This document shows, one piece after another, positions 1 through 64,000 of a DNA stretch of 64,000 bases (positions are counted from its first letter, which is position 1; each line of letters opens with the position of its first letter). The notes beneath the pieces are model-generated. The model made no database searches, had not been told where the DNA came from, and saw only the letters and a list, made by a program, of their open reading frames with translations. Source of the stretch: Acidimicrobiales bacterium (GTDB lineage: Bacteria > Actinomycetota > Acidimicrobiia > Acidimicrobiales > JAVJTC01). Where the stretch lies: assembly GCA_040219085.1 (NCBI GenBank), contig JAVJTC010000034.1, positions 62,001 through 126,000 on the forward strand, read 5' to 3'. Position numbers and translations under genes: made by a program.

Positions 1-135
1 GCGGTCGGCTTCCGGGCGGGTCTTGTCCCAGTCGCCGACGAACGCCTCGGTGAATCCGAGAACGTCCATGTAGAAGCGCGCGGCCTCGGCCATGTCCGGC
101 ACCGAGATCCCCACGTGGTGTACGCCGTGGATCAT
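1..135 (-). CDS. VOC (glyoxalase/bleomycin-resistance fold) protein, N-terminal fragment
   Basis: The first 45 residues of a protein that runs off the left edge of the window. It opens MIHGVHHVGISVPDMAEAAR and continues FYMDVLGF, which is the beta-alpha-beta start of a vicinal oxygen chelate domain; the His of HHVGI is the usual first metal ligand of the fold. The ATG overlaps the stop of the upstream MOSC gene as ATGA, so the two are probably translationally coupled. VOC proteins include glyoxalases, dioxygenases and resistance proteins; the substrate cannot be told from this fragment. Confidence 0.8.
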   Translation of the reverse strand, partial: MIHGVHHVGISVPDMAEAARFYMDVLGFTEAFVGDWDKTRPEADR

Positions 136-797
136 GTCGTTTCCCCCTTCCGGGCGAGCATGCGCCGCGCCCAGTCCTTCCATTCGGGATCGAGTTCCTC
201 GACGTCGAGGAGTCTCTCGATCATCTCGCGTTCTCCCGCGTTGGCACGAACCATCATGTCGATGGTGACGCCATGGCCCGGTGGCCGTCCCACCTCGATC
301 GTGTCGCCGGCTGTGACCGTGCCGCCTGTGGAGATCTCGAGATAGGTGCCGTTGCGGCGCGCTGCATCGAACCGTGCGACGAACGCGGCGTCGCCCATCG
401 CCATCCCGAGCTTGAAGCAGGGGAACCTTGCGGTGCTGACGGCGAGCGTCGCCGAGCCGACGCGCCACGGCGTGCCTATCACCTGGTGTTGCAGGTCGAT
501 CCCCTCGACGGTCAGGTTCTCGCCGAAGCGCGCCCACGGTACGGTTTCGCCGAGCTCGTCGCTCCACCACCGGTAGTCCTCGGCGGAGTAGGCGTAGACC
601 GCCTTGTAGCGACCGCCGTGAACCCGCTGGTCGGACTGTTCATCGCCGCTCAGATTCACCCCGTCGACCAGAACGGGGCCGCTCACGGGCTTCTTCGCGA
701 TCGACGAGGTCACCGCGCGCCCGTGCCATTCGACGGTGGTCGGGCGCCCTACGTTGACCTGCACTATCCGTGGAGCTTGGCGGTTTTCGGACGTCAC
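132..797 (-). CDS. MOSC domain-containing protein
   Basis: 221 residues. MOSC domains carry sulfur for molybdenum-cofactor enzymes or act in reductases that detoxify N-hydroxylated compounds (YiiM and MOCS C-terminal type). Visible family features are GDEQSDQRVHGG near residue 51, FGENLTVEG near residue 92 and a conserved-type Cys in RFPCFKL near residue 127. The length fits stand-alone YiiM-like proteins. The GTG start at 797 lies six bases after a CAGAAT box, suggesting a leaderless transcript. It is the first gene of a two-gene unit with the VOC gene (ATGA overlap) and is divergent from the antiporter. Substrate unknown. Confidence 0.85.
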   Translation of the reverse strand: MTSENRQAPRIVQVNVGRPTTVEWHGRAVTSSIAKKPVSGPVLVDGVNLSGDEQSDQRVHGGRYKAVYAYSAEDYRWWSDELGETVPWARFGENLTVEGIDLQHQVIGTPWRVGSATLAVSTARFPCFKLGMAMGDAAFVARFDAARRNGTYLEISTGGTVTAGDTIEVGRPPGHGVTIDMMVRANAGEREMIERLLDVEELDPEWKDWARRMLARKGETT

Positions 798-802
798 TGT
801 GC

Positions 803-809
803 CATTCTG
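803..809. promoter_or_regulatory. Shared, back-to-back -10 element for two divergent leaderless genes
   Basis: The seven bases CATTCTG read as CATTCT on the plus strand, six bases before GTG 815, and as CAGAAT on the minus strand, six bases before GTG 797. One near-symmetric hexamer could therefore serve as the -10 box of both divergent genes, and both messages would start at or next to the start codon. The only direct evidence is spacing and symmetry; no clear -35 boxes are seen. Confidence 0.4.
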
Positions 810-814
810 ACCCG

Positions 815-2587
815 GTGACCGACCCGATGGTGCAACTCGCCGTCATCGTGGGACTCGGTGTCGGGTGTCAGTGGATCGGGGCCCGGATCGGGGTCCCGTC
901 GATTCTCCTGCTGCTGGCGGGCGGGATTCTCGTCGGTCCGGTCAGCGACGTCGTCGAGCCCGACGCGCTCTTCGGCCCCCTCCTGTTCCCCGGGATATCA
1001 CTGGGCGTCGGGATCCTCCTGTTCGAAGGGGGCCTCGCCCTGCGTCGTGACGAGGTCGGTGCGGTGTCGCACCCGCTCGCCCGCCTCGTGACCATCGGCG
1101 CGGTCGTGACCTGGCTGATCGGCGCTGCGACGACGGCGCTGCTCTTCGACGTGACGAGCGAGGAGGCGCTGCTGACCGGCGCGATCCTCGTCGTGTCCGG
1201 TCCCACCGTCGTCCTCCCGCTGCTCCGGATCATCAACGCCCGACCGGCCTCGGCGTCGTTGTTGCGTTGGGAGGGCATCGTCATCGACCCGATCGGCGCC
1301 ATCCTCGCGGTGGTGGTCCTCGAAGCTGCGCTGGGCGCCGACGACGCCGCCTCGATCACGGGTCGGATCCTCGCCACACTCGGGGGTGGCGCGGCCGTCG
1401 GATTCGTCACCTCGCTGCTGCTCATCGAGGCGCTCGCCCGCCACTGGATCCCCGACCGGCTCCAGACGACGACGACGCTGGGCGCCGTCATGGCCGCCTT
1501 CACCGCCGCGGAACAGATCCAGGTCGAGGCGGGGCTGACGGCGACAACGGTGATGGGGATAATGCTCGCCAACCAGCGCCGGGCGCCGGCCGCCCACATC
1601 AAGGAGTTCGGGGAGGACCTCGGCGTGATCGTTCTCGGCTCGCTGTTCATCGTTCTCGGGGCACGGGTGGATCTCGACGACCTCGCTGAACACCTGGCAC
1701 CGTCACTGATCATCCTGGCGGTGCTCGTGGTCATCGCCCGGCCGCTTGCAGTCCTCCTCTCGACGTGGGGGACGAACGTGCCTGCGGCCGACCGCCGATT
1801 CGCGGCGGCCATGGCACCACGGGGCATCGTGGCGGCCGCCGTCGGGTCCCTGTTCGCCCTCGAACTGGAGGAACACGGGACCGAGTTCCCCGAGCTGGTG
1901 CCCATCGTCTTCACGGTCATCGTGGGCTCGGTGATCTTCTACGGTCTCACGGGTCGGCTCTTCGCCCGGGCGTTCCGGGTGGCGAGGGCGCAGGCGAAAG
2001 GGGTCGTGCTCGTCGGCGGCAGTCCGTGGGTGATCGACATCGCCGACAAGCTCACCGAGATCGAGGTGCCGTGCCTGGTGGTCACCTCCGAGGAGGAGGC
2101 CATCGTGGATGCCGCGACACGGGGAGTGTTGATCTATACGGGAAAGGTGGACTCCGAGGAGTTGATCACCGCAGCCGAGGGCGTCGGCGCCTCCGTGGCG
2201 ATAGCTCTCGCCAGCTCCGACGAATTGAACGCCCTCGCCGTGCGTCGGCTCTCCGAGGTGGTCGGACGATCCGGTGTCTTCCGTCTGCGGACAGGCGACG
2301 GCGATCACGGCGACGAGGGCGGGGCGGCTTCCGATATCGCGACACAGCCCGCCTTCGGCGAGGTGACCCGTTCTCATCTCGAGAGCGTGCTGGCCGACGG
2401 TGGTCGGATCGTCGCAGCGGGGCGGACGCCCGGTGACCGCCGCGATTACCTGCCGCTCGTCGTGGTCGACCCGGACGGAACGCCGCGCGTGGCCGCTGGT
2501 GACGAGGGCTTCGACCCGGGAGAGATCGTCATCGCTCTCGTCGGCTCGGATGCCAACCGACGCTTCTGGCCGGTGGTCGGGCGATGA
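815..2587 (+). CDS. Cation:proton antiporter (CPA/NhaP-like) with C-terminal TrkA-like domain
   Basis: 590 residues. The first roughly 400 are a Na+/H+ exchanger-type membrane domain with about 12 hydrophobic segments; family-like features are the early glycine-rich segment LLLAGGILVGP and FEGGLAL. From about residue 400 a soluble Rossmann-like segment begins at KGVVLVGGSPWVIDIADKL and resembles TrkA-N/RCK domains, which bind nucleotides or ions and gate transport. Role: exchange of monovalent cation for protons across the membrane; ion specificity unknown. Start: an upstream in-frame ATG at 770 would overlap the divergent gene, whereas GTG 815 sits six bases after CATTCT; ATG 827 is also possible. 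The 3' end overlaps the next gene as ATGA. Confidence 0.85.
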   Translation: MTDPMVQLAVIVGLGVGCQWIGARIGVPSILLLLAGGILVGPVSDVVEPDALFGPLLFPGISLGVGILLFEGGLALRRDEVGAVSHPLARLVTIGAVVTWLIGAATTALLFDVTSEEALLTGAILVVSGPTVVLPLLRIINARPASASLLRWEGIVIDPIGAILAVVVLEAALGADDAASITGRILATLGGGAAVGFVTSLLLIEALARHWIPDRLQTTTTLGAVMAAFTAAEQIQVEAGLTATTVMGIMLANQRRAPAAHIKEFGEDLGVIVLGSLFIVLGARVDLDDLAEHLAPSLIILAVLVVIARPLAVLLSTWGTNVPAADRRFAAAMAPRGIVAAAVGSLFALELEEHGTEFPELVPIVFTVIVGSVIFYGLTGRLFARAFRVARAQAKGVVLVGGSPWVIDIADKLTEIEVPCLVVTSEEEAIVDAATRGVLIYTGKVDSEELITAAEGVGASVAIALASSDELNALAVRRLSEVVGRSGVFRLRTGDGDHGDEGGAASDIATQPAFGEVTRSHLESVLADGGRIVAAGRTPGDRRDYLPLVVVDPDGTPRVAAGDEGFDPGEIVIALVGSDANRRFWPVVGR

Positions 2588-3465
2588 GCAGTTTCCCGGT
2601 TTCCTCCCGTGTCCGACGGCTTCTGGCATTCCCGGTTTCCTCCCGTGTCCGACGGCTTCTGGCAGCCGTTTGTGTCGTTGCCGTCGTCCTCGGGGCATTC
2701 GTCGGTTCGGCCGGCGCGCACACCGACCTCGAGTCGTCCGTACCCGGGGCCTCGACGACTGTCGGCGGCGACGATGTCGGCAGGGTCGAGCTCTTCTTCT
2801 TCGGTCCGATCGAAGACGACGCTCCCCGCGTCGAGGTCGACGGACCGTCAGGGCTTCGCGTCGGCGAAGTCGAGGTCGTGGACGCGACGACGGTGGTGGC
2901 CACCTTCGCCCCACTCGACGTCGCGGGAATCCACACGGTCACCTGGACGGTCATCGCCTCTGACGGCGACGCGGTGACCGGCGAGGTCGTCTTCGAGTTC
3001 GAGCCGGTGCGGGAGGCCCCTGCGTACCTGCTACTCGACCGGGAGCGCTCGTTCGTCGTGTTCGTGGTCGTGGCCATCGCCGCGGTGGTGGCCCTCGGCG
3101 TCATCGTGCCACTCGGCCGACGGAGGCGGCGCAGCGCGGTGACCGGGCACACCATCGAGATCCTGTACCACTCAGAATGCGACGACGCTGCGGACATGGC
3201 CGAATCGCTGCACGTCGCACTCGAGGGCCTCGGTCGCGACGTCGAGATCACGATGGTCGAGGTTCGTGACGACGCCCACGCGGCGGAACTCGGGTTTCGC
3301 GGGTCGCCGTCGGCTCTGCTCGACGGAGCGGACCTCTTCGATGCCTCCGGAGCGGTCGGGTTCGGTTGCCGCCTCTATGAGACGCCCGACGGTCTTCGGG
3401 GTAGGCCCGATGACGAGCAGGTCGCCGCGGCCCTCGCCCGGCGTCTCGCCGACCCCGCCCGGTAG
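2584..3465 (+). CDS. CopC-domain copper-binding protein fused to a thioredoxin-like domain
   Basis: 293 residues. A signal peptide of about 45 residues ends GSAGA, so cleavage would leave His46 (HTDLESSVPGA) as the new N-terminus, as in CopC-type periplasmic copper proteins, where this His binds Cu(II). The CopC domain covers about residues 46-140 (HTVTWTVIASDGDAVTGEV). One transmembrane segment follows (about 152-172), then basic residues and a C-terminal thioredoxin-like module starting HTIEILYHSECDDA with FRGSPSALLDG, in which only one Cys of a CxxC-like site is visible. With one membrane span this module should face the cytoplasm. Translationally coupled to the antiporter (ATGA). The signal peptide contains a perfect 12-residue duplication. 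Linked copper delivery and redox sensing is inference. Confidence 0.8.
   Translation: MSSFPVSSRVRRLLAFPVSSRVRRLLAAVCVVAVVLGAFVGSAGAHTDLESSVPGASTTVGGDDVGRVELFFFGPIEDDAPRVEVDGPSGLRVGEVEVVDATTVVATFAPLDVAGIHTVTWTVIASDGDAVTGEVVFEFEPVREAPAYLLLDRERSFVVFVVVAIAAVVALGVIVPLGRRRRRSAVTGHTIEILYHSECDDAADMAESLHVALEGLGRDVEITMVEVRDDAHAAELGFRGSPSALLDGADLFDASGAVGFGCRLYETPDGLRGRPDDEQVAAALARRLADPAR
2593..2664 (+). repeat. Perfect 36-bp tandem duplication inside a signal peptide
   Basis: Two identical head-to-tail 36-bp units (2593-2628 and 2629-2664) encode FPVSSRVRRLLA twice. The duplication keeps the frame and doubles the positively charged n-region of the CopC signal peptide. The absence of any mismatch suggests a recent slippage event. 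Confidence 0.95.
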
Positions 3466-3488
3466 GAGCCCGGCGGTCATGCCGGCTC
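3466..3488. terminator. Short bidirectional stem-loop between convergent genes
   Basis: GAGCC-C-GGC, loop GGTCAT, GCC-GGCTC: an eight-pair stem with one bulged C, immediately after the CopC-fusion stop and touching the ABC ATPase stop from the other side. There is no T-run, as is usual in GC-rich actinobacteria. Confidence 0.45.
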
Positions 3489-4572
3489 AGGTCGGGTGGA
3501 ACAGCGCCGCACCCGACGTCGGATCGAAGAGGTGGAAGTGGCGGGGTTCGAAGCCGAGGGCGGCCATGTCGCCGATTCGCGGAGCGCCGCTGCGGGTCAA
3601 CGCCGACAGGGAGACGTCGCCGATGCTCACCCCCACGATCCGGTGGGCGCCCCGTGACCTCGCCGATTCCACCCGCCCGGCGAGTCGGTTCGGCCCTGTC
3701 GCGTCGAGCCGGAGGTGCTCGGGCCGCAACCCCACCGTGAGGGTGCGGCCGACGTAGCGGGCGGTGACCTCGGGGTAGGCGCGGACGCGCAGATTCCCGA
3801 TGCGGTACCACCGTTCGTCACCGGTCGCCTCCACGGCCACATCGATCATGTTCATGGCCGGCTCGCCGACGAAGCCCGCAACCATCGTGTTGACCGGACG
3901 TTCGTAGATGTCGGCGGGGGTGCCGGCCTGTTGGAGGTGACCACGATCCAGGACGGCCATGCGGTCCGACAGGGAGCGGGCATCGGTCTGGTCGGCGGTC
4001 ACCAGCAGCGTCGTGATGCCGTAATGACGCTGGAGGGTCATCAGGTCGCCGCGGAAGCGCTCCTTGAGCTGCGGATCGAGGCGCATGAACGGCTCGTCCA
4101 ACAGGAGGAAGCGAGGCCGGGTGACCAGAGAGCGGGCCATCTGTACGGCCTGGCGTTCACCGGCCGACAACTCGCTGCGCCGACGCTCGAGGAGGTGGCT
4201 GATCGACAGGCTCGCGGCCTCCAGTTCGACCCGGAGTTCGACCTCGGACCGGGGGCGCGCGCGGAGTTCCAGCGGAAAGGCGATGTTCGAGCGGGCCGTG
4301 CGTCCGGGGAGCATCGTGTCGGCGTTGCTGACCATCGCGAAACCGCGGTCGTGGGGCGGCACGTCATCGACGATGTCGTCGTCGACTATGACGTGGCCAT
4401 CGTCGGGTGTTTCGAACCCGGCGAGGATCCGCAGCGCCGTGCTCTTGCCGCATCCTGACGGGCCGACGAGGGAGACGAACTCGCCGTCTGCCAGGTGCAG
4501 GTCGAGTCCGGCCACAGCGAACGACGACGGCTCGAACTGCCTGGTGACGTGGTCGAGGTGGATTCTGGTCAT
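3487..4572 (-). CDS. MalK/UgpC-like ABC transporter ATPase lacking Q-loop Gln and H-loop His
   Basis: 361 residues with the MalK layout: ATPase domain (1-240) and C-terminal TOBE/OB-like region (TLTVGLRPEHLRLD). Walker A GPSGCGKST is at 37-45, a variant signature LSAGE at 135-139, and Walker B LLLDEP with catalytic Glu160. Two normally invariant residues are missing: the Q-loop reads MVSNADTML, with Asn83 where Gln is expected, and the switch region reads VTADQTDA, with Ala193 in place of the H-loop His. MalK-type ATPases energise sugar or polyol import, but no permease or binding protein is encoded nearby. It may hydrolyse ATP poorly and act as a regulator, or serve distant permeases; neither can be decided here. 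It lies 18 bases after the P-type ATPase stop. Confidence 0.8.
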   Translation of the reverse strand: MTRIHLDHVTRQFEPSSFAVAGLDLHLADGEFVSLVGPSGCGKSTALRILAGFETPDDGHVIVDDDIVDDVPPHDRGFAMVSNADTMLPGRTARSNIAFPLELRARPRSEVELRVELEAASLSISHLLERRRSELSAGERQAVQMARSLVTRPRFLLLDEPFMRLDPQLKERFRGDLMTLQRHYGITTLLVTADQTDARSLSDRMAVLDRGHLQQAGTPADIYERPVNTMVAGFVGEPAMNMIDVAVEATGDERWYRIGNLRVRAYPEVTARYVGRTLTVGLRPEHLRLDATGPNRLAGRVESARSRGAHRIVGVSIGDVSLSALTRSGAPRIGDMAALGFEPRHFHLFDPTSGAALFHPT

Positions 4573-4590
4573 CGCAAACCTGCGTGGAGC

Positions 4591-7470
4591 CTACGACGCC
4601 CGCCGTGCCCGCTGCGGGTCGGACCTGGTCCGCCATGCCCGGCCGGTGAGCTTACGTACCTCGGCGGCGACGAGGACGCTCGATGCGAGTCCCAGGGCGA
4701 GCATCCACTGGGTCACATCCAGGGGGGTCGTGTCGAACGCTTGGTTGAGTACGCCGACGTGCACGACGAGCACCTGCAGTCCCGCCGAGAGAACGACAGC
4801 GCCCCATAGCCAGGGGTTCGAGAAGAGGGACACGAACGCGGACTCGAGGGGGGAGCGGGCGTTGAAGCAGTTGAACAACTGGGCGAGGACGAGCGTGGTG
4901 AAGGCCATGGTCCGCGCCGTGACGATGTCGCCGTCCCCGCCGATCAACCCGCCCGTCAACTCGATGTCGAGTGCCAGCAGCGTCGCGACCGCCATCACGA
5001 AGCCCGTGAATACGACGTCACGTTGCATGGGCCCGTCGATCACCCGGTCCTGGGCGGACCGGGGCGGCCGGTCCATCGGGTTCTCGACGGCCGGGTCGAT
5101 GCCGAGAGCGAGCGCCGGCGCGGAGTCCGTGAGCAGGTTGATCCAGAGGATGTGGGTCGCCAGAAGCGGGACAGCGATCGCCTCGCCGGTGTCGTCGAGG
5201 CCGAGGGCCGTCGCCGCCACCACGCCACCGAACATCGTGAGCACCTCGCCCATGTTCGACGACAGCAGGTACCGGAGGAACTTGCGGATGTTCGCGAAGA
5301 TGCCCCGCCCTTCGGCGACGGCGGCGACGATCGTCGCGAAGTCGTCGTCGGCGAGGATCATGTTGGACGCCTCCTTGGAGACGTCGGTGCCTGTGATACC
5401 CATCGCGACGCCGATGTCGGCGGTCTGCAGGGCGGGGGCGTCGTTCACGCCGTCGCCCGTCATCGCGACGGTGGCGCCCCGCGACTGCAGCGACTGGACG
5501 ATCCGCAACTTGTGTTCGGGGGCGACGCGGGCGAAGACCGAGGTCTGTTCCAGGGCATCGGCGAGGCCGGCGGCATCCATCGTCTCGATGTCCACGCCGC
5601 GCACCACGGGTGCCGGGCCGTCGACGATGCCTATCCGCTGGGCGATCCGCAGGGCGGTCAGCGGGTGGTCGCCGGTGATCATGACGACCCGGATCCCGGC
5701 TCGTCGGGCCTCGGTCACCGCCGCGGCGGCTTCGGCGCGGGGAGGGTCGATGATCCCCACCGTGCCGAGGAAGACGAGGTCGGTCTCAAGCGACGTGTCG
5801 GCGGTCTCCGGGGCGTCGTCGAGGCGGCGGTAGGCCACCCCGAGCGTCCGCAGGGCGTCATCCGCCAGACCCTCGATGCCGGCGAGGATCTCGTCGCGGC
5901 GTCGGGCGGTCAGTCCGGTCGCCTCGCCGTGGACGTTCTCGTGGGTGCAGAGCCCCAGCAGGACGTCGGGGGCGCCCTTGGTCACGACGAGGTGCTGGTG
6001 GTCGCGTTCGGTGTCGACCTCGAGCGTCGACATGAGCTTGCGATCCGAGTCGAAGGGGACATCGGCGCGGCGGTCGAAGCGGGCCCGTCGACGTTCTGTG
6101 ATGCCCAGCTTGCGTTCGGCGACGAGGAAGGCGGCTTCGGTCGGATCGCCGCGCACCGTCCACACGCCATCGGCATGAAGGAGCGCGCTCTCGTTCGCCA
6201 GCGAACCACCGGCGATGACCCAGTTGACCTCCTCGAGTACGAGCTCATCGGTCCCGGAGCGTGCGGTGACGGTCACGTGTCCCGCCGGGTCGTACCCGCT
6301 GCCGGTGAACTCGGAGGTGCCCGATGCGGTGACGACGCGTTGGATCGTCATCTCGTTGCGCGTCAGGGTGCCCGTCTTGTCGGTGCAGATGACCGACGCC
6401 GATCCGAGCGTCTCGACCGAGGAGAGTCGGGTCACGATCGCGTTGCGCGCGGCCATTCGCTGGACGCCGAGTGCCAGTACGACGGTCAAGATGGCGGGAA
6501 GGCCCTCCGGTACGGCGGCCACCGCGAGCGAGACGCCGACCAGCAGGACGTCGACCACGTCGGTCGCATCGGAGATGTCGGAGACGGCGAAGATGGTCGC
6601 GATCACGAAGAGGGCGATCGCGACCACGGCGATACCGAGTATCCGGCCGACCCTGGCGATCTCGCGCTCGAGAGGGGTCGGGGGTTCGTCGGCGCCGGCG
6701 TCGAGGAGGGAGGCGATGCGGCCCATCTCGGTGCGCATGCCGGTGGCGGTGACGACGATACGACCCCGACCTGTCACGACGGCTGTCCCGTTGTAGGCCA
6801 TGTCGACACGGTCGCCGACGACCGTCGGCCCGTTGACGACGTCGGTGCGTTTGAGGACCGGTTCGCTCTCACCGGTGAGGGGCGCCTCGGCGATCCGCAG
6901 CATCGAGGCGTCCACGATGCGACCGTCCGCCGCGATGGCGTCACCCTCGGTGACGACCAGGACATCGCCGGGGACGACAGTCGCCGCATCGACTTCGACG
7001 ATTCGCGCGTCACGGATGACGGTTGCGCGTGCGGCCGCCATCTCACGCAGAGCCAGCACGGCTCGTGCGGCGCGGGCCTCCTGCCAGAAACCCAGGATCG
7101 CGTTGGCGGCGACGATCGCGGCGATGACGATGGCGTCGAATGGCGTCTCATCGGTCCCCTCGATGACCCACGCAACGAGCGAGATGGCGATGGCGACGAG
7201 CAGGAGTAGGACCAGCGGGTCCCGGAACTGTGCGAGCAACCGGCGCCACCAGGGGTCTTCGTCCGTGGCTTCGAGGACGTTGGGTCCCCATGTGGCCAGC
7301 CGCCGCTGCGCCTCGGCGTCCGTCAGCCCGGTGTCGACATCGGTGCCCGCTCGTGCGACGACGACGTCGACGGTCTCGAGCCAGGGCTCGTTGCCCCCCG
7401 CGCCGGGTCCTGGCGAGTCCGCAGCGTGCGCGCCCACCGGCGCATCGGATCCTGTCGACGGTGGGGGCAC
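4591..7470 (-). CDS. P2-type (calcium-like) cation-transporting P-type ATPase
   Basis: 959 residues from GTG 7470. It pumps a cation using ATP through a phospho-aspartate. Visible elements: N-terminal cation-ATPase domain (GLTDAEAQRRLATWGPN), actuator TGES near residue 199, PEGLPAIL in TM4 near 321, phosphorylation motif CTDKTGTLT near 362 (Asp364), hinge TGDGVNDAP near 672, and NLLTDSAPALALGIDP in TM6. The PEGLPA and N-T-D positions match Ca2+ pumps (SERCA/PMR1 type) rather than heavy-metal pumps, so Ca2+ or Mn2+ is the likely substrate. Start: the reading frame stays open far upstream but overlaps the DUF1501 gene; GTG 7470 and GTG 7437 are the plausible starts. The gene is followed closely by the ABC ATPase. 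Confidence 0.88.
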   Translation of the reverse strand: MPPPSTGSDAPVGAHAADSPGPGAGGNEPWLETVDVVVARAGTDVDTGLTDAEAQRRLATWGPNVLEATDEDPWWRRLLAQFRDPLVLLLLVAIAISLVAWVIEGTDETPFDAIVIAAIVAANAILGFWQEARAARAVLALREMAAARATVIRDARIVEVDAATVVPGDVLVVTEGDAIAADGRIVDASMLRIAEAPLTGESEPVLKRTDVVNGPTVVGDRVDMAYNGTAVVTGRGRIVVTATGMRTEMGRIASLLDAGADEPPTPLEREIARVGRILGIAVVAIALFVIATIFAVSDISDATDVVDVLLVGVSLAVAAVPEGLPAILTVVLALGVQRMAARNAIVTRLSSVETLGSASVICTDKTGTLTRNEMTIQRVVTASGTSEFTGSGYDPAGHVTVTARSGTDELVLEEVNWVIAGGSLANESALLHADGVWTVRGDPTEAAFLVAERKLGITERRRARFDRRADVPFDSDRKLMSTLEVDTERDHQHLVVTKGAPDVLLGLCTHENVHGEATGLTARRRDEILAGIEGLADDALRTLGVAYRRLDDAPETADTSLETDLVFLGTVGIIDPPRAEAAAAVTEARRAGIRVVMITGDHPLTALRIAQRIGIVDGPAPVVRGVDIETMDAAGLADALEQTSVFARVAPEHKLRIVQSLQSRGATVAMTGDGVNDAPALQTADIGVAMGITGTDVSKEASNMILADDDFATIVAAVAEGRGIFANIRKFLRYLLSSNMGEVLTMFGGVVAATALGLDDTGEAIAVPLLATHILWINLLTDSAPALALGIDPAVENPMDRPPRSAQDRVIDGPMQRDVVFTGFVMAVATLLALDIELTGGLIGGDGDIVTARTMAFTTLVLAQLFNCFNARSPLESAFVSLFSNPWLWGAVVLSAGLQVLVVHVGVLNQAFDTTPLDVTQWMLALGLASSVLVAAEVRKLTGRAWRTRSDPQRARRAS

Positions 7471-7558
7471 CGCGTCGACGGTATTCGATCCGGTTGGCGG
7501 GCGGATCCGGCTAAAGGCCCTTCTCGGGGTGGCGGAATCCCAGGCCGGGTGGACGCGG

Positions 7559-8677
7559 TCAGGCGATGAGTTCCAGAGATGCGAGGGAGGCGCCGCCACC
7601 GACGACCGTCTCGAGGTCGGGTGTGCCGAGTAGGTCGGCGGCGATCTCGGCCTGGATCGCCCGGAGGTCGTTGACCGGTGCCACGTCGCCGTCGGCGAGA
7701 TCGTCGAGTCCGGGCCAGTCGCCGCGGACGCCGCCGTTGACAGCGTTGCCTGCGACCAGGACGACCGAGCCGGTCCCGTGGTCGGTTCCCCCCGAGCCGT
7801 TCTCCGCGACACGTCGCCCGAACTCGGTGACCACGAGCGCTGTCAGGTCGTCGTGGCGTCCGAGAATCTCGCCGAGGGCGGCGTCGAGGCCGGCCACGAG
7901 GCCGGCGAACGCGCCGGTCGCGCCAACCCCCTGAGCGTTGTGTGTGTCCCACCCGCCCACGTTCACCATGACGATCTCCGTGCCGAGCCCGGCTGCGAGG
8001 ACGGCGGACGCCCCGGCGAAAGCCGTTGCGGTCGCTCCGGTTCCGAAGGCCGCCGGATCGGCGACGGCGTCGATCGGGTCGGCGGCAACGGTTTCGAGGA
8101 CATCGAGCGCGGCGAGAGCACCCTCGGCGGTGATCCCGGCGGTGTCGCCCCACACCGTGGCGAGTGTCGCGGGGTCGGGGCTGAGCCGACTGGGGCTCAC
8201 TGTGACGGTGCCACGCGCTCGGCCACGCCGGTAGACGCCCAGCTCGATTGCAGTGGGCTCGGGGGTGGCCAGGGCGTCGCCGGTACCCCACAACGACGGG
8301 GGAACACCGACGGACGCAACGGCGATCCCGCGGAACGGCGACGCGCCGTCTGTGGCGGTCGTGGCGAGGTGGCGCCCGAGCCAACCCGTTCCGGCCGCAC
8401 CGCCCGATCTCTCGAGTGCGGCCTGCGAGGTGAAGTGGCTGCGGGTCTGGTCGGTGAAGCCGACCGCTGGGACCGCTGCGAGCGAACCCGCCGCGTACAG
8501 CTCGTGGAGGCGGGGCGCCGAAGGGTGCAGAGCGAATGTGTCGTCGAGCGCGGGTGCCTCGGAACCGTCGATCCGCAGCGTGGGCCGCAACGAGTTGTAG
8601 GCGGGGTCGGTCGTGGGGATCAGCAGGCTGAGCCCGTCGGCCCCGCCGCGCAGGAACACCATCAGGAGCTTGTTCAT
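7559..8677 (-). CDS. DUF1501 family protein
   Basis: 372 residues, opening MNKLLMVFLRGGADGLSLL, with GWDTHNAQG and LVVTEFGRRVAENGSGGTDHG: the signature stretches of DUF1501, an alkaline-phosphatase/sulfatase-like fold. The proteins are often exported and nearly always paired with DUF1800 partners. No signal peptide of its own is evident; it may travel with its Tat-exported partner, which is inference. A strong ribosome site GAGGAGG precedes ATG 8677, and the gap to the upstream DUF1800 gene is only 13 bases, so the two form one operon. Biochemical role unknown in the family. Confidence 0.88.
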   Translation of the reverse strand: MNKLLMVFLRGGADGLSLLIPTTDPAYNSLRPTLRIDGSEAPALDDTFALHPSAPRLHELYAAGSLAAVPAVGFTDQTRSHFTSQAALERSGGAAGTGWLGRHLATTATDGASPFRGIAVASVGVPPSLWGTGDALATPEPTAIELGVYRRGRARGTVTVSPSRLSPDPATLATVWGDTAGITAEGALAALDVLETVAADPIDAVADPAAFGTGATATAFAGASAVLAAGLGTEIVMVNVGGWDTHNAQGVGATGAFAGLVAGLDAALGEILGRHDDLTALVVTEFGRRVAENGSGGTDHGTGSVVLVAGNAVNGGVRGDWPGLDDLADGDVAPVNDLRAIQAEIAADLLGTPDLETVVGGGASLASLELIA

Positions 8678-8690
8678 GTTCGCCTCCTCT

Positions 8691-10070
8691 TCAGACGAGT
8701 TGGATGTCGGGGCCGGCCATCACCTCGACCGCGTCGGCGGCGGTCGTCACGCCGAAGCCGTCCCAGGAGAGGTCGAGGCCGCGTGTAGTGGCGCCGGCGA
8801 AGGTGGTCAGCGCGTTCCAGCGGGTGATCATCGCGCCCGCGTTCGTCCAGGCCGCCGAGGCGGTCGGTGCGCCGTCGGGGGAGGGCCACTCGTAGGGCAG
8901 GTGGCCCATCACCCGCAGCAGGCCGGTGAGCGCCGTCGTGGTGTCGCCCGCCATGGCGGGGTCGATCCGGGCGTCGCCGCGCCGCAGTACCGTCGCCACG
9001 AGATCGGTGGGGCGCCTCGCCATGAGTGTGGCGGTCGAGTCGAACCGGTCACTCGTCAGCAGATGACCGACGACCGGTGCGATCGCGGTGTCGTTCGCCA
9101 TGTAGAGCGCGGTCGCCTCGTCCACGAGCGGATCGTCAGCGGTGACTGATTCACCGACGAAGCGTCGTGCGAGTAGGTGGGCCACACGTCGGCCCGTCGC
9201 CGGGTGGCGCGCTAGGTGCTCCAGGAGCGATTCGCCGGCACCGACGCCGGTGGTGGTCGGCTGCCATCCGAGGACGTCACCACCCTGGGCGACGGGGCCG
9301 AGGTCATGGCGTCGGCTGACGAACCGGAACGAGCCGGTGCGCGGGTCCAGGGTCCAGCCGGAGAGGACGTGGGCGACCTCGACGACGTCGGCCTCGTCGT
9401 AGCCGGCGTCGACCCCGACCGTGTGGAGTTCGAGCAGCTCCCTGGCGTAGTTCTCGTTGGGCACGTTGTCCCCGTCCGCCCGGCTGCTCGCGTTGTCGAG
9501 GTAGAGCAGCATCGCGGCGCTCTTGGCGGTGGCCACGAGGAGGTCCGAGTACCGGCCCAGGGCGTGGCGGCGCAGCAACAGGTCGTAGTCGCCGAGGGCG
9601 AGGACCGCCGGAGCCTGACCGGAGGAGACGTGGAGCAGGTCGGCGAACACGTCGACGAGGCGTTGCCGGATCTGGTCGGGGGCGAACGCGGCGTTGACCA
9701 CGAAGCGGGCTGCGACCCCGTTGGCGATCTGTGGTCGGAGTGCGAGGCGTTCGGAGGGGTCGGCGCCCCTGGCGGCGGCGATCCCCGCGGGCGTCTCGAT
9801 GCTGTTCGGGGCGGACAGCTGGGCGTCGACCCAGGCCGGAAAGCCCATCCGCGCCACCTCGTCGAGGAGCGCCGGCGTCACGCCGAACGTCGCCCGCTCC
9901 AACCGACGGAGGGTGGAGGTGTCGAGTTCCGTCGTTGTGGGCTGGGCGGCGGCGAGCCCGTGGTCGACGAGGCCACCCAGTGTCCCGGCTCCGCATGCGG
10001 CCAGGCCGACGAGGCCGAGCGAGCGCAGCATGGACCGGCGGCTGATCTCCGTGTTCATCGGTTCACTCAT
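8691..10070 (-). CDS. DUF1800 family protein with Tat signal
   Basis: 459 residues from ATG 10070 (GTG 10079 and ATG 10058 are alternatives). The N-terminus carries a twin-arginine signal, SRRSMLRSLGLVGLAACG, so the protein is exported folded, possibly lipidated or cleaved near the Cys/Ala-rich stretch. The body matches DUF1800: RRLERATFGVTPALLDEVAR, ENYARELLELHTVG and HVLSGWT are its usual landmarks. DUF1800 and DUF1501 proteins are coupled secreted partners of unknown function in many bacteria. First gene of the pair. Confidence 0.87.
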   Translation of the reverse strand: MSEPMNTEISRRSMLRSLGLVGLAACGAGTLGGLVDHGLAAAQPTTTELDTSTLRRLERATFGVTPALLDEVARMGFPAWVDAQLSAPNSIETPAGIAAARGADPSERLALRPQIANGVAARFVVNAAFAPDQIRQRLVDVFADLLHVSSGQAPAVLALGDYDLLLRRHALGRYSDLLVATAKSAAMLLYLDNASSRADGDNVPNENYARELLELHTVGVDAGYDEADVVEVAHVLSGWTLDPRTGSFRFVSRRHDLGPVAQGGDVLGWQPTTTGVGAGESLLEHLARHPATGRRVAHLLARRFVGESVTADDPLVDEATALYMANDTAIAPVVGHLLTSDRFDSTATLMARRPTDLVATVLRRGDARIDPAMAGDTTTALTGLLRVMGHLPYEWPSPDGAPTASAAWTNAGAMITRWNALTTFAGATTRGLDLSWDGFGVTTAADAVEVMAGPDIQLV

Positions 10071-10145
10071 GGTGGCCACGATCGGCGAGCACGATGAGAG
10101 CCTGGCCAGAAAGAGGTGAGAACTACCGAAGAAGCGTTCCGTCGG

Positions 10146-10838
10146 TCAGTGGGCGTGCGGATCCGCTGACGGGTGCGGGACGACGACTCTGTCGGCGACC
10201 GACCCGATGTCCGGGTACATGACCCTGATGACGGCCACCGCGACCAGAGTGGCCGCGAGCTGGACCGCTACGAAAGCGGGGCCCCGGCCGGTTCGATGCC
10301 GGCGAAGGTGTCGGAGAACATACGGCCGACTGTCACGGCGGGATTCGCGAAGCTCGTCGAGGAGGTGAAGTAGTAGGCGGCGGCCGTCACCTTGTCCACG
10401 CCCCCGAAGACGAGGTCCGCCAGGGTCACGGCGGGGTTGAAGTGGGCACCGGAGGCCGCACCCGGCGCGAGGATCAGCGCGCTGAGGACTCCGGCGGTTG
10501 CACACGACATCGGTCGCATCCACGGTGCCGGCACCGCCTGCTGCGTAGGTCGCGCCGAGGGGCGTGAGCGACACGTACCGGCGCCTCCCGTCGCCCGAGG
10601 AGCGCAGGCGGCGGATCGGCCCCGCGAGTTCGAGTGTCTCCAGGTGGTGCGCTGTGAGGTTGCCCGCGATCACGACGAGCTCCGCGAGTTCTCCGGGGGA
10701 CCGGTCTGACACCGCCAGTTCGTCGATGATGCGGAGGCGGTTCGCATCCGCGAGCGCGGCGTGGACCGCGATGCGGCGTGTGAACGCTTCGTCGGCCAGA
10801 GGTGTGGTCCCTCGCCGTCGGCTCGTCGCACCCTCCAC
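10146..10838 (-). pseudogene. Broken ArsR-aquaporin (AqpS-like) fusion gene
   Basis: Three fragments of one ancestral gene lie in two frames. Residues 1 to about 100 (from ATG 10838) are an ArsR-type winged helix: HAALADANRLRIIDELAVSD and NLTAHHLETLELAG. Around 10500-10530 the reading continues in another frame as an aquaporin: SGAHFNPAVTLAD (first NPA box), then almost immediately YYFTSSTSFANPAVTVGR (second NPA box) and MFSDTFAGIEPAG. Near the GGGGCCCC run at 10278-10285 a one-base shift returns to the first frame for PAFVAVQLAATLVAVAV. The NPA boxes are only about 45 residues apart rather than the usual 110 or more, and the first membrane helix is missing. So it has two internal deletions and two frame changes, and is not a working channel. 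The intact type is known from arsenic-resistance loci. The HTH part alone could still be made. Confidence 0.8.
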
Positions 10839-10846
10839 CGTGCTAG

Positions 10847-10877
10847 CTCAACCAGAGCTGAATCAATGCTGATTGAG
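10847..10877. promoter_or_regulatory. Candidate ArsR-type operator
   Basis: Just upstream of the ArsR-like start are nested inverted repeats: CTCAACCAG (10847-10855) against CTGATTGAG (10869-10877), matching at eight of nine positions, and inside it AATCA (10861-10865) against TGATT (10870-10874). AT-rich ATCA/TGAT arms are typical of ArsR/SmtB operators. The site also lies between the pseudogene and the divergent cupin gene, so it could affect both. Confidence 0.4.
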
Positions 10878-10936
10878 TGACTTCCCGCACGTGGTCTCGG
10901 GACGTACAGTCGTCTCAGCCGACCAGGGGGAACCCG

Positions 10937-11398
10937 ATGACCGACACGATCGACGAGGCCGGAGCAGGCGTCGACATCGCCGCCCTGCTCGCCAGCCGGG
11001 GGCACCTGTCCACGTCGTGGACCGAACTCGGCGAGAGAACTCTTCCCAACGGCGTGGTCGTCGCCAACTTCAGCATCGGCGACCCGGCGGACCCCGCTTC
11101 GCCTGCCGTCTTCAAGGTCGACTTTCCGCCCGGCTGTCGCATCGAGCCGCACTCCCACCGCGCTCCCTACGCGGAGATCATCCTCAGCGGCTCACAGAAG
11201 GTCTCCGGACGTTGGCACCACGCTGGCGACGTGCGGATCGCCTCGGCCGATCAGGTCTACGGACCGCTCATCGCCGGCGACGAGGGGGCCAGCGTCCTGG
11301 TCATGTTCGCCGACGCACGGTGGCAGCCGGTCACGCTGGATTCCTCCGACGCCGGTTCGACGCTGCACGCCGACGAGATCGCGTCGCGCTTCAGCTGA
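10937..11398 (+). CDS. Cupin-fold protein
   Basis: 153 residues from ATG 10937, chosen because AGGGGGA ends five bases before it; the frame is open further upstream without a ribosome site. The centre has a cupin-type metal-binding pattern: FPPGCRIEPHSHRAPYAEII supplies HxH plus a Glu, and VYGPLIAGDEG leads into the second strand motif. It has no signal peptide. Cupins of this size include dioxygenases, isomerases and sensors; nothing here fixes the substrate. It is divergent from the broken ArsR-aquaporin gene and convergent with the amidase. A TACAGT box at 10905-10910 may be its -10. Confidence 0.7.
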   Translation: MTDTIDEAGAGVDIAALLASRGHLSTSWTELGERTLPNGVVVANFSIGDPADPASPAVFKVDFPPGCRIEPHSHRAPYAEIILSGSQKVSGRWHHAGDVRIASADQVYGPLIAGDEGASVLVMFADARWQPVTLDSSDAGSTLHADEIASRFS

Positions 11399-11409
11399 GG
11401 TCGGACGGG

Positions 11410-11423
11410 CGCCTGCTCAGGCG
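11410..11423. terminator. Small palindrome between convergent genes
   Basis: CGCCTG-CT-CAGGCG forms a six-pair hairpin 11 bases after the cupin stop and overlapping the end of the amidase gene. It is a weak terminator candidate. Confidence 0.3.
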
Positions 11424-12508
11424 AGGATCGATTTGGTGAGCAATCCGTGGCAGCCGACGACACCGTCGACCACCTGGGTCACCCCGAAGTCCACGGCCAC
11501 CGAGCACAGCGAGTACGCGTCGTCCAGCGACAGGCCACCACGGATGGTCAGCAGGTCGAGCATCTGTTCGGCTGCCATCTTCATCGCCTCGTCGAGTGTC
11601 TCCCCGAAGCCGTGGGTCGCCCACTCGTAGCCGGTCTCGAGGATCGGCGAGGTCACCTTCAGGTCCTTCGCGACACCGAGGCGGATGCGGCCCGTCAACG
11701 GTGCCTCGATCGCCGTGCCGCAGATCTCGCCGTCACCTTGAGCGAAGTGCGGATCGCCGAAGTAGACGTTCCCACCGTCCACCCAGGACGGATAGCAGAT
11801 GGTCGCGTCGGTGCCGAAGCGCCAGTTGTCCACGTTGCCGCCGAACACCCCGGGGGGCACGGAACTCTGCACGCCGGAGGCCTCCGGGGCCACGCCGATC
11901 ACCCCGAAGTGGGGCCGGACGGGGACGCGTACCTGCCGGGAGAACGGCTCGCGGGCGCTCTCGTCGGGATCTGTGATGCAGCCGGGGGTGTCATAGAGAT
12001 CGCGCGTGGTGAAGTCGTAGCCGAACATCGGCGTCGCGACGGAGCCGAAACGTCCGTTGGACGCCTGGGCGAGTTCGTAGATCGTGATGCGCTCCTTTCC
12101 CATCCGGTCATAGAGCAGCCCCCAGTTGGCCGCGCAGTTCGATCCGTAGGGGAGCCTCGGTTTCGTCGCCTCGATGTGCACGATGATGGTGTCGCCGGCC
12201 TCGGCGCCCTCGACGGCGATGGGGCCGGTGAGGATGTGCACACCCGGTCCGCGATCGGACTCGGCGATGCCGTCCCACACGGCCCTGGTGCCCTCGTCCA
12301 TCAGGAGGTCCGGAGCGTCGCCCGCGTGGTGCGTCAACGTCTCGATCTCGATCGTCTCTCCGGGCCGGACCGTCAGCACGGGCGGACGATCCCGGTCGAT
12401 GGACCCCCAACTGCATGTGTCGGGTGTCGCAGGGAGGCGGTGGACGGCCTCGGTCTGCCCCGCGGATCGGAGTGACTCGACGGCGGCTGAAAGGACGGGC
12501 TGGCTCAC
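11417..12508 (-). CDS. fmdA: Acetamidase/formamidase family amidohydrolase
   Basis: 363 residues. The family hydrolyses formamide, acetamide and similar small amides to the acid and ammonia in the cytoplasm. Family signs are the N-terminal hot-dog-like region TVRPGETIEIETLTHHAGD, the HIEATKPRLPYGSN loop, MFGYDFTTRDLYDTPG, RPHFGVIGVAPE, and near the C-terminus the conserved DFGVTQVVDGVVGCHGLL with a Cys in the expected place. Start GTG 12508: GAGGAGC is well spaced upstream. The frame stays open upstream but only as antisense of the dehydrogenase. Together with the neighbouring glutamate dehydrogenase it suggests nitrogen scavenging (inference). The exact amide is uncertain. Confidence 0.85.
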   Translation of the reverse strand: MSQPVLSAAVESLRSAGQTEAVHRLPATPDTCSWGSIDRDRPPVLTVRPGETIEIETLTHHAGDAPDLLMDEGTRAVWDGIAESDRGPGVHILTGPIAVEGAEAGDTIIVHIEATKPRLPYGSNCAANWGLLYDRMGKERITIYELAQASNGRFGSVATPMFGYDFTTRDLYDTPGCITDPDESAREPFSRQVRVPVRPHFGVIGVAPEASGVQSSVPPGVFGGNVDNWRFGTDATICYPSWVDGGNVYFGDPHFAQGDGEICGTAIEAPLTGRIRLGVAKDLKVTSPILETGYEWATHGFGETLDEAMKMAAEQMLDLLTIRGGLSLDDAYSLCSVAVDFGVTQVVDGVVGCHGLLTKSILA

Positions 12509-12580
12509 GGCTTCGCTCCTCGGGCGATCTAGCGGCCACGACACGGCCACGTCCCTCCGAAGATAGGGGTGCGATGTTTC

Positions 12581-12616
12581 CGGGTTGTTTCGAGATGCCG
12601 AACGGACGGCAACCCG
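12581..12616 (-). terminator. Possible terminator after the glutamate dehydrogenase gene
   Basis: CGGGTTG (12581-12587) and CAACCCG (12610-12616) are exact complements and could close a hairpin with a 22-base loop containing a further TTCG/CGAA pairing. It lies nine bases beyond the dehydrogenase stop. Weak, because the loop is long. Confidence 0.35.
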
Positions 12617-12624
12617 ACGAAGGG

Positions 12625-15600
12625 TCAGAGCGAAGGTGTGAGTTCGCGTAGTTCGCGTAGCGCGATGGACACCCGGGCGAGGTCCTGGGACCCGCTCGCC
12701 TTGATGTCGCTGAAGGTCGCCCTGCAGCGTCCGACCCCCGCAGGGTTGGCCGAGACCCAGTGTTCGACCCGTGAGGCGGCGTCGCCGTTGCCCGAGGTCG
12801 CCTCGGTGACGGCGGCGGTCAGGGCGGCGTGCTCCCTGTAGAAGTCGTCGCGCAGCGCCGAACGGGCCCGCGACTGCCAGTGGTCGTCGCGGGGGAGCGC
12901 GACGATGTGTCGCCGGAGCCAACCGAGATCGAGGCGTTCGTCGAGCAGGAAGTAGATCTCCGCCACTTCGCGGAGATCGGTGGCGGTGCGCTGGGCGACA
13001 CCGGCCAGGTCGAGGATCCCGAACGCGAGCCCCAGTCCCGCGACCGTGGCGGCGAGGTCCGCCGGCACGCCGGCGTCGGTCAGCAAGGTCGTGGCGGAAC
13101 GGTGCTCCGAGAGGTCGGAGCCGACCAGCAGGTCCGCCAGGACGCCGGTGAGGCGGCGGGCGGGCTCGGCATGGGCCGCGATGATCGCAGCGACGTCGGG
13201 GGCCCCGGTCGAGCCCCGGAGGAACCAACGTGCCGCCCGCTCTCCGAGCCGCTTGATCTCGAGGTGCATGTCGACCTGGATCGAAGCGGGCACGGCGTTG
13301 TCGAGTCCCCGCACCGCCCGCCACAGTCCCTCGAGCTCGAAGACCTCCCATGCGGCCCGGTGGGCGCGGGTGATGGCGGCGACGGAGGCCCCCGTCTCCT
13401 CCGCGAGACGACGGACCATCGTGGGCCCGCCCCGGTTGACGAGGTGGTTCGTGGCCTGGGTGGCGACGAGCTCGCGTCGAAGCGGATGACCCAGCACCCG
13501 GCGCGCGTGGTTCTCGCGGATCTCACGGGGGAAGTAGTCCAGGAGCAGGTCGTCGAAAGCGGCGTCATCGGGGAGGTCGGACTCGATCAGCGCAGCGGTC
13601 AACTGGTTCTTGGTGTAGGCGAGCATGACGGCCAGCTCCGGTTGGGTCAGGCCGGTGCCGTCGGTGCGCCGCCGGGCGAGTTCCTCGTCGTCGGGAAGCG
13701 CCTCGAGGTCCCTGTCGAGGCCGACCGTCTCGCTCAGGTTGCGCAGATGGCGGATGTGCACCTCGGTCATGCCGGCGGCCTGGGTGCGGGCCGCGACGAG
13801 CGCGTCGAGCTGTCCATCGTTGTCGTCCAGGACCAGTTCGCAGACCTCGTCGGCCATTCGGGCAAGGAGCTCGTTGCGCTGACGCACCGTGAGGTCATCG
13901 GTGCGGACAGCGTCGTCCAGGAGGATCTTGAGGTTCACCTCGTGGTCCGAGCAGTCGACGCCACCCGAGTTGTCGATCGCGTCGGTGTTGATCCGGCCGC
14001 CGCTGCGGGCGAACTCGATGCGTGCCCGCTGGGTGAGGCCGAGGTTCCCGCCTTCGCCGATGACCTTGACTCGCAGGTCGGCCGCCACGATGCGGACGGG
14101 ATCGTTGGAGCGGTCACCGACGTCGCGGTCGGTTTCGGTGGTGGCCCGCACGTAGGTGCCGATTCCGCCATTCCAGAGCAGGTCCGCAGGGGCACGCAGA
14201 ATCATCCGGATCAGTTCGTTCGGTGTGACGTGCCCGGGCTCGGCACCGAGTGCCGCCGCCATCGGTGCGCTCACCTCGATGGACTTCGCCGTGCGTTCGA
14301 ACACCCCTCCGCCTGCCGAGATCGTCGACGTGTCGTAATCAGCCCAGCTCGACCGGGCGAGAGCGAAGAGACGACTGCGTTCCGCGAATCCCGCAGCCGC
14401 ATCGGGCTGCGGGTCGATGAAGACGTGGCGGTGATCGAAGGCCGCCACCAGGCGGAGGTGGGGTGATCTCAACATCCCGTTGCCGAACACGTCGCCGGAC
14501 ATGTCACCCACGCCGATGACCGTCACGCTCTCGTTGGCCACGTCGATGCCGAGTTCGCGGAAGTGGCGCTCGACGGAGAGCCACGCCCCGCGTGCGGTGA
14601 TGGCGAGCTTCTTGTGGTCGTAGCCCGTCGAGCCTCCCGACGCGAAAGCGTCACCGAGCCAGAAGCTACGCCCGGTGGCGATCTCGTTGGCCGTGTCGGA
14701 GAAGGTGGCGGTGCCCTTGTCGGCTGCGACGACGAGGTACGAGTCGTCGCCGTCATGGCGGACGATGCCTTCTGGCGGGACGATCCGACCGGCCTCGCGG
14801 TTGTCGGTCACGTCGAGTAGCGCTGAGATGAAGGAGCGGTAGCAGCGGACCACCTCCGCGGTGACGGCCTCGCGGTCGCCGTCGGGCAGTTGTTTCGCCA
14901 CGAACCCGCCCTTCGCCCCGACGGGGACGATGACGGCGTTCTTGACGTTCTGGGCCTTCAGCAGCCCGAGTACCTCTGTGCGGTAGTCGTCGCGGCGGTC
15001 CGACCAGCGCAGTCCGCCACGGGCGACGCGGCCGGCCCGCAGATGGACGCCTTCGACGTGGGGACCGAACACGAAGATCTCGTGCGCAGGGACGGGGCGG
15101 GGCATGCCGGGGATCCGTCCCGGGTCCAGCTTCAGCGCCAGAGCCGAACCAGCGGTGGTGTCGACGCGGTGATGGTTCGTGCGGACCGTGGCACGTACGA
15201 GCGCGGCGAGCGAGCGTAGGATCCTGTCCTCGTCGAGGCTGGCGACGTTGTCGATCAACTCGTCGACGTGTGCGGAGGCCTGCTGCTCCAGTTGGTCACG
15301 GTTGTCGAGGTCGGGGGCGAAGCGCGCCTCGAAGAGCGCGACGATGGCGGCCACCGCGGCCGGATTGCGGCTCAGCGTCTCCTGGAGATAGCCCACCGTG
15401 TAGGTGGCTCCGATCTGGCGTAGGTAGCGCGCGTAGGCACGCACCACGACCACCTGGCGCCAGTCGAGTCCGGCCCGCGTGACCAGTCGGGCGAAGCCGT
15501 CGCTGTCGGCGCGCCCGGACCACGAGGCGAGCATCGCCGCCTCCACGCGGTCGCGGGCCTTCTGATCGATCGCCGTCGGGAAGCGGATCCCGATGTCGTA

Positions 15601-17421
15601 GATCCAGCGGTGAGCATCATGGGCGACGGCGATCTGGTAAGGGCGTTCATCGGTTACGACCGCGCCGAGGTCATGGAGTAGCGGAAGGATCTGTGAGAGC
15701 GTGACCGGTTCACCGTGTCGGAACAGTTCGCAGCGGAGCTCGCCGGGACGAGCTTCGAGGGGTTCGTAGATCTGTGCGACGAGGCCGTGCTCGTCGAGTG
15801 CCTCCATCCGGGCGATGTGGCTCACCGCTGTCTCGGCGAGCACCTCGCTCGTGTAGGCCGTGGGAAAGGCCGACCGGTACCGACCGAAGAGTTCGAGGCC
15901 GCGGTCTTCGCCCGAGTCGCTGATCAGCGCCCGGCGCAGCAGGTCCTCCCATGTCTGTGTGACTCTCGCCAGGCGCGCCTGCACCGCCTCGCGGTCGGGG
16001 AGTTGGGCTGTCGCCCGCGTCGGAGTGTGCACGACGATGTGGAGGCGGGCCAGTGGCGCGTCGGAGATCTCCGTCGAGTACTCGCAGTGTGTGCCCGCGT
16101 AGGCCTCCAGGAGGATCTCCTGGATCCGGAGGCGGACGTCGGTGGAGTGCCTGTCACGGGGGACGAAGACGAGACACGACAGGAAGCGGCCATAGGAATC
16201 GGGCCTCACGAACAGCCTGACCTCGCGGCGGTCACGGAGGTCGAGAATCCCGCGGCAGATCTCCTCGAGGTCGTCGGTGGAGATCTGGAACAGCTCGTCG
16301 CGGGGGAACTGCTCGAGGATGTTGGCGAGGTGGCTCGCGTCGTGGGTTCCGGCGCGGAATCCGGCCCGTCGCAGAACGGCCGCCACCTTGTCGCGGACCA
16401 CGGGGATCGAGTTGGTCGGTCGGTTGTAGACGACCGACGTGTAGAGGCCGATGAAGCGGCGCTCGCCGGTGACCCGACCGTCTCCGTCCACCCGTTTGAC
16501 GCCGACGTAGTCCAGACGGACCGGACGGTGCACGGTTGCGATCTCGTTGGTCTTGGTGAGGTTCAACAGGAAGGGTCGGCGTGCGAGCTCGGCGACCTCG
16601 GCGGGGAACTGCGACAGGTCCTGGCGTGACGGCGCGGCGGACCGCATCACGCCGAGGCCGGTCCCCGGCACCGAGCTGAGGCACGTGAGGTCGTCGCCGT
16701 CGACGAAGTCGTACTCGCGGTAGCCGATGAAGGTGAAGTTGTCGTCGGCCATCCAGCGGAGGAACTCGGTGGCGGCCGCGATGTCGGCGGCGTCGACGGT
16801 CCCCGGGTGTTCGGCCTCCAGCTCGGCGGCGAGCTCGAGAGCCCGTGTACGCATCGGCTGCCAGTCGGTGTAGGTGGCCCGCACGTCGGCGAGTACCGAA
16901 CGCACCTCGGTCTCGAGCGTCGCCAACTCGTCGGCGTCGACACGGTCGACCTCGTAGTGCAGGAACGACTCGGCGGCACCGCCTTCGTCCGCGTCGAGTC
17001 CGATGATGCGACCCTCGTCGTCGCGCGATACCTCCACCATCGGATGGAACAGGACGTGGACGGCCAGGTTGCGGTGGTTCATCACCGCCGTCACGGAGTC
17101 GACCAGGAACGGCATGTCGTCCGTCACCACGTCGATCACGCTGTGGCTGGTCTGCCAGCCGTCGTCGCCGGCCTGCGGGTTGTAGGCCCGGACCCTCGTC
17201 TCGCCGACGCGCCGACTGTCGCCGAGGCGGAGGTGGCGGATCGTGGCGCCGTAGAGGTCGGCGGGGGACTTTCCGTCGAGGTCGAGGTGCGAAGCCCTCC
17301 CGTAGTAGGCCCGCAGCATCGCCTCGATCCGGTCGCCGCCCAGAGAGCGGTCACGTGACCGGCCCAATTCGACGACGGCGTCGATGAGTGCGTCGGTGAC
17401 CTGTTGATCCGAGCTGCGCAT
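12625..17421 (-). CDS. gdh: Large (180-kDa type) NAD-specific glutamate dehydrogenase
   Basis: 1598 residues, the normal size of the L_GDH/Bac_GDH family, which deaminates glutamate to 2-oxoglutarate and ammonia with NAD+. The N-terminal 700 residues hold ACT-like regulatory regions (VTDDMPFLVDSVTAVMNH near residue 105). The catalytic part starts near residue 800 with RVARGGLRWSDRRDDYRTEV and LLKAQNVKNAVIVPVGAKGG. The nucleotide-binding region follows with VIGVGDMSGDVFGNGML near 970 and VIGEGGNLGLTQRARIEFA. ATG 17421 is preceded by GGGAG at good spacing; an upstream in-frame ATG lies inside the divergent gene. In studied members these enzymes feed amino-acid carbon into the TCA cycle and are allosterically controlled. 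It is divergent from the UbiB-like gene. Confidence 0.93.
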   Translation of the reverse strand: MRSSDQQVTDALIDAVVELGRSRDRSLGGDRIEAMLRAYYGRASHLDLDGKSPADLYGATIRHLRLGDSRRVGETRVRAYNPQAGDDGWQTSHSVIDVVTDDMPFLVDSVTAVMNHRNLAVHVLFHPMVEVSRDDEGRIIGLDADEGGAAESFLHYEVDRVDADELATLETEVRSVLADVRATYTDWQPMRTRALELAAELEAEHPGTVDAADIAAATEFLRWMADDNFTFIGYREYDFVDGDDLTCLSSVPGTGLGVMRSAAPSRQDLSQFPAEVAELARRPFLLNLTKTNEIATVHRPVRLDYVGVKRVDGDGRVTGERRFIGLYTSVVYNRPTNSIPVVRDKVAAVLRRAGFRAGTHDASHLANILEQFPRDELFQISTDDLEEICRGILDLRDRREVRLFVRPDSYGRFLSCLVFVPRDRHSTDVRLRIQEILLEAYAGTHCEYSTEISDAPLARLHIVVHTPTRATAQLPDREAVQARLARVTQTWEDLLRRALISDSGEDRGLELFGRYRSAFPTAYTSEVLAETAVSHIARMEALDEHGLVAQIYEPLEARPGELRCELFRHGEPVTLSQILPLLHDLGAVVTDERPYQIAVAHDAHRWIYDIGIRFPTAIDQKARDRVEAAMLASWSGRADSDGFARLVTRAGLDWRQVVVVRAYARYLRQIGATYTVGYLQETLSRNPAAVAAIVALFEARFAPDLDNRDQLEQQASAHVDELIDNVASLDEDRILRSLAALVRATVRTNHHRVDTTAGSALALKLDPGRIPGMPRPVPAHEIFVFGPHVEGVHLRAGRVARGGLRWSDRRDDYRTEVLGLLKAQNVKNAVIVPVGAKGGFVAKQLPDGDREAVTAEVVRCYRSFISALLDVTDNREAGRIVPPEGIVRHDGDDSYLVVAADKGTATFSDTANEIATGRSFWLGDAFASGGSTGYDHKKLAITARGAWLSVERHFRELGIDVANESVTVIGVGDMSGDVFGNGMLRSPHLRLVAAFDHRHVFIDPQPDAAAGFAERSRLFALARSSWADYDTSTISAGGGVFERTAKSIEVSAPMAAALGAEPGHVTPNELIRMILRAPADLLWNGGIGTYVRATTETDRDVGDRSNDPVRIVAADLRVKVIGEGGNLGLTQRARIEFARSGGRINTDAIDNSGGVDCSDHEVNLKILLDDAVRTDDLTVRQRNELLARMADEVCELVLDDNDGQLDALVAARTQAAGMTEVHIRHLRNLSETVGLDRDLEALPDDEELARRRTDGTGLTQPELAVMLAYTKNQLTAALIESDLPDDAAFDDLLLDYFPREIRENHARRVLGHPLRRELVATQATNHLVNRGGPTMVRRLAEETGASVAAITRAHRAAWEVFELEGLWRAVRGLDNAVPASIQVDMHLEIKRLGERAARWFLRGSTGAPDVAAIIAAHAEPARRLTGVLADLLVGSDLSEHRSATTLLTDAGVPADLAATVAGLGLAFGILDLAGVAQRTATDLREVAEIYFLLDERLDLGWLRRHIVALPRDDHWQSRARSALRDDFYREHAALTAAVTEATSGNGDAASRVEHWVSANPAGVGRCRATFSDIKASGSQDLARVSIALRELRELTPSL

Positions 17422-17500
17422 CACACTCCCGTCTATCAGCCCAGTCTCGCGTCCGGGGCGGATTCGTGGGGACGCGCCTCCGATTGGGCATCCCGCGGCG

Positions 17501-17506
17501 TAGAAA
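17501..17506 (+). promoter_or_regulatory. Candidate -10 box, leaderless UbiB-like gene
   Basis: TAGAAA ends six bases before ATG 17513, the same geometry as other boxes in this window. The sixth base is not T. The upstream AGAAAG could instead be read as a weak ribosome site. Confidence 0.3.
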
Positions 17507-17512
17507 GAACCG

Positions 17513-19138
17513 ATGACGCCCGGCGCGACGAACCCGACCTGTGCGGATGCGACCCAGCCGCCCGATGATCGCACGTTGGGCGCCTATTCCGATGATCCTC
17601 CCTGGAACGTGGATCTCACGTCGCTCTCGTGGCGGGCGGGTCTGACGGCGCGGCGGCAACAGGTCAGGGCGAGGGTCCCCGAACTCACGCGTCCTCGCCG
17701 GGTGCCCCCCCTGCGCCGCCTCGCGCGGGTCTCGGCGCGTCTGGGGCTGGCGCTGGCCCGCTGGCGGATCGCGGAGATGCGGTCGTCGTCGGGCCGGGCT
17801 GGGCGTCGCAGGAGGTTGTCGCGCGAGATGCGACTCGCGTGCGAGGACCTCGGATCGACCTTCATCAAGCTCGGCCAGATCATCTCTTCGGGTCACGGGC
17901 TGTTCCCCGCGGAGCTGGTCGAGGAGTTCTCGGCATGTCGCGACGCCGTGCCCGCGGAGCGCTTCGAGACGGTGCGTCGCGTGGTCGAGGGCGATCTCGG
18001 CATGCCGCTCGAAGCGGTGTTCATCGAGTTCGACCGCGAACCGGTCGCCGCTGCATCGATCGCCCAGGTACACCGCGCTGTCCTCGCCGAGTCCTTCGGT
18101 GGCCCCGTCGAGGTGGTCGTGAAGGTCCAGCGGCCCTCCATAGGCGAGGTCGTCCATACCGACATCGAGGTGATGGCGTGGCTCGCCGAGCGGCTGGTCG
18201 GGCGGATCCCGGTGGCCGCGCTGGCGAACCCGCCCGCGCTGGTCGAGGTCTTCGCCCAGTCGATCGTGGAGGAACTCGACTTCCGCCTCGAGGCCGAGAA
18301 CATGGTCGACGTGGCGAGCTACCTGGCGGATACGGACCAGCGGGCCTTCGTCGTCCCGCGCCCGCATCCGGACCTCGTGACCGAGCGCGTGCTCGTGATG
18401 GAGCGCCTGTCGGGATTCGCGTTCGACGACGTCGCTCGGATCGAGGGCGCCGGGCTGGACACCCACGAGATCATCAGGTCCGGAATGATCGCGTTCCTCG
18501 AGGGCTGCCTGCTGCACGGCATCTTCCACGGAGACCTCCACGGCGGCAACCTCTTCGTGCGTCCCGACGGGCGCACCGCCCTGCTGGACCACGGAATCAC
18601 GGGTCGCCTCACCGAGCCGAAGCGCAGAGCCTTCCTGCGGCTGCTGCTCGCGGCGACGGTGTCGAACCCGCAGGGCCAGCTCGAGGCGTTGCGCGACCTC
18701 GGGGCCCTACCGGCCGACACCGACATCGCTGCGATGGTGGTGGACCTGGGTCTCGACCGCCCGGGGGTCGACCCGACGACGCTCGAACGAGACGAACTCG
18801 TCGCCGAGCTGAACAGGATCGTGGGGGCGCTCATGGGGTACGGCGCGCGGATGCCCCGCGAGCTCCTGTTGTTCGCCAAGAACCTCGTGTTCCTCGACGC
18901 CGCGATCGCCACGCTGGCGCCCGACCTCGACCTCTTCGCCGAGATCATCCACATCTCGGGCTACTTCGCCGAGAACCACGGTTCCCGCCTCGCGGCGGAG
19001 GTGGGCATGCGCCCCGAGGACTACGAAGTCGACCTGACGGCCCTGAAGGGACAGTTCGGGGTGGATCCCGAGACCGAGCAGCTGAGCTACGCGGAGCTCC
19101 TCGAACGGCGCGAGTTGATCCGTCGTCGCCTCGGCTGA
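17513..19138 (+). CDS. ubiB: ABC1/AarF/UbiB family atypical kinase-like ATPase
   Basis: 541 residues. The family has a protein-kinase fold with UbiB-specific changes, acts as an ATPase and supports isoprenoid-quinone or lipid metabolism at the membrane. Seen here: the KxGQ motif FIKLGQIIS (residues 118-126), the A-rich nucleotide loop VAAASIAQVH near 178-187, the catalytic segment HGDLHGGN at 339-346, and DHG (359-361) in the place of DFG. It lacks the two C-terminal membrane helices common in E. coli UbiB. In actinobacteria the relevant quinone would be menaquinone rather than ubiquinone, so the symbol names the family and not the pathway. Divergent from the glutamate dehydrogenase, monocistronic. 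Confidence 0.88.
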   Translation: MTPGATNPTCADATQPPDDRTLGAYSDDPPWNVDLTSLSWRAGLTARRQQVRARVPELTRPRRVPPLRRLARVSARLGLALARWRIAEMRSSSGRAGRRRRLSREMRLACEDLGSTFIKLGQIISSGHGLFPAELVEEFSACRDAVPAERFETVRRVVEGDLGMPLEAVFIEFDREPVAAASIAQVHRAVLAESFGGPVEVVVKVQRPSIGEVVHTDIEVMAWLAERLVGRIPVAALANPPALVEVFAQSIVEELDFRLEAENMVDVASYLADTDQRAFVVPRPHPDLVTERVLVMERLSGFAFDDVARIEGAGLDTHEIIRSGMIAFLEGCLLHGIFHGDLHGGNLFVRPDGRTALLDHGITGRLTEPKRRAFLRLLLAATVSNPQGQLEALRDLGALPADTDIAAMVVDLGLDRPGVDPTTLERDELVAELNRIVGALMGYGARMPRELLLFAKNLVFLDAAIATLAPDLDLFAEIIHISGYFAENHGSRLAAEVGMRPEDYEVDLTALKGQFGVDPETEQLSYAELLERRELIRRRLG

Positions 19139-19197
19139 CCCGGCTGGGTAGTGTCGTCGCGCCGCCGTGGACGCGCGCGGCCGACAGGGGGATGATG

Positions 19198-19653
19198 ATG
19201 GCCAGCAGACGTGACGAGATCCGGATGACCGAGCCCGAACTGGCCGAGTTCCTCGAGGTGTCGCGCACTGTGCACGTGGCGACGGTCAACGCCGACGGAA
19301 CGCCCCATCTCGTTCCGCTCTGGTTCGCTCTCGACCACGGCGAGATCGTCTTCCACACGTTCGCCCGGTCACGCAAGATCGTGAATCTTCGTCGCGATCC
19401 CCGTCTCACGTGTCTCGTGGAGGCGGGGGAGACCTACCCGGAGCTCCGGGGCGCCCAGATCAGTGGTGTCGCCGAGTTGATCACCGACGTCTCCGAGGTC
19501 GAGCGGCACGTGATCGCCACCATGGTCCGCTACGACCCGTCAGTGGCGCCCGAGGACGCTGCGGCACGGGCACCGGCAGTCGCCGCGAAACGCGTCGCCG
19601 TGCGGGTGGGCGTCACCGCTGTCGCATCGTGGGACCACCGCAAGCTTGCCTGA
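19198..19653 (+). CDS. PPOX-class (pyridoxamine-phosphate-oxidase fold) flavin or F420-binding protein
   Basis: 151 residues. The opening EFLEVSRTVHVATVNADGTP then HLVPLWFALDHGEIVF is the split-barrel start of the FMN/F420-binding PPOX superfamily; ARSRKIVNLRRDPRLTCLVE is the usual cofactor-contacting loop. Actinobacterial proteins of this size are often F420-dependent reductases or haem-degrading relatives, so F420 use is likely but unproven. Three consecutive ATG codons (19192, 19195, 19198) follow AGGGGG; 19198 has the best spacing. Reaction unknown. Confidence 0.82.
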   Translation: MASRRDEIRMTEPELAEFLEVSRTVHVATVNADGTPHLVPLWFALDHGEIVFHTFARSRKIVNLRRDPRLTCLVEAGETYPELRGAQISGVAELITDVSEVERHVIATMVRYDPSVAPEDAAARAPAVAAKRVAVRVGVTAVASWDHRKLA

Positions 19654-19672
19654 GCGAAAGGCGGGTGGGCGA

Positions 19673-20539
19673 TCAGTCGCCCAACTCGTCGAGGATGTCG
19701 AGGATCTCGGCCGCGAACGCACTGCCCGCCCGTAGCGGTGGCTCCCGGCGGCCGAGGGCCGCGGCACGCATGGCGATGGCGAGGTCGACGAAGCCCGTGC
19801 GTCTCGGTGCATCGGCCTGTGGGATCTCCACCGGTTCGCCGTTGCGCTCCAACCCGTAGCCGGCGGCGAGCTCGAGCCGGGCGGTCCCGTCTGCGCCTGC
19901 CACCTGGACCTCCGTGTGGGATCCGCGGCCGCGGGCGCCCGTGAACTCGGCGACGGTCCCGTCGTCGAATGTGATGCGTCCCGCACGCGTGCCTTCGGGA
20001 CGCCGCTGTACGGCCACCGGGCGAGCCGGTGTCGCAACGGTGAGGGCCAGGGCGATCGCCGACGCGACGCAGTGCACCTCGACGGCCGCCGCAGCCGTTG
20101 CATCCGGCAGGGCGACCGCGACGGCGACCCTGTGGGGGCGCGCGATGGCGTCGGATTCGACCAGGAGCCTGCCGAGCGCCGGGGCGTACAGCGCGGATGC
20201 TGCCAGCGCGTACCGGTGGACGCCCAGCCCCGCCAGCGCGGACCGGTCGGGGGCACCGGGTGGGGCGACGACCGTGAGGCAGTCACGCCCTGCGGGTGCC
20301 CAGACGTGGGCGGTGTCGAACGTGGCGGCCTCGTCGATGCCGATCAGGACGATGTCGGGGTCGGCGGGGGGGCGGGTGGGGGGAACGACCGTGACGCCGT
20401 CGAGCCCGGGGTCGGCGACGTCGCCGGCGATCGTCACATGGGCCGGCCCCGTCGTGCGCAGCGCGCCGACCAGCGCCAGCGTCGGCTCGTCGCGGCCGAC
20501 GACGTGGAGCCGCAGCGGTGGTCCGTTCATTTCGACCAT
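19673..20539 (-). CDS. Divergent Gfo/Idh/MocA-like protein, function unclear
   Basis: 288 residues. The N-terminal 110 residues have alternating hydrophobic strands and helices suggesting a Rossmann-like fold (LRLHVVGRDEPTLALVGALR, PDIVLIGID), but no GxGxxG and no EKP motif. The C-terminal part (RAGRITFDDGTVAEFTGARG, then RLELAAGYGLERNGE) resembles the beta-sheet domain of Gfo/Idh/MocA oxidoreductases. It may be a degenerate sugar dehydrogenase relative or a scaffold that has lost NAD binding. ATG 20530 is an alternative start. The gene is divergent from the zinc-ribbon gene and convergent with the PPOX gene. Low certainty on family. Confidence 0.5.
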   Translation of the reverse strand: MVEMNGPPLRLHVVGRDEPTLALVGALRTTGPAHVTIAGDVADPGLDGVTVVPPTRPPADPDIVLIGIDEAATFDTAHVWAPAGRDCLTVVAPPGAPDRSALAGLGVHRYALAASALYAPALGRLLVESDAIARPHRVAVAVALPDATAAAAVEVHCVASAIALALTVATPARPVAVQRRPEGTRAGRITFDDGTVAEFTGARGRGSHTEVQVAGADGTARLELAAGYGLERNGEPVEIPQADAPRRTGFVDLAIAMRAAALGRREPPLRAGSAFAAEILDILDELGD

Positions 20540-20569
20540 CTGTGGTCACCACCGGCGGTTCCGGGTGGG

Positions 20570-20575
20570 TAGGGT
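20570..20575 (+). promoter_or_regulatory. Candidate -10 box for the zinc-ribbon gene
   Basis: TAGGGT sits 35 bases upstream of ATG 20611 (and 14 bases before an in-frame GTG at 20590). It matches the TANNNT boxes seen elsewhere in the window; no clear -35. Confidence 0.3.
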
Positions 20576-20610
20576 GACGGTCCGGCCCTGTGAGGTCCGG
20601 ACACGACACC

Positions 20611-21324
20611 ATGAGCGAACTCGAACGCCTTCTGGCACTTCAGCATCTGGACACGGCAATCGATCAGCTCGTGCATCGCCGGGCGACACTACCGGCGAGG
20701 GCCGAGATCGCCGGAGTCGACACGCAACTCGCTGCGCTCGACGTTCGGGAGGAGCCGGTACTCGTGTCCCGCCATTCCCTCGAGCGTGACCAGAAGCGCC
20801 TGGAGGACGAGGTCCGTTCCGTCGAGGACCGCCGTGATCTCGAGAACGCCCGGCTCTACGGCGGCTCGGTGACCGCCGTCAAGGAGCTGCAGGCACTCCA
20901 GGAGGAGCTGGCAGGTCTCGGTCGACGCCAGGAACACCTCGAGGATCAGATCATCGAGTTGATGGAATCCGACGAGCCGCTACGCGCCGAGCAGGAGGCG
21001 ATCGACGCCGAACGCGGCAAACTCGCCGCACAGCGTGACGACTTCCGGGCAGCATTGGGTGCGGCCGAGGCCGAGATCGACTCGGAGATGGCGGATCTGA
21101 ACGACCGTCGCGCCGCCGCCGCCGCCGAGGTGTCGGCCGAGCTCGTGGAGCGGTACGAGAAGCTGCGGTCTCAGCTGGGAGGGATCGCGGTGGCCCGCCT
21201 GGTGGGTACGAGCTGCGACGGCTGCCACCTCACTCTGCCCGCCGTCGAGGTCGACAAGCTCCGTCACTCCGACCCCGACGAGGTGGCCCTCTGTTTCGAG
21301 TGCGGGCGCATCCTCGTCCACTGA
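20611..21324 (+). CDS. Coiled-coil protein with C-terminal C4 zinc ribbon (zf-RING_7 / DUF164)
   Basis: 237 residues. Residues from about 10 to 180 form a long antiparallel coiled coil rich in Glu, Arg and Leu (SELERLLALQHLDTAIDQL at the start; ELQALQEELAGLGRRQEHLE mid-way). The C-terminus has four cysteines in two CxxC/CxxxC-like pairs (SCDGCHLTLP and LCFECGRILVH), the zinc ribbon of the CT398/DUF164 family. Members are proposed nucleic-acid or secretion-related adaptors; in actinobacteria they commonly sit near genes for RNase H-like or NIF3-like proteins, not seen here. ATG 20611 preferred over GTG 20590. The next gene follows after seven bases. Confidence 0.85.
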   Translation: MSELERLLALQHLDTAIDQLVHRRATLPARAEIAGVDTQLAALDVREEPVLVSRHSLERDQKRLEDEVRSVEDRRDLENARLYGGSVTAVKELQALQEELAGLGRRQEHLEDQIIELMESDEPLRAEQEAIDAERGKLAAQRDDFRAALGAAEAEIDSEMADLNDRRAAAAAEVSAELVERYEKLRSQLGGIAVARLVGTSCDGCHLTLPAVEVDKLRHSDPDEVALCFECGRILVH

Positions 21325-21331
21325 GCGCCCG

Positions 21332-21832
21332 ATGTTCTTCTGGTTCGCCGGGCTGACGCTCGTCAGCGTCGTTGCGATCTTCGCGAGCCCCGCCATCGAC
21401 TACCGCCTCGTCCTGGTGGGCTCGGTGTTTCCTGTGATCGAAGTCGCCCTGGGTGGCCCCTGGGTGATGCATACGCTCGCGTTCCCGTGCGTGGTGCTGG
21501 CCCTCGTGATGATCCTCGGCCGTGGCCGACGGCTCGTCCAGCGCCGCTGGCTCGGCCTCGCCATCGGCTTGTTCTTCTATCTCGTGTTCGACGGGGCATG
21601 GGCGCGCACCGAGTTATTCTGGTGGCCGGCGTTCGGCCTGTCGGTCGACGACGCCGACCTGCCGGGCCTGGAGCCGGTGTGGGCGCTCGTCGTGATGGAG
21701 GTGGTCGGCGCCGGGTGCCTGCTGTGGGCCTGGCGCTCCTACGGGCTCTCCGAAACCACCCACCGCGAGACGTTCCTGCGCACCGGGCGGCTGCCACGAT
21801 CGGCTTTGCGCGGCGAGCCGCCGTCGTGTTGA
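21332..21832 (+). CDS. Small integral membrane protein, unknown function
   Basis: 166 residues with about four hydrophobic segments (near residues 3-22, 26-64 as two, 72-86 and 115-132), two of them tightly spaced, and a basic loop GRGRRLVQRRW between segments. The cytoplasmic tail after residue 135 is polar (RSYGLSETTHRETF). I recognise no family. It lies seven bases after the zinc-ribbon gene, so it is probably cotranscribed with it. ATG 21332 begins directly with the first membrane helix. Confidence 0.65.
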   Translation: MFFWFAGLTLVSVVAIFASPAIDYRLVLVGSVFPVIEVALGGPWVMHTLAFPCVVLALVMILGRGRRLVQRRWLGLAIGLFFYLVFDGAWARTELFWWPAFGLSVDDADLPGLEPVWALVVMEVVGAGCLLWAWRSYGLSETTHRETFLRTGRLPRSALRGEPPSC

Positions 21833-21892
21833 TCCGGCCCGCTCTCGGTGGTGTCCGCCCCTCCCGGTCGACACGGCGAGGCGGTCCATCCG

Positions 21893-21898
21893 TAGACT
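21893..21898 (+). promoter_or_regulatory. Candidate -10 box, leaderless FadR-type regulator
   Basis: TAGACT ends exactly six bases before GTG 21905, so transcription would start at or next to the start codon. No ribosome-binding sequence precedes this start. Confidence 0.45.
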
Positions 21899-21904
21899 CC
21901 GGGC

Positions 21905-22678
21905 GTGTCGAGGACGCCCACAGGGGACGAACGCAGGCCGCAACCGGCGAAGAAGTCGCTGTTGTTGGCCCAGGACATCGTCCGGAACCTCGTCGACGAC
22001 GGCACCGCCCCGGGCGCGAGGCTTCCACCGGAGTCGGAGATGATCGAGCGCTACGGTGTGGCGCGGAGCACGACCCGAGAGGCGTTGCGGCTCCTCGAGA
22101 CCCAGGGCGTCATCTCCATCCGCACCGGCCCCAACGGTGGGCCCGTCGTGTCCGAACTCGACGCCAGGCCGATGGCGGGCAACATCGCGTTGCTGTTGGA
22201 GATCGTGGGTTCCACGTTCCGGTCGGTCATCGACGCGCGGATGGTGGTCGAGCCGCCGATCGCGGCCCGTGCGGCCGAGGTCGCGGATGCGCAGCTGTGT
22301 GAGCGTCTGGAGCGCAATGTCGCGGCCATGGCCGCAACATCGGACGCGCTCCTGGCGACGACGGAACTGAGCGCCGAGTTCCACGACCTGGTGGCGGCGA
22401 GTTCGACCAACCCGCTACTGGCGTTCCTGTTGAAGGCCCTTCACCACGTGACCGTGCCCTACGTGGCCCAGGTGACCTTCGCTCCGTCGGATCTCGCTGA
22501 CCTGGTCAGGTCGCACACGTTGCTCGCAGACGCGATCGTGCGTGGCGACGCCGACGCGGCGGGGAGAGCCATGCGTGCGGACATCGTGTTGTTCTGTTGC
22601 CTTGTGGACAGGACCAGGCCCGAACTATGGGACGCTCCGATCCACTGGAGCGACGTCAACGAGGGGCGCGCTCTGTGA
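21905..22678 (+). CDS. GntR/FadR-family transcriptional regulator
   Basis: 257 residues. The winged helix spans about 15-85: LAQDIVRNLVDDGTAPGARL, PPESEMIERYGVARSTTREA, then LRLLETQGVISIRTGPNGG. A helical FCD-type ligand domain follows (RSVIDARMVVEPPIAARAAE, then EFHDLVAASSTNPLL with the family's metal-site-like residues, and RSHTLLADAIVRGD). FadR-type regulators usually respond to small organic acids and control a neighbouring catabolic operon. It is convergent with the ferredoxin-P450-oxidase operon, nine bases from the ferredoxin stop, which makes that operon a natural target (inference). Start GTG 21905 is supported by TAGACT six bases upstream. Confidence 0.88.
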   Translation: MSRTPTGDERRPQPAKKSLLLAQDIVRNLVDDGTAPGARLPPESEMIERYGVARSTTREALRLLETQGVISIRTGPNGGPVVSELDARPMAGNIALLLEIVGSTFRSVIDARMVVEPPIAARAAEVADAQLCERLERNVAAMAATSDALLATTELSAEFHDLVAASSTNPLLAFLLKALHHVTVPYVAQVTFAPSDLADLVRSHTLLADAIVRGDADAAGRAMRADIVLFCCLVDRTRPELWDAPIHWSDVNEGRAL

Positions 22679-22687
22679 GCGGCCCGT

Positions 22688-22870
22688 TCACACGGTGATC
22701 GCGCGGCTCGGGCAGATGCGCTCGGCTTCGTCCACCTTGTCGTGGAGTTCCTCGCCCGGATCGCTGACAAGAACCTTCGCGATCCCGTCCACGACCTCGA
22801 AGACCTCGGGCGCGATGCGCTGGCAGTATCCGGTGCCCTGGCACACGATCTCATCCACTTCGACTCTCAT
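22688..22870 (-). CDS. Small 3Fe-4S-type ferredoxin, P450 partner
   Basis: 60 residues. MRVEVDEIVCQGTGYCQRIA then APEVFEVVDGIAKVLV and AERICPSRAITV give the pattern C-x5-C ... C-P, the arrangement of the single-cluster 3Fe-4S (or variant 4Fe-4S) ferredoxins that donate electrons to actinobacterial P450s. It starts nine bases after the P450 stop with AGGGGCGG upstream, so it is cotranscribed with the P450. No ferredoxin reductase gene is in the window, so electrons must come from a reductase elsewhere. Confidence 0.88.
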   Translation of the reverse strand: MRVEVDEIVCQGTGYCQRIAPEVFEVVDGIAKVLVSDPGEELHDKVDEAERICPSRAITV

Positions 22871-22878
22871 GGCCGCCC

Positions 22879-24141
22879 CTAGAGGTTGGTGAAGACGACG
22901 GGGAAACGCTCGTAGGCGTCGTGGTGGCTCGCCTCCGTGTAGGCGGGGCTGTCGTCGGGGTCGACCTTCACCCCTGCCCGGAACAGCGCACGGAGGATCC
23001 GCACGATGGTCCCGTCGGTGCCTTCGGTTCCGTCTGTCCGGGCCGACAGGCCGGTGACGAGGGCCCGTCCGATGCACATGTGTTCGCCTCCGCCGAATGC
23101 GAGACCCCAGGGCTTCGCACTGCCGGTGTCCCGATGGGGGTCGAAGGATCTGAACGTGTCTCCGAACACCTTCTCGTCGCGGTTGGCCGGGGTGAACATG
23201 CACGCCACCCGCTCGCCCTCGGCCACACGTCGACCGGTCGAGAGTTCCACGTCGCGCACGGCCTGACGCAGCAGTGCCGGTGCGGGCAGGTGCAGGCGCA
23301 GCGCCTCGTACGCGGCCTTCTTGAGGAACTCCGGGTCCTCGAGGTGCTCACGGTCGCCGGGGTTGTCAGCCAGCCACTCGTCGAGGTGACGGATCACGTG
23401 GGGGCCCGTGTGGGTGGTGGTCTGCGTCGCGGCGACGAGGAACAGCGTCGCCTCCCGCAGGGGCACCTCGGGATCCCAGTCCGGGTTCCAGTTGGCCAAC
23501 ATCAGTGTGAGCAGATCCGTCGGAAGGTCACCCTCGTCGAGTTCGCCGGCCTCGTGGCGGGCGACCAGGTCGCGGCGACGTTCCAGTGACGGGCCGAAGA
23601 ACTCCTCGACGAACAGGTCGCGTACCCCGAGGATCCGGGAGATGACGGCATCGTGGTCCTCGGTGGACCACTCGACGGTGACGCCCGTGCCGAGTTGCTC
23701 GAGGAACCAGCGGAACCGGGCAGTCGCCTCCGGGTCGTCCACGCCGTCGATGCCCGTGATGGTGGCCGAGATGCGGGCGAGCATCTCTCGAAGCATCTGG
23801 CACAGGTCACCGCGCACGACCCCGTCGTCACCACGATTGTTGGCAGCGGCCTCGGCGATGACCTGATCGATGTGGGGATCCAGTGCGCGTCGTTCGTAGT
23901 GCTCGAGGGCCGCCTTGGTGAACAGGACCGATTCGAGGCGCCGCCGCTCGAAGTGCGGCTCGCCGTCCAACATGATCAGGCTCTCTGCGAAGAACGCGGC
24001 GGACTCGCGGTGTGAGCCCTGGATGAAGTCCTTCGACTTCAACACCTCCTCGCACTCGGCGTGGTCGGTGAGCTGTTGCATGTCGCGGATGTACGGCGCG
24101 GGCTCCATGTCCCGCACCGACTCCATCTGCGCCTCGGTCAT
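22879..24141 (-). CDS. Cytochrome P450
   Basis: 420 residues, soluble bacterial type. The haem-binding loop FGGGEHMCIG is at 349-358 with thiolate Cys356; the K-helix ExxR is YEALR (Glu279, Arg282). The I-helix reads LVAATQTTTHTG instead of the textbook AGxxT, keeping Thr residues for oxygen activation. Start ATG 24141 follows AGGGGGA. It is the middle gene of an operon: diiron oxidase, P450, ferredoxin. Such P450s hydroxylate or otherwise oxidise small hydrophobic substrates; the substrate is unknown. The neighbouring oxidase and the divergent SnoaL/LLM genes suggest multi-step modification or breakdown of one compound class. Confidence 0.93.
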   Translation of the reverse strand: MTEAQMESVRDMEPAPYIRDMQQLTDHAECEEVLKSKDFIQGSHRESAAFFAESLIMLDGEPHFERRRLESVLFTKAALEHYERRALDPHIDQVIAEAAANNRGDDGVVRGDLCQMLREMLARISATITGIDGVDDPEATARFRWFLEQLGTGVTVEWSTEDHDAVISRILGVRDLFVEEFFGPSLERRRDLVARHEAGELDEGDLPTDLLTLMLANWNPDWDPEVPLREATLFLVAATQTTTHTGPHVIRHLDEWLADNPGDREHLEDPEFLKKAAYEALRLHLPAPALLRQAVRDVELSTGRRVAEGERVACMFTPANRDEKVFGDTFRSFDPHRDTGSAKPWGLAFGGGEHMCIGRALVTGLSARTDGTEGTDGTIVRILRALFRAGVKVDPDDSPAYTEASHHDAYERFPVVFTNL

Positions 24142-24233
24142 GTCGTCCCCCTGGTCGTCACGCGGACGTTCCCGCCCCTGTAGCGCTCATCTTCGCGGAT
24201 CACGGGCGTTCGTGGGGCGTGACCCGGGTCCGC

Positions 24234-24965
24234 TCAGGCGTCGGCGTAGATCATCCACAGGTCGTGGAACAGGCGCCCGGTCTCGATCGTGCAGTCGTAC
24301 ACGTTGCGTCGACCTTCGGCGTCGGTGACCCATTCCGACACGATCTCGATGCCCTCGTCGCCGTGTTCCTCGTCGGCGAGGATGTGCATCGTCCAGAAGA
24401 TCAGCTGCTCGTCGGTCATGGAGTAGTTCGCCTTGTTCGCCTCCACGATGCGGGTGAAGGTCTCCGGGACGAAGGACTCGAGCCCGATCCCGATGGCGGC
24501 CAGGGGCACGTACCACTCGCGACAACGTCCCATGAACTCGAAGTAGTCGGTCAGTCGCCGACCGGCGGGGAGCTGCTCTGCCGCCCTGATCCGGTCGGGG
24601 TCGTCGCCGAGCGCCTCCGCGTAGCGCAGGAGGAGTTCGGGGTGTGCCGCGGTGTTGGTGAAGTTCCCGAGGCACTCTTCGGCCAGGTTCTTCACAAGGG
24701 TCGTGCGGACCTCTTCGTACGGGCAGTTGGTGAACATCAGCCCGATCCACGGAAGCATCTTGGAGATGTGCAGGTAGAACTGCTCGGTCCAGAGCTGGAG
24801 CTGCTCGGTCGTCGCCGTGCCGGCCTCCATCTCCAGGACGATCGGGTGGTTCGCCATCCCCTGGCCGGGCTTGGACAACTCCGAACGGATCAGTTCGACG
24901 AACTGCTCGGGTGTCATCGCGGCGAGCTCGTCCGCGGACGGGGCGAGGGATTCGGTCATTGTCAT
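24234..24965 (-). CDS. Haem-oxygenase-like diiron oxidase (CADD/TenA-PqqC fold)
   Basis: 243 residues, all-helical, from ATG 24965, chosen because GGAGGT lies eight bases upstream. The fold family includes TenA, PqqC and the iron oxidases UndA, CADD and SznF. The characteristic metal motif HxxxDxxH is present at His194-Asp198-His201 (WTMHILADEEHGDEG), with earlier candidate ligands in KNLAEECLG (Glu97/98), TAAHPEL (His108) and GIGLESFVP (Glu163). This set is what the diiron oxidase branch requires, so an O2-dependent reaction such as oxidative decarboxylation or N-oxygenation is likely; substrate unknown. It is the first gene of the P450 operon and has a well-formed promoter. Confidence 0.8.
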   Translation of the reverse strand: MTMTESLAPSADELAAMTPEQFVELIRSELSKPGQGMANHPIVLEMEAGTATTEQLQLWTEQFYLHISKMLPWIGLMFTNCPYEEVRTTLVKNLAEECLGNFTNTAAHPELLLRYAEALGDDPDRIRAAEQLPAGRRLTDYFEFMGRCREWYVPLAAIGIGLESFVPETFTRIVEANKANYSMTDEQLIFWTMHILADEEHGDEGIEIVSEWVTDAEGRRNVYDCTIETGRLFHDLWMIYADA

Positions 24966-24993
24966 GGGCGCGTACCTCCGGGGTGAGTTTCTG

Positions 24994-25022
24994 ATCATAA
25001 ATCTGACCCCTCGGCCTGTAAA
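24994..25022 (-). promoter_or_regulatory. Sigma-70-like promoter of the diiron oxidase-P450-ferredoxin operon
   Basis: On the minus strand TTTACA (25022-25017) and TATGAT (24999-24994) are separated by exactly 17 bases. The predicted start would leave a leader of about 20 bases containing GGAGGT before ATG 24965. The direct repeat TCTGA...TCTGA and the palindrome TGATCA overlap the -10 region and could bind a regulator. Confidence 0.6.
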
Positions 25023-25112
25023 GCGCCAAGGACCGGCGTCGCCGCCGCGGGCTAGGGTCGCGCTCCGGACCGGCGTGCACGTCGGTCCGGACCCACGACA
25101 CCGGGAGTGACC

Positions 25113-25628
25113 GTGACCGACGCTCTAGCCAGACTCGTCGCCAAGGACGAGATCCGTGACGTACTGATGCGCTACAGCCGGGGTATCGACCGGCTCGACG
25201 TCGAGGTACTCCGCAGCTGCTACCACGCCGACAGCTACGACGATCACGGCCACTTCAAGGGCAACGGGCACGAGTTCGCTGAGTTCATCGTGGATTCGTT
25301 GTCCGGGAGGGCCCACCACACGACCCACGCGGTGGCCAACGTCCTGATCGAGATCACCGACCTGGACGCGGGAACGGCGCGTGCCGAGTCCTACGGGCTG
25401 GCGTTCCTGCGGCGCAGCGCTGACGACGAGGAATGGCTCGACGTCTTCTTCGGACGCTACGTCGACCGTTTCGAGCAGCGCGACGGGGTCTGGCGCATCG
25501 CCCACCGCGTCGTCGTCCACGACTGGTCCGTGTCGGGTGCACTCGGCGCCGGAGGGGGCTTTCCCCTGCCGATGGAAGGCTTCACGCAGGGCCGTCGTGA
25601 CCGTTCGGATCTCGTCTATCTCCCCTGA
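25113..25628 (+). CDS. SnoaL-like (NTF2-fold) protein
   Basis: 171 residues from GTG 25113, placed five bases after GGGAG (GTG 25107 overlaps that site). The sequence LVAKDEIRDVLMRYSRGIDR, LRSCYHADSYDDHGHFKG and HTTHAVANVLIEI is typical of the SnoaL_4/ring-hydroxylating-dioxygenase-beta-like NTF2 fold, with Asp/His residues in the cavity as in dehydratases and cyclases of this group. It is divergent from the P450 operon, so they share a 147-base control region. It may be a hydratase or isomerase acting on the same substrate; unproven. Confidence 0.82.
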   Translation: MTDALARLVAKDEIRDVLMRYSRGIDRLDVEVLRSCYHADSYDDHGHFKGNGHEFAEFIVDSLSGRAHHTTHAVANVLIEITDLDAGTARAESYGLAFLRRSADDEEWLDVFFGRYVDRFEQRDGVWRIAHRVVVHDWSVSGALGAGGGFPLPMEGFTQGRRDRSDLVYLP

Positions 25629-25677
25629 CCCCGGCCGGTCGACCCGGCGCCGCACCGAACCGGAGAGCTCCCGACCC

Positions 25678-26598
25678 GTGCACATCGACGTCGTTCTCGA
25701 CCCCACCGACTGCCCGCTTCCCGCGATGGTGGAAGCTGCGCAGGCGGCCGAGGAGGTCGGCTTCGACGGGGTCTTCACCTACGACCACCTGTCGGGGGTG
25801 ACACTCGGCGGGTCGACGATCCGCCATGTCTGGCCGACCCTCACCGCGCTCGTGACTGCGACGCGCTCGGTCACGGTCGGCCCGCTGGTCATCAATGCGA
25901 CCAGGCACCACCCCGTCGAGCTGGCGGTCGCGATCGCCAGTCTCCAGGAGCTCAGCGGTGGACGGATCGTCGTCGGCCTGGGGGCCGGAGCGGGCCCCGG
26001 ATCACCGTTCGCGCGGGAACTGATCATGGCGGGGATGACCCCGCTGCCGGCGGCCACGCGGCGCCGTGTCACCGAGGAGTCGATCGCCATGATCCGCGCT
26101 CTGTGGGAGGGCACCTCACTGCGCGGGGCGCACTTCGGTCTCAGTGACCCGACTGGATTCCTGGTTCCGGATCCGATCCCGCCGCTGATCGTCGGTGCCA
26201 ACGGCCCGAAGATGGCCACCCTCGCCGGGCGGGTGGCTGACGGCGTGAACCTGCATGCGTCGGAGTCCGACCTGGGCGCGATCGCGGACCTCGCGGGTCT
26301 CGCCAGGTCCGCGGTCACGGCCGATCCGGAGGGGTTCCTCGTCACCGTCGAAGCCGAGATGACCCCGGCGTGGCTCGACCCCGACAGCGGCCCACGCCGG
26401 GAACTCGCCGCCATCGGTGCGGCGCGCCTGATGTTGCGGTGGCACCGACGCGACGGCCTCGCAGGGCTCGCCGCGGCGGGCTCCCGCCTGGCATCCGCGC
26501 GGCCGGCCCGGTCCGGCCAGGTAGTGTCGGAGGAGGCCTTCGAGCGGCGGAGTCCCCGGCGGAAGGCTGACCCGACATCGGACTCTTCGATCACATGA
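25678..26598 (+). CDS. LLM-class (luciferase-like, probably F420-dependent) oxidoreductase
   Basis: 306 residues from GTG 25678, preceded by GGAGAG about ten bases away. The TIM-barrel family signs are AAEEVGFDGVFTYDH near residue 22, TATRSVTVGPLVINATRH, LSGGRIVVGLGAGAG near 95, then IPPLIVGANGPKMATLAGRV and ADGVNLHA. In actinobacteria most proteins of this class use F420 rather than FMN. The last 35 residues are Arg/Ser-rich and not typical of the family. It follows the SnoaL-like gene by 49 bases, and its stop overlaps the histidine kinase start as ATGA, an unusual coupling of an enzyme to a sensor. Confidence 0.85.
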   Translation: MHIDVVLDPTDCPLPAMVEAAQAAEEVGFDGVFTYDHLSGVTLGGSTIRHVWPTLTALVTATRSVTVGPLVINATRHHPVELAVAIASLQELSGGRIVVGLGAGAGPGSPFARELIMAGMTPLPAATRRRVTEESIAMIRALWEGTSLRGAHFGLSDPTGFLVPDPIPPLIVGANGPKMATLAGRVADGVNLHASESDLGAIADLAGLARSAVTADPEGFLVTVEAEMTPAWLDPDSGPRRELAAIGAARLMLRWHRRDGLAGLAAAGSRLASARPARSGQVVSEEAFERRSPRRKADPTSDSSIT

Positions 26599-27725
26599 GC
26601 TTCGAGATCCCACTCGACGTCTTCAGGGCGGCGCCCATAGGAATGGTCGTGTTGTCCCACGACGGCTCGATCCAGTGGACCAACGACGTCATGCGCTCCC
26701 TCATCGGCGACGTCGAGGCCGGCGAGGTCCTCGATGACGTCGTCGAGAGGTGGTCCGAGGGTGGTGGTCGCGCCTCACTGAGTTCGACGGAGGACGAGCC
26801 CCACGCTTCGCGCGAGGAGCGCTGGCGGCTCCGTGACGGAACCGAGCGGCGTGTCACGATCCACGTGGCCGACGTCGCCGCGAACGGGTCTGGTTCGGAC
26901 ATGATCCTGCAGGTGGTGGACGTGACGGAGGCCCGCGCCGCCCGCGAGGCGCTGCAGGAGGCCGAAGCCGAACTACGGCGGCGCAACCTGGACCTCGAGC
27001 GGTCCAACCGGCAGCTCACCGAGTTCGCATACGTTGCGTCACATGACCTCTCTGAGCCGCTACGCGTGATCTCGGGGCACGTGGAGCTGCTCGCGATGCG
27101 CTACGGCGACGAACTCGACGACGACGCACGCAAGTGGATCGAGTTCGCGGTGGACGGGTGCGCGCGCCAGCGGACACTGATCGACGACCTGCTCGCCTAC
27201 TCGAGGGCCGGCCGCGTGATCGAGCCCGAAGAGGTCGACCTCGGCGAGGTGGTGGAGAGGGTCACGGCAGACCTCTCTGTCGCCATCGCCGAGGCCGAAG
27301 CGTCTGTCCGGTTCGGTGATCTGCCGACGGTCATCGCCGACCGCAAGGGCCTCGGCGCGCTCTTCCAGAACCTGATCGGCAACGCGATCAAGTTCCGGCG
27401 CGAAGGCGTCCCCCCGGTCGTCGAGATCGGCGCGGAGCGACGTGACGACGGCTGGCTGATCTCGGTCGCCGACAACGGCATCGGGATCGACGAGAAGTAC
27501 CGAGATCGCATCTTCGGGGTCTTCCAGCGTCTTCACGGTCGCGGCGAGTACGGCGGCACGGGAATCGGACTGGCGATCGCGCGCAAGTCGATCGAAGCGA
27601 TGGGTGGCGAGATATGGGTGGAGGAGTCGGCATCGGGTGGGTCGGTGTTCCTGATGACACTGCCGGATCCGCCGGCGTCGGCCGCATGGACCTACAGCGA
27701 CACGACGGAGGCAGCCGGTGAGTGA
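26595..27725 (+). CDS. PAS-domain sensor histidine kinase
   Basis: 376 residues, no membrane helices, so a cytoplasmic sensor. A PAS domain occupies about 8-115 (FRAAPIGMVVLSHDGSIQWT), a short coiled coil 115-140, then the HisKA dimerisation helix with FAYVASHDLSEPLRVISGH (phospho-acceptor His150). The ATPase domain shows the N box NLIGNAIKF, DNGIGID and GTGIGLAI. The order matches phytochrome-like kinases of the Cph1 type but without a GAF/PHY chromophore domain. The gene is coupled to the LLM gene before it (ATGA) and overlaps the response regulator after it, so the kinase-regulator pair is cognate. Confidence 0.9.
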   Translation: MSFEIPLDVFRAAPIGMVVLSHDGSIQWTNDVMRSLIGDVEAGEVLDDVVERWSEGGGRASLSSTEDEPHASREERWRLRDGTERRVTIHVADVAANGSGSDMILQVVDVTEARAAREALQEAEAELRRRNLDLERSNRQLTEFAYVASHDLSEPLRVISGHVELLAMRYGDELDDDARKWIEFAVDGCARQRTLIDDLLAYSRAGRVIEPEEVDLGEVVERVTADLSVAIAEAEASVRFGDLPTVIADRKGLGALFQNLIGNAIKFRREGVPPVVEIGAERRDDGWLISVADNGIGIDEKYRDRIFGVFQRLHGRGEYGGTGIGLAIARKSIEAMGGEIWVEESASGGSVFLMTLPDPPASAAWTYSDTTEAAGE

Positions 27726-28170
27726 CCGGACGGTGAGGCCCGTCAGCATCCTTCTGGTCGAGGACAGTCCCGGCGACGTGAACATCACCCGCGAGGCGCT
27801 GCGTCAGGCGCGCATCGCCAACGAACTCCACGTCGTCACGAACGGGGAAGCGGCCCTCGACTACCTCCACCAGCGGGGGGAGCACGCCGACGCCGAGCGT
27901 CCCGATCTCGTCCTCCTCGACCTCAACATCCCCAGGGTCTCGGGTCACGAGGTCCTCGAGGAGGTCAAGAACGACCCTGAGCTGCTGGCCATTCCGATCG
28001 TGGTGCTCACCACCTCGTCGGCGCAGGCCGACGTGTTGCGTTCGTATTCGTCGCACGCCAACTCGTTCGTCACCAAGCCGGTGACGATGGTGGAGTTCAT
28101 GGACGCGCTCGGTTCGTTGGAGTCGTTCTGGCTGCAGATCGTCACGTTGCCGGGTTCTGACGAGGACTGA
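27718..28170 (+). CDS. Single-domain response regulator (Rcp1-like)
   Basis: 150 residues, a lone receiver domain with no output domain. Acidic pocket VEDSPGD (Glu15, Asp16), phospho-acceptor Asp68 in LVLLDLNIP, Thr/Ser in VVLTTSS and Lys in FVTKPV are all present. The insertion QRGEHADAERPD is typical of the Rcp1/CheY-like partners of bacteriophytochrome-type kinases. GTG 27718 lies seven bases after GGAGG and inside the kinase gene (8-base overlap). The 3' end overlaps the convergent GGDEF-EAL gene by 29 bases. Output presumably by protein-protein contact. Confidence 0.9.
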   Translation: MSDRTVRPVSILLVEDSPGDVNITREALRQARIANELHVVTNGEAALDYLHQRGEHADAERPDLVLLDLNIPRVSGHEVLEEVKNDPELLAIPIVVLTTSSAQADVLRSYSSHANSFVTKPVTMVEFMDALGSLESFWLQIVTLPGSDED

Positions 28171-30814
28171 GTTCGGCAACAGGTTGGTGAGGCTGGGCCG
28201 CCCAGGTCAGCTGCCGCAGCTGGCCCGCCAGGTCCTCGGGTGGGACCGCCTTGTCGAGTGCGAGCACGGCCCCCGCGCTCACCACGTCCTGGGCGATCGC
28301 GGCGGACAGGTAGCCCGTCAGCACCACGACCTTCGCTGATGGCGAGTGCAATCGCAGCGCCTCGAGGACCTCCGTGCCGTCGAGACCCGGCATGGCGAGG
28401 TCCAATACGACGAGGTCGGGTTCGAGCTCGATGGCCAGCTCGATGCCGGGTTCACCAGCGGGGGCCTCGCCGACGACTACGAGGCCCTCATGCTCGAGGT
28501 GGGCCCGTAGAAGGCTGCGGTAGGGCGTGGAGTCATCTATCAGCAGGACCCGTGGCGGGTTCTGGTTCGCGTCGCCGGTCGACGGGTGAACGGCGGCGGG
28601 CGGATCGGCGGTCGCCGGGGTCGATGGTCGCGACTCGCTCCTGTCCGTTGGCGGCCTGGGAGAGATGTCGAGGCCCCGGGTAGTCAGAGCCCGGAACTGC
28701 TCGGCTGGTAGCGCTTCGGACCACAGGAAGCCCTGACCGTAGTCACATCCCATGCGTCGAAGCGCCCTGAGCTGCCCGAGGTCCTCTACCCCTTCGGCGA
28801 TGGTCCTCAGGCCGAGGTTGGACGCGAGGTCGATCATGGAGCCGACGATCGCCGCGTCGGCGGGGTCGCGGCTCAGCCCGCTGACGAAGTAGCGGTCCAG
28901 CTTGAGGACGTCCACCGGGAACCGTCGAAGGTAGGCGAGCGACGAGTAGCCGGTCCCGAAGTCGTCGACTGCGATGGAGATGCCGAGAGCGGCGAGTTCC
29001 TCGACGGCCCTGGACGCCGTGTATCGATCGTCCATGAGCGTCGTCTCGGTCAACTCCAGCACGAGGGCGTCGGACGGGAGGTCGTGCCGGTCGAGGCATT
29101 CCGCTATCTCGTAGACGAAACCGGGCTGACTCAACTGACTCCCCGACACGTTGACGGCGACGGTGAGGGACGCTCGTCGCGGATCGGAGCGCCACCGGGC
29201 GACTTCGGCGCAGGCCGCGTCGAGGATCTGACGTCCGAGTTCGGCGATCATCCCGGTGGATTCCGCCAACTCGATGAACCTGCTGGGCGGGATCGGGGTG
29301 CCGGCGTCGTCAAGCCAACGGGCGAGTGCCTCGGCGCCGACGATCCGATTGTCGACCGTGACGACGGGCTGGAAGTACGGAACGATCGCTCCGACGGCGA
29401 GGGCTTCACGCAGCGCTCGCTCCGCGTCGAGGCGACGCAGAGCGATCGTGTGCATCTCCTCGTCGAAGACGACGAAACGACGACCGCCGACGACCTTGGC
29501 CCTGTGCATGGCCGAGTCGGCGTTGGCGAGCAGTCGGTCGGCGTCATTGCCGGGGTCGGTGGTGAGTGCGACGCCGATACTCAGGTCGATCTTGAGCGAC
29601 CGGCCGGCGACTTCCAGCGGTGCGTCGAACGCGGCGAGGATCTGGTCCGCGAGTCGGGTCGCGTCGACTCTCGACGTCCCGGTCTCGGCGACGACGACGA
29701 AGCCGTCTCCGCCGAAGCGGGCAACCGTGTCGGACTTGCGTACCGAGCCGGCAAGGACCTTCGCGACTTCCACGAGCACCCGGTCGCCGAAGGTGTGGCC
29801 GAGGCTGTCGTTCACGATCTTGAACCGGTCGATGTCGACGAACCACACGCCCACGGTCCGGTTCGCCACGCGTTCGAGTCTGTCGAGCGCCGAGTTGATG
29901 CGGTCCGTCAGCAGGACTCGGTTGGGCAGGCCAGTGAGGTCGTCGTAGAGCGCGTGACGTGTCAACTCGTCCTCGAAGCGGTGCCGTTCGGACACGTCGC
30001 GGCTGAACAGGCAGATCCGCGGGCCATCGGTGGTCTCCACCACGGACCAGGAGATCTCGAGGTCGACGGGGTGGCCGTCGTGGTGAAGCGCCACCGCTTC
30101 GACGATCGACGGCGGGGAGGGCTCCGCTGCGCCGTCGCCCGCGAGCATTCGGTTGAGGACGCGCCGCAGCCCGTCGCGGTCCTCGGGGGCCATGAGCAAC
30201 TCGACCAGGTTGCGGCCCTCGACGTCCTCGGCGGTCCAACCGAGGCAGGCGGTCGCGGCGCCGTTCCAATCGCGGATCGACGCGGACTCGTCGAGTTGGA
30301 TGACGGCGGAGGTGCTCGACTCGACCATCGTGCGGTACAGGGTCTCGGCGTCGCGGCTGCGTCGGAGCTCGTGGTCGAGGCCGGTGACGTCGGCGACGAC
30401 GCCGCGTACCGCGACCGTCGACCCGTCGGCAGCGCTCTCACGTCTTCCCCGAAGCTGGACGGTGCGCGTTGTCGGGTGGTCGCCGACGCTGGTGTGGAAC
30501 TCGAAGTGCTCGATTCCGTGCTCGCCACGCGCCGTGAGGATCGGTTCGATCTCGTCGCCGAAGACGGCGACCAGGTCCGTTGAGCAGACGGGCGGGGTTC
30601 CCGTCACCGGCACGATGTCGGCGAAGTTCGGCGACACCGTGACCACGTCAGCAGTGGCATCCAGACTCCAGGTGGCGATTCCCGCGGCTTCCATGGTGAC
30701 CACGAGGTCACGGTGCTGTCTGTCGATGTCGCTCGCGACGGCCGCGTGGTCCGTGGTGTCGCCGTCGACGTTCGGTGGGGTGCGCTCCGTCGCCCTGCCG
30801 AGGATCTTTCGCAT
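28142..30814 (-). CDS. PAS-PAS-GGDEF(degenerate)-EAL-REC cyclic-di-GMP phosphodiesterase
   Basis: 890 residues, soluble. Two PAS-like regions (about 36-145 and 155-280) precede a GGDEF domain (285-450) whose signature reads RFGGDGF: Gly371 replaces the catalytic Glu, so cyclase activity is probably lost and the domain may only bind GTP. The EAL domain (462-715) looks complete: EAL at 495-497, ELTET, DDFGTG at 617-622, Lys638, AEGVED and GQGF. A C-terminal receiver (754-870) has phospho-acceptor Asp805 (VVLDLAMPG) and Lys855. A receiver at the C-terminus after EAL is an uncommon order. Expected role: signal-controlled hydrolysis of c-di-GMP. It is convergent with the kinase/regulator pair, whose kinase might phosphorylate Asp805. 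Confidence 0.9.
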   Translation of the reverse strand: MRKILGRATERTPPNVDGDTTDHAAVASDIDRQHRDLVVTMEAAGIATWSLDATADVVTVSPNFADIVPVTGTPPVCSTDLVAVFGDEIEPILTARGEHGIEHFEFHTSVGDHPTTRTVQLRGRRESAADGSTVAVRGVVADVTGLDHELRRSRDAETLYRTMVESSTSAVIQLDESASIRDWNGAATACLGWTAEDVEGRNLVELLMAPEDRDGLRRVLNRMLAGDGAAEPSPPSIVEAVALHHDGHPVDLEISWSVVETTDGPRICLFSRDVSERHRFEDELTRHALYDDLTGLPNRVLLTDRINSALDRLERVANRTVGVWFVDIDRFKIVNDSLGHTFGDRVLVEVAKVLAGSVRKSDTVARFGGDGFVVVAETGTSRVDATRLADQILAAFDAPLEVAGRSLKIDLSIGVALTTDPGNDADRLLANADSAMHRAKVVGGRRFVVFDEEMHTIALRRLDAERALREALAVGAIVPYFQPVVTVDNRIVGAEALARWLDDAGTPIPPSRFIELAESTGMIAELGRQILDAACAEVARWRSDPRRASLTVAVNVSGSQLSQPGFVYEIAECLDRHDLPSDALVLELTETTLMDDRYTASRAVEELAALGISIAVDDFGTGYSSLAYLRRFPVDVLKLDRYFVSGLSRDPADAAIVGSMIDLASNLGLRTIAEGVEDLGQLRALRRMGCDYGQGFLWSEALPAEQFRALTTRGLDISPRPPTDRSESRPSTPATADPPAAVHPSTGDANQNPPRVLLIDDSTPYRSLLRAHLEHEGLVVVGEAPAGEPGIELAIELEPDLVVLDLAMPGLDGTEVLEALRLHSPSAKVVVLTGYLSAAIAQDVVSAGAVLALDKAVPPEDLAGQLRQLTWAAQPHQPVAELSPRQNPAT

Positions 30815-30827
30815 CAGGTTCCCGCCT

Positions 30828-30843
30828 GCTGTCAGAAGACAGC
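30828..30843. other. Hairpin in the divergent region between two EAL genes
   Basis: GCTGTC-AGAA-GACAGC is a perfect six-pair stem with a tetraloop, 14 bases upstream of the GGDEF-EAL start, within its likely 5' leader. It could be an operator or an RNA structure near the ribosome site. Confidence 0.3.
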
Positions 30844-30958
30844 CATCTCATCGGCTGGCAGAAGCACGAGTTGAGTTCCTCTCCGCCCGGTTCAACAATC
30901 CCCGGCTCCGGCCGATGGTAGGGACGCCGCGCACCGGGGCCGGTATTCAGGTGACGAG

Positions 30959-32731
30959 ATGGAAGCGCACGACGCAGTGGTGGGTCGGTCGACCCGACGC
31001 CAGGTCTCCGCTGAGGTTGGACGTCTGCTCGTGGTGGCCCGAGACGAGGTCGAAGGTTCACAGATCGCCGGGGTCGTTCGCGGCGCGTCTCCCGCTGTCC
31101 ACGTCGAGACGGCCCCGTGGTCGGCGCAGGCCCCGGGGGCGCCCGGGGCCCTGGGCGTGGACTGTGTCGTCCTGGTGGCGGGGCGACCCGATGGCGACGT
31201 CCTCGAGATGGTCGCGCGCGTGAGGCTTGCCCGGGCGGACCTGCCGGTCGTGGTGGTGGCCGAAGGAGGAGACGACGGGGCCGCTCTCGAAGCGATCGCA
31301 GCCGGTGCCGACGAAGTCGTCGACGGGGCCGGTCTCGATGCCGGAGCGTTGTGGCGGGCCGTCTGTTTCGCCGTGGTGCGGCGGCGGGCGTCGAATCCGA
31401 AGGCGGGGCGTGGTGCGAGCCGGGCGGCGCCGGGACCGGTGTCGCCCGGGTCCGCTGCCGGTCGCGGCGATGCGGCGGAGGTCGTCGCCGTGATCGACGA
31501 GGCCCTGAGGGAGTCGGTGAGCGGTGTCGAGGCCGTAGCGGTGCTGAGTGTCCACGCTCGCGGGAGGCGGCGCCGCGGTGGCGACGGTGAGGACAGACTC
31601 GTCGATGCGGTACGTCACGCCGTTCCCGGGGACGCCGCGGTGTCGGTTCGCAGCGGGGAGCGTCTCATGATCGTGCTCCGGTGCGTGGAGACGGCGGACG
31701 AGGTGTTCGCGGTCGCCGAGCGCGTCGCGCGTGCGGTCTGCGATGTCGAGGGCGACGGTTGTCTCGACCCGGCGGTCACGCAGGGCATCGCGTTCGCGAC
31801 CCAGCCCGACACGGATCACGGAGCGGTACTCGTCGAGCGCGCCGAGAGGGCGGTCGGTATCGCTGTCGATCGCGACATCCCGGTGCACCTGTTCGACCCG
31901 GAGTCGGTCAGGATGCTCACAGAACGCCTCGGTGTCCGGCGCGAACTGCGGACGGCCATCGGCGACGGGAGTCTGCTCTTGGAGTTCCAACCCTTCGTCG
32001 ACATGGAGACGGGGCGCATCGAGGGCTTCGAAGCTCTGACGCGTTGGCGTCGTGGTGGCGGAAGGTTGATGTCCCCCGATGCGATATTCCCGCTGGCCCG
32101 TCGCAGTGTCGTTCTCGCCGAGCTCACGGGCCACGTCGTCACGACAGCTTGCCGAGCGGCGATCGAATGGGGTGCGGTGGATGAGGCACCGTTGTTCGTC
32201 TCGGTGAACATCGGGGCTGACGAACTGCGTGACGCGGCGGTCGTCGACGTGGTGAGAACGACCCTCGACGAGACCGGCTTGGACCCGGCGTTGCTGTGGC
32301 TCGAGGTGCCGGGCGACATGGCGTTCGACGCTCAGGCGACGACCCGACTCGAGCAGTTGGCCGATCTCGGGGTCCGGCTCGTGTTCGACGGCTTCGGCGC
32401 GGCTCTCGCGACTTCGGCCCGACTCGGTGACACCCCGTTCGAGATCGCGAAGATCGACCGCCGTCTCGGGTCGGACCTGTCGGGGTCCGCGACCGGCCGT
32501 GCCGTCTACTCCTCGGCCGTCACGGCGTTGGAGGCGGCCGGGCTCGACGTGGTCGCCACGGGGATCGAGACTGAGCTCCAACGCAAGCGCGCCGTGGCGG
32601 CGGGATGCCGTCTGGGTCAGGGATTCGGCCTCTGCGGCCCGTTGTCGGCGTCCGACGCCCGCGAGATGGCTACCGGAGCCCGGCTGGACATCGACGCCGG
32701 ACGCTTGCCGCGGCACCGGTGGTTCGGCTGA
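30959..32731 (+). CDS. Degenerate REC-GGDEF-EAL protein, probable c-di-GMP effector or scaffold
   Basis: 590 residues. Three signalling modules are recognisable and all have lost key residues. The receiver-like N-terminus (20-140) has no phospho-acceptor Asp (VDCVVLVAGRPDG). The GGDEF-like middle (170-315) shows RSGERLMIVL in the signature position. The EAL-like domain (325-580) keeps EAL (358-360), Asn417, Glu449, Lys498 and GQGF but reads FDGFGAA for DDFGTG (Gly478 for the second Asp) and ATGIE for AEGVE (Thr534 for Glu). It should therefore be enzymatically dead; such proteins often bind c-di-GMP or partner active ones. It is divergent from the active EAL gene. Confidence 0.82.
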   Translation: MEAHDAVVGRSTRRQVSAEVGRLLVVARDEVEGSQIAGVVRGASPAVHVETAPWSAQAPGAPGALGVDCVVLVAGRPDGDVLEMVARVRLARADLPVVVVAEGGDDGAALEAIAAGADEVVDGAGLDAGALWRAVCFAVVRRRASNPKAGRGASRAAPGPVSPGSAAGRGDAAEVVAVIDEALRESVSGVEAVAVLSVHARGRRRRGGDGEDRLVDAVRHAVPGDAAVSVRSGERLMIVLRCVETADEVFAVAERVARAVCDVEGDGCLDPAVTQGIAFATQPDTDHGAVLVERAERAVGIAVDRDIPVHLFDPESVRMLTERLGVRRELRTAIGDGSLLLEFQPFVDMETGRIEGFEALTRWRRGGGRLMSPDAIFPLARRSVVLAELTGHVVTTACRAAIEWGAVDEAPLFVSVNIGADELRDAAVVDVVRTTLDETGLDPALLWLEVPGDMAFDAQATTRLEQLADLGVRLVFDGFGAALATSARLGDTPFEIAKIDRRLGSDLSGSATGRAVYSSAVTALEAAGLDVVATGIETELQRKRAVAAGCRLGQGFGLCGPLSASDAREMATGARLDIDAGRLPRHRWFG

Positions 32732-32778
32732 CCTGAACGTCCGACGTCTCCACGTGGCACGCCGGCCTTCGAGATGCC

Positions 32779-32801
32779 CGGCACACAGTTCCCGTGTGCC
32801 G
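32779..32801 (+). terminator. Stem-loop after the degenerate EAL gene
   Basis: CGGCACAC, loop AGTTCCC, GTGTGCCG: a perfect eight-pair hairpin 48 bases beyond the stop and 78 bases before ppdK. No T-run follows. It could also be a leader structure of ppdK. Confidence 0.5.
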
Positions 32802-32878
32802 AGGGTCCAAGGCCCCTGGCAAGACGGGCCGTAGTCGGGCTCACTGGGGAGTCGCACGGGTCTTCACCGGAGGGTTTC

Positions 32879-35584
32879 ATGACGGAGCGCTGGGTGTTCG
32901 GGTTCGAGGACCTCTCGGATGCCGAGGAGATCGTCGACGGGTGGGACGGGGTGAGAAGCCTCCTCGGAGGCAAGGGCGCCAACCTGGCTCTCATGTCGCG
33001 GATGGGTGTTCCCGTCCCTCCCGGGTTCACGGTGACGACCCGCGCATGTCTGGACTACCTGCGTGACGAGGCCATGCCCGACGGGCTCTGGGACGAGGTC
33101 GTCGAGGCCGTGCGGAGGCTGGAGAAGGAGTCGGGGCAGACCTTCGGCGGGGGTGACGATCCGCTGCTCGTATCGGTGCGGTCCGGTGCACGCATCTCCA
33201 TGCCCGGGATGATGGACACCGTCTTGAACGTCGGCCTCTCCGACGCGGCGGTCGAGCGTCTCGCCCATCACACCGGCGACCCGCGTTTCGCGTTCGACTC
33301 CTACCGCCGGCTCGTGCAGATGTTCGGGACCGTGGTCCTCGGCGTGCGCGACGAACCTTTTGAAGACGTACTCACCCAGAGGCGTGCCGACAAGGGGGTC
33401 GACTCGGACGCGGAACTCACGGTCGAGGACCTGCGGGAGATCGTCTCGGACTTCAAGGCGATCGTGGCCCGATGGTCCGGGACGACGTTCCCCGATGACC
33501 CCTTCGAGCAACTACGTATGGCGGTGGAGGCCGTCTTCGCCAGCTGGAACACGCCCCGGGCCATCGCGTACCGGTCCGCGTCGGGGATCGCTGACGATCT
33601 CGGCACGGCGGTGAACATCGTGAAGATGGTCTACGGCAACCTCGGTGCCGACTCGGCGACGGGCGTCGCCATGTCACGCAATGCCGCGACGGGCGCACCG
33701 GGCCTCGAGGGCGACTACCTCGTCAATGCGCAGGGTGAGGACGTCGTGGCGGGCACACGGCCCACACTTCCCCTGGATCAGCTGGCCACCGACATGCCCG
33801 AGGTCTACGGGGAGCTCGTCGAGATCGCGGGGCGACTCGAGAAGCACCACCGTGACATCCAGGACATGGAGTTCACCGTGGAGAGGGGCAAGCTGTGGCT
33901 CCTCCAGACCCGCAACGCCAAGCGGACCGCCCGTGCTGCGGTGCGCTCGGCCGTGGAGATGGTCGACGAGGGATTGATCGAGCCCACCGAGGCGCTGATG
34001 CGGGTCGCCCCTGATCACGTCGAGGCGTTCCTGCATCCCCAGCTCGCGCCATCCCCAGACGGCTCCCGCACCCCCTTCGCGACCGGGCTCAACGTCTCAC
34101 CGGGCGCTGCGGTCGGTCGGGCGGCTCTCGACGCCGATCTGGCGGCGCGGTGGGCCGCCGATGGCGAGAAGGTCGTCCTCGTGCGTCCCGAGACCAAGCC
34201 CGACGACGTGCACGGGATGCTCGCCGCGCAGGGGATCCTGACGGCGCGCGGAGGGCGTACCAGCCATGCCGCTCTCGTCGCCCGCCAGTTCGGGCGCCCC
34301 GCGGTGGTCGGAGCTCACGCCCTCGAGGTCGATCTGGGCGCGCGCGAGATCAGAGCCGGTGACACGGTGGTCGCCGAGGGCGACTGGCTGACGATCGACG
34401 GCACCACCGGTGAGGTCCACCTCGGAGCACTGGAGCTGATGGTCCCCGACCTCGCGGACGAGTGGCTGCGGCGTCTGCTGGAGTGGGCCGACGAGCATCG
34501 CCGCCTCGGTGTGAGGGCGAACGCCGACACCCCTGTCGACGCCGAACGGGCGCGCGCTTACGGCGCCGAGGGGATCGGGTTGTGCCGCACCGAGCACATG
34601 TTCTTCGACCCTGCCCGCCTCCCGATCGTGCAGCGGATGATCGTGACCGAGTCCGACCGGGAACGCAGCGACGCCATCTCTGCTCTCCTGCCGCACCAGC
34701 GCCGTGACTTCGCGGGCCTGTTCCGGGTGATGGACGGACTGCCGGTCATCATCCGTCTCATCGACCCGCCACTGCACGAGTTCCTGCCCGGGGCGGTGGA
34801 GCTCACCCGTCGCGTCCACGACATCCACGTGCGGCTCACCACGGCCGCTGACATGGACACGCTCGAGGAGCTCGCCGACGAGCTCGAGGAGGCCAGATTC
34901 ATGCTGCGCCGCGTTCACGAGCTCGGTGAGGCCAACCCGATGTTGGGCCTGCGCGGAGTGCGGCTGGGGCTGCTCATGCCCGAACTCGTCCGAATGCAGG
35001 TCCGGGCGATATTCGAGTCCGCTCTCGCCGTGGCCGGGGAGGGCGTCGAGGTCCACCCGAAGATCATGATCCCCCTCGTCGCCGATGCCGAGGAGCTGCG
35101 ACGGATGCGGACGATGCTCGAGGAGGTCGCCCACGACGTGCTGGAGATGGCCGACGTGGAGATCGACTACGCCTTCGGCACGATGATCGAGATCCCCCGG
35201 GCGGCGTTGACCGCCGCTGAGATAGCGCAGACGGCCGACTTCTTCTCGTTCGGCACGAATGATCTGACCCAGATGACCTTCGGTATCTCGCGTGACGACG
35301 CCGAAGGGGGCTTCCTGATGCGGTACGTGGAGGAAGGCGTCCTGGCCGAGAGTCCGTTCCACTCCCTCGACGAGGGTGGCGTGGGTCGTCTGATCGACAT
35401 CGCGGTCCGCGATGCCCGGGAGCTGAAACCCGATCTCGAAGTGGGTATCTGCGGGGAGCACGGCGGTGACCCGGCCTCGATCGGCCGCTTCGACCGCCTC
35501 GGCCTGGACTATGTGAGCTGTTCGCCCTTCCAGGTCCCGGTCGCCCGTCTCGCAGCAGCCCAGTCCGCCCTGGAGGACCCATGA
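32879..35584 (+). CDS. ppdK: Pyruvate, phosphate dikinase
   Basis: 901 residues, normal for the family. It interconverts pyruvate, ATP and phosphate with PEP, AMP and pyrophosphate. The ATP-grasp half starts LLGGKGANLALMSRMGVPVP and includes SVRSGARISMPGMMDTVLN and NAQGEDVVAGTRP. The swivelling phospho-histidine domain has LTARGGRTSHAALVARQFG, with Arg where GGMTSHAA has Met. The PEP-binding barrel has GIGLCRTEHMF, FSFGTNDLTQMTFG and the catalytic Cys in GICGEHGGDP. ATG 32879 has GGAGGG at good spacing; an upstream in-frame ATG at 32774 does not. The stop overlaps the following gene as ATGA. It supports gluconeogenic growth or PPi-based energy saving. Confidence 0.95.
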   Translation: MTERWVFGFEDLSDAEEIVDGWDGVRSLLGGKGANLALMSRMGVPVPPGFTVTTRACLDYLRDEAMPDGLWDEVVEAVRRLEKESGQTFGGGDDPLLVSVRSGARISMPGMMDTVLNVGLSDAAVERLAHHTGDPRFAFDSYRRLVQMFGTVVLGVRDEPFEDVLTQRRADKGVDSDAELTVEDLREIVSDFKAIVARWSGTTFPDDPFEQLRMAVEAVFASWNTPRAIAYRSASGIADDLGTAVNIVKMVYGNLGADSATGVAMSRNAATGAPGLEGDYLVNAQGEDVVAGTRPTLPLDQLATDMPEVYGELVEIAGRLEKHHRDIQDMEFTVERGKLWLLQTRNAKRTARAAVRSAVEMVDEGLIEPTEALMRVAPDHVEAFLHPQLAPSPDGSRTPFATGLNVSPGAAVGRAALDADLAARWAADGEKVVLVRPETKPDDVHGMLAAQGILTARGGRTSHAALVARQFGRPAVVGAHALEVDLGAREIRAGDTVVAEGDWLTIDGTTGEVHLGALELMVPDLADEWLRRLLEWADEHRRLGVRANADTPVDAERARAYGAEGIGLCRTEHMFFDPARLPIVQRMIVTESDRERSDAISALLPHQRRDFAGLFRVMDGLPVIIRLIDPPLHEFLPGAVELTRRVHDIHVRLTTAADMDTLEELADELEEARFMLRRVHELGEANPMLGLRGVRLGLLMPELVRMQVRAIFESALAVAGEGVEVHPKIMIPLVADAEELRRMRTMLEEVAHDVLEMADVEIDYAFGTMIEIPRAALTAAEIAQTADFFSFGTNDLTQMTFGISRDDAEGGFLMRYVEEGVLAESPFHSLDEGGVGRLIDIAVRDARELKPDLEVGICGEHGGDPASIGRFDRLGLDYVSCSPFQVPVARLAAAQSALEDP

Positions 35585-35985
35585 ACACCGCCGAAGCCAA
35601 GTCACTGGTCCGTTCGCTCATCGACGCCTTCAGGAGCCGTGAGCCCGCAGGGCGTCTCGCCGAGCTGCTCACGCCCGACTACGTGCAGCACGCTCCGGGC
35701 GGGGAGGTCACCAAGGGTGTGACGGCGATGGTCGCCGACGTCGTCGAGATGTTCTCGGCGTTCGCCGACTTCACGCCGACCATCGAACTGCAGGTGGCCG
35801 AGGGTGACCTCGTCGCCACCCGGGTCCGCTGGCGGGGCACCCACACCGGGGACTTCGGGCCGGTGGGGGCCACCGGTCGGTCGGTGGGCGTGACGGTGAC
35901 CCGTATCGACCGGATCGACCGGGGACGGGTCGCCGAGAGCTGGCTCGAGTACGACCCGAACTCGCTCGTCCGCCAGATCTCCTGA
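35581..35985 (+). CDS. Ester cyclase / SnoaL-like NTF2-fold protein
   Basis: 134 residues. SLIDAFRSREPAGRLAELLT, PDYVQHAPGG and the segment VATRVRWRGTHTGDFG are typical of the SnoaL-type polyketide-cyclase / 'ester cyclase' group, a small alpha+beta barrel. The catalytic-type Asp and His of the fold are plausible (DYVQH). The gene overlaps the ppdK stop as ATGA, so it is translated with the dikinase, although no metabolic link is obvious. It ends directly beside the convergent heliorhodopsin stop. Confidence 0.78.
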   Translation: MNTAEAKSLVRSLIDAFRSREPAGRLAELLTPDYVQHAPGGEVTKGVTAMVADVVEMFSAFADFTPTIELQVAEGDLVATRVRWRGTHTGDFGPVGATGRSVGVTVTRIDRIDRGRVAESWLEYDPNSLVRQIS

Positions 35986-36759
35986 TCAGTCCGCCAGGGT
36001 GCCGGCGAACACCTGCCAGGCGAGCGCACTCTTCGCGACGAGGCTGAGAACGAGGTAGACCTTCTCGCCGTAGAGGTAGTCGGCGAATCGGCCGCGCCCG
36101 CGGTACTGCAGCCACTGGTTCAACGCGAAGCAGTTGAACAGGATGAACAGTGACACGAAGATCCCGTAGACGAAGCCAGGTACGCCGTCGCCCTCGGTGG
36201 AGGAGACGACGATCGACACCGTGATGGCGATCCACGGGACCGCCCCGACCAGGCAACCGGCCACGAACGGCCACCAGTCGACGGGACCATCGCCGTCGTT
36301 CGTCCGCTCCATGAGCCAACCGAAGCCGATCATCGCCGCGTTGGCTCCGAAGAGGCCGATGAGCGCGTAGAGGTTGGTGATCCCCGGGAGCATCGCGATC
36401 AGCACGACCATGATCGAGGCGCTGATCGAGTACTCGACCCACCGCGCCGGGTTGATCGACCGTGCCAGATTCGCCTCGTACCACCCTCGGGCCGGCCCGG
36501 CTGTCACGAGGTGGTCCGCTGCTGCCAGGAACAGGAACGTGGCGATCGCTATCGCGAACGGCAGCCCGAAGAAGACCGCCTCGCTCCTCAGTTCGGTCCC
36601 CGGGGGGCCTTCCTGGACGAACGCGACCACGTCGATCGAGAACCCGTTGGCCAGCAGGAGGATGGCGACGCCCTGGAGGAGATGGACGAGGCCGACGCCG
36701 ACGTTCCACCGGCGGAGGTTCTCGAGACGGCGGGCGGGCGCTGACGATTCGGTGTCCAC
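35986..36759 (-). CDS. Heliorhodopsin
   Basis: 257 residues, seven hydrophobic helices. Helix 7 reads YLVLSLVAKSALAWQVFAGT with Lys243 as the retinal Schiff-base lysine; helix 3 reads RWVEYSISASIMVVLIAML with Glu109 as the counterion. His26 (GLVHLLQG) and His83 (AADHLV) match the two His residues near the retinal pocket of heliorhodopsin. RFADYLYGEKVY before helix 7 is another family hallmark. These clearly separate it from type-1 pumps. Heliorhodopsins sit inverted in the membrane, do not pump ions in studied bacterial cases and are thought to be slow photosensors; the partner is unknown. GTG 36759 is chosen because TAGGGT lies seven bases upstream; GTG 36792 is an alternative. No carotenoid cleavage gene is in the window. 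Confidence 0.93.
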   Translation of the reverse strand: MDTESSAPARRLENLRRWNVGVGLVHLLQGVAILLLANGFSIDVVAFVQEGPPGTELRSEAVFFGLPFAIAIATFLFLAAADHLVTAGPARGWYEANLARSINPARWVEYSISASIMVVLIAMLPGITNLYALIGLFGANAAMIGFGWLMERTNDGDGPVDWWPFVAGCLVGAVPWIAITVSIVVSSTEGDGVPGFVYGIFVSLFILFNCFALNQWLQYRGRGRFADYLYGEKVYLVLSLVAKSALAWQVFAGTLAD

Positions 36760-36766
36760 GGGACAG

Positions 36767-36772
36767 ACCCTA
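36767..36772 (-). promoter_or_regulatory. Candidate -10 box, leaderless heliorhodopsin gene
   Basis: TAGGGT on the minus strand ends seven bases before GTG 36759. It supports this start over the GTG at 36792, which would place the box inside the gene. Confidence 0.45.
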
Positions 36773-36817
36773 GCGATCGCGCCTCGCGACACGTGGTGGA
36801 CGGCCCACGATGATGCG

Positions 36818-36858
36818 GCCGGGTCGGCCCCTGGTGGAGGGGTGGGGGCCGACCCGGC
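36818..36858 (-). terminator. Strong stem-loop between the EamA transporter and heliorhodopsin genes
   Basis: GCCGGGTCGGCCCC (36818-36831) pairs perfectly with GGGGCCGACCCGGC (36845-36858), a 14-pair stem with a 13-base loop, 22 bases beyond the transporter stop. It isolates heliorhodopsin as its own transcription unit. No T-run. Confidence 0.7.
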
Positions 36859-36880
36859 GCGCGATCCGCCGCCCGGGATC

Positions 36881-37825
36881 TCAGCTGTGTGCGGCCTCGT
36901 CCCGAACCGGTGGCTCGGGTGCGCCTGACCGTCCGGTGCGATGGAGGGTGTGGGCCGCCAGCGCTCCGAGGACGATGGCGCCCCCGAGCGCCTGCCCCGC
37001 TGTGAGCGACTGGTCCAGGAACCACCAGGCGAGAACGGCTGCCGCGACCGGCATGAGTAGCTGGAACAGTCCCATCAGCACGAGGGGAACGCTGCGGTGC
37101 GAGTAGTTGATGAGCATGTGGCCCAGGCCGGGGATGAGTCCGACGGCGATGAGTCGCAGCCACTCCGTGCCATCAGTCGTGATCGGGTCCTGTCCGGCGA
37201 TGAGGACCGCCGGGGTCAGCGCGACGGCCCCCCAGAACATCATGCCGGTCATGAACGGCATGGTCTCGATCTCGGTGCGTGCCCGTTTGCCCAGGACGAA
37301 GTACGTCGCCCCGCCGAGGGTGCCTCCCATGGCGAGAAGGTCACCGCGGATGTCGGCGGTGCCGCCGGAGTCCGCTGACAGGACCATGAACGCGGCGCCG
37401 GCGATTGCGAGGAGCATCCATGCCAGATCCCGGCCGCCGACGCGCTCGCCGAAGAGGAAGCGGGCGGCGACCAGCAGCGGCAGGGGCTGCATCACGGTCA
37501 GGAGGCTGGCGTTGGCGACGCTCGTGACCTGAGTGGCGCTGAAGAACAGGGCGATGCCGAGACCGAAGGCCAGTCCGGGCCCGATCGTGAGCTTCAGCGC
37601 CCGCAGCGACGCGTCGCCGCGGAACAAAGTGAAGATGCCGAAGGCGGCGAAGGCGATCCATGCCCGCCAGGCGGCGACTGCAAGGCCCTCGAGTTCCGCC
37701 CCCGCGACCAGGACAGGACCGACGGCGAACAGGACCATGCCCACCGATGTAGCGACCAGGCCGCGCTGGAGTGAACTGTCGGAGGCCGCCGTGACGGTCT
37801 GCGTGTTCTGCGCGGTCGAGGTCAC
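36881..37825 (-). CDS. EamA/DMT-family membrane transporter
   Basis: 314 residues, about ten membrane helices in two EamA repeats (LVATSVGMVLFAVGPVLVAG first; LLAMGGTLGGATYFVLGKRA starting the second). DMT proteins of this size usually export amino acids, metabolites or drugs; the substrate is unknown. Start GTG 37825 is the first sensible start after the operator palindrome; GGAAGG is upstream but closely spaced, and a TAACAT box ends eight bases before the GTG. A TetR-family gene lies directly upstream in the same direction, with an exact palindrome between them, so the transporter is almost certainly the repressor's target and may respond to a toxic compound. Confidence 0.83.
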   Translation of the reverse strand: MTSTAQNTQTVTAASDSSLQRGLVATSVGMVLFAVGPVLVAGAELEGLAVAAWRAWIAFAAFGIFTLFRGDASLRALKLTIGPGLAFGLGIALFFSATQVTSVANASLLTVMQPLPLLVAARFLFGERVGGRDLAWMLLAIAGAAFMVLSADSGGTADIRGDLLAMGGTLGGATYFVLGKRARTEIETMPFMTGMMFWGAVALTPAVLIAGQDPITTDGTEWLRLIAVGLIPGLGHMLINYSHRSVPLVLMGLFQLLMPVAAAVLAWWFLDQSLTAGQALGGAIVLGALAAHTLHRTGRSGAPEPPVRDEAAHS

Positions 37826-37838
37826 TGCCTTCCATGTT

Positions 37839-37859
37839 ATCTGTCTTGTCAAGACAGAT
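37839..37859. promoter_or_regulatory. TetR-type operator palindrome
   Basis: ATCTGTCTTG and its exact reverse complement are separated by one base, a perfect 21-base operator-sized palindrome. It lies between the TetR gene's 3' end and the transporter start and overlaps the expected promoter region of the transporter gene. Binding would block the transporter promoter. Confidence 0.75.
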
Positions 37860-37887
37860 CTCGCGTCAAGACACGCACATGGTGGAT

Positions 37888-38511
37888 TCAGCCCCGGGGG
37901 ACGTCCTCGAAGCCGCGTCGCAGGAGCGCGAACATGGCGCGCACCTGGGTGGAGTACCGGCCCTGTCCGTCCATCTCGAGCCAGCGCCGACGGGCCGAGA
38001 GCATCGCGGCGACGGCGCACATTCCCACGAGACGGGCCTCTGAATCGTCGAACTTCCCCGAGTCGGCCCGTTGGGACACGAAGTCACCGATGACCGTCGC
38101 CCAGTCGTCGTGGATCCGCAGGTTCTCGGCTTCGAGGTTCTTGGAACTGTCGAGTACCCGCGACCGGGCGAGGAGTTGAGGTTCGAAGGCCGGGTCCTCG
38201 ACGATCTCGACACACGCCTCTTCGATCGCCTCCAGGAGCGGTTCGCGAGACGGTCTCCGGCCGAGCGCCGCTGCCAGCTTTGCGAGCCGCGAGTCCTGGT
38301 CGACGAACAAGACGTCGGACTTCTGTGGGAAGTAGCGGTTGAAGGTCCGCGTCGAGACATCGACGATGTCGCAGATCTCCTCGACGGTGGTCTCCTCGAA
38401 GCCCTTGTCGGCGAAGAGTTCCAGGGCCGTGGTGGCGAGCGCCTCGCGGGTCTCGCGCTTCTTGCGTTCGCGGCGGCCCTCCACCGTGGGGTCATCGATC
38501 GTGTCGGTCAC
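37888..38511 (-). CDS. TetR/AcrR-family transcriptional regulator
   Basis: 207 residues. The N-terminal HTH has the family pattern KKRETREALATTALELFADK then GFEETTVEEICDIVDVSTRT and FNRYFPQKSDVLF. The ligand domain (about 80-200) is helical, with LLEAIEEACVEIVEDPAFEP and no known specificity motif; the overall form resembles regulators of actinobacterial efflux genes. GTG 38511 start. It is transcribed towards the EamA gene across the perfect palindrome at 37839-37859. A weaker inverted repeat, TGTCG-GA-CGACA, sits at 38528-38539 upstream of its own start and could allow autoregulation. Confidence 0.88.
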   Translation of the reverse strand: MTDTIDDPTVEGRRERKKRETREALATTALELFADKGFEETTVEEICDIVDVSTRTFNRYFPQKSDVLFVDQDSRLAKLAAALGRRPSREPLLEAIEEACVEIVEDPAFEPQLLARSRVLDSSKNLEAENLRIHDDWATVIGDFVSQRADSGKFDDSEARLVGMCAVAAMLSARRRWLEMDGQGRYSTQVRAMFALLRRGFEDVPRG

Positions 38512-38527
38512 GGCGACACGCTATCGG

Positions 38528-38539
38528 TGTCGGACGACA
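38528..38539. promoter_or_regulatory. Possible second TetR half-site or autoregulatory repeat
   Basis: TGTCG-GA-CGACA is a perfect five-base inverted repeat 16 bases upstream of the TetR start. It shares the TGTC/GACA core with the 21-base palindrome but is much shorter, so the assignment is weak. Confidence 0.25.
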
Positions 38540-38626
38540 TCTGTCGGGATGGGACAAGTGTCGCAGGTCTCGCACGGGTGGCCTTGCGTCTGCCACGATC
38601 GGCGTGACGACGAAGGGAGCCCGACG

Positions 38627-39487
38627 ATGGCCGATGACGAGAACGCTGCAGACGAGAACGCTGCAGAGCGGGGTGAGGACGTCCGGATCGAGGCGGAGGC
38701 ATGGCAGGCGAAGGAGAAGGACCAGGTCGAACGTGTCCTGCGAGGTGAGTCCTCGAAAGGTGAGGTCATGGGCGAGCTCGTCGCCGAGGCCTTCACCGGG
38801 CAGGACGCGGACCGAATCCTCGGTGAGGCCGCCTTCAACGCGCCGTCGTCATCGATCCTCGACCAGCCCCTGCTCGTCGTCTTCCAACCCCCGAAGATGA
38901 TCGCGACGTCGGACACCTACACCTATTCACTGCCCGACGGAACGCAGTTGGCGGTGGGTGAGCAGACGAACCAGGGGCTCGGCCGCAAGCTCCTGCGGAT
39001 GACATCGAATCTCGACTCGCGACTGAAGACCATCGTGGAGGTCACCCAGGACGGGGCGAAGGTCTTCTCGATGGAGCGCAAGGGCGCGCTGGGGAAGAAC
39101 ACGATGGTGATCCGGGACTCAGAGGAGCGCGAGGTCGGCGAGGTGAAGCAGACGAAGCGCGACCGCAGAGCGCGGTTCGCGCTCGTCGCGGGCGGCGAGA
39201 CGTTGGCGACGGCCGACGTCGGGCGGCTCAGGCCCGGTCAGGGGTTCGACATCATCGATCCGGATGGCGACGTGGTCGCCTTCGTGCGCCGTCTCCACGA
39301 GGGGGCTTTCAAGAGCGTGACGCGCTGGGCGATGGACAGTCCCGACAACTACGTGCTGCGCATGGCGAAGCCGCTCGAAGATCCCCTACGCACCCTCGTG
39401 GTGGCGACGCCGATGTCGGTCGACTCGGCGGTCAACCAGGACGATGAAGGCCTCGACGTCGGCAAGGTGCTGCGACGTTTCCGCTGA
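38627..39487 (+). CDS. LURP-one/scramblase-like (tubby-like C2 beta-barrel) protein
   Basis: 286 residues from ATG 38627, preceded by GAAGGGAG. The N-terminal 75 residues are charged and low-complexity with a tandem DENAA repeat; the C-terminal 200 are beta-rich: LLVVFQPPKMIATSDTYTYS, then TIVEVTQDGAKVFSMERKGA, then FALVAGGETLATADVGRLR. This pattern fits the LOR/phospholipid-scramblase-related fold found in many actinobacteria; the molecular role is unknown, with membrane or lipid binding proposed for relatives. No signal peptide or membrane helix. A strong bidirectional terminator follows. Confidence 0.65.
   Translation: MADDENAADENAAERGEDVRIEAEAWQAKEKDQVERVLRGESSKGEVMGELVAEAFTGQDADRILGEAAFNAPSSSILDQPLLVVFQPPKMIATSDTYTYSLPDGTQLAVGEQTNQGLGRKLLRMTSNLDSRLKTIVEVTQDGAKVFSMERKGALGKNTMVIRDSEEREVGEVKQTKRDRRARFALVAGGETLATADVGRLRPGQGFDIIDPDGDVVAFVRRLHEGAFKSVTRWAMDSPDNYVLRMAKPLEDPLRTLVVATPMSVDSAVNQDDEGLDVGKVLRRFR
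38636..38665 (+). repeat. 15-bp tandem duplication
   Basis: GACGAGAACGCTGCA occurs twice head to tail and encodes DENAA twice near the N-terminus of the LURP-one-like protein. Perfect copies, in frame. Confidence 0.95.
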
Positions 39488-39502
39488 ACCTCGGCGGAAC
39501 GC

Positions 39503-39536
39503 GAGAGGGGCGGGGCCTGTGCAGGCCCCGCCCCTC
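39503..39536. terminator. Strong bidirectional terminator
   Basis: AGAGGGGCGGGGCCTG pairs with its exact complement CAGGCCCCGCCCCTCT across two bases, a 16-pair GC-rich stem placed between two convergent stops (39487 and 39560). It should end transcription from both sides. Confidence 0.85.
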
Positions 39537-39559
39537 TGCCGTTCAGTGAGTGCTCGTTC

Positions 39560-40207
39560 CTAGCCTGCGAAACCGATGCCCTCGCCGGCCACGTCCGCGC
39601 CCGGGGTGGGCTCCGCAGTGGGCGTCTCGGTCGGATCCGGGGTCGGTTCCTCGGTCGGTGTGGGAGTCGCAGTGGGCGTCTCCGTCGGCGTCTCGGTCGG
39701 TGTCGGCGTGGGCGTGGGCGTGGTCAGCTCACCCGGGCAGTCACCAATGGGGCCGAGCAGGTCACAGAGCAACTCGGGTGGCTCGCAGGGATCCCGGCGT
39801 CCGAAGTCGTCGCCCGACGGCCCGGCGAATTCGTTGTCACAACACGGGTCATAGAACGAGTCGCTTCCCGGGATGGGGCGCTTGGTCGGCGCGCAGCACT
39901 CGTTGAATCCGTCGCTCGATGCGCGCTCGGTCAAGCAGCACTCGTTGAAGCCGTTGGCGTTGAGGTCGGGCTCGTAGCAGCACTCGTTGAAGCCGTCGGA
40001 GCTGAAGTCCAGCACCGGACAGCACTCGTCCACGGGGTTCGACGTGACCCCTTCCGCCTGGGGATTGCAGATCGGAATTTCCTGCTGTGCGGTGGCGGAG
40101 CCACCGGCCAGCAGGGTGAGGGGGACCGCCAGTGCGACGATCAGCCCCAACGCGCTGATGATGCCGAGCGTGCGTCGGCCTGTCTCTGTCCGGGTGATAC
40201 GTGCCAT
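39560..40207 (-). CDS. Secreted Cys-rich protein with five vicinal CC pairs and a Thr/Pro-rich tail
   Basis: 215 residues; I recognise no family. A signal peptide (about 1-40, hydrophobic core LGIISALGLIVALAVPLTLL, end SATAQQ) is followed by a region with 14 cysteines. Five are adjacent pairs at 62-63, 76-77, 90-91, 104-105 and 122-123; the first four are exactly 14 residues apart in units such as SSDGFNECC and NANGFNECC. A further CC (YDPCCDN) and singles at 47, 141, 148 and 157 follow. Residues 163-202 are a TPTPTET-type linker as in cell-wall-spanning or glycosylated surface proteins; the end is GEGIGFAG with no sortase motif. AGGAGA precedes ATG 40207. Possible metal-binding or disulfide-ladder surface protein (inference). 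Confidence 0.75.
   Translation of the reverse strand: MARITRTETGRRTLGIISALGLIVALAVPLTLLAGGSATAQQEIPICNPQAEGVTSNPVDECCPVLDFSSDGFNECCYEPDLNANGFNECCLTERASSDGFNECCAPTKRPIPGSDSFYDPCCDNEFAGPSGDDFGRRDPCEPPELLCDLLGPIGDCPGELTTPTPTPTPTETPTETPTATPTPTEEPTPDPTETPTAEPTPGADVAGEGIGFAG
39894..40029 (-). repeat. 42-bp coding repeats (GFNECC units)
   Basis: The sequence CAGCACTCGTT (plus strand) recurs at 39894, 39936 and 39978, and as CAGCACTCGTC at 40020, an exact 42-base period. It corresponds to the 14-residue CC repeats of the Cys-rich protein. Copies differ outside the NECC core, so these are old, selected repeats rather than fresh slippage. Confidence 0.9.
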
Positions 40208-40339
40208 GTGTCTCCTGGTCCCTCTCTGTGGTGGCCGTGGCCACCCAACCTGTCAGCAGCGCGACACCGTAGTCCATGGAGCTTGCGCCCACCACGTATT
40301 CCGATGCTGACTGAACAGGGTCGTAGGTCCCCGATGGCC

Positions 40340-41278
40340 TCAGCCCGCGATGGCGAGAGCACGACCGAGCGACGCGGCTCCCACGATCCCCGAGTCGTCG
40401 CCGAGTTCGGCTACGACGAGGCTCAGTTCCGGACTGCGATGCAGGATCCAGCGCTCCGCCGCATCGCCGATGCGGTCGGCGAGGTCCTGCCCGAGCTTTT
40501 CGGCCATCCCGCCGCCGATGACCACGAGTTCGACGTCCAACATGTTGACGACCGAGCCGATGCCGGCAGCCAGGGCGTCGACAGCGGTGTCGAACAGCTC
40601 GGTTGCGAGCGCATCGCCCTCGGCGAGGGCAGCCTCCCAGACCCGGGAGGTGAGGCGCGGCTTGCCCTCCTGCGCCTGGATCTCGAACAGTCGTGTCTCG
40701 CGGCCGGCGCCCACCATCGTGTCCACCGCGCGCGCCAGCGACGCGCGTCCCGCGTACGCCTCGACGCAGCCCCGGCGACCGCACCCGCACAACGCGCCGC
40801 CCTGGCGGACGACGACGTGGCCCAGTTCTCCCGCTCCGCCGCGTGCCCCCCGGTAGGGCCGACCGTCGAGGATGAGGCCACCCCCGATCCCGGTGCCCAT
40901 CCAGACACCCAGGACGTCGTCGTGACCCACGGCGGCGCCGGCGAGCCACTCACCGATCACGCCGACGTTGGCGTCGTTGCCGAGTGCCACGGGCAGGCCG
41001 AGGCGCTTCTCGACGCGTTCGGCGATGTCGAAGTCGTCGTCCCAGCCCGACAGGTTCGGTACCACGAGGACGTCACGGTCGTCGACGACGCCCGGGATCG
41101 CGAGGCCGACCGCGACCGGATCCCCGCCCAGACCCTGAACGAGTTCCACCACCGCATCGACGAGTTCGGGGCCGCTGCGGGGCGTCTCCATCTTCGCGTC
41201 CGCGACCACCGCATGGGTCTCGTCGACGAGACCCGCTCCGATGTTGGTTCCACCCACGTCGACTCCAGCGACCTGCAT
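40340..41278 (-). CDS. ROK-family sugar kinase (glucokinase-like)
   Basis: 312 residues. ROK kinases phosphorylate glucose or related sugars with ATP, or act as repressors when they carry an HTH, which is absent here. Seen: the phosphate-1 loop VAGVDVGGTNIGAGLVDE at the N-terminus, catalytic Asp in LGNDANVGVIGEW, GTGIGGGLILDG, the ROK signature GELGHVVV, and the zinc motif CGCGRRGCVEAYAG. The family match to actinobacterial glucokinases is good but sugar specificity cannot be fixed. ATG 41278 follows GGGAGAAG and is 27 bases after the PhoD-like stop, so the two genes form an operon. Confidence 0.88.
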   Translation of the reverse strand: MQVAGVDVGGTNIGAGLVDETHAVVADAKMETPRSGPELVDAVVELVQGLGGDPVAVGLAIPGVVDDRDVLVVPNLSGWDDDFDIAERVEKRLGLPVALGNDANVGVIGEWLAGAAVGHDDVLGVWMGTGIGGGLILDGRPYRGARGGAGELGHVVVRQGGALCGCGRRGCVEAYAGRASLARAVDTMVGAGRETRLFEIQAQEGKPRLTSRVWEAALAEGDALATELFDTAVDALAAGIGSVVNMLDVELVVIGGGMAEKLGQDLADRIGDAAERWILHRSPELSLVVAELGDDSGIVGAASLGRALAIAG

Positions 41279-41305
41279 GACGACTTCTCCCGATTGTGGT
41301 GGAGC

Positions 41306-43057
41306 TCAGCGAGTGACCGTTCGGCCTGCCAGTTCCAGTTGGTAGTCGACGATGGCTCGTCCGTCCCAACTCCGCCCCTGCAACGACACCGCCAGGTGGG
41401 GACCGTCGTCGAGGATCTCGACCAGCCCGAACTGTCCACCTCCCGGGAAGGCCCCGTGGCTGTAGGGGCCGCCCTTGACCTCGCCGGTCTTGTCGAGAGC
41501 CGCGACGTGGAACACCGGGAATCCCGCACCACCGGCCGACGAGTAGTCGGAGTTCGTCCCGTCGTCGAGGCCGACCATGTGGGCGTCGCCGCTGACCATG
41601 AGGAGCCGGTCCGAGATCGCGAGCCTGGCGATGGCCTCGGAGATCGCCGCTCGTTCGGTGGCATAGCCTCCCCAGTGATCCGCTCCCTCGTCGACGTCGG
41701 CGATCCACGGCACGGGGTTGACCCAGATCACGAGTGGCGCGTCGCCGACGGAGGACAGTTCCTCGATCAGCCAGTCCCGCTGGAGAGGTCCGAGCATCGA
41801 TTTGGCGGGCCCGTCGGGGTGGCCGGCCGGGGTGCGGGCCGCGCGGCAGTCGGTGATGATCATCCGGATCCTGCCGATGTCGAACGAGCGGAACAGGCCG
41901 ACGTCGGGGTGGGGGAGCGGACGGCTCGGGACGTGCGAGCGGTAGGTGGCGAAGGCGGCCGGGCGACCGCGGCTGTCGCGATCCAGACCGCCGAAGTCGT
42001 GGTCGTCCCAGACGTATTCGACCCCGGTCGACCTGTAGAGCGCGGACTGCGCCGGCCGGGAGAGCGTGATGTCCATCAGCGCGGCGAACTCCCCGCTGTC
42101 GTCATCGGCGACATCGCCGTAGTGGAAGTCGCCCAGGTTGGTGTAGAGGAGGGGTCCGGCCTCGCGGATGCGGTCGAACACCGCTCCGTTGGATCCGGTC
42201 CGCGCGCAGCTCGCGAACGCCAGGGTGAAGCTCCCGGCACCCTCCGGGAAGGTCGTGAACCGGCCCGCCCGTGCGGTGTCGACGGTGTCGGCGTCGGCGA
42301 CGGCGTAGCGGTAGGTCGTGTCGGGTCGCAGCCCGTCGACCGCGAATTGGGCGATGTCCCCGATCGTGCGGACCGGAGGCACGAGGCGTTGCGATCCGTC
42401 GGGGCCGACGACGCGCAGGGCCCCTGCGGGGCCGGTGACCTTGGCCACGACCTCAGCCGACCGTTGGGTGAGGCCGCCGGCCCAGGCCCACTGGACCGCC
42501 TCCGCGGCGGCGAGATCCGTCGCGGAACCGGGATGGGTCGGACCGAAGATCGCCTGATGGATCGAGCGCCCGGCCCATCCGCCACCGAGGGCGGCCACCG
42601 ACGCGATCGCGAAGCTGCGCACGAGCAACCATCGGCGTCCGACCACTGAGCGTCGTGTGCTCTGCGTCGGCGTGTCCTGTGATCTCGCCGGGGCGGAACG
42701 TTGCGCGATGTCGGCCAGGAACCACCAGACCGTCGGTAGGGCGAACCCGACGATCACCACCGCAGCGTGGGCCGCCACGAGCTGTTCCGTCGCGAAGACG
42801 ATCAGTCCACCTGTGCAGAACGACGCCAGGGCGCCGCCGAGCCGACGCCACCGCAGCGTGGCGATCGTCGCAACAGCGAACAGGCCCATCAGCACGGGTT
42901 GGGCTCCGAACCGGAACGACCGGCCGCCCGGGCGGTGGTCGAGCCACTCGAAGACCAGGTCCCCGGTCAACACGGCCAACGTGGCCAGCGCGAGGCCGAG
43001 GGCCCAGGAGCGCCGAGCGAGGGGGTGGCGGTTCGACGAACCGGCTTCCCTGTTCAT
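41306..43057 (-). CDS. Membrane-anchored PhoD-like metallophosphatase
   Basis: 583 residues. The first 170 contain four membrane helices (about 16-36, 50-70, 76-96 and 100-116), a linker and a fifth hydrophobic stretch (SFAIASVAALGGGWAG). An outer-side Fn3-like strand region (LRPDTTYRYAVADAD) and a PhoD/alkaline-phosphatase-D domain follow, with FASCARTGSNG, YTNLGDFHYGDV, VEYVWDDHDFGG, NPVPWIADVD and VSGDAHMVG supplying the metal and active-site positions. PhoD enzymes cleave phosphodiesters and monoesters outside the cell. A multi-helix membrane domain in front is not the usual Tat-secreted layout. ATG 43057 is preceded by GGTGAG. Cotranscribed with the ROK kinase. Confidence 0.82.
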   Translation of the reverse strand: MNREAGSSNRHPLARRSWALGLALATLAVLTGDLVFEWLDHRPGGRSFRFGAQPVLMGLFAVATIATLRWRRLGGALASFCTGGLIVFATEQLVAAHAAVVIVGFALPTVWWFLADIAQRSAPARSQDTPTQSTRRSVVGRRWLLVRSFAIASVAALGGGWAGRSIHQAIFGPTHPGSATDLAAAEAVQWAWAGGLTQRSAEVVAKVTGPAGALRVVGPDGSQRLVPPVRTIGDIAQFAVDGLRPDTTYRYAVADADTVDTARAGRFTTFPEGAGSFTLAFASCARTGSNGAVFDRIREAGPLLYTNLGDFHYGDVADDDSGEFAALMDITLSRPAQSALYRSTGVEYVWDDHDFGGLDRDSRGRPAAFATYRSHVPSRPLPHPDVGLFRSFDIGRIRMIITDCRAARTPAGHPDGPAKSMLGPLQRDWLIEELSSVGDAPLVIWVNPVPWIADVDEGADHWGGYATERAAISEAIARLAISDRLLMVSGDAHMVGLDDGTNSDYSSAGGAGFPVFHVAALDKTGEVKGGPYSHGAFPGGGQFGLVEILDDGPHLAVSLQGRSWDGRAIVDYQLELAGRTVTR

Positions 43058-43157
43058 CTCACCATGGTGGGCCGCGGCGGTCGGCGATGCACGGCAGGGG
43101 CGTGGCGCCTTCGGCGATAGCGTTCCGAAGTGGCGGTAGTTCCGCCGAGGAGTATCC

Positions 43158-45026
43158 ATGACCCCCACCCCGGCCCCCGTGGCCACCGACGGGCTCGTCG
43201 CCCGCTCGGACCTACGAAACGTCGCGATCGTCGCCCACGTCGATCACGGCAAGACCACGCTCGTCGACGCCATGTTGTGGCAGTCGGGCGCTTTCCGGAC
43301 CAACGAGTCCGTCGACGAGCGCGTCATGGATTCGATGGACCTGGAGCGTGAGAAGGGCATCACGATCCTCGCCAAGAACACGGCGGTGCGGGTCGGGGAC
43401 ACGAAGATCAACATCCTCGACACGCCGGGGCACGCCGACTTCGGCGGAGAGGTCGAGAGGGCACTGACGATGGTCGACGGCGTGGTGCTCCTCGTCGACG
43501 CCAGCGAGGGCCCCCTTCCCCAGACCCGTTTCGTGCTGCGCAAGGCGATGGAACTCGACCTTCCGGTCGTCCTGGTCGTCAACAAGATCGACCGGCCGGA
43601 CGCACGCATCGCCGAGGTCGTGGACGAGACCTACGAGTTGTTCCTCGATCTGGACGCGGCGGATCATCAGATCGAGTTCCCGATCGTCTACACCGATGCC
43701 CGCAAGGGCACGGCCACGTTGGATCCCGCTGAGCCCGGTACCGACCTGGGCCCCCTGTTCACGACGCTCCTGGAACATGTCCCCGCGCCCCGCTACGACC
43801 CGTCCCATCCCTTCCAGGCACGTGTGACCAACCTGGACGCATCGCCCTACGTCGGGCGCATCGCCCTGTGTCGGATAGCGCACGGCACGGTGCGCAAGGG
43901 TGCCTCGGTCGCATGGTGCCGTACGGACGGCACCGTCGAGCGGGCGAAGATCGGCACGCTCGCGGTCAGCGAGAACCTCGAACGTGTCGACGTGGAAGAG
44001 GCCGGCCCGGGCGAGATCATCGCCATCTCCGGCATCGAGGAGATCACCATCGGTGAGACCCTCACCGATCCCGAGCACCCGCGGCCACTGCCCGTCATCA
44101 CGGTCGACGAACCGACCCTGTCGGTGACAATCGGCGTGAACAGCGGCCCGCTGGCCGGTACCGACGGTGACAAGCTGACCGCCCGTCAGGTCGAGGCCCG
44201 GCTGGCCAAGGAACTGATCGGCAACGTGTCGTTGCGCGTCCTGGCGACCGACCGCCCCGACGCGTGGGAGGTCCAGGGCCGTGGCGAGCTCCAGCTGGCG
44301 ATCCTCGTCGAGATGATGCGACGTGAAGGTTTCGAGCTCACCGTCGGCAAGCCTGAGGTCGTCACCCGCGAGATCGATGGCACGCTGCACGAGCCGACCG
44401 AGCGCCTCACGATCGACGTGCCCGAGGAGTACGTCGGTGCGGTGACGCAGCTTCTCGGCGAGCGGCGTGCGCAGATGGAGAACATGGCCAACCACGGCAC
44501 CGGCTGGGTCCGTCTGGACTACGTCGTCGTCGCCCGTGGTCTCATCGGGTTCCGTACCGAGTTGTTGACGGAGACACGTGGCACCGCGCTGGCCCATCAC
44601 ATGTTCGACGGGTACGTGCCCTGGGTGGGCGAGTTGCGGACGCGCTCCACAGGGAGCGTGGTGGCCGACCGCACCGGCGCTGTCACCGCCTACGCCGTGC
44701 AGGGCATCCAGGAACGGGCCTCGCTGTTCGTCGGGCCCGGCGACGTCGTGTACGAGGGGATGATCATCGGGGAGAACCCGCGCCTCGAGGACATGGACGT
44801 GAACATCTGCCGTCCCAAGAAGCAGACCAACATGCGCGCCGCGGCTGCCGACGAGACGGTCCGGCTGGCACCGCCGCGCCGGCTGGGTCTCGAGCAGGCG
44901 CTCGAGTTCATCGCGGCCGACGAGTGCGTCGAGGCGACACCCTCCAACGTCCGGGTTCGCAAGGTCATCCTGGACGCGGGGGAACGGGCCCGTAGCCTGA
45001 AGAGGTTGAAGAACGAGAGGGGCTGA
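43158..45026 (+). CDS. typA: TypA/BipA ribosome-associated GTPase
   Basis: 622 residues, typical length. GTPase motifs: G1 AHVDHGKTT near residue 32, G2/G3 with EREKGITI and [12 protein letters not shown]4 NKIDRPDA. Then domains II and III and the BipA-specific C-terminal region ([20 protein letters not shown] and [18 protein letters not shown]). BipA binds the ribosome, helps 50S assembly and supports growth at low temperature or under stress. Start ATG 43158 follows GAGGAG. deoD begins one base after its stop. Confidence 0.95.
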
Positions 45027-45027
45027 C

Positions 45028-45747
45028 GTGCCGACACCCCACATCGCCGCCGAACCGGGTGACTTCGCCCCCGTGTGCCTGCTACCGGGTGATCCCCGAC
45101 GGGCCGCTCACATCGCCACGAACTTCCTCGACGACGCCCGTGAGGTCACAGCGGTCCGCAACATGACCGGCTTCACCGGCACGTACCGCGGTGCTCCGGT
45201 CTCGGTCATGGGCACCGGCATGGGGATTCCCAGCGCCATGATCTACGCCCACGAGCTGATCTCCGACTACGGGGTACGCCACCTGATAAGGGTGGGTTCG
45301 TGCGGGGCTCTACCGGCGGATGTGGGCGTCGGCGACGTGATCCTGGCGATGGGGGCGTGCACGGACTCCGGGGTCAACCGGACCCGCTTCGGCGGTCTCG
45401 ACTTCGCCGCCATCGCGGACTACGCCCTGTTGCGCGCTGCCGTCGACGCCGCGGCATCCACGGACCGGCCCGTGCACGTGGGGAACGTCTTCAGCGCCGA
45501 CTTCTTCTACCACCCCGACTCCGGTCAGCTCGACACCCTGGGATCCATGGGTGTGCTCGCCATCGAGATGGAGGCGGCGGGGCTGTACGGACTGGCTGCG
45601 GCGGAGGGCGCAGCCGCCCTGGCGGTCCTGACCGTCAGCGATCACATCCGCTCGGGTGAGGCCCAGTCCTCCGACGAACGTGAGAGGAACGTGACCGCGT
45701 CGACCACGATCGCCCTCGAGGCCGCGCTGGTAGTTGCCGGTATCTGA
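45028..45747 (+). CDS. deoD: Purine-nucleoside phosphorylase, DeoD type
   Basis: 239 residues, the same length as E. coli DeoD. It cleaves purine (deoxy)ribonucleosides with phosphate, giving base and (deoxy)ribose-1-phosphate; the active form is a hexamer. Motifs: the phosphate loop LLPGDPRRAAHIA, MGTGMGIPSAMIYAHEL, RVGSCGALPADVGVGDVILA, the nucleoside-binding segment VLAIEMEAAGLYGLAA and the catalytic Asp in LTVSDHIRSGE. GTG 45028 has GAGAGGGG upstream and directly follows typA, so the two are cotranscribed. Confidence 0.95.
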   Translation: MPTPHIAAEPGDFAPVCLLPGDPRRAAHIATNFLDDAREVTAVRNMTGFTGTYRGAPVSVMGTGMGIPSAMIYAHELISDYGVRHLIRVGSCGALPADVGVGDVILAMGACTDSGVNRTRFGGLDFAAIADYALLRAAVDAAASTDRPVHVGNVFSADFFYHPDSGQLDTLGSMGVLAIEMEAAGLYGLAAAEGAAALAVLTVSDHIRSGEAQSSDERERNVTASTTIALEAALVVAGI

Positions 45748-45798
45748 CAGCTCGTCGAGCAGTTCAGGTGCCAGGCACGTCCCCGCGCGGGCCGTGGC

Positions 45799-46293
45799 TC
45801 AGGTGAAGACGGTGCAGGCCGTGCTGTCGGTGATGCGGGCTTCGACCCTGACGAGCTGCCAGTCCAGGACCGGGTCTGCGGAGGCCGTGGCGAACACCCA
45901 GTTACCGAGTCGGATGACGGTCATGTCGGGGTAGCCGTCGTCGGGAGCGGCTCTCCGCAGGAAGGCGAAGCTTCCGAGTGAGAAGCCGGTGGTCTCCGGT
46001 GGGACGGCGGCGGTCTCGATGCCGGACTCTTCGACCCACCAACTGAAAAACCAATCGAGGTCGTAGCCGTCGTACGAGATGAAGCCGTAACTCTCCTCGA
46101 CGAACTCCAGAGGGATCAGCTGGTTCACGTCGCGGACTTCGGCGCAGAACGGTTGGTGGAAGGGTGACGGTCCCGGCGCCGCCGTGACGCGTGCCTGCGC
46201 GCTCGGTGCACCCGACGCCGGCCCGACCGCGAGGCCGAGGCTGAGCAGCGAAACGATGATCGCGGCCGTGATGAGTCGTGCAGTTCGGGTCAT
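45799..46293 (-). CDS. Small secreted protein, unknown function
   Basis: 164 residues from ATG 46293, with AGGAGA six bases upstream. A clear signal peptide (LITAAIIVSLLSLGLAVGPA then SGA) gives a mature protein of about 135 residues that is rich in Trp/Tyr/Phe (DGYDLDWFFSWWVEESG) and has just two cysteines, one near its start (HQPFCAEV) and one seven residues from the end of the gene product (DSTACTVFT), well placed for one disulfide. No family recognised. It is convergent with deoD; its upstream region is shared with the divergent Ddn-like gene. Confidence 0.7.
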   Translation of the reverse strand: MTRTARLITAAIIVSLLSLGLAVGPASGAPSAQARVTAAPGPSPFHQPFCAEVRDVNQLIPLEFVEESYGFISYDGYDLDWFFSWWVEESGIETAAVPPETTGFSLGSFAFLRRAAPDDGYPDMTVIRLGNWVFATASADPVLDWQLVRVEARITDSTACTVFT

Positions 46294-46443
46294 TGTCGTC
46301 TCCTGGCCGTGCGGCCCGAGGGGAACCCTGGGTCGGTGGTCACCGTAGCCCGTTTCGGGAGTTGCTCCGAGCATCGTGCGCCCGGACCGACTGGTTCTGG
46401 CGGCCTGCGAACCTGGAGATGCCCGGGTTTCTGGCCTCCCCGG

Positions 46444-46449
46444 TACGAT
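46444..46449 (+). promoter_or_regulatory. Candidate -10 box, leaderless Ddn-like gene
   Basis: TACGAT ends six bases before ATG 46456, and there is no ribosome site in front of that ATG. Confidence 0.45.
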
Positions 46450-46455
46450 CGGCCC

Positions 46456-46887
46456 ATGCCATCGGACGTGTTCTTCAAGGCTGCGAATGCAGTCCACCGT
46501 TCCCTTTTCTCCCTGTCGGGTGGACGGATCGGAGGGTCGGTCGACGGGATGCCTGCACTAAAGCTCGTGACCACCGGGCGACACAGCGGCGAGCCCCGGA
46601 CCGTGATGCTGTCGAGTCCCCATGTCGACGGCGATGCCATCGCGATCGTCGCATCGAAGGGTGGCGACGACCGCACGCCGGCGTGGTTCCTCAATCTGCG
46701 CGACAACCCGGCGGTGACCGTCGAGCTCGCCGGTGGAGAACCGCGCCCGATGATCGCCCGGGTCGTCGCTGGCGAGGAGCGCACGGCGCTGTGGGACGCG
46801 ATCACCACGGCTCACCCCCGCTACGCGCAGTACCAGGCCAAGACCGATCGCGAGATTCCCATCGCCGTTCTCGAGCCTGCTGACTGA
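46456..46887 (+). CDS. Ddn-like (F420-dependent nitroreductase/quinone reductase family) protein
   Basis: 143 residues. MPALKLVTTGRHSGEPRTVM, AIVASKGGDDRTPAWFLNLR and DNPAVTVELAGGEPR follow the deazaflavin-dependent nitroreductase family, whose best-studied member reduces menaquinone-like or nitroimidazole compounds with F420H2 in mycobacteria. The split-barrel fold binds F420 through the SKGG...PAW.LN segment, which is intact here. The frame is open upstream, but ATG 46456 preceded by TACGAT at the leaderless distance is the natural start. Substrate unknown. Confidence 0.87.
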   Translation: MPSDVFFKAANAVHRSLFSLSGGRIGGSVDGMPALKLVTTGRHSGEPRTVMLSSPHVDGDAIAIVASKGGDDRTPAWFLNLRDNPAVTVELAGGEPRPMIARVVAGEERTALWDAITTAHPRYAQYQAKTDREIPIAVLEPAD

Positions 46888-46922
46888 GCGCCGGCTGCTC
46901 GGCGTGCGGGAGCCCGCGCCGC

Positions 46923-47720
46923 TCAGAGGATCTGGGAGAGGAACAGCTTGGTGCGAGCCTCGCGGGGGTTCTCGAAGAAGTGCTGCGGGGTCCCGACCTC
47001 GACGATCTGACCGTCGGCCATGAACACCACGCGGTCGGCCACCTCCCGTGCGAACCCCATCTCGTGGGTGACGACGATCATCGTCATCCCGTCCCGGGCG
47101 AGAGTCTTCATCGCCTCGAGGACCTCGTTGATCATCTCGGGATCCAGCGCGGACGTCGGCTCGTCGAAGAGCATGACCTTGGGCTGCATGGCGAGTGCCC
47201 GGGCGATGGCGACCCGCTGCTGCTGACCCCCGGAGAGCTGACCCGGGTACTTCGACGCCTGTTCGGGTATCTGAACCCGCTCGAGTAGCTCCATCGCTGC
47301 ATTCTCGGCTTCGGCTCTCGGTGTCTTGCGTACCTGGCGAGGCGCAAGGGTGATGTTGTCGAGCACGGTCATGTGGGGGAACAGGTTGAAGGACTGGAAG
47401 ACCATCCCCGTCTCGCGGCGGATCTCCTGGATGTTGCGGATATCGGTGGACAACTCGGTGCCGTCGACCACGATGCGGCCCTCGTCGTGCTCCTCGAGGC
47501 GGTTGATGCAGCGGATCATCGTGGACTTGCCCGAACCGGACGGCCCGATCACCACGACGACCTCCTGCTTGGCGACCCGTAGATCGATGTTGGTCAGAGC
47601 GGTGAAGTCCCCGAAACGTTTGACGACGCCGTCGAGTTCGATCATGACCTCCCCGGACGCGCCCATCTCCGTCGCGTCGGCGAAGACACCTTCGTCGCCC
47701 ATCGGGTTCTCCTCGGTCAT
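46923..47720 (-). CDS. aapP: Amino-acid ABC transporter ATP-binding protein
   Basis: 265 residues. Complete ATPase: Walker [11 protein letters not shown]-loop [14 protein letters not shown], signature [15 protein letters not shown], Walker [12 protein letters not shown] and H-loop VVTHEMGFA. The sequence is of the GlnQ/AapP (polar amino acid) type. The first 27 residues form an acidic, poorly conserved extension. ATG 47720 overlaps the stop of the upstream permease (ATGA), so it is the last gene of a four-gene importer operon. It energises uptake through the two permeases. Confidence 0.95.
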
Positions 47721-48958
47721 CGTTCGCCGACCCCCAGCTTCTTTTCGAGTCTCTGGCTCTCGTTCGACATCGTGTAGGACCCGGCCCAGAAGACGAGCGC
47801 TACGAAGGCGAGCGTCTCGGCGATCAGCTGCTGGCCACGGAACTGCTCCTGCTGGGTGATCGCCTCGGCCACGGACAAGATGTCGAGCAGCCCCATCGCC
47901 GCGCCGGCGAGCACCGTGTCCTTGAACAGGGAGATGAACTGACCCACCAGGGCCGGGATCACGTTGCGCAGCGCCTGGGGCAGGACGATGAAGAGGGTCA
48001 CGCGCGGCGGGGACATCCCGAGCGCCTGGCCGGCTTCGGTCTGACCGCGCGGCAGCGACTGCAGCCCACCGCGCACGATCTCCGCGACGTACGCGGAGGT
48101 GAACAGGGTGAACACGACGATGGCGCGGACGACGGTGCTGGGCAGTGGCCACGACGGCGGGAGGAAGAAGCCGAGCGCCACGTTCGCCATCAACAGCAGA
48201 ACGAACAGGGGAACGCCGCGGAACAGTTCGATGTAGCCCGTCGAGATCGCGCGGATGATGGGCAACTTGGACCGGCGCCCGAGAGCGGCAACCACGCCGA
48301 TCGGGAAGCACAGGCCGATCGAGACGACAGCGAGGAACATGGTGAGCATCAGACCGCCCCACTCGTCCCAGCCGACCGGGATCGTGAGGACCCAGACCAT
48401 GACCCCTGACACGACGACGGTCGTCACCAGGACCGGCACGAGTGCGCGGGGTCCGAGGCGCGCCCCGATCATCCGCGCGACCACTCCCGCCGCGAGCGCG
48501 GCGAGGGCGACGAGCCATGGTGTGACTGTCTTGGCGAGGGCCAACATGAGGAGTACGGCGACGAGGCCCGCCCACAGCCGCCCCGCCAGATCACGGACCC
48601 GCTCCGCGACACCAGGAGTGTGCGGGTTCTCGGCAGCTGCGGCTGCCCGTGCGTGCACGGTCCCGGCGATGAGTCCGGCGAGTGTCGCGAACACGATGAG
48701 CCCCATCGCCACGTACCAGACGTCGTCGGCGGGGTAGCGGCCGACGACGAACAGCTTGAGGTTCTCACGCACGATCGTCCACCGCCCGGTGATGAAGACA
48801 TACCGTGCGGCCCGCCACAGTGCGAACAGGAGAACGGGCGCGAACACGAGGGTCACGATCGTGTCGGTGACGTTCTTGAAGAGATTGCGCCGGGCCCAGG
48901 CGATCGCGCCGGACCTCACCACGGCCGGCAGGGGTGAGGCGCGATCGGGCGCGGTCAT
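47717..48958 (-). CDS. aapM: Amino-acid ABC transporter permease (AapM/BztC-like)
   Basis: 413 residues, longer than plain GltK-type permeases because of about four extra N-terminal helices ([20 protein letters not shown], then three more before residue 200), as in AapM/BztC. The core permease domain from about residue 200 has [20 protein letters not shown] and the ATPase-contact EAA loop [20 protein letters not shown] followed by [10 protein letters not shown]. It pairs with AapQ to form the membrane channel. ATGA overlaps at both ends (48955-48958 and 47717-47720). Confidence 0.93.
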
Positions 48959-50121
48959 CGCTCCACCAGTCGCATCCGTCGGTTGGCGAGGTTCACGAAC
49001 GCGGAGATCACGAGCGACACCACGAGGTAGATCGCCAGGGCCAACAGGAAGGCGGGCACTGCGGGGGAGCCGTTGCCGACGGTCGTGCGGGTCACTGTGG
49101 TGAGTTCGAAGTAGCTGATCACCGCGCCGAGCGAGGAGTTCTTCATCAGGTTGGCGTACTGGTTGCCCACAGGGGGGATGGCGATGCGCATCGCCTGGGG
49201 AAGAACGACGTACCACATGCGCTGGAACCCGCTGAGCGCCAGAGCGGAGGCGGCCTCGTTCTGACCGCGGTGCACGGACTGGATGGAGGCCCGCACGATC
49301 TCGGCGATGTGGCTCGCCGTGTACAGAGACAGTGCGAGGAGCAGAGCGAGGTACTCGGGGCCCACGCCGATGCCGCCGCTGATGATGCGTCCCTGACGTT
49401 CAGGAAGAGTGATCTCGAGCCCGAACGCGAGCCACAGGGCGACGGCCACGACGAAGAACGCCGGTATGGCCCAGGCCCCGGTCCGGGCGAGTTCACCGGT
49501 GCGATCCGACACCGACCTTCGCCAGCGGGCGCTGGCCCACGCCCCGGCAGCGGCGAGTAGCGCAACGCCGATGACCGCCCATCCGGACCCCTCGAACCAG
49601 GGCAGGCCGTTGCCGCGGTTGGAGAAGACCGCCAGATCGCCGACGATCCAGGCGTCCTCGATCGGTGGGAAGACCGGCAGAACGATGGCCGAATAGGTGA
49701 CGAAGATGATCACCAGCAGCGGAAGGTTTCGAAGGACCTCCACGTAGAGGCGGGCGGCGGTGGACAGCAGCCAGTTGGAGGAGAGCCGGGCTATGCCGAT
49801 GAGAGTGCCCAGGATCGTCGCGAGCACGATGCCGACGAACGACACCCTGATCGTGTTGCCGAGGCCCTGCCACAGCGCATCCGAGACCGGCTGGGACGTA
49901 CGCAGCGAGTTCCCGGGAATGGTGAATGCCGACGGCTGGTCGAGGAAGTCGAACCCGACCGGGATGCCGATCTGGTCGCTCGTGGCCTGGACGTTGCGGT
50001 ACAGCCAGAACAGCAGGGCGAGGACGCCCCCGAGCACCGCCAACTGGTAGGCCCACGACAGCGCCCGCACGTCCCGCCACAAGGGCGGGCGCGTGCGGAC
50101 AGCGGTCGAGGCGTCCGTCAC
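48955..50121 (-). CDS. aapQ: Amino-acid ABC transporter permease (AapQ/BztB-like)
   Basis: 388 residues. The first permease half has LGNTIRVSFVGIVLATILGT and RLYVEVLRNLPLLVIIFVTY; an insertion of about 100 residues with two further helices (GWAVIGVALLAAAGAWASAR) separates it from the second half, as in AapQ/BztB. The EAA loop reads NEAASALALSGFQRMWYVVL, then PQAMRIAIPP. GTG 50121 start. It follows the binding-protein gene after 60 bases and overlaps aapM. Confidence 0.93.
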   Translation of the reverse strand: MTDASTAVRTRPPLWRDVRALSWAYQLAVLGGVLALLFWLYRNVQATSDQIGIPVGFDFLDQPSAFTIPGNSLRTSQPVSDALWQGLGNTIRVSFVGIVLATILGTLIGIARLSSNWLLSTAARLYVEVLRNLPLLVIIFVTYSAIVLPVFPPIEDAWIVGDLAVFSNRGNGLPWFEGSGWAVIGVALLAAAGAWASARWRRSVSDRTGELARTGAWAIPAFFVVAVALWLAFGLEITLPERQGRIISGGIGVGPEYLALLLALSLYTASHIAEIVRASIQSVHRGQNEAASALALSGFQRMWYVVLPQAMRIAIPPVGNQYANLMKNSSLGAVISYFELTTVTRTTVGNGSPAVPAFLLALAIYLVVSLVISAFVNLANRRMRLVER

Positions 50122-50181
50122 CGGGTGGCCGTGAGCATCGTCATCGCCTGGCGGGCGACGTCGCGTCTGGGGGAGTCGCCG

Positions 50182-51246
50182 CTACTTGTAGGGCGGCGGG
50201 TAGAGGAGGCCACCGTCGACCCAGAGCCGGTTGGGGCCGCGCTCGAGGCCGAGCGGGGTGATGTGGCGCTCGTAGATCTCGCCGTAGTTACCGACCTGCT
50301 TGACCACCTGGTAGGCGAAGTCGGTCGGGAGGCCGAGTCCCGGCTGCAGAACGGTGCCGTCGACCTCGACGCCGAGGAAGGTCAGGATCAGCGGATTGTC
50401 GGAGTCGAGGAAGCTGTCCACGTTGGCGGAGGTGATACCGAACTCCTCCGCCTGGATGGTGGCGAACACGGCCCATTCCACGGCCTGTGCCCATGCGGTG
50501 TCACCGTCGCGCACGGCAGGGGCGAGGGGTTCCTTGGAGAACGTCTCCTCGAGGATCCGCAGTGCGTCGGGCCCGTCGGGATACGTGGAGCGCAGCGAGA
50601 CGAGCTGGCTGGCGTCGGAACCCCAGCCGTCACAACGACCCTCGATGAAGGCCGCCTGGATCAGGTCGGTGTTCTCGAACGAGAGCACTTCGACCTGCAG
50701 ACCGATCCGGTCGAAGGCGATGGCGACGGCACCCTCGGTCGTCGTCCCGGCGGCGACACACACCACGGTGTCGCCCATGTCCGAGATGCTTCCGTAGTCG
50801 GAGTCCGCGGCGACCATGATGCGAGAGCCGTCGTAGAAGTTGGGCTGAAGGAACGTGGCGCCCTCCACTCCGTCGCGGGTGGCGTTCCAGGTGGTGTTGC
50901 GGATGAGTACGTCGATCTCGCCGGACTGCAGCGCTGTGAACCGGTCTGCCGTCTCGAGGTCCACGAAGTTCGTGGCGGTCGAATCGCCGAGCACCGCTGC
51001 GGCGACAACCCGGCAGAAGTCGCTGTCGAAGCCGACATGGTCTCCGTCGTCGGTCAGGACCGCGAAACCGGGAAGCGCGTCGCGGGTTCCGCACCGGACC
51101 TCGCCGGCGTCGATGACGTCCTGGAGCGTCGTTCCGCCGGCGCTCGCGCCACCGTCGTCATCGTCGTCGTCGCCACATGCCGTCGCGAACAGCGCGACGG
51201 CTACCAGCAGCGCCAGCAGGCCCTTCCACTTGTTGACCGACCTCAT
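50182..51246 (-). CDS. aapJ: Amino-acid ABC transporter substrate-binding lipoprotein (AapJ/BztA-like)
   Basis: 354 residues. A lipobox (LFATACGDDDD, Cys24) anchors it to the outer face of the membrane, followed by an acidic linker. The binding domain begins TLQDVIDAGEVRCGTRDALP with GFDSDFCRVVAAAVLG, the Bztr/AapJ pattern, and shows NTTWNATRDG and GTTTEGAV in the ligand cleft. The family binds glutamate, aspartate, glutamine or general L-amino acids; exact range unknown. GAGGGA precedes ATG 51246. The gap before aapQ can fold into GGCGAC/GTCGCC, which could raise binding-protein output relative to the permeases. Confidence 0.93.
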   Translation of the reverse strand: MRSVNKWKGLLALLVAVALFATACGDDDDDDGGASAGGTTLQDVIDAGEVRCGTRDALPGFAVLTDDGDHVGFDSDFCRVVAAAVLGDSTATNFVDLETADRFTALQSGEIDVLIRNTTWNATRDGVEGATFLQPNFYDGSRIMVAADSDYGSISDMGDTVVCVAAGTTTEGAVAIAFDRIGLQVEVLSFENTDLIQAAFIEGRCDGWGSDASQLVSLRSTYPDGPDALRILEETFSKEPLAPAVRDGDTAWAQAVEWAVFATIQAEEFGITSANVDSFLDSDNPLILTFLGVEVDGTVLQPGLGLPTDFAYQVVKQVGNYGEIYERHITPLGLERGPNRLWVDGGLLYPPPYK

Positions 51247-51324
51247 GATTGTCCCTCTTCCGGGTGCGTGTCGATGGATGACGGGGCCTCTACCCAGGAG
51301 ATCTGCGGTCCAGTGGGGTTCACG

Positions 51325-51355
51325 ACCTTACTCACTGGTAGCTACGTGGTGTCAA
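51325..51355 (-). promoter_or_regulatory. Candidate promoter of the amino-acid importer operon
   Basis: On the minus strand a perfect TTGACA (51355-51350) is followed, after a 19-base spacer, by TAAGGT (51330-51325), about 79 bases upstream of ATG 51246. The spacer is longer than the ideal 17 bases. Confidence 0.45.
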
Positions 51356-51397
51356 TGGTCGGGCTTGCGGGACCTGACGACGTGCCAGGCTTGTGGG

Positions 51398-52615
51398 GTG
51401 GAGAAGACAGGTCCCGACGGGGCGGCGGTGCAGTCGGTCCGCTACGTGTCGTGGGGTGGGCTGCACGGTTATCCGACCGCCGCGGTGGGCTATCTCGGAG
51501 CCATGATGGCGGCGGGAGTGGAGGTCGGCTGGGACCTCGTCGTTCCCGACGGTCGCGGTGGATGGTGCCTGGCCCGCTCGCGCCGTCGAGCGCGCCGGGT
51601 GGCGTGTCTCGACGCGATCGAGGGGATCGACAGGGCTGCGCTCCACAGGGCCATCGGCCGCTCCGTCGCCGCGGACCTCGAGATTCTCCATGTCGTTCCC
51701 GAGCTCTGGCCGAAGCTGCGTGCCGGTGCCGGTCCGGTTGTTGGGAACACGGTCTGGGAGACCGACCGTCTCCCGCGCCATTGGCCGCGGTTGCTGAACG
51801 CGACGGACGGCGTGATCGTTCCGAGCGTTTTCAACCGCGACGTCTTCCGCGACTGCGGTGTGACCGTCCCGCTGAGCGTCGTTCCCCACATCGCGGCGCC
51901 GGCTCCGTCGTCGGCCGGGTCGCGGGAGGCGGTGGCGTTCCGGCGACGTCACAGGATCGCCGAGGGGCACAGGATCGTGTACATGATCGAAGCGTGGACG
52001 GCCCGCAAGGCACCATGGCGTGCGATCAGGGCCTTCGTTCGTGCATTCGACGGCGACGACGGGGTGACGATGGTCGTGAAGGGGCCGGTGAAGGCCCAGA
52101 GTTCGGCGGTCGATCATCGGTCGACGGGTGTCGCCGCGCAGATCGAGGCGATCCGTTCGACGGTGCGGTCACCGCCGCCCGTCGTGCTCGTCACCGGCGA
52201 CGTGACCGACCGCGAGATCCAGATTCTGCACGGAATCGGCGACTGCTACCTGTCCATGAGTCACGGCGAGGGCTGGGGTCTGTCGGTGTTCGAGGCTGCC
52301 GCGAGCGGGAATCCGGTCGTCACCACCGGGTGGGGTGGGACGCTCGAGTACCTCGGGGAGCGGTACCCCTTGCTCGTGGACTTCGACCTGGTGAACGTCG
52401 TCGATGTCGTCGGGGCGTCGTCGTTCTCCCCGGACCAACGCTGGGCCTCGGCCGACATCGACCACGCCGGGGACCTTCTCCGCCGGGTCATCGAAGATCC
52501 GGGCGCGGCGGCGGGGGAGTGCGTCTCGGCGACCGGAGACCTGCGAGGCCGGTTCTCGCAGGAGGCGGTCACGCCGGCGCTCCTGTCGGCACTGGACGTG
52601 GTGGCCCGCCGATGA
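51398..52615 (+). CDS. Glycosyltransferase, GT4-like (GT-B fold)
   Basis: 405 residues from GTG 51398 (GTG 51428 also possible; the frame stays open further upstream as antisense of aapJ). The N-terminal half starts VRYVSWGGLHGYPTAAVGYL and has GNTVWETDRLPRHW and VIVPSVFNRDVF, patterns seen in glycan-synthesis transferases. The C-terminal half carries the E-x7-E donor motif SHGEGWGLSVFEAAASGNPV. No signal peptide. The stop overlaps the next transferase as ATGA. These two plus-strand enzymes point towards the minus-strand GT2/RRE/peptide run, ten bases away, and may belong to the same pathway. Confidence 0.82.
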   Translation: MEKTGPDGAAVQSVRYVSWGGLHGYPTAAVGYLGAMMAAGVEVGWDLVVPDGRGGWCLARSRRRARRVACLDAIEGIDRAALHRAIGRSVAADLEILHVVPELWPKLRAGAGPVVGNTVWETDRLPRHWPRLLNATDGVIVPSVFNRDVFRDCGVTVPLSVVPHIAAPAPSSAGSREAVAFRRRHRIAEGHRIVYMIEAWTARKAPWRAIRAFVRAFDGDDGVTMVVKGPVKAQSSAVDHRSTGVAAQIEAIRSTVRSPPPVVLVTGDVTDREIQILHGIGDCYLSMSHGEGWGLSVFEAAASGNPVVTTGWGGTLEYLGERYPLLVDFDLVNVVDVVGASSFSPDQRWASADIDHAGDLLRRVIEDPGAAAGECVSATGDLRGRFSQEAVTPALLSALDVVARR

Positions 52616-53454
52616 CGGGCCCCCGGACGTTCCACTTCGTGTTCGGACTCAAGGCGCAGAACGCGCCGTTCCACCTCGCCCATTACCTGGCCCTGGCCTC
52701 GTGTATCCGTCACCACGACGGCGCGCGTGTCGTGATGCACCACGGGGAGGTACCCCACGGGCCGTGGTGGGACCGGATCCGACCGCACCTCGAGTTGCGT
52801 CCCGTTGAGCGGGTCGGCTGGCTCGACGACCACCCCGGCTACTTCGCCCACGACGAGGGACGCCTCATCGTGGGCGCCGGCTATGACTACGCGCACCAAG
52901 CCGACGTCATCCGCCTCGAGGTGCTCGCAGCCGAGGGCGGCATCTACGCCGACATCGACACGCTGTTCGTCGACGAGGTCCCCCGGTCCTACGACCATGA
53001 ACGGTTCGTCATCGGCGAGGAGGACGTCGGGGCCCGCCGGCGTCGCCCCCGCCGGTCACTGTGCAACGCGTTCATGGCCGCCACGGCGGGTTCCCGCTTC
53101 GCCCTGCGCTGGCTCGACCGGATCAGAGACGTCTTCGACGGGACGTGGAGCCGTCACTCCTGCACGGAGGCGGCGCTGCTGGCCGCGGAGATGCCCGGAG
53201 AGGTGACCGTGGTGTCGACCCGGCCGCACTGCGCCTTTCCGGCGACCGCCAAAGGGCTCGGCGACCTGTTCGAGCGTCGTGTCGACGTGCGCGACGGCGT
53301 CGTGAGCATCCACTGGTGGGAGCACCTGTGGTGGAGTCCGCTGCGCAGTGACTTCACGTCGTTCCACAACGGGCTGCTCACCGAGGAGTACGTGCTGGGT
53401 GCCGACACGACGTTCGCGCGTCTCGCCCGGCCGACGTTGCTGGACCCACCGTGA
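52612..53454 (+). CDS. Glycosyltransferase with DxD motif (GT32/Gly_transf_sug-like)
   Basis: 280 residues. FHFVFGLKAQNAPFHLAHYL starts the domain, with HQADVIRLEVLAAEGGIYAD and the metal/nucleotide-sugar DxD at Asp114-Asp116 (GGIYADIDTLFV), the hallmark of Gly_transf_sug (OCH1/TcdA-like) enzymes. The C-terminal part includes CNAFMAATAGSRFALRWLDR and SIHWWEHLWWSPL. ATG 52612 overlaps the previous gene's stop. It transfers an unknown sugar; whether onto peptide, glycan or lipid is open. Convergent with a GT2 gene. Confidence 0.83.
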   Translation: MTGPRTFHFVFGLKAQNAPFHLAHYLALASCIRHHDGARVVMHHGEVPHGPWWDRIRPHLELRPVERVGWLDDHPGYFAHDEGRLIVGAGYDYAHQADVIRLEVLAAEGGIYADIDTLFVDEVPRSYDHERFVIGEEDVGARRRRPRRSLCNAFMAATAGSRFALRWLDRIRDVFDGTWSRHSCTEAALLAAEMPGEVTVVSTRPHCAFPATAKGLGDLFERRVDVRDGVVSIHWWEHLWWSPLRSDFTSFHNGLLTEEYVLGADTTFARLARPTLLDPP

Positions 53455-53463
53455 CCGGGCGCG

Positions 53464-54279
53464 TCAGCCGGCCCCGATGGTGAGTTCGATCCTCTCGGCG
53501 CCCACGGCCATGACCACGCGGCGCGCCGCCACCGGGTAGCTGCTCAGCTCCTCGGCGAGCAGGGCGAGTTCGCCGGCGCCGATGCGCGAGCCCCGGTGTT
53601 TCCACGCGGAGATCGCGCGGTGGTGCGTGGCATCCCACGCGTTCGTCCCGTGCTGGACGTACACGTAGAGCCAGCCGTGGTCCTGGAGCCCCCTCACCCG
53701 CTTCCCGTCGCCGACAATGCGGGTCACGACGGGTGTGTCCTCGCCCCGGCGACGTCTCGGGTACCGCGGGAGTGCCCCGCGTCCGGCCAGGAGCGTCCCG
53801 GGGATCAGGGAGTGGGGAAAGCGCTCGACGGTCCAGTCGTCCCAGCACAACTCGCCATCCGCCTCGAAGAGGTGGAGCTGATCGGTCAGAAGGCAGGCGG
53901 CGGCTTCACCACCGGTGTCGCCGCCGGTGACGAGGTGGGCGAGTTGTACCTCGACCCGGCGGGGATGGTGGAGGTCGTCGTCGTCCCACTGGCACACGAC
54001 GTCACCGCCGGCCACCTCGACCGAGACGTTGCGCAGAGACCCGAGCGGGCGTCGACGGCTGCGGTGGACGGACACGGCGGATCCCGGCGCGAGGCTCCCG
54101 GTCATTGACCGCACGTCGGCGTCGAAGTCCCGCCCACCGTCGTGGACGACGACGAGTTCGCACGACGGGTGTGTCTGGGCGGCGAAACACCGCACGGCAT
54201 CTTCGAGTCGGTCCAGGCGACCGGGTCGGGTCACGACGAGACAGCTCACGCCGGTCGGCACCGCCGGGGCGGGGGTCAT
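53464..54279 (-). CDS. GT2-family glycosyltransferase
   Basis: 271 residues. GVSCLVVTRPGRLDRLEDAV, HPSCELVVVHDGGRDFD and VVCQWDDDDLHHPRRVEVQL show the GT-A fold with a DDDD variant of the DxD metal site at about residue 100. The C-terminal half has LVYVQHGTNAWD-like residues (VYVQHGTNAWDATHHRAIS), common in GT2 enzymes of surface-glycan loci. ATG 54279 overlaps the upstream SunS-like gene's stop (ATGA). Last gene of the minus-strand peptide/RRE run. Confidence 0.83.
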   Translation of the reverse strand: MTPAPAVPTGVSCLVVTRPGRLDRLEDAVRCFAAQTHPSCELVVVHDGGRDFDADVRSMTGSLAPGSAVSVHRSRRRPLGSLRNVSVEVAGGDVVCQWDDDDLHHPRRVEVQLAHLVTGGDTGGEAAACLLTDQLHLFEADGELCWDDWTVERFPHSLIPGTLLAGRGALPRYPRRRRGEDTPVVTRIVGDGKRVRGLQDHGWLYVYVQHGTNAWDATHHRAISAWKHRGSRIGAGELALLAEELSSYPVAARRVVMAVGAERIELTIGAG

Positions 54280-55391
54280 CGCGATGCGAGGTGCTCGCTG
54301 AGGACGCGCCGAGTGCGGTACTCGACGTTGTCGGGTTCCGCGGACTCGGCGCGGGCGAAGAAGTCCGCTGCGGCGCGGTGGTCGCCCTGTTCGAAGTGAC
54401 AGGTTGCGATCATTGCGAAGGTGGTCGCGCCGAACAGCGACGACTGGTAGCCGAGGTCCTCGGTGAGGTCGCCGCGCCCGGCCGCCTCCGTGAGGGCCGT
54501 GAAGCCGGCGATCGCCTCGTCGTGGCGGCCCTGGATCATCGCGATCCGCGCTTCGGTCCAGCGCAGGACGGGGTCGCGCGGGAACATCGTGCGCGCCTCG
54601 ATCATGAGCTCCGTGACGTCGTGCGAGTCGGCGACGTCGGCCTGGATCAGCTCGATGAACGCCAGGCTGTCGGCCGGCCGGGTGGGCCCCCGGCGTCGCA
54701 GGACGTCGATCCCGGCGAGCCAGGCGTCCCGGGCCCCCGCCGCGTCCCCGGTTGCCCGCAGCGTCGCCCCGAGGTGGTACCAGCAGTAGACGTGGTCGGG
54801 GTCCTGCGCGAGCGCCCTTCTCAGCAGCGGGAGGTTTCTCGGATGCTTGTGGTCCTGGGGACCGTCGTAGCCGATGTGGTCGATGACCAGTGAACTGGGG
54901 CGCACCCGCATCAGGTCCCGCGCCATCACCTCGTGCACCGCAGGCCAGATGGTCTCGTGGATGATCCCGCGGAACCGCAGGCGGGGGTCGGAGCGGAACA
55001 GGCGCAGCTCCCGGTAGGCGGTGTGGCCAGTGCGGGGATGCAGGTCGACCGTGGCGCCGACGGTACGTCGGCCGCCGATCTCCCGGTGCAGGACGTCCCG
55101 GGGAATCGGGCGGACGCGTTCGTCGGCGTCGATGTAGAGCACCCAGTCGGTGTCGACGAGATCGAGCGCGTGGTTGCGTGCGGCCGCGAAGTCGTCGGGC
55201 CAGTCGATCCGGTCCACCCGGGCGCCGTGGCCGTGGGCGATCTCGATCGAGGCGTCCGTGGAGCCGGTGTCGACCACGACGATGTCGTCGACGACCTCAC
55301 GGAGTGACTCGAGACAGGCGCCGAGATGGCGTTCCTCGTCGCGCACGATGAGAGCGGCTGTCACCGATACCGAGCGGCGACGTCGGATCAT
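54276..55391 (-). CDS. GT2-family glycosyltransferase with TPR-like C-terminus (SunS-like layout)
   Basis: 371 residues. The GT-A domain (1-210) shows VTAALIVRDEERHLGACLES, DIVVVDTGSTDAS, DWPDDFAAARNHALD, LYIDADERV (DxD) and the acceptor-side ELRLFRSDPRLRFRG with IIHET. From about 210 TPR-like helices follow: NLPLLRRALAQDPDHVYCWY then HLGATLRATGDAAGARDAWL. This GT2-plus-TPR layout is the one of the peptide S-glycosyltransferases SunS/ThuS that make glycocins, but it also occurs in enzymes with other acceptors. It sits 37 bases downstream of the small Tat-leader peptide gene and in the same run as a PqqD-like gene, so peptide glycosylation is a reasonable but untested idea. Confidence 0.82.
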   Translation of the reverse strand: MIRRRRSVSVTAALIVRDEERHLGACLESLREVVDDIVVVDTGSTDASIEIAHGHGARVDRIDWPDDFAAARNHALDLVDTDWVLYIDADERVRPIPRDVLHREIGGRRTVGATVDLHPRTGHTAYRELRLFRSDPRLRFRGIIHETIWPAVHEVMARDLMRVRPSSLVIDHIGYDGPQDHKHPRNLPLLRRALAQDPDHVYCWYHLGATLRATGDAAGARDAWLAGIDVLRRRGPTRPADSLAFIELIQADVADSHDVTELMIEARTMFPRDPVLRWTEARIAMIQGRHDEAIAGFTALTEAAGRGDLTEDLGYQSSLFGATTFAMIATCHFEQGDHRAAADFFARAESAEPDNVEYRTRRVLSEHLASR

Positions 55392-55428
55392 GATGTGCCC
55401 GGACCGGTGCCGGGCGGAAGGCCCGGAC

Positions 55429-55704
55429 CTAGCGCCCGAAGAGGCGGAACAGCCAGTTGAAGAGAGCCCTCAGCCAGAAGAACGGCTCGCGCTTCTGGTT
55501 GCCGCCGAAGGTCTGGTTGCCACCCCACGTCTGGTTGCCGCCGAAGAAATCCGAGTTGGCCTCGGCGCCCGCCGGGTTCACGGCGAATGACGCGACGACC
55601 GGTGCGGTGTAGGCAACGGCACCGCCGGCCAGCATGCGCTTGAGCATCTTGCGTCGGCTGATCGGCACAGACCGGAGGAGGTCTTCCTTCTCGGCATCGC
55701 TCAT
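55429..55704 (-). CDS. Small exported peptide with Tat leader and GGNQ repeats (candidate RiPP precursor)
   Basis: 91 residues from ATG 55704, with GGAGG five bases upstream. Residues 1-49 form an acidic start and a twin-arginine leader: SRRKMLKRMLAGGAVAYTAP, then a hydrophobic stretch ending NPAGAEA. The predicted mature part of about 42 residues has three hexapeptides, FGGNQT, WGGNQT and FGGNQK (54-71), and an amphipathic, cationic, aromatic end, FFWLRALFNWLFRLFGR. The first two repeats contain Asn-Gln-Thr, an N-x-T type site. A PqqD-like gene lies 73 bases upstream and a SunS-like transferase 37 bases downstream. It may be a modified (glycosylated) exported peptide with membrane activity; it could also be a structural surface protein. 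Confidence 0.75.
   Translation of the reverse strand: MSDAEKEDLLRSVPISRRKMLKRMLAGGAVAYTAPVVASFAVNPAGAEANSDFFGGNQTWGGNQTFGGNQKREPFFWLRALFNWLFRLFGR
55492..55545 (-). repeat. Three 18-bp coding repeats (GGNQ hexapeptides)
   Basis: CTGGTTGCC (plus strand) recurs at 55495, 55513 and 55531 with an exact 18-base period, encoding FGGNQT, WGGNQT and FGGNQK. Third-base differences between copies (for example gccgcc against gccacc) argue for selection on the peptide. Confidence 0.9.
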
Positions 55705-55777
55705 CAGGGCCTCCAGGTGCGGGGTGGAATCCGGAATGGTACGACAACGGCAGCCCCCGGACAAGGAACCACGGGGA

Positions 55778-56044
55778 TCAGGTCGGTCCGGTGAGGACGC
55801 CGAGGGCCGTGAGGTCGGTGACGACCTTCTCGACGTCAGCGACGGGTGCCTCCTCCAGTCCGAAGGCGTCGCCCACCAGGGCCGCGATCTCGGTCAGGGT
55901 CCGTTGCCCGTCACAGAGCGAGAACACGATGGCCGCCGTCTCGTTGAGGTAGTGGACCTGTGCCCCGGCGGCGTCGTGGATCACAAAGCCCTCGTCTGAC
56001 GCGATCACCTCGTGGGCCGGGTTGGCGAGCGGCTTGGCATTCAC
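55778..56044 (-). CDS. PqqD-family peptide-binding protein (RiPP recognition element)
   Basis: 88 residues. The sequence ASDEGFVIHDAAGAQVHYLN followed by ETAAIVFSLCDGQRTLTEIA and a final VVTDLTALGVL matches the PqqD fold: three strands, then helices, with the signature 'LN..a..I..l.dG..t..eI'. PqqD-type domains bind the leader of ribosomal peptides and present them to modifying enzymes. Here it stands alone, upstream of the small Tat-leader peptide and two GT2 genes, and 40 bases downstream of a membrane protein gene. No radical-SAM, lasso (B1/B2 protease) or lanthipeptide enzyme is near. HPr-kinase-linked PqqD proteins look similar but their partners are absent. Confidence 0.85.
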   Translation of the reverse strand: MNAKPLANPAHEVIASDEGFVIHDAAGAQVHYLNETAAIVFSLCDGQRTLTEIAALVGDAFGLEEAPVADVEKVVTDLTALGVLTGPT

Positions 56045-56084
56045 GAGGCGTCATCCTGCCATGCCCGCCGGGCACCGTCAGATG

Positions 56085-56822
56085 TCAGGCCACGCGGGCG
56101 TTGCCCGATGCCGTCACGACGAAGCGGGAGCGACCACCGCTCACCGACACGGGCACCAGCTGCTCGAGGGACGTCGTCCGGTAGGACAGCACGAACGTCG
56201 CGGCGATCGCTGCGACGGTGAGGGCCCACAGCCCCAGAGTCTTCGTCAGCACGAACGCCGACAACGGCAGCGTGAGCAACAAGACGAGGGTGAGCGCTCC
56301 CTTGGCGACGATGACCGCCGCCCACAGGTAGGTGAGGTTGCGGAACAGGCGGGCGACGCCGTGACGTCCCGCGGCATCGGCGTCCAGGGGGCAGAACTCA
56401 TCGGCCAGTCGTGCGATCAGAGGTCGCCCCACGGCGATCGACACGAGGAAGACCGCCGCGAGCGCCGCCGAGCCGAGCACCGGCTGTGCGAAGTACAGGA
56501 ACGTGCTGTCGGTGGCCAGAGCCAGGGCGGTGCGACCCATCAGGCCGATTCCGACGATCAGGTGCAGGCCTGTCACCGGTCGGTGCGTGAGTCGGCGCAG
56601 CGCGATGGCCGAGAAGGTCCAGGCGAGAGCGGCGGCGTAGGCGGCGCCGACCCCGACGGCCTCGAGCACGCTGTAGAACAGCACAGCCGGCACGACCATG
56701 GCCTCGATGAGGCGAGGACCTCCTCTGCGGGCGACCGCCCGCACCACTGCGGCGGGCGAGAGGGCGGATCCGTAGGCGGGCACGGCGTCTGCGGGTGCCG
56801 GTGTGGGTAGCTCGGAGAACAT
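56085..56822 (-). CDS. Multi-span membrane protein, VC0807/DUF3159-like
   Basis: 245 residues from ATG 56822. Four to six hydrophobic segments: LIEAMVVPAVLFYSVLEAVG, AAYAAALAWTFSAIALRRL, PVTGLHLIVGIGLMGRTALA, AVFLVSIAVGRPLIARLADE, then two in the last 90 residues. The RPLIARLADEFCPLD segment and the overall layout resemble VC0807-family/intracellular-septation-like proteins, which have no agreed function. It is the first gene of the run containing the RRE gene (40-base gap), so it could serve the peptide system as exporter, immunity or anchoring protein, but it may be unrelated. The C-terminal 25 residues are polar (TSLEQLVPVSVSGG). Confidence 0.65.
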   Translation of the reverse strand: MFSELPTPAPADAVPAYGSALSPAAVVRAVARRGGPRLIEAMVVPAVLFYSVLEAVGVGAAYAAALAWTFSAIALRRLTHRPVTGLHLIVGIGLMGRTALALATDSTFLYFAQPVLGSAALAAVFLVSIAVGRPLIARLADEFCPLDADAAGRHGVARLFRNLTYLWAAVIVAKGALTLVLLLTLPLSAFVLTKTLGLWALTVAAIAATFVLSYRTTSLEQLVPVSVSGGRSRFVVTASGNARVA

Positions 56823-56980
56823 CGGGTCAGACCTGTCTGCCCGGATTGTTCGAGCGTGGTTGTTCATCCAGTCTACTCCAGAGGATCGCCTCCGAATCCG
56901 CGGCTCCATCGTCGGTGGAGCGATGTGGGGCGCGGGGCTCATCTCGGCGGTCGCGCTGACCCCTCTGCGACCGCGCTGGC

Positions 56981-56986
56981 TAGTGT
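56981..56986 (+). promoter_or_regulatory. Candidate -10 box upstream of the diguanylate cyclase gene
   Basis: TAGTGT lies 84 bases before ATG 57071 in the 248-base divergent region, the longest gap in the window. GCTGACC about 19 bases upstream is a poor -35. Nothing else clear is seen in this gap. Confidence 0.3.
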
Positions 56987-57070
56987 CGGGCGACGAGGGC
57001 GCGGTGCGTGAGGTGCGGTGCAGCAGGTCCGTGGGGATCTTGATGCCGGCACAGAATCGAGGCTCCGCAC

Positions 57071-58123
57071 ATGGCGAACCAGACCCGCGACACCAGCGGG
57101 GCCGAGCGCGCCGTCTCTGACGAACGGTTTCCACCACGACGCACGCGTCCGGTGGGCCCGGACCCCTTCGACCGCTCCGAGGCGGAGAAGCTGACGGCCA
57201 TCGAGCGCCATCGCGTCGTCGAGGCGGCGCTGGCCGGGCCGGTCGGCCTGATGGTCGTGGACGAGTCGTGGCGGTGTCTGTTCGCGAACCGGGCCGCGGC
57301 GGCGCTCGTGGGGCGTCGGCCGGCGGACCTCGGCGGTGTGTCGTGGGCCAACTTCGTCGCCGGCAGGGACGTCGCCGGGGTCGTCGACGCGCTGCGAACC
57401 GTGCGCAGGACGGGCGAGCGGACCGTCGTCGCCCACCGGGTCGAACCGTTCTATGCGGAGGACCGTGCGGTGGAGCTGGCCATCGTGGCGATGGATCCGG
57501 ACCACAACGCGATGCCGCGCTTCTCGGTGGCCCTCACCGACGTGTCGGTGCGACGGCGGCGGGAGCGGCGACTCTCCGACAGGGCGCACTTCGACGCCCT
57601 CACCGGGTTGCCGAATCGCGCTTCGACGGTGGAGTACATCGCCGATGCGGTCCGTCGGCGCAGGTCGGGGGAGGCGGTGGTGGTCACCTTCGTCGATCTC
57701 GACGGGTTCAAGCCGGTCAACGAGACCCATGGACACCCGGCGGGCGACGAGGTGCTCTGCGCTGTGGCGCGGCGGCTACGGCTCGCGCAGGCCGACGGCG
57801 AACTCATCGGGCGCGTCGGGGGAGACGAGTTCGTGGGATGTTGCACGCCCGGTCGTGCCGATCCCGGTGGGCTGGCCCACAGGATCCTGCGGAGCCTCGC
57901 AGAGCCGATCGCGATCGCCGAGGGCCGCCAGGCGTCGATCGGTGCGTCCATCGGCGTGGCGGTCGCCGACGACCTGCACGCCGACCTGACGGCGGAGGAG
58001 CTGATCGGGCGGGCCGACACCGCGATGTACTCCGCGAAGCGGCTGGGCGGTGGGCGCTTCGTGCTGTTCGAGGCGGCTGACCTGCTCCACGGGCCGGGCT
58101 TCGGCGGACCCGGTGCCCGCTGA
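57071..58123 (+). CDS. PAS-GGDEF diguanylate cyclase
   Basis: 350 residues, soluble. A PAS-like domain (about 45-160: VEAALAGPVGLMVVDESWRC) is followed by a GGDEF domain: FDALTGLPNRASTVEYIAD, VDLDGFKPVNETHGHPAGDE, and intact RVGGDEF at 248-254. So it should make c-di-GMP from GTP. The RxxD inhibitory site expected upstream of GGDEF is absent (DGEL there), so product feedback through that site is unlikely. It is the one GGDEF in this window with a full active site, complementing the EAL phosphodiesterase at 28-31 kb. Divergent from the peptide/RRE run. Confidence 0.9.
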   Translation: MANQTRDTSGAERAVSDERFPPRRTRPVGPDPFDRSEAEKLTAIERHRVVEAALAGPVGLMVVDESWRCLFANRAAAALVGRRPADLGGVSWANFVAGRDVAGVVDALRTVRRTGERTVVAHRVEPFYAEDRAVELAIVAMDPDHNAMPRFSVALTDVSVRRRRERRLSDRAHFDALTGLPNRASTVEYIADAVRRRRSGEAVVVTFVDLDGFKPVNETHGHPAGDEVLCAVARRLRLAQADGELIGRVGGDEFVGCCTPGRADPGGLAHRILRSLAEPIAIAEGRQASIGASIGVAVADDLHADLTAEELIGRADTAMYSAKRLGGGRFVLFEAADLLHGPGFGGPGAR

Positions 58124-58210
58124 AGACCCACTCTGTGCGACGCCGGCACGCCATGCGGTGGCCCGAGCGGGTTTCGGGGACAATGGACCTCCCCTCGAGG
58201 AGGACGACCC

Positions 58211-58363
58211 ATGACCGATCAAGCTCCCGACTCACGTGACCTCTACCGCATCTCGCGGGACTACGAGTCGACGTCCGCCGCCGTGTTGCTGGCGGCGGCC
58301 TGCATCACCGGCGCGATCGAGAAATTGACCCGGGCGATCGAGCAGTCCGACACCGGGCGCTGA
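58211..58363 (+). CDS. 50-residue protein of unknown function
   Basis: MTDQAPDSRDLYRISRDYES then a helical Ala/Leu-rich centre (TSAAVLLAAACITGAIEKLT) and RAIEQSDTGR. GAGGAGGA sits seven bases before ATG 58211, one of the best ribosome sites in the window, so the gene is probably real despite its size. The centre is amphipathic to weakly hydrophobic, with one Cys; it could be a short membrane-associated helix. Upstream CCTCC can pair with the GGAGG of the ribosome site, allowing translational control. A GACAAT box lies at 58179-58184. It ends nine bases before the convergent NUDIX stop. No family recognised. Confidence 0.6.
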   Translation: MTDQAPDSRDLYRISRDYESTSAAVLLAAACITGAIEKLTRAIEQSDTGR

Positions 58364-58371
58364 GGCCCGGG

Positions 58372-58914
58372 TCAGCCCCTGCGGGCGTCGATGACGTGGT
58401 CGATGTCGGCGGGGCGCGGTATCGGCAGCGAGTCCACCGGAAACCACCGGACGTCGCGGCCCGCTTCGCCCACCACGTCGGCGCTGCGGTCCAGGGTGAA
58501 CGCGTAGCCGATCGTCCAGTGCGTCGCTTCCGGGTCCCGGAGGCATCCCGCCGATCGGGCGATGGTGAGCGGGTCGGGCGAACCGGCGGTGGCGACGATC
58601 CCGGTCTCCTCCCGTAGTTCACGCGCCGCGGCGGCCGCTGGTCGCTCGCCGACCTCGACGTGGCCCCCGGGGCACGACCAGCCCATCACGGGGTGGTCGA
58701 CGAGGAGGATCGCGGCTCCCGACGTGTCGAATGGCCAGGCGATCGCCGTCAGGTGCTCTCCGATGTCAGCCGCGGGGTCGAAACGCCTGGTCAGAAAGGT
58801 CGCGAAGTCCTCGACGGTCGTGTCGAAGACGACTGCGGCACGATCGAGACGGGGCACGACGTCGCGGATGGTCCCCGCTGCGTGGCGCGCCTCCTCCGGA
58901 TCCGGCGGGGTCAC
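58372..58914 (-). CDS. NUDIX hydrolase, coupled to folE
   Basis: 180 residues. The Nudix box is complete: [20 protein letters not shown] then TG, matching Gx5Ex7REUxEExGU. Flanking parts are [20 protein letters not shown] before and [14 protein letters not shown] after, a common ADP-ribose/NTP-type NUDIX scaffold; an N-terminal 60-residue helical extension is also present. GTG 58914 overlaps the folE stop as GTGA, so it is translated with FolE. FolE makes dihydroneopterin triphosphate, and in some bacteria a NUDIX enzyme removes its pyrophosphate; this gene is a candidate for that step (inference from coupling). Confidence 0.85.
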
Positions 58915-59507
58915 CGGGTGTGGGGCGACCCGATGAGGCTCATCGCCTCCTGGCGCGCGGCGGCGTCGGTGCGGAAGACGCCCCGGACGGCGGAGGTGAT
59001 CGTGAGCGCCCCCGGCTTGGAGACGCCCCTGATCGACATGCACAGGTGCTCCGCCTGGAGGACGACGATGACGCCGCTCGGATCGAGCCGGGTCTCGATG
59101 GCCGAGGCGATCTGGGTCGTGAGCCGCTCCTGGACCTGGAGGCGCCGGGCGTAGCCGTCCACCAGTCGGGCGAGCTTGGACAGCCCGGTGATCTGGCCCG
59201 TCGGGCCGGGGATGTAACCGACGTGGGCGTGACCCATGAAGGGCAACATGTGGTGTTCGCACAGCGACGAGAACGAGATGTCCCGCACGAGGACGATCTC
59301 GTCGTGGTCCGCCTCGAACGTCGTCAGGAGGTGATCGCTCGGATCGATGCCGTTGCCCGCCACGACCTCCTGGTACATGCGGGCCACCCGCTCAGGGGTT
59401 GCGAGGAGGCCGTCGCGCTCGGGGTCCTCGCCGATTGCGATGAGGATCTCGCGTACAGCGGCCGCCAGACGCGGAAGGTCGACCGGGTGATCCGGGGACG
59501 TTGCCAT
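58911..59507 (-). CDS. folE: GTP cyclohydrolase I
   Basis: 198 residues, normal size. It converts GTP to dihydroneopterin triphosphate, the first step of folate synthesis. Zinc ligands are Cys in [12 protein letters not shown] (with the following His) and Cys in [11 protein letters not shown]; the GTP site includes [23 protein letters not shown] 59507 is preceded by TATGCT at six bases and no ribosome site, suggesting a leaderless message. No other folate gene is in the window. Confidence 0.95.
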
Positions 59508-59513
59508 CGCTGG

Positions 59514-59519
59514 AGCATA
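59514..59519 (-). promoter_or_regulatory. Candidate -10 box, leaderless folE
   Basis: TATGCT on the minus strand ends six bases before ATG 59507. Confidence 0.45.
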
Positions 59520-59614
59520 CGTTGGCCCGGGGTTCGGGGCGCTGTCGAAGAGCCGGCGGTTCACGTCACTACACTGCCGCCCGACGTGGCCGACGAGTGG
59601 TGGTGGAGCAGGAC

Positions 59615-60118
59615 ATGATTTCCGAGCAGATGCACGAGGCGCTGTCCGAGCAGTTGAACCGGGAGTTCGGGTCGGCCTATCTGTACCTTTCGATGTCCGC
59701 CTACTGCAGCCACTCGGACTTCAACGGCGCCGCGTCGTGGTTCAAGCACCAGCACGAGGAGGAGCAGCTGCACGCCGCGAAGGTGTACGACTACCTGATC
59801 GGGCAGGGTGTGCAGGTGGTCCTCGCCGACATCGGGGAGCCGGCCAGCGGCTTCGGCTCGCTCCTGGGCGTCTTCGAGGCGGCGCTCGAACACGAGCACG
59901 AGCAGACCGCCCGCCTCAACGACCTCAGCGATCACGCGTTGCGGGAGAAGGACCACGCCACCTACAACCTGCTCCAGTGGTTCGTCAACGAGCAGGTGGA
60001 GGAAGAGGGAAACCTCGGTGGGATCATCGCCAAGCTGCGGATGGTCGCCGACGACGGCTACGGCCTGCTGATGATCGACAACGAGCTGGGCCAGCGCAGC
60101 GCGGCGGTGGCCGGATAG
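59615..60118 (+). CDS. Ferritin (non-haem, FTN type)
   Basis: 167 residues from ATG 59615 (GGAGCAGGA upstream). A four-helix bundle with ferroxidase residues in [20 protein letters not shown] (Glu and Tyr), [17 protein letters not shown] (Glu-Glu-xx-His) and [14 protein letters not shown]. No methionine typical of bacterioferritin haem ligation is evident, so this is an FTN-like iron store that oxidises Fe(II) and stores it in a 24-mer. Monocistronic; no Fur-box-like sequence stands out upstream. Confidence 0.93.
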
Positions 60119-60147
60119 CCACCTCCCCGCCGCTGCCGTCGATCGGC

Positions 60148-60153
60148 TAGACA
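60148..60153 (+). promoter_or_regulatory. Candidate -10 box, leaderless GNAT gene
   Basis: TAGACA ends six bases before ATG 60160; the same geometry as four other genes here. Confidence 0.4.
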
Positions 60154-60159
60154 TCTTCG

Positions 60160-60762
60160 ATGACGACGATCCGGCAGGCGACTACCACGGACAACGCGAA
60201 GCTGGCTGAAGCACTCGGGAGTGCGTTCGCGGACGATCCCCTGTTCAGGTGGATCGCCGGAGCGGCTCCCGGCGACTCCATCGAGGCGAAGCTGCGCCTC
60301 GTCTTCGGCAAGCTGGCCGGGCTCGAGCTTTCCCGAAGCGACCACCTCGTCTTCACGAGCGATGACGGGGCGGGAGCGGCGGTCTGGAAGCACCCGAACC
60401 AGTGGAAGATGACCAACGGCGACATGTTGCGGGCGTTGCCGGCGATGGTGCGGGCCTTCGGCACGAAGACCCCCCGGATGATCGGCGCCTTCAACGCCGT
60501 CGAGAAGGTGCACCCGACCGAGGAGCACTACTTCCTCGAGGCGTTGGGTACGAGGCGGGACATGCAGAGCAGGGGCGTCGGGTCAGCGGTGCTCGGTCCC
60601 ATGTTGGACCGCTGCGACACCGAGGGCATGCCGGCGTACCTCGAGAGCTCCAACCCCATGAACATTCCGTTCTACGCCCGACACGGATTCGAGGTGACGG
60701 GTGAGATCGTGGTGGGAAAGGGTGCCCCGACGGTCACTGCGATGTGGCGCGACCCCCGCTGA
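60160..60762 (+). CDS. GNAT-family N-acetyltransferase
   Basis: 200 residues. IRQATTTDNAKLAEALGSAF opens the fold, and YFLEALGTRRDMQSRGVGSA is the acetyl-CoA pyrophosphate loop (R/Q-x-x-G-x-G/A form) near residue 130-145, followed by YLESSNPMNIPFYARHGFEV, the typical last strand and helix. The layout with a mid-region insertion (FGTKTPRMIGAFNAVEKVHP) is common in actinobacterial GNATs of unknown substrate. It is convergent with pntB, six bases apart. Confidence 0.88.
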   Translation: MTTIRQATTTDNAKLAEALGSAFADDPLFRWIAGAAPGDSIEAKLRLVFGKLAGLELSRSDHLVFTSDDGAGAAVWKHPNQWKMTNGDMLRALPAMVRAFGTKTPRMIGAFNAVEKVHPTEEHYFLEALGTRRDMQSRGVGSAVLGPMLDRCDTEGMPAYLESSNPMNIPFYARHGFEVTGEIVVGKGAPTVTAMWRDPR

Positions 60763-60768
60763 CGGGGT

Positions 60769-62145
<1,377 letters not shown>

Positions 62146-62147
62146 CG

Positions 62148-62468
62148 TCAGGACCGCCCCTGCCGGTCGTCTCGCTCGTCGCCTCCGGGGCGTCGTCGCG
62201 ACGAGAACATCTTCAGCATCCGGTCGGTCACGAGGAACCCGCCGACCACGTTGACCACGGCGAGAGTCACCGCCACGAAGCCGAGCACGGTCGTGAGCGT
62301 CGTGTGGTCGGTGCCCGCCGCCACGAGGGCGCCGACGAGGGTGATGCCCGAGATCGCGTTCGAGCCGGACATGAGCGGGGTGTGCAGCGTGGGCGGGACC
62401 TTGGTGATCAGCTCCACGCCGAGGAACCCGGCGATGACGAAGAGGGTGAGGGCGACGAGGAAGGGCAT
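62148..62468 (-). CDS. pntAB: NAD(P) transhydrogenase subunit alpha, part 2 (membrane)
   Basis: 106 residues, three membrane helices (FLVALTLFVIAGFLGVELIT, GITLVGALVAAGTDHTTLTT, VLGFVAVTLAVVNVVGGFLV). VPPTLHTPLMSGSNAISG is the hallmark of this subunit. The alpha subunit is split into PntAA and PntAB, as in Rhodospirillum and many actinobacteria. ATG 62468 shares a base with the pntAA stop (TGATG). Its C-terminal end is very basic (RRRPGGDERDDRQGRS). Confidence 0.94.
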   Translation of the reverse strand: MPFLVALTLFVIAGFLGVELITKVPPTLHTPLMSGSNAISGITLVGALVAAGTDHTTLTTVLGFVAVTLAVVNVVGGFLVTDRMLKMFSSRRRPGGDERDDRQGRS

Positions 62469-63607
62469 CAGCGGCTCCGTGGGTGCTCGGCGGCCGCGGC
62501 GGCCACCCGTTCGTCGACGACGGACCCGCCTGTGGCTACGAGCATCGCCTCGACGATGGGGTCTGCCCGGTCGAGTTGAAGGGAGCCGTCGGGTGCGAGG
62601 TGGCCGAGGAGGTTGACGAGGTTGGTGCTGAGCATCCGGCTCGCGGTCGTGGCAGCGCCGGATTCGAGCCGGGTCGGCCCGAGAACGCTGACGCCGCCCT
62701 CGACGATTTCGGCGTCGGCGACGGTCGGTCCGCAGTTGCCGCCCCGCGCCGCCGCGAGGTCGACCACCACCGAGCCTGCCGTCATCGCGGTGACCATGTC
62801 TGTCGTGACGAGTAGCGGGCTGGGTCGCCCGGGTATGGCCGCGGTGGTGATGAGGACGTCGACGCCCGCCACGTGTGGGGCGAGCAGTTCACGGCGCCGC
62901 CGGTTGTCCTCCTCGGTCTGTTCCCGGGCGTAGCCGCCGACGCCTTCGGTCTCGCTGGTGTCGTCGCTGATCTCGACGACGCGGGCACCCAGGGAGGCGA
63001 TCTGCTCGGCGGCGGCCGGGCGGACGTCGTAGGCGGAGACGACGGCGCCGAGGCGCCGGGCCGTTGCAATCGCCTGGAGGCCGGCGACGCCGGCACCGAG
63101 TACCAGCACCTTCGCGGGTGGGACCGTTCCGGCGGCGGTCATGAGCATGGGAAAGAGCCGGGGGAGGCGTCGGGCCGCCAACAGGACTGCTTCGTAGCCG
63201 GCGACGGTTGCCATCGACGAGAGCACGTCCATGTTCTGGGCCCGCGTGGTGCGGGGGACGAGTTCCAGGGCCATGACGTCGGCGCCGGCCTCGGCCAGCG
63301 CGACGGTCGTCGTCGGGTCCCAGAGGGGATCGAACAGGGCGATGTGGAGGCGGCCCTCGGCGCCGCCGGTGAGATCCCGTGCGTCGCCGGTGACGCCCAC
63401 CACGAGGTCGACATCGAGGCTCTCTGCCCGGGAGCCCACCGCGGCTCCGGCGTCGTCATAGGCGGCGTCGTCGAAGCCGGCGCGGTGACCGGCACCGTTC
63501 TCCACGACGACGGTGTGGCCCTTGCCGACGAGCGTGCGAGCGCCGTCAGGGGTCAGCGCGACCCGCTTTTCGGCTTCGGTCGGCTCTGCGGGCACGCCGA
63601 CCCGCAT
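62468..63607 (-). CDS. pntAA: NAD(P) transhydrogenase subunit alpha, part 1 (NAD-binding)
   Basis: 379 residues. MRVGVPAEPTEAEKRVALTP begins the alanine-dehydrogenase/PNT N-domain; the NAD domain has KVLVLGAGVAGLQAIATARR then LGAVVSAYDVRPAAAEQIAS, and the RQD-type loop region RTTRAQNMDVLSSMATVAGY. It takes up the hydride from NADH and hands it to the PntB NADP site. AGGAGA lies nine bases before ATG 63607. First gene of the pntAA-pntAB-pntB operon. Confidence 0.94.
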   Translation of the reverse strand: MRVGVPAEPTEAEKRVALTPDGARTLVGKGHTVVVENGAGHRAGFDDAAYDDAGAAVGSRAESLDVDLVVGVTGDARDLTGGAEGRLHIALFDPLWDPTTTVALAEAGADVMALELVPRTTRAQNMDVLSSMATVAGYEAVLLAARRLPRLFPMLMTAAGTVPPAKVLVLGAGVAGLQAIATARRLGAVVSAYDVRPAAAEQIASLGARVVEISDDTSETEGVGGYAREQTEEDNRRRRELLAPHVAGVDVLITTAAIPGRPSPLLVTTDMVTAMTAGSVVVDLAAARGGNCGPTVADAEIVEGGVSVLGPTRLESGAATTASRMLSTNLVNLLGHLAPDGSLQLDRADPIVEAMLVATGGSVVDERVAAAAAEHPRSR

Positions 63608-63722
63608 CAGCTGTCGTCTCCTGTACCCGCCACGCCCACGATGAGGGCAGGCTACCGGTTCACTCCGGGCACGTCCGGTCTCACGCAGCTGGGCGTCGCG
63701 GCCGGCCGTGCACCGATGTGGT

Positions 63723-64000
63723 TCAGCCGGGGTGTGGTTCGTGCAGGTTCCAGCGGGGGAAGGACCGCGCGAGATCGCTGCTGCCGTGCACCCGGATGTC
63801 GCCCGAACTCGTGACGTCACGCCAGGACCGGGCACCGCGGTGCCAGTCGACGAATGCCTGAGACGATGACTCGACCCACAGCCCGGGGTCACCGCCGGGG
63901 TCGCTGTGGCAGACCTCGGCCGATCGGTTCTGGACGAGGAGCCAGTAGTCGCGCTCGCCGCGGCGTTCCTCGGGGAAGCGGAAGGCGACCACCACCCGGT
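63723..64000 (-). CDS. HxlR-type transcriptional regulator, C-terminal fragment
   Basis: The last 92 residues of a gene cut by the right edge. YWLLVQNRSAEVCHSDPGGD, then WVESSSQAFVDWHRGARSW and SGDIRVHGSSDLARSFPRWN match the C-terminal SCP2-like domain of actinobacterial HxlR-family winged-helix proteins; the HTH would lie beyond the window. The first codon seen is internal, so no start can be given. It is upstream of pntAA in the same direction, with a 115-base gap that probably holds the pnt promoter. Confidence 0.7.
   Translation of the reverse strand, partial: RVVVAFRFPEERRGERDYWLLVQNRSAEVCHSDPGGDPGLWVESSSQAFVDWHRGARSWRDVTSSGDIRVHGSSDLARSFPRWNLHEPHPG

Follow-up and report, generated by a model that had tools for sequence, protein, structure and literature searches.

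The window analyzed here, a 64,000-nucleotide stretch of DNA from an Acidimicrobiales bacterium, carries on its reverse strand a gene whose predicted product contains five pairs of adjacent cysteines (CC) arranged as a ladder. The locus raises the questions of whether this gene is real, whether its product belongs to a known protein family, and what such a ladder of cysteines might do. In the following, positions refer to the window, residues are those of the ladder protein, and the features discussed are collected in Table 1.

The Gene and Its Surroundings

The ladder gene begins with an ATG codon, and its GC content by codon position is 0.61/0.59/0.83. The value at the third position (GC3) matches those of two neighboring genes, which encode a ROK kinase (0.85) and a PhoD-like phosphatase (0.86). 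Judged from its sequence, the gene is real. A chance or decaying open reading frame (ORF) lacking function would fit the occurrence of the gene in a single genome and the failure of every search to find an orthologue, but start codon, ribosome-binding site, GC3, export-type N terminus, cysteine register and stalk all agree, and this explanation is scarcely credible.

The genes nearby are ordinary and specify an EamA transporter, TetR, the ROK kinase, the PhoD-like phosphatase, TypA and a phosphorylase; the neighboring ORF at 38339–39487 on the forward strand is without a Pfam match. Among plasmid-collection proteins, TypA is most similar to those of Nonomuraea (69%) and Nocardia (61.5%), in keeping with a probable actinobacterial host. 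The ROK and ladder genes may possibly be co-transcribed, because they run in the same direction and lie 132 bp apart. The GC-rich inverted repeat between the ladder gene and the convergent ORF is likely a two-way terminator, and it was absent from the output of a terminator scan that requires a run of T residues. Elsewhere in the window, the only match obtained for a 1109-amino-acid ORF (50125–53454, forward strand) was a short one to a glycosyltransferase DXD model, located toward the C-terminal part of the product.

Table 1. Features of the ladder gene and its predicted product (window coordinates)
Feature	Position	Strand	Basis
Gene for the 215-amino-acid di-cysteine ladder protein (P0001)	39560..40207	-	ORF, GC3 like neighbors, AGGAG upstream
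AGGAG, ribosome-binding-site-like, 4 nt upstream of ATG	40212..40216	-	sequence
Perfect 16-nt inverted repeat with 2-nt gap, GC-rich	39504..39537	.	sits between convergent genes 38339-39487 (+) and 39560-40207 (-)
Residues 1-40, signal-peptide-like N terminus	40088..40207	-	hydropathy
Residues 41-160, acidic Cys domain, 14 Cys	39728..40087	-	composition
Unit 1, residues 50-63, ending NPVDECC	40019..40060	-	sequence
Unit 2, residues 64-77, ending SSDGFNECC	39977..40018	-	sequence
Unit 3, residues 78-91, ending NANGFNECC	39935..39976	-	sequence
Unit 4, residues 92-105, ending SSDGFNECC, Ser codons unlike unit 2	39893..39934	-	sequence
Unit 5 (degenerate), residues 110-123, ending DSFYDPCC, 18 residues after unit 4	39839..39880	-	sequence
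Residues 161-203, Thr/Pro/Glu stalk	39599..39727	-	composition
Residues 204-215, Gly-rich C-terminal end ADVAGEGIGFAG	39563..39598	-	sequence

Regions of the Ladder Protein

The N terminus contains twin arginines at residues 11–12 and a long hydrophobic core, in which the 19-mer starting at residue 16 has a mean hydropathy of 2.55, and signal-peptide cleavage is likely to occur near ATA/QQ. The cysteine domain that follows has 25 acidic (D+E) vs. 5 basic (K+R) residues, while the mature protein as a whole has 34 vs. 5 and contains neither His nor Met. The tail is composed of 18 Thr and 14 Pro among 43 residues. These features support the description, given in a first-pass annotation, of a secreted Cys-rich protein with a Thr/Pro tail. 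The same annotation proposed that the tail spans or decorates the cell wall. No LPXTG motif was seen by eye, no sortase-substrate features (LPXTG-type motif, hydrophobic segment, basic tail) were found at the C terminus, which reads GADVAGEGIGFAG, and hydropathy revealed no hydrophobic C-terminal segment, the best 19-mer after residue 40 reaching a mean of 0.56. The predicted protein is without a recognizable anchor.

The Cysteine Ladder and Its DNA Repeats

The CC pairs are located at residues 62, 76, 90, 104, and 122, confirming the count of five and the exact 14-residue spacing originally noted for four of them, which spans three intervals; the fifth pair lies 18 residues beyond the fourth. 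Single cysteines at 47, 141, 148, and 157 bring the total to 14, and the distances between successive cysteines are 15, 1, 13, 1, 13, 1, 13, 1, 17, 1, 18, 7, and 9. The GFNECC core that had been assigned to the repeats is present in three of the five units, the first having VDECC and the last FYDPCC instead. Among these three units, the 18-nt core sequences are identical at 17–18 of 18 positions and the 24-nt linkers at 5–14 of 24, such that the earlier statement that the DNA repeats have diverged applies to the linkers but not to the cores.

The obvious source of the exact 14-residue period would be tandem duplication of a 42-bp unit. In 200,000 shuffles of the composition of the mature 120 residues, at least four evenly spaced CC pairs arose once, and at least five CC pairs arose 1,491 times. 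Because tandem duplication offers so obvious a source of the period, this null model speaks against coincidence only. The serines of the SSDGFNECC segments in units 2 and 4 are encoded by AGC TCC and TCG AGC, respectively, and the retention of identical serines with codons of different classes therefore favors selection on the protein. This argument is tempered by the core codons TTC, AAC, GAG, and TGC, which are of the G/C-ending kind favored in GC-rich DNA, and selection on the pattern is suggested only.

The repeated units also bear on a role in calcium binding, in which loops of the form D-x-[NS]-x-[DN]-G-F-N-E would bind calcium and the CC pairs would only brace them. Such loops are presumably comparable to those of EF-hand, dockerin, and thrombospondin type 3 proteins. 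Units 2 (DFSSDGFNE) and 3 (DLNANGFNE) have the appropriate residues and the domain is very acidic, but the first Asp is absent from units 1, 4, and 5, leaving two of five units that fit, and the Pfam EF-hand, dockerin, and TSP3 models gave no match at E values up to 10. Calcium binding by these repeats is decidedly unlikely.

Searches for Relatives

No relatives of the ladder protein were found in samples of its order, class, and phylum, the genomes of which overlap between samples, or in viral, species-genome, plasmid, and phage collections. Matches to non-self genomes were about as frequent as expected by chance: 36 of 397 in the order sample at E ≤ 0.1 (~40 expected), 5 of 395 in the class sample at E ≤ 0.01 (~4 expected), and 5 of 396 in the phylum sample at E ≤ 0.01 (~4 expected). 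No further genome of the same genus or family is among those searched. None of the 7 candidate stretches from a viral scan (IMG/VR) and none of the 19 from a species-genome scan was confirmed; the plasmid collection yielded no match to the ladder protein and the phage collection one, with an E value of 0.8. Within its own genome, the cysteine ladder was matched by the gene itself only, the ten other matches being confined largely or entirely to the Thr/Pro tail. Two weak matches in the PDB were both in the tail, as were all matches in NCBIfam and PHROGs except one inside the signal peptide (E 0.32). Six-frame translation of the non-self loci (L002–L038) revealed no comparable ladder among ORFs of at least 60 amino acids with at least three CC pairs.

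A pattern search for three CC pairs at 14-residue spacing gave 64 hits across the 397 genomes of the order sample, mostly in simple repeats, and this pattern was rejected as evidence because a reversed control pattern also gave many matches. The pattern [DN]ECC-x10-[DN]ECC identified 37 loci (34 from genome_contigs, 3 from viral_contigs), which upon inspection in frame consisted of CobW-type proteins, DNA tandem repeats, unrelated frames, and frames with stops. When the cysteine domain was compared by local blastp with the 1,688 ORFs that these loci contain, the matches in L085, L080, L076, and L081 (E 7e-5 to 0.74) were to short, repetitive frames resembling DNA tandem repeats in translation, and none was accepted as a relative.

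The neighboring ROK gene has close relatives (54% identity) in 2 of 394 non-self genomes under a strict limit of E ≤ 1e-85, and no ORF of at least 60 amino acids within ~1.5 kb on each side of these relatives encodes a CC ladder. GFNECC is not mentioned in the literature searched and, as judged from titles and the opening parts of abstracts, none of the papers deals with a secreted di-Cys ladder from bacteria. So far, the ladder protein has turned up in a single genome.

Resemblance to Galaxins and Calcarins

The first-pass annotation knew of no family with this pattern. The pattern does, however, exist in galaxins, which are coral skeleton proteins, and calcarins (Pfam PF24748, PANTHER PTHR34490), at least according to the available portion of the relevant account (PMC12419799); it is the layout that is shared, while membership in the family is unsupported, with the Pfam Galaxin_repeat model remaining well below its 28-bit cut-off. 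In the literature searched, PTHR34490 appeared in an eLife paper only. As described in the same portion of that account, galaxins and calcarins are secreted animal proteins in which di-Cys motifs 10–15 residues apart are flanked by single capping cysteines, located about one interval upstream and downstream, and AlphaFold predictions pair the first Cys of each motif with the second one of the hairpin before it (PMC12419799). Excerpts from other studies describe galaxins as secreted proteins that are rich in Thr and Ser and have an acidic pI of about 4.5 (PMC2726143) and likewise as secreted di-Cys proteins (PMC7853314).

Acidity, CC pairs ~14 residues apart, capping cysteines, and repeats attributed to duplication are common to these proteins and the ladder protein, for which the hydrophobic N terminus predicts export as well. 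Its C47 lies 15 residues before the first pair and C141 lies 18 after the last, so that spacing and caps follow the galaxin architecture, with the final step of 18 and the downstream cap slightly above the 10–15 range. The ladder protein differs in being bacterial, in its Thr/Pro stalk and last interval, in showing residue similarity only at the cysteines, in its low Pfam score, and in having five pairs, in contrast to the 10–23 di-Cys motifs given for calcarins in the portion of PMC12419799 available. Furthermore, its CC pairs are followed by PV, YE, LT, AP, and DN, whereas those of galaxins are followed by a Gly turn, and the hairpins of galaxins therefore need not be present.

Another reading is that the ladder protein is a true but distant galaxin family member, by descent or transfer. 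Galaxin_repeat was the sole Pfam model matched by the cysteine domain alone (13.4 bits); a scan with the whole protein gave 13.1 bits (E 0.091), along with a match to PcF (E 1.3). PTHR34490 members are also reported outside of animals, archaea included, in the part of PMC12419799 at hand. In small samples, however, three of five shuffles that kept only the cysteine positions outscored the real sequence against Galaxin_repeat (15.4, 16.2, and 17.4 bits), and none of five with the CC pairs moved gave a match. Two unrelated proteins that are CobW-type by Pfam (L087:3623-4879 and L101:5626-6831) reached 19.5 and 25 bits, also below the cut-off, across their His/Asp/Cys loops. Because Cys-fixed shuffles and CobW proteins score as well as or higher than the ladder protein, the model evidently sees the CC spacing. 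A Galaxin family search of the genome itself (0/1) found nothing. Family membership is most improbable, and the shared layout, which carries no evidence of homology, most likely reflects convergence. More generally, the His/Asp/DECC loops of CobW-type proteins are a false-positive trap for Galaxin_repeat, and weak matches to this model should be viewed with caution, as they track CC spacing alone.

A Proposed Staggered Disulfide Ladder

The reading favored here, which has close to an even chance of being correct, is that of a secreted and acidic protein with a structural or surface role, its short loops braced by staggered disulfides and mounted on a stalk. The second Cys of each pair would bond with the first Cys of the next (63–76, 77–90, 91–104, and 105–122), the ends of the ladder would be closed by single cysteines (47–62 and 123–141), and a 148–157 bond would close the last loop. 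The ladder would have originated through tandem duplication of the 42-bp unit, and the Thr/Pro stalk would hold the cysteine domain off the membrane or wall or else space it within an extracellular matrix. Disulfide formation, this bond pattern, and a structural role are inferred. The product is most likely an acidic protein of the surface or matrix that is exported, braced by a disulfide ladder, and carried on a Thr/Pro stalk.

An earlier suggestion was that adjacent cysteines form strained disulfides; in this reading, each CC pair would close on itself and serve as a redox switch or a rigid turn. Adjacent cysteines are certainly present, and peptide studies cited in PMC2726143, as far as the available text goes, found di-Cys motifs closed on themselves. 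Nevertheless, vicinal bonds would leave Cys 47, 141, 148, and 157 to pair among themselves and would give no reason for the even ladder and its capping cysteines. The staggered arrangement is preferred because it accommodates all 14 cysteines, and vicinal bonding is very unlikely.

An oxidant for exported thiols is likely to be present, since the genome encodes DsbB (L116:1378-2606, contig C9 near 106768; Pfam DsbB 57.6 bits vs. a cut-off of 22.1) and, directly after it, a membrane-tethered thioredoxin-fold (Redoxin/AhpC-TSA) protein with a CPVC motif; the two are likely a thiol-redox pair. Searches of this genome for VKOR (0/1) and for a DsbA-type Thioredoxin_4 protein (0/1) found neither.

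The main rival holds that the protein is an extracellular soft-metal binder, in which the CC pairs, as thiolates, and the neighboring Glu/Asp residues (NECC) would coordinate Zn, Cu, or Cd, with scavenging or buffering of metal outside of the cell as a possible role. The cytosolic tails of the plant P-type ATPases HMA2 and HMA4 likewise contain many CC pairs with acidic residues, and the accessible part of PMC6255694 reports that di-Cys motifs in these tails bind several Zn with nanomolar affinity and that the CCxxE motif of HMA4 binds Zn. That source also places a His stretch in HMA4, unlike the ladder protein. The [DN]ECC ladder pattern matches the CobW-type loops of gut clostridia as well, but bacterial CobW loops are His-rich, whereas the mature ladder protein lacks His and Met. 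In addition, exported thiols are probably oxidized given DsbB, and no metal-related gene adjoins the locus, where the neighbors are ROK, PhoD-like, TetR, EamA, and TypA. Metal binding has a good precedent in the plant tails but is unlikely here. The readings considered are not all mutually exclusive.

Against the staggered ladder itself stand the lack of a homologue for a conservation test, the small number of pairs (five vs. 10–23 in calcarins), and the occurrence of the same CC spacing in CobW proteins, where it lies in metal-binding loops within the cytosol. AlphaFold2, run without relatives, gave pLDDT values of 47.2 (whole protein) and 39.9 (cysteine domain); because there are no relatives, no usable structural model was obtained.

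Implications

The ladder protein is a genuine and striking orphan whose architecture, familiar from animals, was probably reached independently, by duplication, in one bacterium; orphan here means within the searches made, in which records very near its own genome may be left out. The more specific proposal, that a bacterial lineage independently arrived at a galaxin-type staggered disulfide ladder as a five-rung scaffold on a mucin-like stalk through 42-bp duplication, is rather doubtful. If true, it would show that evolution can readily arrive at a di-Cys ladder outside the cell, both in bacteria and in animals. Should the disulfides prove to be staggered, the protein would provide a small, single-gene di-Cys ladder model that is easier to express and map than the galaxins of corals and sponges, for which the disulfide scheme, in the portion of PMC12419799 available, rests on structure predictions. 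It would also display the beginning of a ladder, with three near-identical 18-nt cores and free linkers. If the product is merely a metal binder or the ORF is decaying, it has little importance. The ladder protein is in any case a small test case and not a new kind of system.

Other Proteins with Repeated Cysteine Pairs

The His-Asp-Cys loops of the CobW-type GTPases L087 and L101, from gut clostridia, resemble the ladder in presenting DECC at steps of 10–19 residues; they differ in belonging to a cobW-domain enzyme, in being His-rich, and in lacking an export N terminus by eye. Eight further loci (L075, L079, L083, L086, L090, L095, L096, and L100), mostly from gut clostridia, also appear by eye to be CobW-type. 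In a metagenome-assembled genome of the Nannocystaceae, a frame without a Pfam match at E values up to 0.1 (L094:1530-2759) contains 18 CC pairs, most of which recur at 7-residue steps (SDDPCCG). Like the ladder protein, it is apparently an exported CC ladder, and it differs by its period of 7.

Follow-up and report, generated by a model that had tools for sequence, protein, structure and literature searches.

A patchily conserved gene unit of a PqqD-type RRE, a Tat-leader peptide with Asn repeats and a GT2-TPR glycosyltransferase in Acidimicrobiales as the probable source of a sugar-coated peptide

The analyzed stretch of 64,000 nucleotides, here called the window, carries five closely spaced genes on its minus strand. 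These encode a VC0807/IspA-like membrane protein (56085-56822; 91.6 bits against a cut-off of 65), a stand-alone PqqD-type RRE of 88 residues with a GTG start (55778-56044), a precursor peptide of 91 residues with an ATG start and GGAGG as ribosome binding site upstream (55429-55704), a 371-residue glycosyltransferase proposed to act on the peptide (GT2-TPR; 54276-55391; Pfam Glycos_transf_2 and TPR), and a second GT2 enzyme of 271 residues (53464-54279; Pfam Glycos_transf_2), which we regard as a locus-specific accessory. The genes are separated by 40 bases (membrane protein and PqqD), 73 bases (PqqD and peptide) and 37 bases (peptide and GT2-TPR), and the two GT2 genes share a 4-base ATGA overlap. 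Re-reading of the open reading frames reproduced this layout exactly as it had been described in an earlier, sequence-only reading. Directly convergent with the five genes is a pair on the plus strand (51398-53454), which encodes a GT4-like glycosyltransferase (51398-52615) and a GT32-like enzyme of the Gly_transf_sug type (52612-53454) proposed to function in chain extension. The view of the five minus-strand genes as one unit holds for PqqD, peptide and GT2-TPR, which recur in other genomes, but not for the two outer genes, which are not conserved partners. No homologue of the membrane protein was flagged at other loci, and it was rejected as a part of the system; for the second GT2, no clear homologue was flagged among the other loci read.

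The assignment of a stand-alone PqqD-type domain was borne out by a match to PF05402 of 37.3 bits (cut-off 23.4) and by an AF2 model (pLDDT 87.6) whose best structural matches are leader-bound TfuB1, the RRE of PbtF, TbiB1 and PqqD. The protein stays below all NCBIfam cut-offs for the HPr-rel-A, lasso and PQQ PqqD families, and the PqqD of genome G694 passes TIGR04353 (38.7 against 35). The window genome encodes 13 PqqD domains that score over the cut-off. At related loci the domain is found fused to GT4 enzymes (L095 and, by an in-house PqqD profile, L089) and to FkbM methyltransferases (L093, L133 and L095, the last with a borderline PqqD score). Such fusions are expected if PqqD delivers the peptide to modifying enzymes. 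The unit thereby shares with RRE-dependent RiPP systems the encoding of an RRE with the PqqD fold together with a precursor.

The peptide of the window (MSDAEKEDLLRSVPISRRKMLKRMLAGGAVAYTAPVVASFAVNPAGAEANSDFFGGNQTWGGNQTFGGNQKREPFFWLRALFNWLFRLFGR) shows the twin-arginine leader, of the Tat-type sequence SRRKMLK, and the three GGNQ repeats that the sequence-only reading had reported. The leader region (55564-55704, minus strand) comprises an LxxVxxxRR element, with L10 and V13 preceding R17R18, and a Tat-type signal that runs to an AGA/AEA site. The RR pair is invariant in all 12 family peptides, most of which have the canonical RRxFLK. These 12 peptides share the features of Tat substrates, namely an RRxFLK-type motif, a hydrophobic stretch and an AxA site, and TatC is encoded in the window genome; the window peptide on its own scores below the cut-off of the NCBI Tat model TIGR01409. 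They also have the architecture of RiPP precursors, with a conserved RR-type leader followed by variable repeat tails. A hydrophobic pair at positions -7 and -4 before RR is present in eight of the 12 peptides, where 0.5 would be expected (p = 0.0005, max-corrected over positions), and absent from the other four. This makes LxxVxxxRR a candidate for a putative contact with the RRE, in which case the recognition element and the Tat signal would share one leader. Short Tat-type open reading frames of this pattern are rare: 715 kb contain 13, of which eight or nine belong to loci of the family.

Searches of 397 genomes of the window's order with GT4, PqqD and GT2-TPR profiles located the unit in eight further genomes (G002, G004, G044, G101, G133, G274, G306 and G332); G694 is the sole member outside the order and belongs to the same phylum. 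Together with the window this gives ten genera in nine families. The recurring set consists of PqqD, GT4, usually GT32, and GT2-TPR with a Tat-leader peptide as its immediate neighbor. The unit is thus real and conserved, with a patchy distribution, and its recurrence in nine other genomes rules out a chance origin of the repeats and of the arrangement. The PqqD subfamily is present in ten of the 397 genomes and the GT2-TPR class in nine, all of which are among these ten (hypergeometric p = 1.6e-17, or about 4e-7 without the genomes used for building the profiles). The peptide gene adjoins GT2-TPR in all ten lineages, although in G101 it is split by contig ends. Homologous loci without the peptide or PqqD had been named beforehand as grounds for rejecting the system; every high-scoring GT2-TPR homologue was instead found beside a Tat peptide and in a genome with PqqD, close to the GT2-TPR gene in each case except G004, where PqqD, GT32 and GT4 are on a different contig from peptide and GT2-TPR. 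PqqD, GT2-TPR, GT4 and GT32 have correlated distance matrices (Mantel r 0.40-0.91; PqqD and GT2-TPR, r 0.67, p = 0.0002). No further member was found in 129 genomes of G694's order, a plasmid search returned generic GT2 matches only, and a phylum search with the GT2-TPR profile gave no further member of the class, the relatives reaching at most 247 bits and being mostly located in larger reading frames. The family-level search covered one genome only. A direct search for the peptide over the order retrieved mostly generic Tat leaders, and the PqqD and GT2-TPR profiles performed better.

The GT2-TPR enzyme was earlier described as SunS/ThuS-like, and both sequence and fold confirm that its nearest relatives, GmaR and SunS/ThuS, are direct protein or peptide glycosyltransferases. 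The closest solved sequence to the profile is GmaR (E 3.5e-40), with SunS at about 1e-27. The AF2 model (pLDDT 92.4) has its best Foldseek matches with SunS/ThuS (1e-16 to 1e-17), while the next protein follows at ~1e-7. Against the SunS model TIGR04195 the window enzyme scores 63 bits, for a cut-off of 350. The class is well delimited in the 397 genomes of the order, where homologue scores drop from 347 bits to 167 bits for the next match.

The core of the window peptide (GGNQTWGGNQTFGGNQ) is built of the units GGNQTW-GGNQTF-GGNQKR (55489-55542, minus strand; NQ enriched, p = 0.0008), with N57, N63 and N69 as putative acceptors. It is followed by a cationic aromatic C-terminal segment (PFFWLRALFNWLFRLFGR; 55432-55485, minus strand) that only a paralogue in the same genome has in common. 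The cores of the relatives differ in sequence and length. There are six xNQ units in G332, seven units, FPNQT and YPNQY among them, in G306, and ten PNQYx units in G274; in these three, Gln directly follows every core Asn. G694 has YPNQTFSNQT, with only two NQ sites in a 106-residue tail, and the core of G044 (SPNQPNGSPSQSNG) is only 20 residues long. In the other genomes we found a repeated SNG (G002), GGSNTTD (G101), a repeated GGGGNT (G133) and three GGGNL units (G004). Motifs of the form [G/P/S/A]-Asn occur at all ten GT2-TPR loci and are repeated in nearly all, and 57 of the 62 core Asn are preceded by G, P, S or A, as compared to 33% in background proteins. GGNQ is therefore a special case of a more general [G/P/S/A]-N-x repeat, and this makes Asn a likelier acceptor than Cys or Ser; Cys is absent from the core in nine of ten peptides, including that of the window. 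Resemblance among the motifs follows that among the GT2-TPR enzymes: those of G274, G306, G332 and G694 (53-66% identical) all accompany NQ[T/Y], and those of G101 and G133 (48% identical) both accompany N-T. Asn repeats are absent from the peptides of L054 and L132, related loci that have no GT2-TPR, which is suggestive of a tie between repeats and enzyme in a contrast that includes only two negatives.

Asparagine is the best candidate for a putative sugar acceptor, because one core (G004) contains no Ser, Thr, Tyr or Cys. In an alternative version of the same scheme, GT2-TPR would glycosylate Ser, Thr or Tyr in the repeats, and the role of the conserved Asn would be confined to shaping the site. 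Among solved proteins the nearest relatives of the enzyme, GmaR and SunS/ThuS, are known to form O- and S-links, most units have T, S or Y near the Asn (GGNQT, PNQY, SNG, GGNT), and some cores are also rich in Ser, Thr or Tyr, which makes O-linkage possible. However, in addition to the core of G004, several units (GGNQK, GNQV, GGGNL) lack a hydroxyl residue, and no residue other than Asn is shared by all repeat units. In view of this we consider O-linkage unlikely.

The other glycosyltransferases suggest that a glycan may be elaborated beyond the first sugar. A GT4 homologue is present in every lineage. The window, G044, G004, G332, G306 and G694 have a GT32, which in the five relatives lies next to PqqD and either adjoins GT4 or, in G332, G306 and G694, is fused to it. 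An additional GT4-type enzyme is frequent, and relatives also encode other glycosyltransferases, FkbM methyltransferases and sulfotransferases. In the window genome itself, locus L054 on contig 6 encodes a PqqD and a GT4 that match those of the window at 37% and 35%, respectively, and a full-length peptide homologue. The place of GT2-TPR is taken there by a GT61-sulfotransferase fusion together with another protein, probably sulfotransferase-like, and the peptide core of this locus contains no asparagine. The sequence-only reading had omitted both this locus and the GT4/GT32 pair of the window. In Acidobacteria, Pseudacidovorax and Anaerolineae, GT4-GT32 pairs exist at loci that lack PqqD, so sugar-chain building by these enzymes is likely shared with surface glycans.

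This raises the question whether the glycosyltransferases make an exopolysaccharide or a flagellar glycan, with PqqD and the Tat peptide forming a separate neighboring module for some other modification or a structural peptide. A scan of contigs with the GT4 pair gave only GT4 or GT4/GT32 glycan loci from which PqqD was absent, and relatives of GT2-TPR and GT4 also occur beside flagellin genes. Furthermore, genome G029 has PqqD and a Tat protein without any glycosyltransferase, so that the pairing of RRE and Tat is not always tied to glycosylation. Against two independent modules stand the near-perfect co-occurrence, the position of the peptide gene beside GT2-TPR in all ten lineages, the correlated distances and the PqqD-GT4 fusions, and flippase or polymerase genes were not noticed at the window locus. 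A surface-glycan locus with an unrelated neighbor is accordingly improbable.

We consider it probable, at roughly two chances in three, that these genes represent a family of RRE-guided, Tat-exported glycosylated peptides, whatever the linkage and the length of the glycan. A peptide with Asn repeats, a peptide-binding carrier and a dedicated sugar-attaching enzyme would probably yield a sugar-coated peptide of a kind not described before. From the gene set, its homologies, co-occurrence and co-inheritance and the repeat motif, all obtained by computation, we infer leader binding, glycosylation at Asn and Tat export, in this order. The stand-alone RRE would bind the N-terminal part of the leader, perhaps at LxxVxxxRR, and recruit GT2-TPR. 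This enzyme would then, in the cytoplasm, transfer a sugar from its nucleotide-activated donor onto the repeated [G/P/S/A]-Asn sites in the core. GT4 and GT32, and in relatives the further glycosyltransferases, FkbM methyltransferases and sulfotransferases, could build and decorate the glycan, after which the glycopeptide would leave by Tat and be cut by signal peptidase to give a secreted or surface glycopeptide. In a variant of this scheme, the product is a membrane-associated carrier or primer for a long polysaccharide and not a natural product. The variable tails, a 262-residue member with a Thr-rich stalk (L095), the cationic C-terminal segment of the window peptide and the several chain-type glycosyltransferases would fit such a surface protein, but tails as short as 20-34 residues do not, and we find it rather unlikely. 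The narrower proposal, a new RiPP class defined by Tat export in which a TPR enzyme of GT2 fold is directed by a stand-alone RRE to glycosylate Asn in sequon-free [G/P/S/A]-N-x repeats, is more tentative than the family itself and falls somewhat short of even odds. If true, it would be a RiPP family without any classical RiPP enzyme that joins RRE guidance, protein glycosylation and Tat export in one system. A literature search in which few subscription journals were covered returned no description of an RRE combined with a Tat-exported Asn-repeat peptide and GT2-TPR.

Several known systems share parts of this scheme. With glycocins, such as sublancin (SunA/SunS), thurandacin (ThuS) and thermoglycocin, it has in common a small peptide and its putative cytoplasmic modification by a GT2 enzyme. 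Glycocin cores contain Cys and form nested disulfides, and the systems have O- or S-links and ABC transporters with a C39 peptidase (PMC12457901), whereas here we find a Tat leader, a stand-alone RRE and repeat cores mostly without Cys. Neither a C39-peptidase ABC transporter nor a thiol-disulfide isomerase was found among the neighboring genes read at the loci. Membership of the glycocins was rejected on the core, since two nested disulfides need Cys, and on the lack of such a transporter among the neighbors read. GmaR, the flagellin glycosyltransferase of Listeria, is likewise a GT2 and TPR protein; it acts on flagellin and, unlike the window system, is not known to have an RRE or small peptide partner. 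It is also an antirepressor of flagellar genes (PMC9638930).

The linear polyphosphorylated peptides of Bacillota resemble the present family in their discrete RRE, conserved N-terminus with highly variable C-terminus and signal-peptidase-type processing, and their HprK-like kinase (PMC13381572) has counterparts in HprK-like genes at L089 and L090. Those peptides carry the leader motif YxxP, and their systems include an archaeal-type signal peptidase of their own and an exporter resembling MsbA (PMC13381572), in contrast to the LxxVxxxRR Tat leader and peptide-type glycosyltransferase found here; YxxP is absent from the leaders of the 12 family peptides. Fusions of RRE and glycosyltransferase, as in the PqqD-GT4 fusions of the relatives, are listed by RRE-Finder (PMC7470986) and in PMC12710340 as an unknown candidate RiPP context, and the passages on them mention neither a precursor family nor repeats nor Tat export. 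The peptides considered here would, if the proposal is true, supply a concrete precursor family for such fusions of earlier surveys.

If the Asn reading is right, cytoplasmic attachment of sugar to Asn would be shared with HMW1C/ApNGT. This cytoplasmic Asn glycosyltransferase belongs to GT41 and prefers N-x-S/T sequons, while the enzyme of the window has a GT2 fold and its candidate sites have no fixed S/T. An Asn transferase of GT2 fold that acts on simple repeats and needs no N-x-S/T sequon would be a useful tool for glycoengineering.

The window peptide and the peptide of a second PqqD/Tat-peptide/GT4 locus, on contig 6 of the same genome, have a cationic aromatic C-terminal segment in common, FFWLRALFNWLFRLFGR in the former (55432-55485) and LFYLRRLLHILRRIFGGFGR at the C-terminus of the latter (L054:12080-12358). 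The segment is absent from the peptides of other lineages, and its sequence looks like that of a membrane-active helix.

Three PqqD proteins of the window's genome (L055:9537-9959, L056:9684-10085 and L058:9746-10183) end in tails with the motif YxxPxL...F.DM.[DE][LV][LI].LDP, which is similar to lasso-type leader motifs. GT2 and/or GT4 genes adjoin the genes of these proteins, which are possibly RRE-precursor fusions. At L053 (6808-8239 and 8248-9756) one protein joins radical SAM and PqqD domains, and three short paralogous peptides (40-47 residues) with Y.PP..(c/i)D motifs are encoded close by; this locus is probably a radical SAM RiPP cluster. Two lasso-type clusters of the same genome (L051:9560-9993 and L052:9804-11250) contain 44-residue candidate precursors and PqqD proteins.

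An HprK-like kinase (L050:9380-11667) carries a C-terminal PqqD domain. The gene of a second PqqD protein lies on one side of the kinase gene, and that of a 171-residue protein with a Tat leader on the other. Elsewhere, a PqqD gene and the gene of a 220-residue Tat protein are arranged divergently (L132:8985-9972). Because no glycosyltransferase gene is found near this pair, the RRE/Tat-leader pairing may also serve other modifications.

Relatives of GT4 and GT2-TPR, several of them part of very large multidomain proteins, are encoded close to flagellar or flagellin genes at six loci (L096, L097, L098, L103, L104 and L105), where their role is likely flagellin glycosylation.
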